A stretch of DNA of 6,486 nucleotides from NCBI GenBank assembly GCA_003243865.1, contig QHBQ01000357.1, positions 1-6,486 on the forward strand. Direction: 5' to 3'. Made by a program: the position numbers and the translations under genes. Within the stretch, counting starts at the first letter, position 1. Every line of letters begins with the position of its first letter. This stretch comes from Candidatus Chloroheliales bacterium (GTDB taxonomy: Bacteria > Chloroflexota > Chloroflexia > QHBQ01). The notes under the pieces are model-generated. The model was given only the letters and a program-made list of their open reading frames with translations, was not told the DNA's origin and did not search any database. Of this stretch, positions 1 through 6,486 are shown one piece after another.

Positions 1-147
1 GCCCGCCGCGAGGCCAAGCGCCAGATTGCGCGAGGCGGTCTCTACCGTGCGGGTTTGCAGGGTCTCACCCGTCTGATGTTGCTCGACCTAATCTTCTTCG
101 GCAGGATGCGCACAGGGCCGTTCTTCATCCTGCTGCGGGCTGAGTAA
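1..147 (+). CDS. C-terminal fragment of an unidentified protein (possibly a methyltransferase)
   Basis: The first base is in frame with an open stretch of 48 codons ending in TAA at 145-147. The start lies outside the window. The visible tail is basic, then hydrophobic, and ends GPFFILLRAE. A beta-strand-like ending of this kind (GPF followed by a run of hydrophobic residues) is common at the C-terminus of class I SAM-dependent methyltransferases, which are frequent in glycan clusters, but no catalytic motif is visible and this is only a guess. The stop is followed by one base and then the GTG of the next gene, so the two are very probably co-transcribed and translationally coupled. That the frame is a real coding tail is likely; its function is not established. 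Confidence 0.55.
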   Translation, partial: ARREAKRQIARGGLYRAGLQGLTRLMLLDLIFFGRMRTGPFFILLRAE

Positions 148-148
148 C

Positions 149-1348
149 GTGCGTATCCTCTATGTTGCTGCGGGCATCGCTGCCCCGGGCGCGCACGGTG
201 GCGCAACCCATGTGCTGGAAGTTGCCACCGGCCTTGCGGCAAGAGGGCATCAGGTTGATGTGGTCAACATGAGCGCGGGGGGTCAATCTGCCACTGAGGT
301 CATCGCTGGTGCGCGTTTCCACCGCCTGCGCTTCGGCAAGGTGGGTGGGTTGCTCTATTACCCCACCGTCAGCCGCCTCGCCCGCAAGCTGCGTCCCGAC
401 ATCATCATGGAGCGCTACTACAACCTCGCGGGCGCGGGCATCCTAGTTGCCGCCCGCCGACGCATCCCCAGCATCCTCGAAATCAATGCTCCCATCGTTG
501 ACCCGCCCACCAGCCGCAAGAGCAAACTCGATCGTCTGCTCGGTCGCCCTATGCAGCGCTGGGCCGCCCACCAATGCCGCCTCGCTAGCCGCATCGTCAC
601 CCCACTAGCAAGCACGGTGCCACCCGCGTTGCTGCCCCAACGCGACAAGATTTGCGAGCTGCCCTGGGGCGCGAACGTGGAACAGTTCGACCGCCAGCGG
701 GTCAGCACCGAACATGGGGCTGAACTCGCTGCCCTACGCAACAAACTTGGCCTGCACGAGGGGCAGCCGGTGGCCGTCTTCAGTGGTAGCTTCCGCCACT
801 GGCATGGTGTAGACCAGTTCGCCGCCGCCGCGCGGCTGCTTGCTGCCGATTTGCCCACTGCCGCTTTCATCTTCATCGGTGATGGCCCGCTGCTCGCCGG
901 GGTGCGGGCGTTGGGTGCGGACCTGGCAGGCCGCTTCATCACCCCAGGCGCAGTCGCCTACGAGGAAGTGTCGCTCTACCTCGCCCTTGCCAGTGTGGGG
1001 GTCGCACCGTTCAACCCAGCGGCGCATGAAGCACTACGCCGCTTCGGCTTCTACTGGTCGCCGCTCAAAATCTTCGAGTATATGGCGATGTCACTGCCCA
1101 CCATCACGATTGACATTCCCCCGCTCAACCAGATCATCCGTGATCGCGTAGACGGCCTGCTCTATCCCGCTGGTGATGTCGCCGCGCTGCGCGAACGGTT
1201 GGCCGCGCTACTCACCGACCCCGGCCGCGCCGCCACGATGGGCGCTTCGGCACGCCAGCGGGTTGTGGAAAAATATAGCTGGCAGGCGCACTGTCGTGCG
1301 TTGGAAGAGATTATGCTGGAACTGACGGGCCAGCTAGCAGATTCGTAA
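149..1348 (+). CDS. GT4-family glycosyltransferase (GT-B fold), first of three
   Basis: This 399-residue protein has the length and architecture of a retaining GT4 glycosyltransferase, a cytoplasmic enzyme that moves a sugar from a nucleotide-sugar donor to a glycan or lipid acceptor. The N-terminal Rossmann domain starts directly with MRILYVAAG and has the glycine turn HGGATH at residues 16-21. The C-terminal donor-binding domain shows GSFRHWHGVD (213-222), IGDGP (243-247), SPLKIFEYMAM (304-314) and DGLLYPAGD (335-343). The first glutamate of the classical E-x7-E motif is replaced by Tyr302; E310 is kept. From memory, a SPLKxFEYMA version is common in one GT4 subgroup, so this need not mean inactivity. 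GTG at 149 is chosen because it leaves the first beta-strand intact and follows the previous stop by one base; no strong ribosome site is visible. Donor and acceptor cannot be read from the sequence. Confidence 0.9.
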   Translation: MRILYVAAGIAAPGAHGGATHVLEVATGLAARGHQVDVVNMSAGGQSATEVIAGARFHRLRFGKVGGLLYYPTVSRLARKLRPDIIMERYYNLAGAGILVAARRRIPSILEINAPIVDPPTSRKSKLDRLLGRPMQRWAAHQCRLASRIVTPLASTVPPALLPQRDKICELPWGANVEQFDRQRVSTEHGAELAALRNKLGLHEGQPVAVFSGSFRHWHGVDQFAAAARLLAADLPTAAFIFIGDGPLLAGVRALGADLAGRFITPGAVAYEEVSLYLALASVGVAPFNPAAHEALRRFGFYWSPLKIFEYMAMSLPTITIDIPPLNQIIRDRVDGLLYPAGDVAALRERLAALLTDPGRAATMGASARQRVVEKYSWQAHCRALEEIMLELTGQLADS

Positions 1349-1373
1349 AAGCGGATAAGCGGATTTAGCTGGC
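1329..1373 (+). repeat. Inverted repeat across the stop codon of the first glycosyltransferase gene
   Basis: GCCAGCTA at 1329-1336 is the perfect reverse complement of TAGCTGGC at 1366-1373, giving an 8-bp stem with a loop of 29 bases that contains the TAA stop. A shorter alternative pairing exists between GCTGGC (1368-1373) and GCCAGC (1394-1399). There is no T-tract after either stem, so a classical intrinsic terminator is not supported. It may be only a by-product of the neighbouring repeats. Confidence 0.3.
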
Positions 1374-1411
1374 GGATTGTGTAAACGGATTTAGCCAGCG
1401 GATATGACCAA
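1360..1411 (+). repeat. Degenerate 13-bp tandem repeat (CGGAT core) in the intergenic gap
   Basis: The core CGGAT begins at 1360, 1373, 1386 and 1399, exactly 13 bases apart, with one more copy at 1352. The first and third units (CGGATTTAGCTGG and CGGATTTAGCCAG) agree at 11 of 13 positions; the second and fourth keep mainly the core. The array fills most of the 71-base gap between two glycosyltransferase genes and ends 8 bases before the next ATG. The TTTAG in the units gives a TAG in one frame, so this repeat is less suited to lying within genes. It could be a decayed mobile repeat or a multi-site operator; nothing distinguishes these here. Confidence 0.6.
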
Positions 1412-1419
1412 GCGAGCTT

Positions 1420-2751
1420 ATGAACTCAAAACTCAGGGCGGACGCAATCCGCCCCTACGAAAACTCAAAACTTCGCATCCTAATTGCAACGGATGTGTTC
1501 CCCCCTAAGTGCGGCGGCAGCGGGTGGAGCAGCTACTATCTGGCCTGCGCGTTGCGCGAGCGCGGCCATCACGTGGTCATCGCCCGCCCGCGCATCGGCG
1601 CAAAGCGGGATCGGCTGACCGACTATGACGGCTTCATCGTGCATGAGTATGCTCACCCTGACCTGCCGCTCAAGCTGCCGATCCTGACCAACTATCAGCG
1701 CAACGAGCGGCTCTACGCCGCTTTCCGCCGCTTTCTGCTCGACCTGATCAAGCGGGAGCGGATTGACATTGTACATGGGCAGAATGGCCTCAGCATCCCG
1801 CCAGCGGTAATGGCGGCGGAGGCGGCGGGCATCGCCTCAGTTAGCACCATCCGCGACTGGTGGGCGCTCTGCTACTTTGGCACGTTGCGGCACGGTGACG
1901 TCGCCTGTCACGGCTGCACCGTCCGCGACCTGGCGCGTGGGCTGCTACATATCGCGGGAGCTAAAGGCGTGCTGGGCTGGCCGCTGATACCTTATATGCG
2001 GGCCAACCTGCGACTCAAGCGCCGCTGGCTGGCTCGCAGCAGCCGCATCATCGCGGTCAGCAACTATGCGGCGATGCGCCTGCGCCCCTACGTTCCCGCC
2101 GACAAAGTGCGTGTCGTGCCGAACATTATAGACTTTGGCGCGCTATCCGCCATACTCCAAAACCAGGATACAACTCAAAATACTTGGCGGACGCAATCCG
2201 CCCTTACGAAAACTCAAAACTCCTATTGGGTGTTCGCGGGCAAGCTGGAACCGAACAAGGGCGTGGAGATGCTTGTTCCTGCCCTGGCGACGGCCAAGAC
2301 TACCTGGCCGACGCTGGTGCTGGGTGACGGCAAGCTGCGCGAGTCGCTGGCGCTGGCGGCGGAAGCGGCGGGCGTGGGGCTAAACATCACCCCTTGGCTG
2401 CCCAACGACGAGGCGCTGCGGCAGATGGCAAAAGCTAGCGGGCTGCTCTTCCCCTCGGCCTGGCCGGAGCCGCTCAGTCGCGTGCTGCTCGAGGCCTCAG
2501 CCCTCGGCCTGCCGATTGTGGCGATGAACACTGGCGGCACGCCCGACATCATCCGCGACGGTGAGACCAGCCTGCTCGCTACCGACCTGTCCACCTTCGC
2601 CGCCGCCATCGCCCGCCTCGAAGCCGACCCCGCTCTGTGTACCCGTCTCGGCGTTGCTGCTCGTGAACACGCCCGTGCCAATTTCAGCAAGGAGGTGGTC
2701 GTACCGCAGGTGGAGGGAGTGTACGCTGAGGCATTGGCAAAGAAGCCATGA
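1420..2751 (+). CDS. GT4-family glycosyltransferase carrying two in-frame repeat insertions
   Basis: This 443-residue GT-B enzyme probably transfers a sugar in polysaccharide assembly. The N-terminal domain begins in earnest at LRILIATDVFPP (18-29), with GGSG at 32-35 and VHGQNG at 118-123. RDWWALC (145-151) followed by CHGC (163-166) matches a cysteine-bearing stretch I recall from some GT4 enzymes, perhaps metal-binding. The donor domain has FAGKLEPNKG (272-281), GDGK (302-305), a full E-x7-E (E350, E358) and TGGTPDIIRDGE (371-382). Residues 2-18 and 251-268 are encoded by two copies of a 50-bp repeat. The second lies after VPNIID (233-238), in the linker between the two domains, where extra residues are easily tolerated. 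ATG at 1420 is the only sensible start found and has no clear ribosome site. The native start may have been replaced when the first repeat arrived. The frame is intact, so the enzyme is plausibly active. Confidence 0.9.
   Translation: MNSKLRADAIRPYENSKLRILIATDVFPPKCGGSGWSSYYLACALRERGHHVVIARPRIGAKRDRLTDYDGFIVHEYAHPDLPLKLPILTNYQRNERLYAAFRRFLLDLIKRERIDIVHGQNGLSIPPAVMAAEAAGIASVSTIRDWWALCYFGTLRHGDVACHGCTVRDLARGLLHIAGAKGVLGWPLIPYMRANLRLKRRWLARSSRIIAVSNYAAMRLRPYVPADKVRVVPNIIDFGALSAILQNQDTTQNTWRTQSALTKTQNSYWVFAGKLEPNKGVEMLVPALATAKTTWPTLVLGDGKLRESLALAAEAAGVGLNITPWLPNDEALRQMAKASGLLFPSAWPEPLSRVLLEASALGLPIVAMNTGGTPDIIRDGETSLLATDLSTFAAAIARLEADPALCTRLGVAAREHARANFSKEVVVPQVEGVYAEALAKKP
1423..1472 (+). repeat. 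50-bp hairpin repeat, copy 1, encoding an N-terminal extension
   Basis: A perfect 7-bp stem, GGGCGGA (1436-1442) and TCCGCCC (1448-1454), encloses the loop CGCAA and is followed by CTACG. On each side are about two heptamers of the AAAACTC type (AACTCAAAACT at both ends). The copy begins with the second codon of the glycosyltransferase gene and is read with its first base in codon position 1, giving residues 2-18. It agrees with the copy at 2172-2221 at 45 of 50 positions by hand alignment. None of its three + frames has a stop, while all three - frames do. Confidence 0.85.
2172..2221 (+). repeat. 50-bp hairpin repeat, copy 2, inside the inter-domain linker
   Basis: This has the same length and orientation as copy 1 and differs at five positions. 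The stem is shortened to 6 bp, GGCGGA (2186-2191) with TCCGCC (2197-2202), around the same CGCAA loop, followed by CTTACG and terminal AAAACTC heptamers. Its first base falls in codon position 3, so it is read in a different frame from copy 1 and yields a Thr/Gln/Asn-rich peptide (residues 251-268). A 50-bp insertion alone would shift the frame, so the insertion must include extra flanking bases or have been corrected afterwards. Confidence 0.85.
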
Positions 2752-2803
2752 TTATGCAACCTATCAGCGAGCCAGACGTTATACCATCAGCACAATAAAG
2801 TTC

Positions 2804-2810
2804 AAGGAGA
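2804..2810 (+). promoter_or_regulatory. Shine-Dalgarno site that sets the start of the secreted-protein gene
   Basis: AAGGAGA lies 8 bases before ATG 2819 and is the best ribosome site in the window. It decides the start: the frame is open much further back, into the preceding gene, but only the ATG after this site gives a proper signal peptide. The leader between the previous stop and this site (2752-2803) shows no convincing promoter hexamers. The strong site suggests this product may be made in larger amount than its neighbours. Confidence 0.85.
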
Positions 2811-2818
2811 GTATAGCA

Positions 2819-4492
2819 ATGAGGAAGCTGAGATATGCGCTGCTGGTAGCGGTAGTGTTCTCGCTGCTGCTTGGCAGCTACGTTGGCGCCTCAGTGCGTG
2901 GGCAGAGCGATGAGCTTTACTTCCCGCAGACTGGTCATGCAATCAGCGGCATATTCTTGAATCACTGGCAGACACACGGCGGGCTGATGCAGTTCGGCTA
3001 TCCGCTCAGTGATCAAATGGGGGCAGCTTCGGATCTCGATGGCAAATACTATCCCACTCAGTATTTTGAACGCGCCGTATTCGAGTACCATGTGGAGAAC
3101 CAGCCGCCCTACGATGTGCTGCTTACCCTGCTCGGCAGCCAACGCTATAAAGAGAAGTACCCCCTCGGTGCGCCCAACCAGCAACCCTCGACTGACCATC
3201 CCTACCTCTTTGCTGTAACCGGCAAGACGCTTGGTGGCAAGTTCATCGCCTATTGGGAGCAGCATGGTGGTCTGATGCAGTTCGGCTACCCGCTCAGCAA
3301 TGAGTTTCGGGAAGTCTCAGAGCTTGACGGCAAGAGCTACAGCGTGCAATACTTCGAGCGGGCGGTGTTCGAATATCATCCAGAGAACCAGCCGCCATAC
3401 GATGTGCTGCTAAGTCAGATTGGCAGGCTTCATTATGAGCAAAAGCAGAAGTCTGCACCCCCTCCGCTACCCCTCTCGCAGCAGATTGAGTATAACATTT
3501 ACCCACCTCATGACATTGTAGGCAGCGGCGATTACATCTTCTGGACAACTGAAGATGGAATTGTTCTGCATGGCTACCGCATCAGCGCACAAAAAGAGTT
3601 TACCAGCACCACCGACGCCCAGCTATTCTCGCTTGCCACCAACGGCAAGGTTGTATTTGGTGTGACTGAAAGTGATAGTAACCCGCCAATACCCACTCCG
3701 GTGCCAACTGAGCAAGCTTACCAGCTTGCCCCACTGCCAACCAGCAATACTAGCCCCTTCACCAGCACGATCGTCAGCTACGACCCGGTTACCGGTGATA
3801 AGCAAACGTTGCTGGTATTTTCCAATGTAGTAATTGGCGATCTGGTCGTTGATGCTGGCACGCTTTACTACTATAAGGGCGACAACACCATCTACGCCTA
3901 CAATCTGACTAGCGGTCAGCAGCAGCAAGTGGCTATTACTCAAGGGCAGATGTCAAGTCGGAACGGCGGGGACGGCCTAGTAGCCAAAGATGGCTACCTG
4001 CTTTGGAGCCAATATGACAGCGACCACCAATCCAGCCTGCACCTGTTCAAGGTAGGCAGGGGTGGGCAGGATACAGTGCTGGCGAAAAGCGGCACTTCAT
4101 ACTTCAGCTATAGCCTGTCTGGCAATAACGTAGTCTGGTCGCTGACGGAGCAGAATGCCTACAGCCTGGATAGCGGGGTACATCTCTACCAAATCAGCAC
4201 GGGTACGACCAGGCTGCTCACCAGCGATTTCGGGTTGAGCCCCCTAATTGAGGGTAACAAAGTAGTATGGGTCAAAGAGGAAGCGATCCCAGGCTGTACG
4301 TATAGCTATGTTTGCACCAACTACTCAATCATTGCTTACGACCTGAGTACTGGCGATAGCAGACTGCTGGTTGCGCCCGACAGCTACGCAAAGGGGGCGG
4401 CGCTAATTGTCAGCCCAAATACGCTGGTTTACGTAAAGGAGGCTGGCTATAAGCTAGACGGTGCGATACTCTACACGGTTCCCCTGAATTAG
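2819..4492 (+). CDS. Secreted or surface protein: signal peptide, two 80-residue modules, probable beta-propeller
   Basis: This 557-residue protein begins with a typical signal peptide: basic MRKLR, a hydrophobic core at 6-20, and a likely cut after about residue 25-30. Two modules follow at residues 34-113 and 130-209, identical at 48 of 80 positions by hand count. Each holds HGGLMQFGYPLS, then DGK, QYFERAVFEYH and ENQPPYDVLL. The pattern of GYP, DG and a later F/Y-rich strand recalls LGFP-type cell-wall repeats, but this is resemblance only. After a proline stretch (214-219) comes a C-terminal half (about 225-557) with repeating strand patterns such as YDPVTGDKQTLL (321-332), YNLTSGQQQQVA (361-372) and YDLSTGDSRLLV (507-518), as in TolB-like beta-propellers. 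C493 and C499 could form a disulfide. Base composition looks less GC-rich than in the flanking glycosyltransferases. A role in binding or displaying the glycan is inferred from position alone. Confidence 0.85.
   Translation: MRKLRYALLVAVVFSLLLGSYVGASVRGQSDELYFPQTGHAISGIFLNHWQTHGGLMQFGYPLSDQMGAASDLDGKYYPTQYFERAVFEYHVENQPPYDVLLTLLGSQRYKEKYPLGAPNQQPSTDHPYLFAVTGKTLGGKFIAYWEQHGGLMQFGYPLSNEFREVSELDGKSYSVQYFERAVFEYHPENQPPYDVLLSQIGRLHYEQKQKSAPPPLPLSQQIEYNIYPPHDIVGSGDYIFWTTEDGIVLHGYRISAQKEFTSTTDAQLFSLATNGKVVFGVTESDSNPPIPTPVPTEQAYQLAPLPTSNTSPFTSTIVSYDPVTGDKQTLLVFSNVVIGDLVVDAGTLYYYKGDNTIYAYNLTSGQQQQVAITQGQMSSRNGGDGLVAKDGYLLWSQYDSDHQSSLHLFKVGRGGQDTVLAKSGTSYFSYSLSGNNVVWSLTEQNAYSLDSGVHLYQISTGTTRLLTSDFGLSPLIEGNKVVWVKEEAIPGCTYSYVCTNYSIIAYDLSTGDSRLLVAPDSYAKGAALIVSPNTLVYVKEAGYKLDGAILYTVPLN
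2918..3445 (+). repeat. Tandem duplicated protein module (288-bp period)
   Basis: The units are 2918-3157 and 3206-3445, with a 48-base linker and a period of exactly 96 codons. Conservation is uneven: the HGGLMQFGYPLS block and the QYFERAVFEYH to ENQPPYDVLL block are nearly unchanged, while the first 12 residues and the stretch after PLS vary. Synonymous differences are scattered through the conserved blocks, so the duplication is old and the protein sequence has been held by selection. It is a domain repeat, not a mobile one. Confidence 0.85.
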
Positions 4493-4516
4493 CTTCCCAG
4501 AACCTATACGCTGCGA

Positions 4517-5785
4517 ATGGACATAAGCATCCTGCACAAACCAGATGCCAACCCTTCATCTCTACGCATTGCCCACCTCGCCCGCGCGGTCTACCCCGAC
4601 CACGGCGCGGGGGGGTTGGAGCAGCACGTCTTTCAGCTTACCCGCCACCTGCTGCGGCTGGGGGTGAACGTCGAGATGTTCACCCAGCCCCGCGCGGACG
4701 AGGCGGCGGCCCGGTTTGCCGCCGATGCCATTGCTGGCGGGGCGGAGATACACTGGCATTACGTGAAGTACACGCGACTGCCGCTGCGGCGCAACTCGAT
4801 TGCCGACCGCCTCAGCAACTATCCCATCTTTGTACGGCAGATGGGCAAACAGGCGGCGCAACTGGCCTCGCGCGGTGGGGTGGACATAGTTCACGCGCAC
4901 GGGTTGTGCGCTTATGGCTACGCCCGTGCGAAGGGTCACGCCCCCATGCTGATGAACCCGCACGGTCTGGAGGACTTTAAAGTGACCGACCGGCGCAAGT
5001 GGTTGGCCTATGCCCCATTCCGTGCGATGTATCGGCGCGGGGCGCAGGCGGCGCAGCGGGTGGCCTACACCGATGCCGCACTGCGCGATGAGGTACGCGA
5101 GCATCTGCACCTGCCCTCCGCCCGCCTGGCGCTGTTGCCCAATGCGGTTGACGCCGAGGCGGCGGAGCAAGAAGTCAGCGCAGAGCGACAGGCGGTGCTG
5201 CGCCAGCGGCTGCAACTTGAAGCCAGCCCGCTCGTTATGCTCAGTGTGGGGCGGGCCGAGCGCAACAAGGGCTTTGACGTGCTGCTCCGCGCTTTGGCCG
5301 AGGCAAGGGAGCGCCTGCCCAGCGGTTGGCGCTGGCTGCACGCCGGTAGCGGCGGCGAACTGGAGCGCCTGCTCGCTCTCTGTGCGGAACTGGGTCTTGG
5401 CGAAAACGTACGGTTGCTGGGCAAGGTTGCCGACTCCGCCCTGCACAACCTCTACGCCCTCGCTGACCTGTTCGTGCATCCTACCCTCTACGAGGGAAGC
5501 GCCATCGTGGTGATGGAGGCAATGTTGCACGCCCGCGCCGTGGTCGCCACTAGCGTGGGTGGCATTCCCGACAAGGTGCAGCCGGGCGTCAGCGGCTGGC
5601 TGGTGCCGCCCTCCAACACAGAAGCCCTCGCTGCTGCTATAATAGAGGCGGCCAACGTGCCGCCTGCTGTTCGCGCCATGATGGGCGCGGCTGGCCGCCA
5701 GCTAATCCTTGCCCACTACACCTGGCCCACCGTCGCTGCCAGAACAATAGAAGTTTATCGGGAGATGTTGTCAATGAACCTTTAA
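4517..5785 (+). CDS. GT4-family glycosyltransferase, third of three
   Basis: This 422-residue GT-B enzyme is the most canonical GT4 member here. The acceptor domain has LRIAHLARAV (16-25), the GGLEQH turn (32-37) and IVHAHG (124-129). The donor domain has VGRAERNKG (244-252, with R246 and K251 in the usual phosphate-binding places), AGSGGELERL (276-285), a full E-x7-E (E326, E334) and VGGIPDKVQPGVSGWLV (347-363). It probably transfers one sugar of a repeat unit in the cytoplasm. ATG 4517 lies 24 bases after the stop of the secreted-protein gene; no clear ribosome site precedes it, so coupling to the upstream gene is likely. About 15 residues precede the first beta-strand, slightly long for the family, and a later start cannot be excluded. 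The sugar and linkage are unknown. Confidence 0.9.
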   Translation: MDISILHKPDANPSSLRIAHLARAVYPDHGAGGLEQHVFQLTRHLLRLGVNVEMFTQPRADEAAARFAADAIAGGAEIHWHYVKYTRLPLRRNSIADRLSNYPIFVRQMGKQAAQLASRGGVDIVHAHGLCAYGYARAKGHAPMLMNPHGLEDFKVTDRRKWLAYAPFRAMYRRGAQAAQRVAYTDAALRDEVREHLHLPSARLALLPNAVDAEAAEQEVSAERQAVLRQRLQLEASPLVMLSVGRAERNKGFDVLLRALAEARERLPSGWRWLHAGSGGELERLLALCAELGLGENVRLLGKVADSALHNLYALADLFVHPTLYEGSAIVVMEAMLHARAVVATSVGGIPDKVQPGVSGWLVPPSNTEALAAAIIEAANVPPAVRAMMGAAGRQLILAHYTWPTVAARTIEVYREMLSMNL

Positions 5786-5797
5786 GCGTTAATGTGA

Positions 5798-5902
5798 GGC
5801 GAGATTCTCCCCCCAACCCCCGCTGGGGGCTTAGGTTAGTTGCTGCTTCAGCTTGGCACAGGGCGAGAATTCTCCTCCAACCCCCGCTGGGGCTTGGATT
5901 AG
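5798..5902 (+). repeat. Duplicated C-rich hairpin element downstream of the third glycosyltransferase gene
   Basis: Two copies, 5798-5839 and 5862-5902, share GGCGAGA(A)TTCTC, a C-run, AACCCCCGCTGGGG and CTTxGxTTAG. Copy 1 folds as CCCCC (5817-5821) with GGGGG (5825-5829) around GCT. Copy 2 folds as CCAA-C-CCCC (5877-5885) with GGGG-C-TTGG (5889-5897), a 4+4-bp stem with one C-C mismatch. The first begins 12 bases after the gene's stop. The hairpins could slow or end transcription, but no T-tract follows, so a terminator role is uncertain. They look like an interspersed genomic repeat. The remainder of this gap, which is 204 bases to the next start, is the heptamer array. Confidence 0.65.
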
Positions 5903-5918
5903 CTTTTCGCAGCTTCAT

Positions 5919-5989
5919 CATTCACCATTCACCATTCACCATTCACCATTTACCATTTACTATTTACTATTTACCATTCACCATTCACC
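5919..5989 (+). repeat. Heptamer array (CATTCAC/CATTTAC/TATTTAC, ten units) running into a start codon
   Basis: The ten units are four CATTCAC (5919-5946), two CATTTAC (5947-5960), two TATTTAC (5961-5974) and two CATTCAC (5975-5988), followed by C and then ATG. The start codon of the next gene therefore continues the repeat phase (C-ATG). The variants occur in blocks, as expected if units spread by slippage or unequal exchange. The array occupies the place where a ribosome site would be, and none is visible. The + strand has no stop in any frame through the array; the - strand meets TGA in every frame. It resembles the heptameric short tandem repeats known from cyanobacteria. Confidence 0.9.
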
Positions 5990-6486
5990 ATGATACAAGC
6001 CATCCTGCTTTTTCCCCTGATTCTATATCTCCCCGGCCTGGTTGCCTATCGGGTGTTCTGGCATGGGCGGCGCTGGCTGTGGCGCGGTTCGCCCGCCGAG
6101 GCTGTCTTCGTCCAATTCCTAATCGGCGCGCTCTATGCGGGCATGGTCGGGTTGATGCTGGCCCAGCTTGGCCGCTTCTCACTGCTCACCCTGCTGGCCG
6201 CAACGCTGCTGCCTTCCGCCCTCGTCATTGTCCTACGCCGCGATTGTTTCGCCCTACCATCATTCCGTAACCCAACCACCAACCCTGGGCAGTATGGCGT
6301 GATAAATCACACCCCTACGGAGGTAGAGCCATCATCCCAAACTAGCGCACCGAGCCCCACATTCAAAATTCAAAATTCAAAATTCAAAATTCCTATCGAA
6401 GGGGTGGCTGTCGCCGCGCTGCTGCTGCTGGCTGCGGTCCTGTTCGCCCGCCCTGCCGAGACGATCCGCGGCGCAACCGATGCGGG
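5990..6486 (+). CDS. Polytopic membrane protein, N-terminal part (possible GT-C type transferase); runs off the window
   Basis: An open frame of 165 codons starts at ATG 5990 and has no stop before the window ends. Hydrophobic segments lie at about residues 3-20, 38-60, 64-82 and 137-153, with a basic stretch (HGRRWLWR, 25-32) after the first and RR after the third. The long hydrophilic loop (84-136) holds a hairpin repeat (residues 103-110) and a heptamer array (about 124-134). The last residues, ARPAETIRGATDA, recall large Chloroflexota membrane proteins often labelled as family 39 or ArnT-like glycosyltransferases, where an acidic residue in the first outer loop matters. This is recollection and the diagnostic part lies outside the window. 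In a glycan locus such a protein could transfer a lipid-linked sugar. An upstream TAG at 5900-5902 in the same frame, with no ATG between, supports this start. Confidence 0.75.
   Translation, partial: MIQAILLFPLILYLPGLVAYRVFWHGRRWLWRGSPAEAVFVQFLIGALYAGMVGLMLAQLGRFSLLTLLAATLLPSALVIVLRRDCFALPSFRNPTTNPGQYGVINHTPTEVEPSSQTSAPSPTFKIQNSKFKIPIEGVAVAALLLLAAVLFARPAETIRGATDA
6296..6319 (+). repeat. Hairpin repeat ending CCCCTACG inside the membrane-protein gene
   Basis: GGCGTGAT (6296-6303) and ATCACACC (6306-6313) pair at 7 of 8 positions around AA, and CCTACG follows. The arrangement of a GC-rich hairpin followed by CCTACG is the same as in the 50-bp element at 1423 and 2172, although the stem sequence differs. 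It is read in frame as residues 103-110 in the loop between the third and fourth membrane segments. It may be a second member of one repeat superfamily. Confidence 0.5.
6361..6392 (+). repeat. Heptamer array ATTCAAA (4.6 units) inside the membrane-protein gene
   Basis: Four exact ATTCAAA units (6361-6388) plus ATTC lie in frame and encode FKIQNSKFKI in the loop before the fourth membrane segment. The unit differs by one base from ACTCAAA, the heptamer that flanks the 50-bp hairpin elements. Seven is not a multiple of three, so gain or loss of one unit would shift the reading frame of everything downstream. All three + frames through the array are free of stops. Confidence 0.9.

Follow-up and report, generated by a model that had tools for sequence, protein, structure and literature searches.

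The window (the whole stretch of 6,486 nucleotides analysed here, from a contig of Candidatus Chloroheliales bacterium) contains a GT4 glycosyltransferase gene that holds two copies of a 50-bp repeat, and a membrane-protein ORF with repeats of its own that runs off the end of the window (Table 1). The two copies in the glycosyltransferase gene, at 1423–1472 and 2172–2221, share 45 of their 50 positions; the first starts at codon position 1 and the second at codon position 3. A sequence-only reading of this DNA had made the same claim, which both the alignment and the ORF at 1420–2751 bear out, along with its further statement that nearly identical DNA is translated in two frames: both segments are encoded by the repeat within one intact ORF. 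Its term "50-bp hairpin repeat" holds for the repeat but not for a plain hairpin, since the unit is a hairpin within a heptamer array. The hairpin is confined to the centre of each copy, with stems of 7 bp in copy 1 and 6 bp in copy 2 and a loop of 5 nt, and the arms consist of AACTCAA heptamer units. In single-strand folding, copy 1 reaches -9.0 kcal/mol (z -4.8, 0 of 200 shuffles fold as well) and copy 2 reaches -7.1 kcal/mol (z -3.8, 2 of 200). On the minus strand, positions 1436–1458 of copy 1 read GTAG followed by a 7-bp palindrome (the GTAG corresponds to CTAC at 1455–1458), and copy 2 has GTAA there through one change. The 50-bp unit is a composite, in which a 25-nt GTAG-tagged, REP-like hairpin interrupts an array of AACTCAA heptamers. 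None of its three sense frames contains a stop, so it is readable in whatever frame a site dictates, while all three antisense frames contain stops. Freedom from stops in three frames is not rare for this length (13% of mononucleotide shuffles and 24% of random genomic 50-mers).

Table 1 Genes and repeat features of the window, in window coordinates.
Feature	Position	Strand	Remarks
GT4 glycosyltransferase gene, host of both 50-bp copies	1420..2751	+	443 aa; Glycos_transf_1 and Glyco_transf_4 domains
Copy 1, left heptamer arm AACTCAAAACTCA	1423..1435	+	Read as NSKL
Copy 1, hairpin, 25 nt	1436..1460	+	Stems 1436–1442 and 1448–1454
Copy 1, right heptamer arm AAACTCAAAACT	1461..1472	+	
Copy 2, left heptamer arm, diverged, AACTCAAAATACT	2172..2184	+	
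Copy 2, hairpin, 25 nt	2185..2209	+	Other frame than copy 1, within TTQNTWRTQSALTKTQNS
Copy 2, right heptamer arm AAACTCAAAACT	2210..2221	+	
Membrane-protein ORF running off the window	5990..6484	+	In-frame repeats; G001 homologue 68%
Hairpin-like repeat ending CCCCTACG in the 5990 ORF	6296..6319	+	Left stem GGCGTGAT against ATCACACC
In-frame heptamer array (ATTCAAA)4.6 in the 5990 ORF	6361..6392	+	

The host enzyme looks intact around both copies. No ATG, GTG or TTG lies in frame between the ATG at 1420 and the GTG at 1495, and this GTG supplies the valine of the conserved motif DVFPP; therefore, the first strand can be retained only with a start upstream of copy 1. A single scan of genome contigs with alignment A2 returned 21 loci, the closest of which (L001, 80%) lies in a Chloroflexi MAG of 5.2 Mb, hereafter G001, the only member of its family and order in the genome collection. 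Over 428 codons compared between the window gene and the L001 orthologue, dN is 0.121 and dS is 0.667, and the resulting dN/dS of about 0.18 indicates that the gene is under purifying selection. The intact frame asserted earlier is thus in keeping with both the missing alternative start and the excess of dS over dN. The database row of the identical protein gives three contigs. An AlphaFold2 model built from 120 sequences has a mean pLDDT of 92.5, and its best Foldseek match is 2jjm, a GT4 enzyme. The lowest confidence falls on the two repeat-encoded segments, with ten-residue blocks at 55 (residues 1–10), 60 (251–260) and 73 (261–270); the last three residues average 69, and all remaining blocks are at least 83. 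These positions agree with the earlier assignment of copy 1 to the N-terminus and of copy 2 to the linker between the two GT-B domains. Downstream, at 2752–4516 of the window, a secreted-looking ORF (about 2820–4492) stands between two glycosyltransferase genes; it is absent from L001 (11280–11300), where the next glycosyltransferase almost directly adjoins.

The same two sites were followed in relatives. L001, which matches P0004 in length and sequence region, is the sole close homologue seen as DNA and the one orthologue with which the window linker site was compared at that level; P0002, P0003, P0005 and P0006 were compared as proteins. At the N-terminal site, L001 has a plain array without hairpin, (AACTCAA)4.6, of 32 nt (10004–10035), against 50 nt in the window. 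The gain of 18 nt equals the 25-nt hairpin minus one 7-nt unit, and the frame is therefore preserved. At the linker site, L001 again lacks a hairpin and carries (ACTCAGC)4.4 over 31 nt (10733–10763), an array whose homology with ACTCAAA is argued from position alone. Whether GT4 homologues lack the two segments, a question raised by the sequence-only reading, has a divided answer. P0007–P0011 have no N-terminal extension, but the close relative P0002 has the same peptide there, and the N-terminal heptamer peptide is found throughout P0001–P0005. The linker is short in four of the five proteins P0007–P0011, while P0010 has an unrelated insert. None of these five more distant homologues shares both peptides, as they have neither the N-terminal segment nor such repeats. 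Their absence there, together with the low pLDDT of the segments, backs the earlier suggestion that repeats are tolerated as new protein segments.

In the close relatives, the linker has been refilled by different repeats, which goes beyond what the earlier reading saw. Its length and sequence vary in each of them, from 22 to 87 residues. P0002, which carries the copy-1 peptide without the copy-2 peptide, has QGEQRFAPT-type peptides in its linker, as do P0003 and P0005, and P0003 adds three GGPPPAP units; the linker of P0004 contains STQHSALSTQH and that of P0006 contains NPPLQGGRG. When a 1.495-Mb sample of G001 is translated in all six frames, 6-mers from the QGEQRFAPT, GGPPPAP and STQHSALSTQH kinds of peptide are found up to 176, 50 and 87 times, respectively, and QGEQRFAPT is the direct translation of the commonest hairpin in the sample. 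The 6-mers of the P0006 linker have at most 2 matches each. As a control, 1 to 9 of the 323–339 6-mers of each enzyme core occur at least 5 times, with a maximum of 13. The linker peptides thus appear to be repeat-encoded in four of the five close homologues (P0002–P0005), and the sequences mark the interdomain linker as a repeat hotspot. The phylogenetic tree leaves the branching of P0001–P0003 unresolved.

The exact core of the window hairpin occurs 27 times in G001 and a further 17 times with one mismatch (44 in total; 0 for the reversed control), and it is absent from the 40 other genomes searched. Hairpins sharing its chassis number 1195 in G001 (6 for the reversed control). They are present in 54 of the 61 genomes of the kin set (G001 and 60 kin), where G001 has by far the highest count and many of the low counts do not exceed those of their controls. 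Coding calls were made with a home-made hexamer model instead of a gene caller, on the 1.495-Mb sample, which is non-random and leans to contigs with earlier matches (the unselected part is 191 kb). The rule scored window copy 1 as non-coding, owing to its non-coding left flank. Among 419 hairpins in the sample, 384 were non-coding, 17 were in-frame coding (in 12 ORFs) and 18 were edge cases; coding hairpins are depleted (17 of 401, versus 2332 of 3934 random classified positions), and in the unselected 191 kb one of 40 classified hairpins was coding. CTAC lies on the coding strand in 16 of the 17 in-frame coding hairpins (p 0.0003). All five spacings between tandem coding hairpins are multiples of 3, versus 31 of 96 elsewhere, although these spacings are few and not independent. 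A general placement of coding hairpins within heptamers was rejected, as heptamer flanks were found for 1 of 17 coding and 17 of 384 non-coding hairpins. Perfect heptamer arrays number 136 in the sample, while periods of 4–6, 8–11, 13 and 15 give 0 to 6 arrays, a period of 12 gives 16, and 14, a multiple of 7, gives 86. By the same calls, 16 of the 136 are coding, 9 N-terminal, 101 non-coding and 10 edge cases. Many AACTCAA arrays start and finish with AACT, and their commonest length is 32–34 nt. At L026, L040, L041, L045 and other G001 loci, many intergenic core copies are flanked by GTGCAGTTCA-like and TGAACTGCAC-like ends, resembling a small inverted-repeat element.

The full composite is much rarer. 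A pattern search of the whole G001 genome (up to 3 mismatches) hit 37 places, mostly plain arrays, and its reversed pattern is not a valid null because a reversed heptamer array still matches. Full composites are present at L195 (46/50), L196 (49/50), L197 (50/50, identical to window copy 1), L199 (45/50) and L202 (44/50), and L200 is a partial composite with two hairpins. Among 37 distinct core copies of the 44 in G001, the matches to the 50-mer are 50, 49, 45 and 44, with the next at 33 or below, and this gap from 44 to 33 makes the composite a discrete class. The five G001 composites are all in the sense orientation relative to the frame read. Together with the two window copies, they use all three sense frames (4/2/1): window copy 1, L195, L197 and L199 are read in frame A (the NSKLRADAIRPYENSKL type), window copy 2 and L196 in frame C, and L202 in frame B. 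An automatic rule called 3 of the 5 genic, and L195 and L199 were called coding by eye. Against core copies without arms, the automatic count is distinctive (3/5 versus 0/33 genic, p 0.0012), but under the same rule composites are not supported as being genic more often than plain AACTCAA arrays (3/5 versus 11/36, Fisher p 0.32).

At three places, plain arrays of 32 nt and composites of 50 nt occupy matching positions, each time with a difference of 18 nt that keeps the frame. In addition to the glycosyltransferase N-terminal site described above, a CCA-adding enzyme (PolyA_pol head domain) has the composite on contig C413 and a plain 32-nt array on contig C22. The overlap of these contigs is identical in sequence at both ends, and both alleles lie at contig ends; the sequences suggest that the contigs are alternative assembly paths of co-existing strains. 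The third place is the L195 protein, which has repeated modules: the composite module runs 50 nt to CGAAG, and two array modules, one of which is degenerate, run 32 nt to CGAAG. The recurrence of the same 32-to-50 change at every place speaks for a ready-made block being exchanged, more than for hairpins inserted one by one; the same pattern might also be favoured by selection on frame.

Other genes carry in-frame repeats of these kinds. In MnmG of G001, query positions 580–653 hold a heptamer block and three units of the QGEQRFAPT type, in a region for which the aligned PDB structure 3cp2 has no residues. Of 14 MnmG homologues aligned over this loop, P0121 has one unit and the block, P0122 has other inserts that are not abundant in G001, P0123 is truncated, and the remaining 11 have no abundant 6-mer there. 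By sequence comparison, MnmG shows the same repeat turnover as the glycosyltransferase. ArgS of G001 has 44 residues at its hairpins, versus 13 in 2zue, and the best PDB match of MobA aligns before and after its hairpins with a gap there, the second stretch being weak. In the loop where the membrane-protein ORF of the window has its two repeats, the G001 homologue carries an ACTCAAA array and another hairpin. A TTCACCA array of 11 units (5914–5991) abuts the ATG of that ORF, and its G001 homologue also has an upstream array of this kind; another repeat, GGCGAGATTCTCCCCCCAACCCCCGCTGGGG, is present twice at 5798–5892 (84% identity between the copies), with similar sequence upstream of the homologous G001 gene. 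In L181 (11973–13256, minus strand), DJ-1/PfpI and 8-oxoguanine glycosylase domains are joined in a single ORF, separated by hairpin and heptamer peptide; this is perhaps a gene fusion via repeat DNA, or a missed stop.

Repeats at permissive sites in this lineage differ between relatives, keep the frame and favour one strand, and the host enzymes look intact. We consider it likely that these repeats are selfish, that permissive sites tolerate them and that frame and strand act as a filter, with the arrays coming first and the composite later. Dispersed arrays of the form (AACTCAA)nAACT would first have occupied permissive sites, namely the position after the start codon and the GT-B interdomain linker. 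A hairpin-bearing version would then have replaced them, which at the N-terminal site would mean adding 25 nt and losing one unit of 7 nt. Selection would purge wrong-strand, frame-breaking and fold-breaking copies, so that survivors would be found in termini, linkers and loops. The precedence of arrays over composites is presumed, the order of P0001–P0003 being unresolved in the tree, and the segments themselves are presumably neutral passengers. The composite might spread by short-homology exchange between arrays, a step that we put forward tentatively, at somewhat below even chances.

Separate insertion offers a different route, in which a Y1/HUH-type transposase that recognises the GTAG hairpin inserts hairpins into arrays and slippage by one unit then restores the frame. 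The GTAG tag and palindrome resemble those of REPs (PMC3733652, as far as the available text goes), Y1_Tnp scores above the cut-off in 31 of the 61 kin-set genomes, and in G060 chassis hairpins overlap one of the genes concerned. On the other hand, a search of G001, which has the most hairpins, found 0 Y1 transposases (PF01797), leaving Y1-driven transposition unsupported there, albeit in a MAG that may be incomplete; G034, with 179 hairpins, has none either. Moreover, an identical junction and 32-to-50 change at three places would require three coincidences or strong selection, and we regard this route as rather unlikely. A benefit to the enzyme, with a longer linker and N-terminus being useful and selected for, might be read from the persistence of the segments in a gene under purifying selection and from the N-terminal heptamer peptide shared by P0001–P0005. 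The divergence of the linker in each close relative and the low model confidence at both segments speak against such a benefit, which we consider improbable.

Derivation of one copy from the other by duplication within the glycosyltransferase gene would explain why two copies 45/50 alike lie in one gene, but the composite is also present in other G001 genes, once in a form identical to copy 1, and P0002 has the first peptide without the second, making duplication highly improbable. As for an assembly artefact or a decaying gene, the DNA is of metagenomic origin, repeats mis-assemble easily, and the alleles of the CCA-adding enzyme lie at contig ends; yet the identical protein is listed for three contigs, the copy-1 peptide recurs in P0002, and the low dN/dS and confident fold point to a working gene, so that this explanation has hardly any probability left. 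Beyond the tolerated selfish repeats that we favour, the composite could conceivably be mobile, fixed at its ends and compatible with coding, and spread by taking over plain arrays already present in permissive loops of housekeeping enzymes, a stronger claim that we hold to be doubtful. If it were true, the stop-free composite would fit any phase, so carrier lineages would own a standing mechanism that remakes linkers between sister species.

Small dispersed repeats of Nostoc, reportedly described by Elhai et al. in 2008, are hairpins of 21–27 nt that are often embedded in tandem heptamers. The 25-nt window hairpin with its AACTCAA arms resembles this description, although the hosts of those repeats are cyanobacteria. 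The comparisons that follow refer to the accessible portions of the papers cited. One such repeat, SDR5, has been reported in HIP1 (PMC4390886). GTAG-tagged REPs are palindromes of 20–40 nt with a terminal GTAG, present in many copies with several loop types per genome and known from Chloroflexi (Di Nocera et al. 2013, PMC3733652). Some are intragenic, for which the authors propose neutral insertion in flexible linkers, and recB of two Xanthomonas species has different REPs at about the same site (PMC3733652). The window hairpin is similar in having a terminal GTAG next to a short palindrome and in being dispersed in high copy in G001, mainly outside genes. It differs in its heptamer arms, of which that portion makes no mention, and in being part of a unit read in three frames, as well as from RAYT-mobilised REPs in that no RAYT/Y1 gene was found in the G001 MAG.

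Rickettsia palindromic elements lie in frame in unrelated, still functional proteins, are about 150 bp long and encode a conserved peptide (PMC10969869, PMC3733652). The in-frame repeats of the glycosyltransferase, MnmG, the CCA-adding enzyme and others recall them, whereas the window unit is 50 bp long and yields three peptides by frame, as set by the site. Enterobacterial RU-1/RU-1f is a single small mobile repeat found fused with ORFs in either of two frames (Delihas 2007, PMC2759123). Its units are MITE-like and of 103–168 bp, mostly join different small or hypothetical genes, and include no case of two in one enzyme in the portion available (PMC2759123). GGGAATC-type heptamer repeats of Xanthomonas and Nostoc are dispersed, with a four-unit bias and some intragenic copies (PMC4692102), but they are G-rich quadruplex repeats, mainly intergenic, and their available description includes no hairpin-bearing version (PMC4692102). 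There are thus precedents for GTAG REPs within genes, for in-frame Rickettsia elements and for the fusion of one repeat in two frames (PMC3733652, PMC10969869, PMC2759123). No hairpin-in-heptamer unit inside coding sequence appeared in the titles and opening lines of abstracts in the literature searched, which largely excludes subscription papers.

At the level of DNA, the locus shows repeats turning over within live enzymes of close relatives, and plain-array counterparts at the same places are available for comparison; it also provides a testable explanation for how a single short repeat can enter genes in any frame. In this lineage, protein stretches like QGEQRFAPT or NSKLKTQNSKL should be taken as repeat-encoded and not as conserved motifs. 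Since other repeats occupy the same two sites in close relatives, the lineage appears to keep remaking the spare segments of its enzymes from repetitive DNA.
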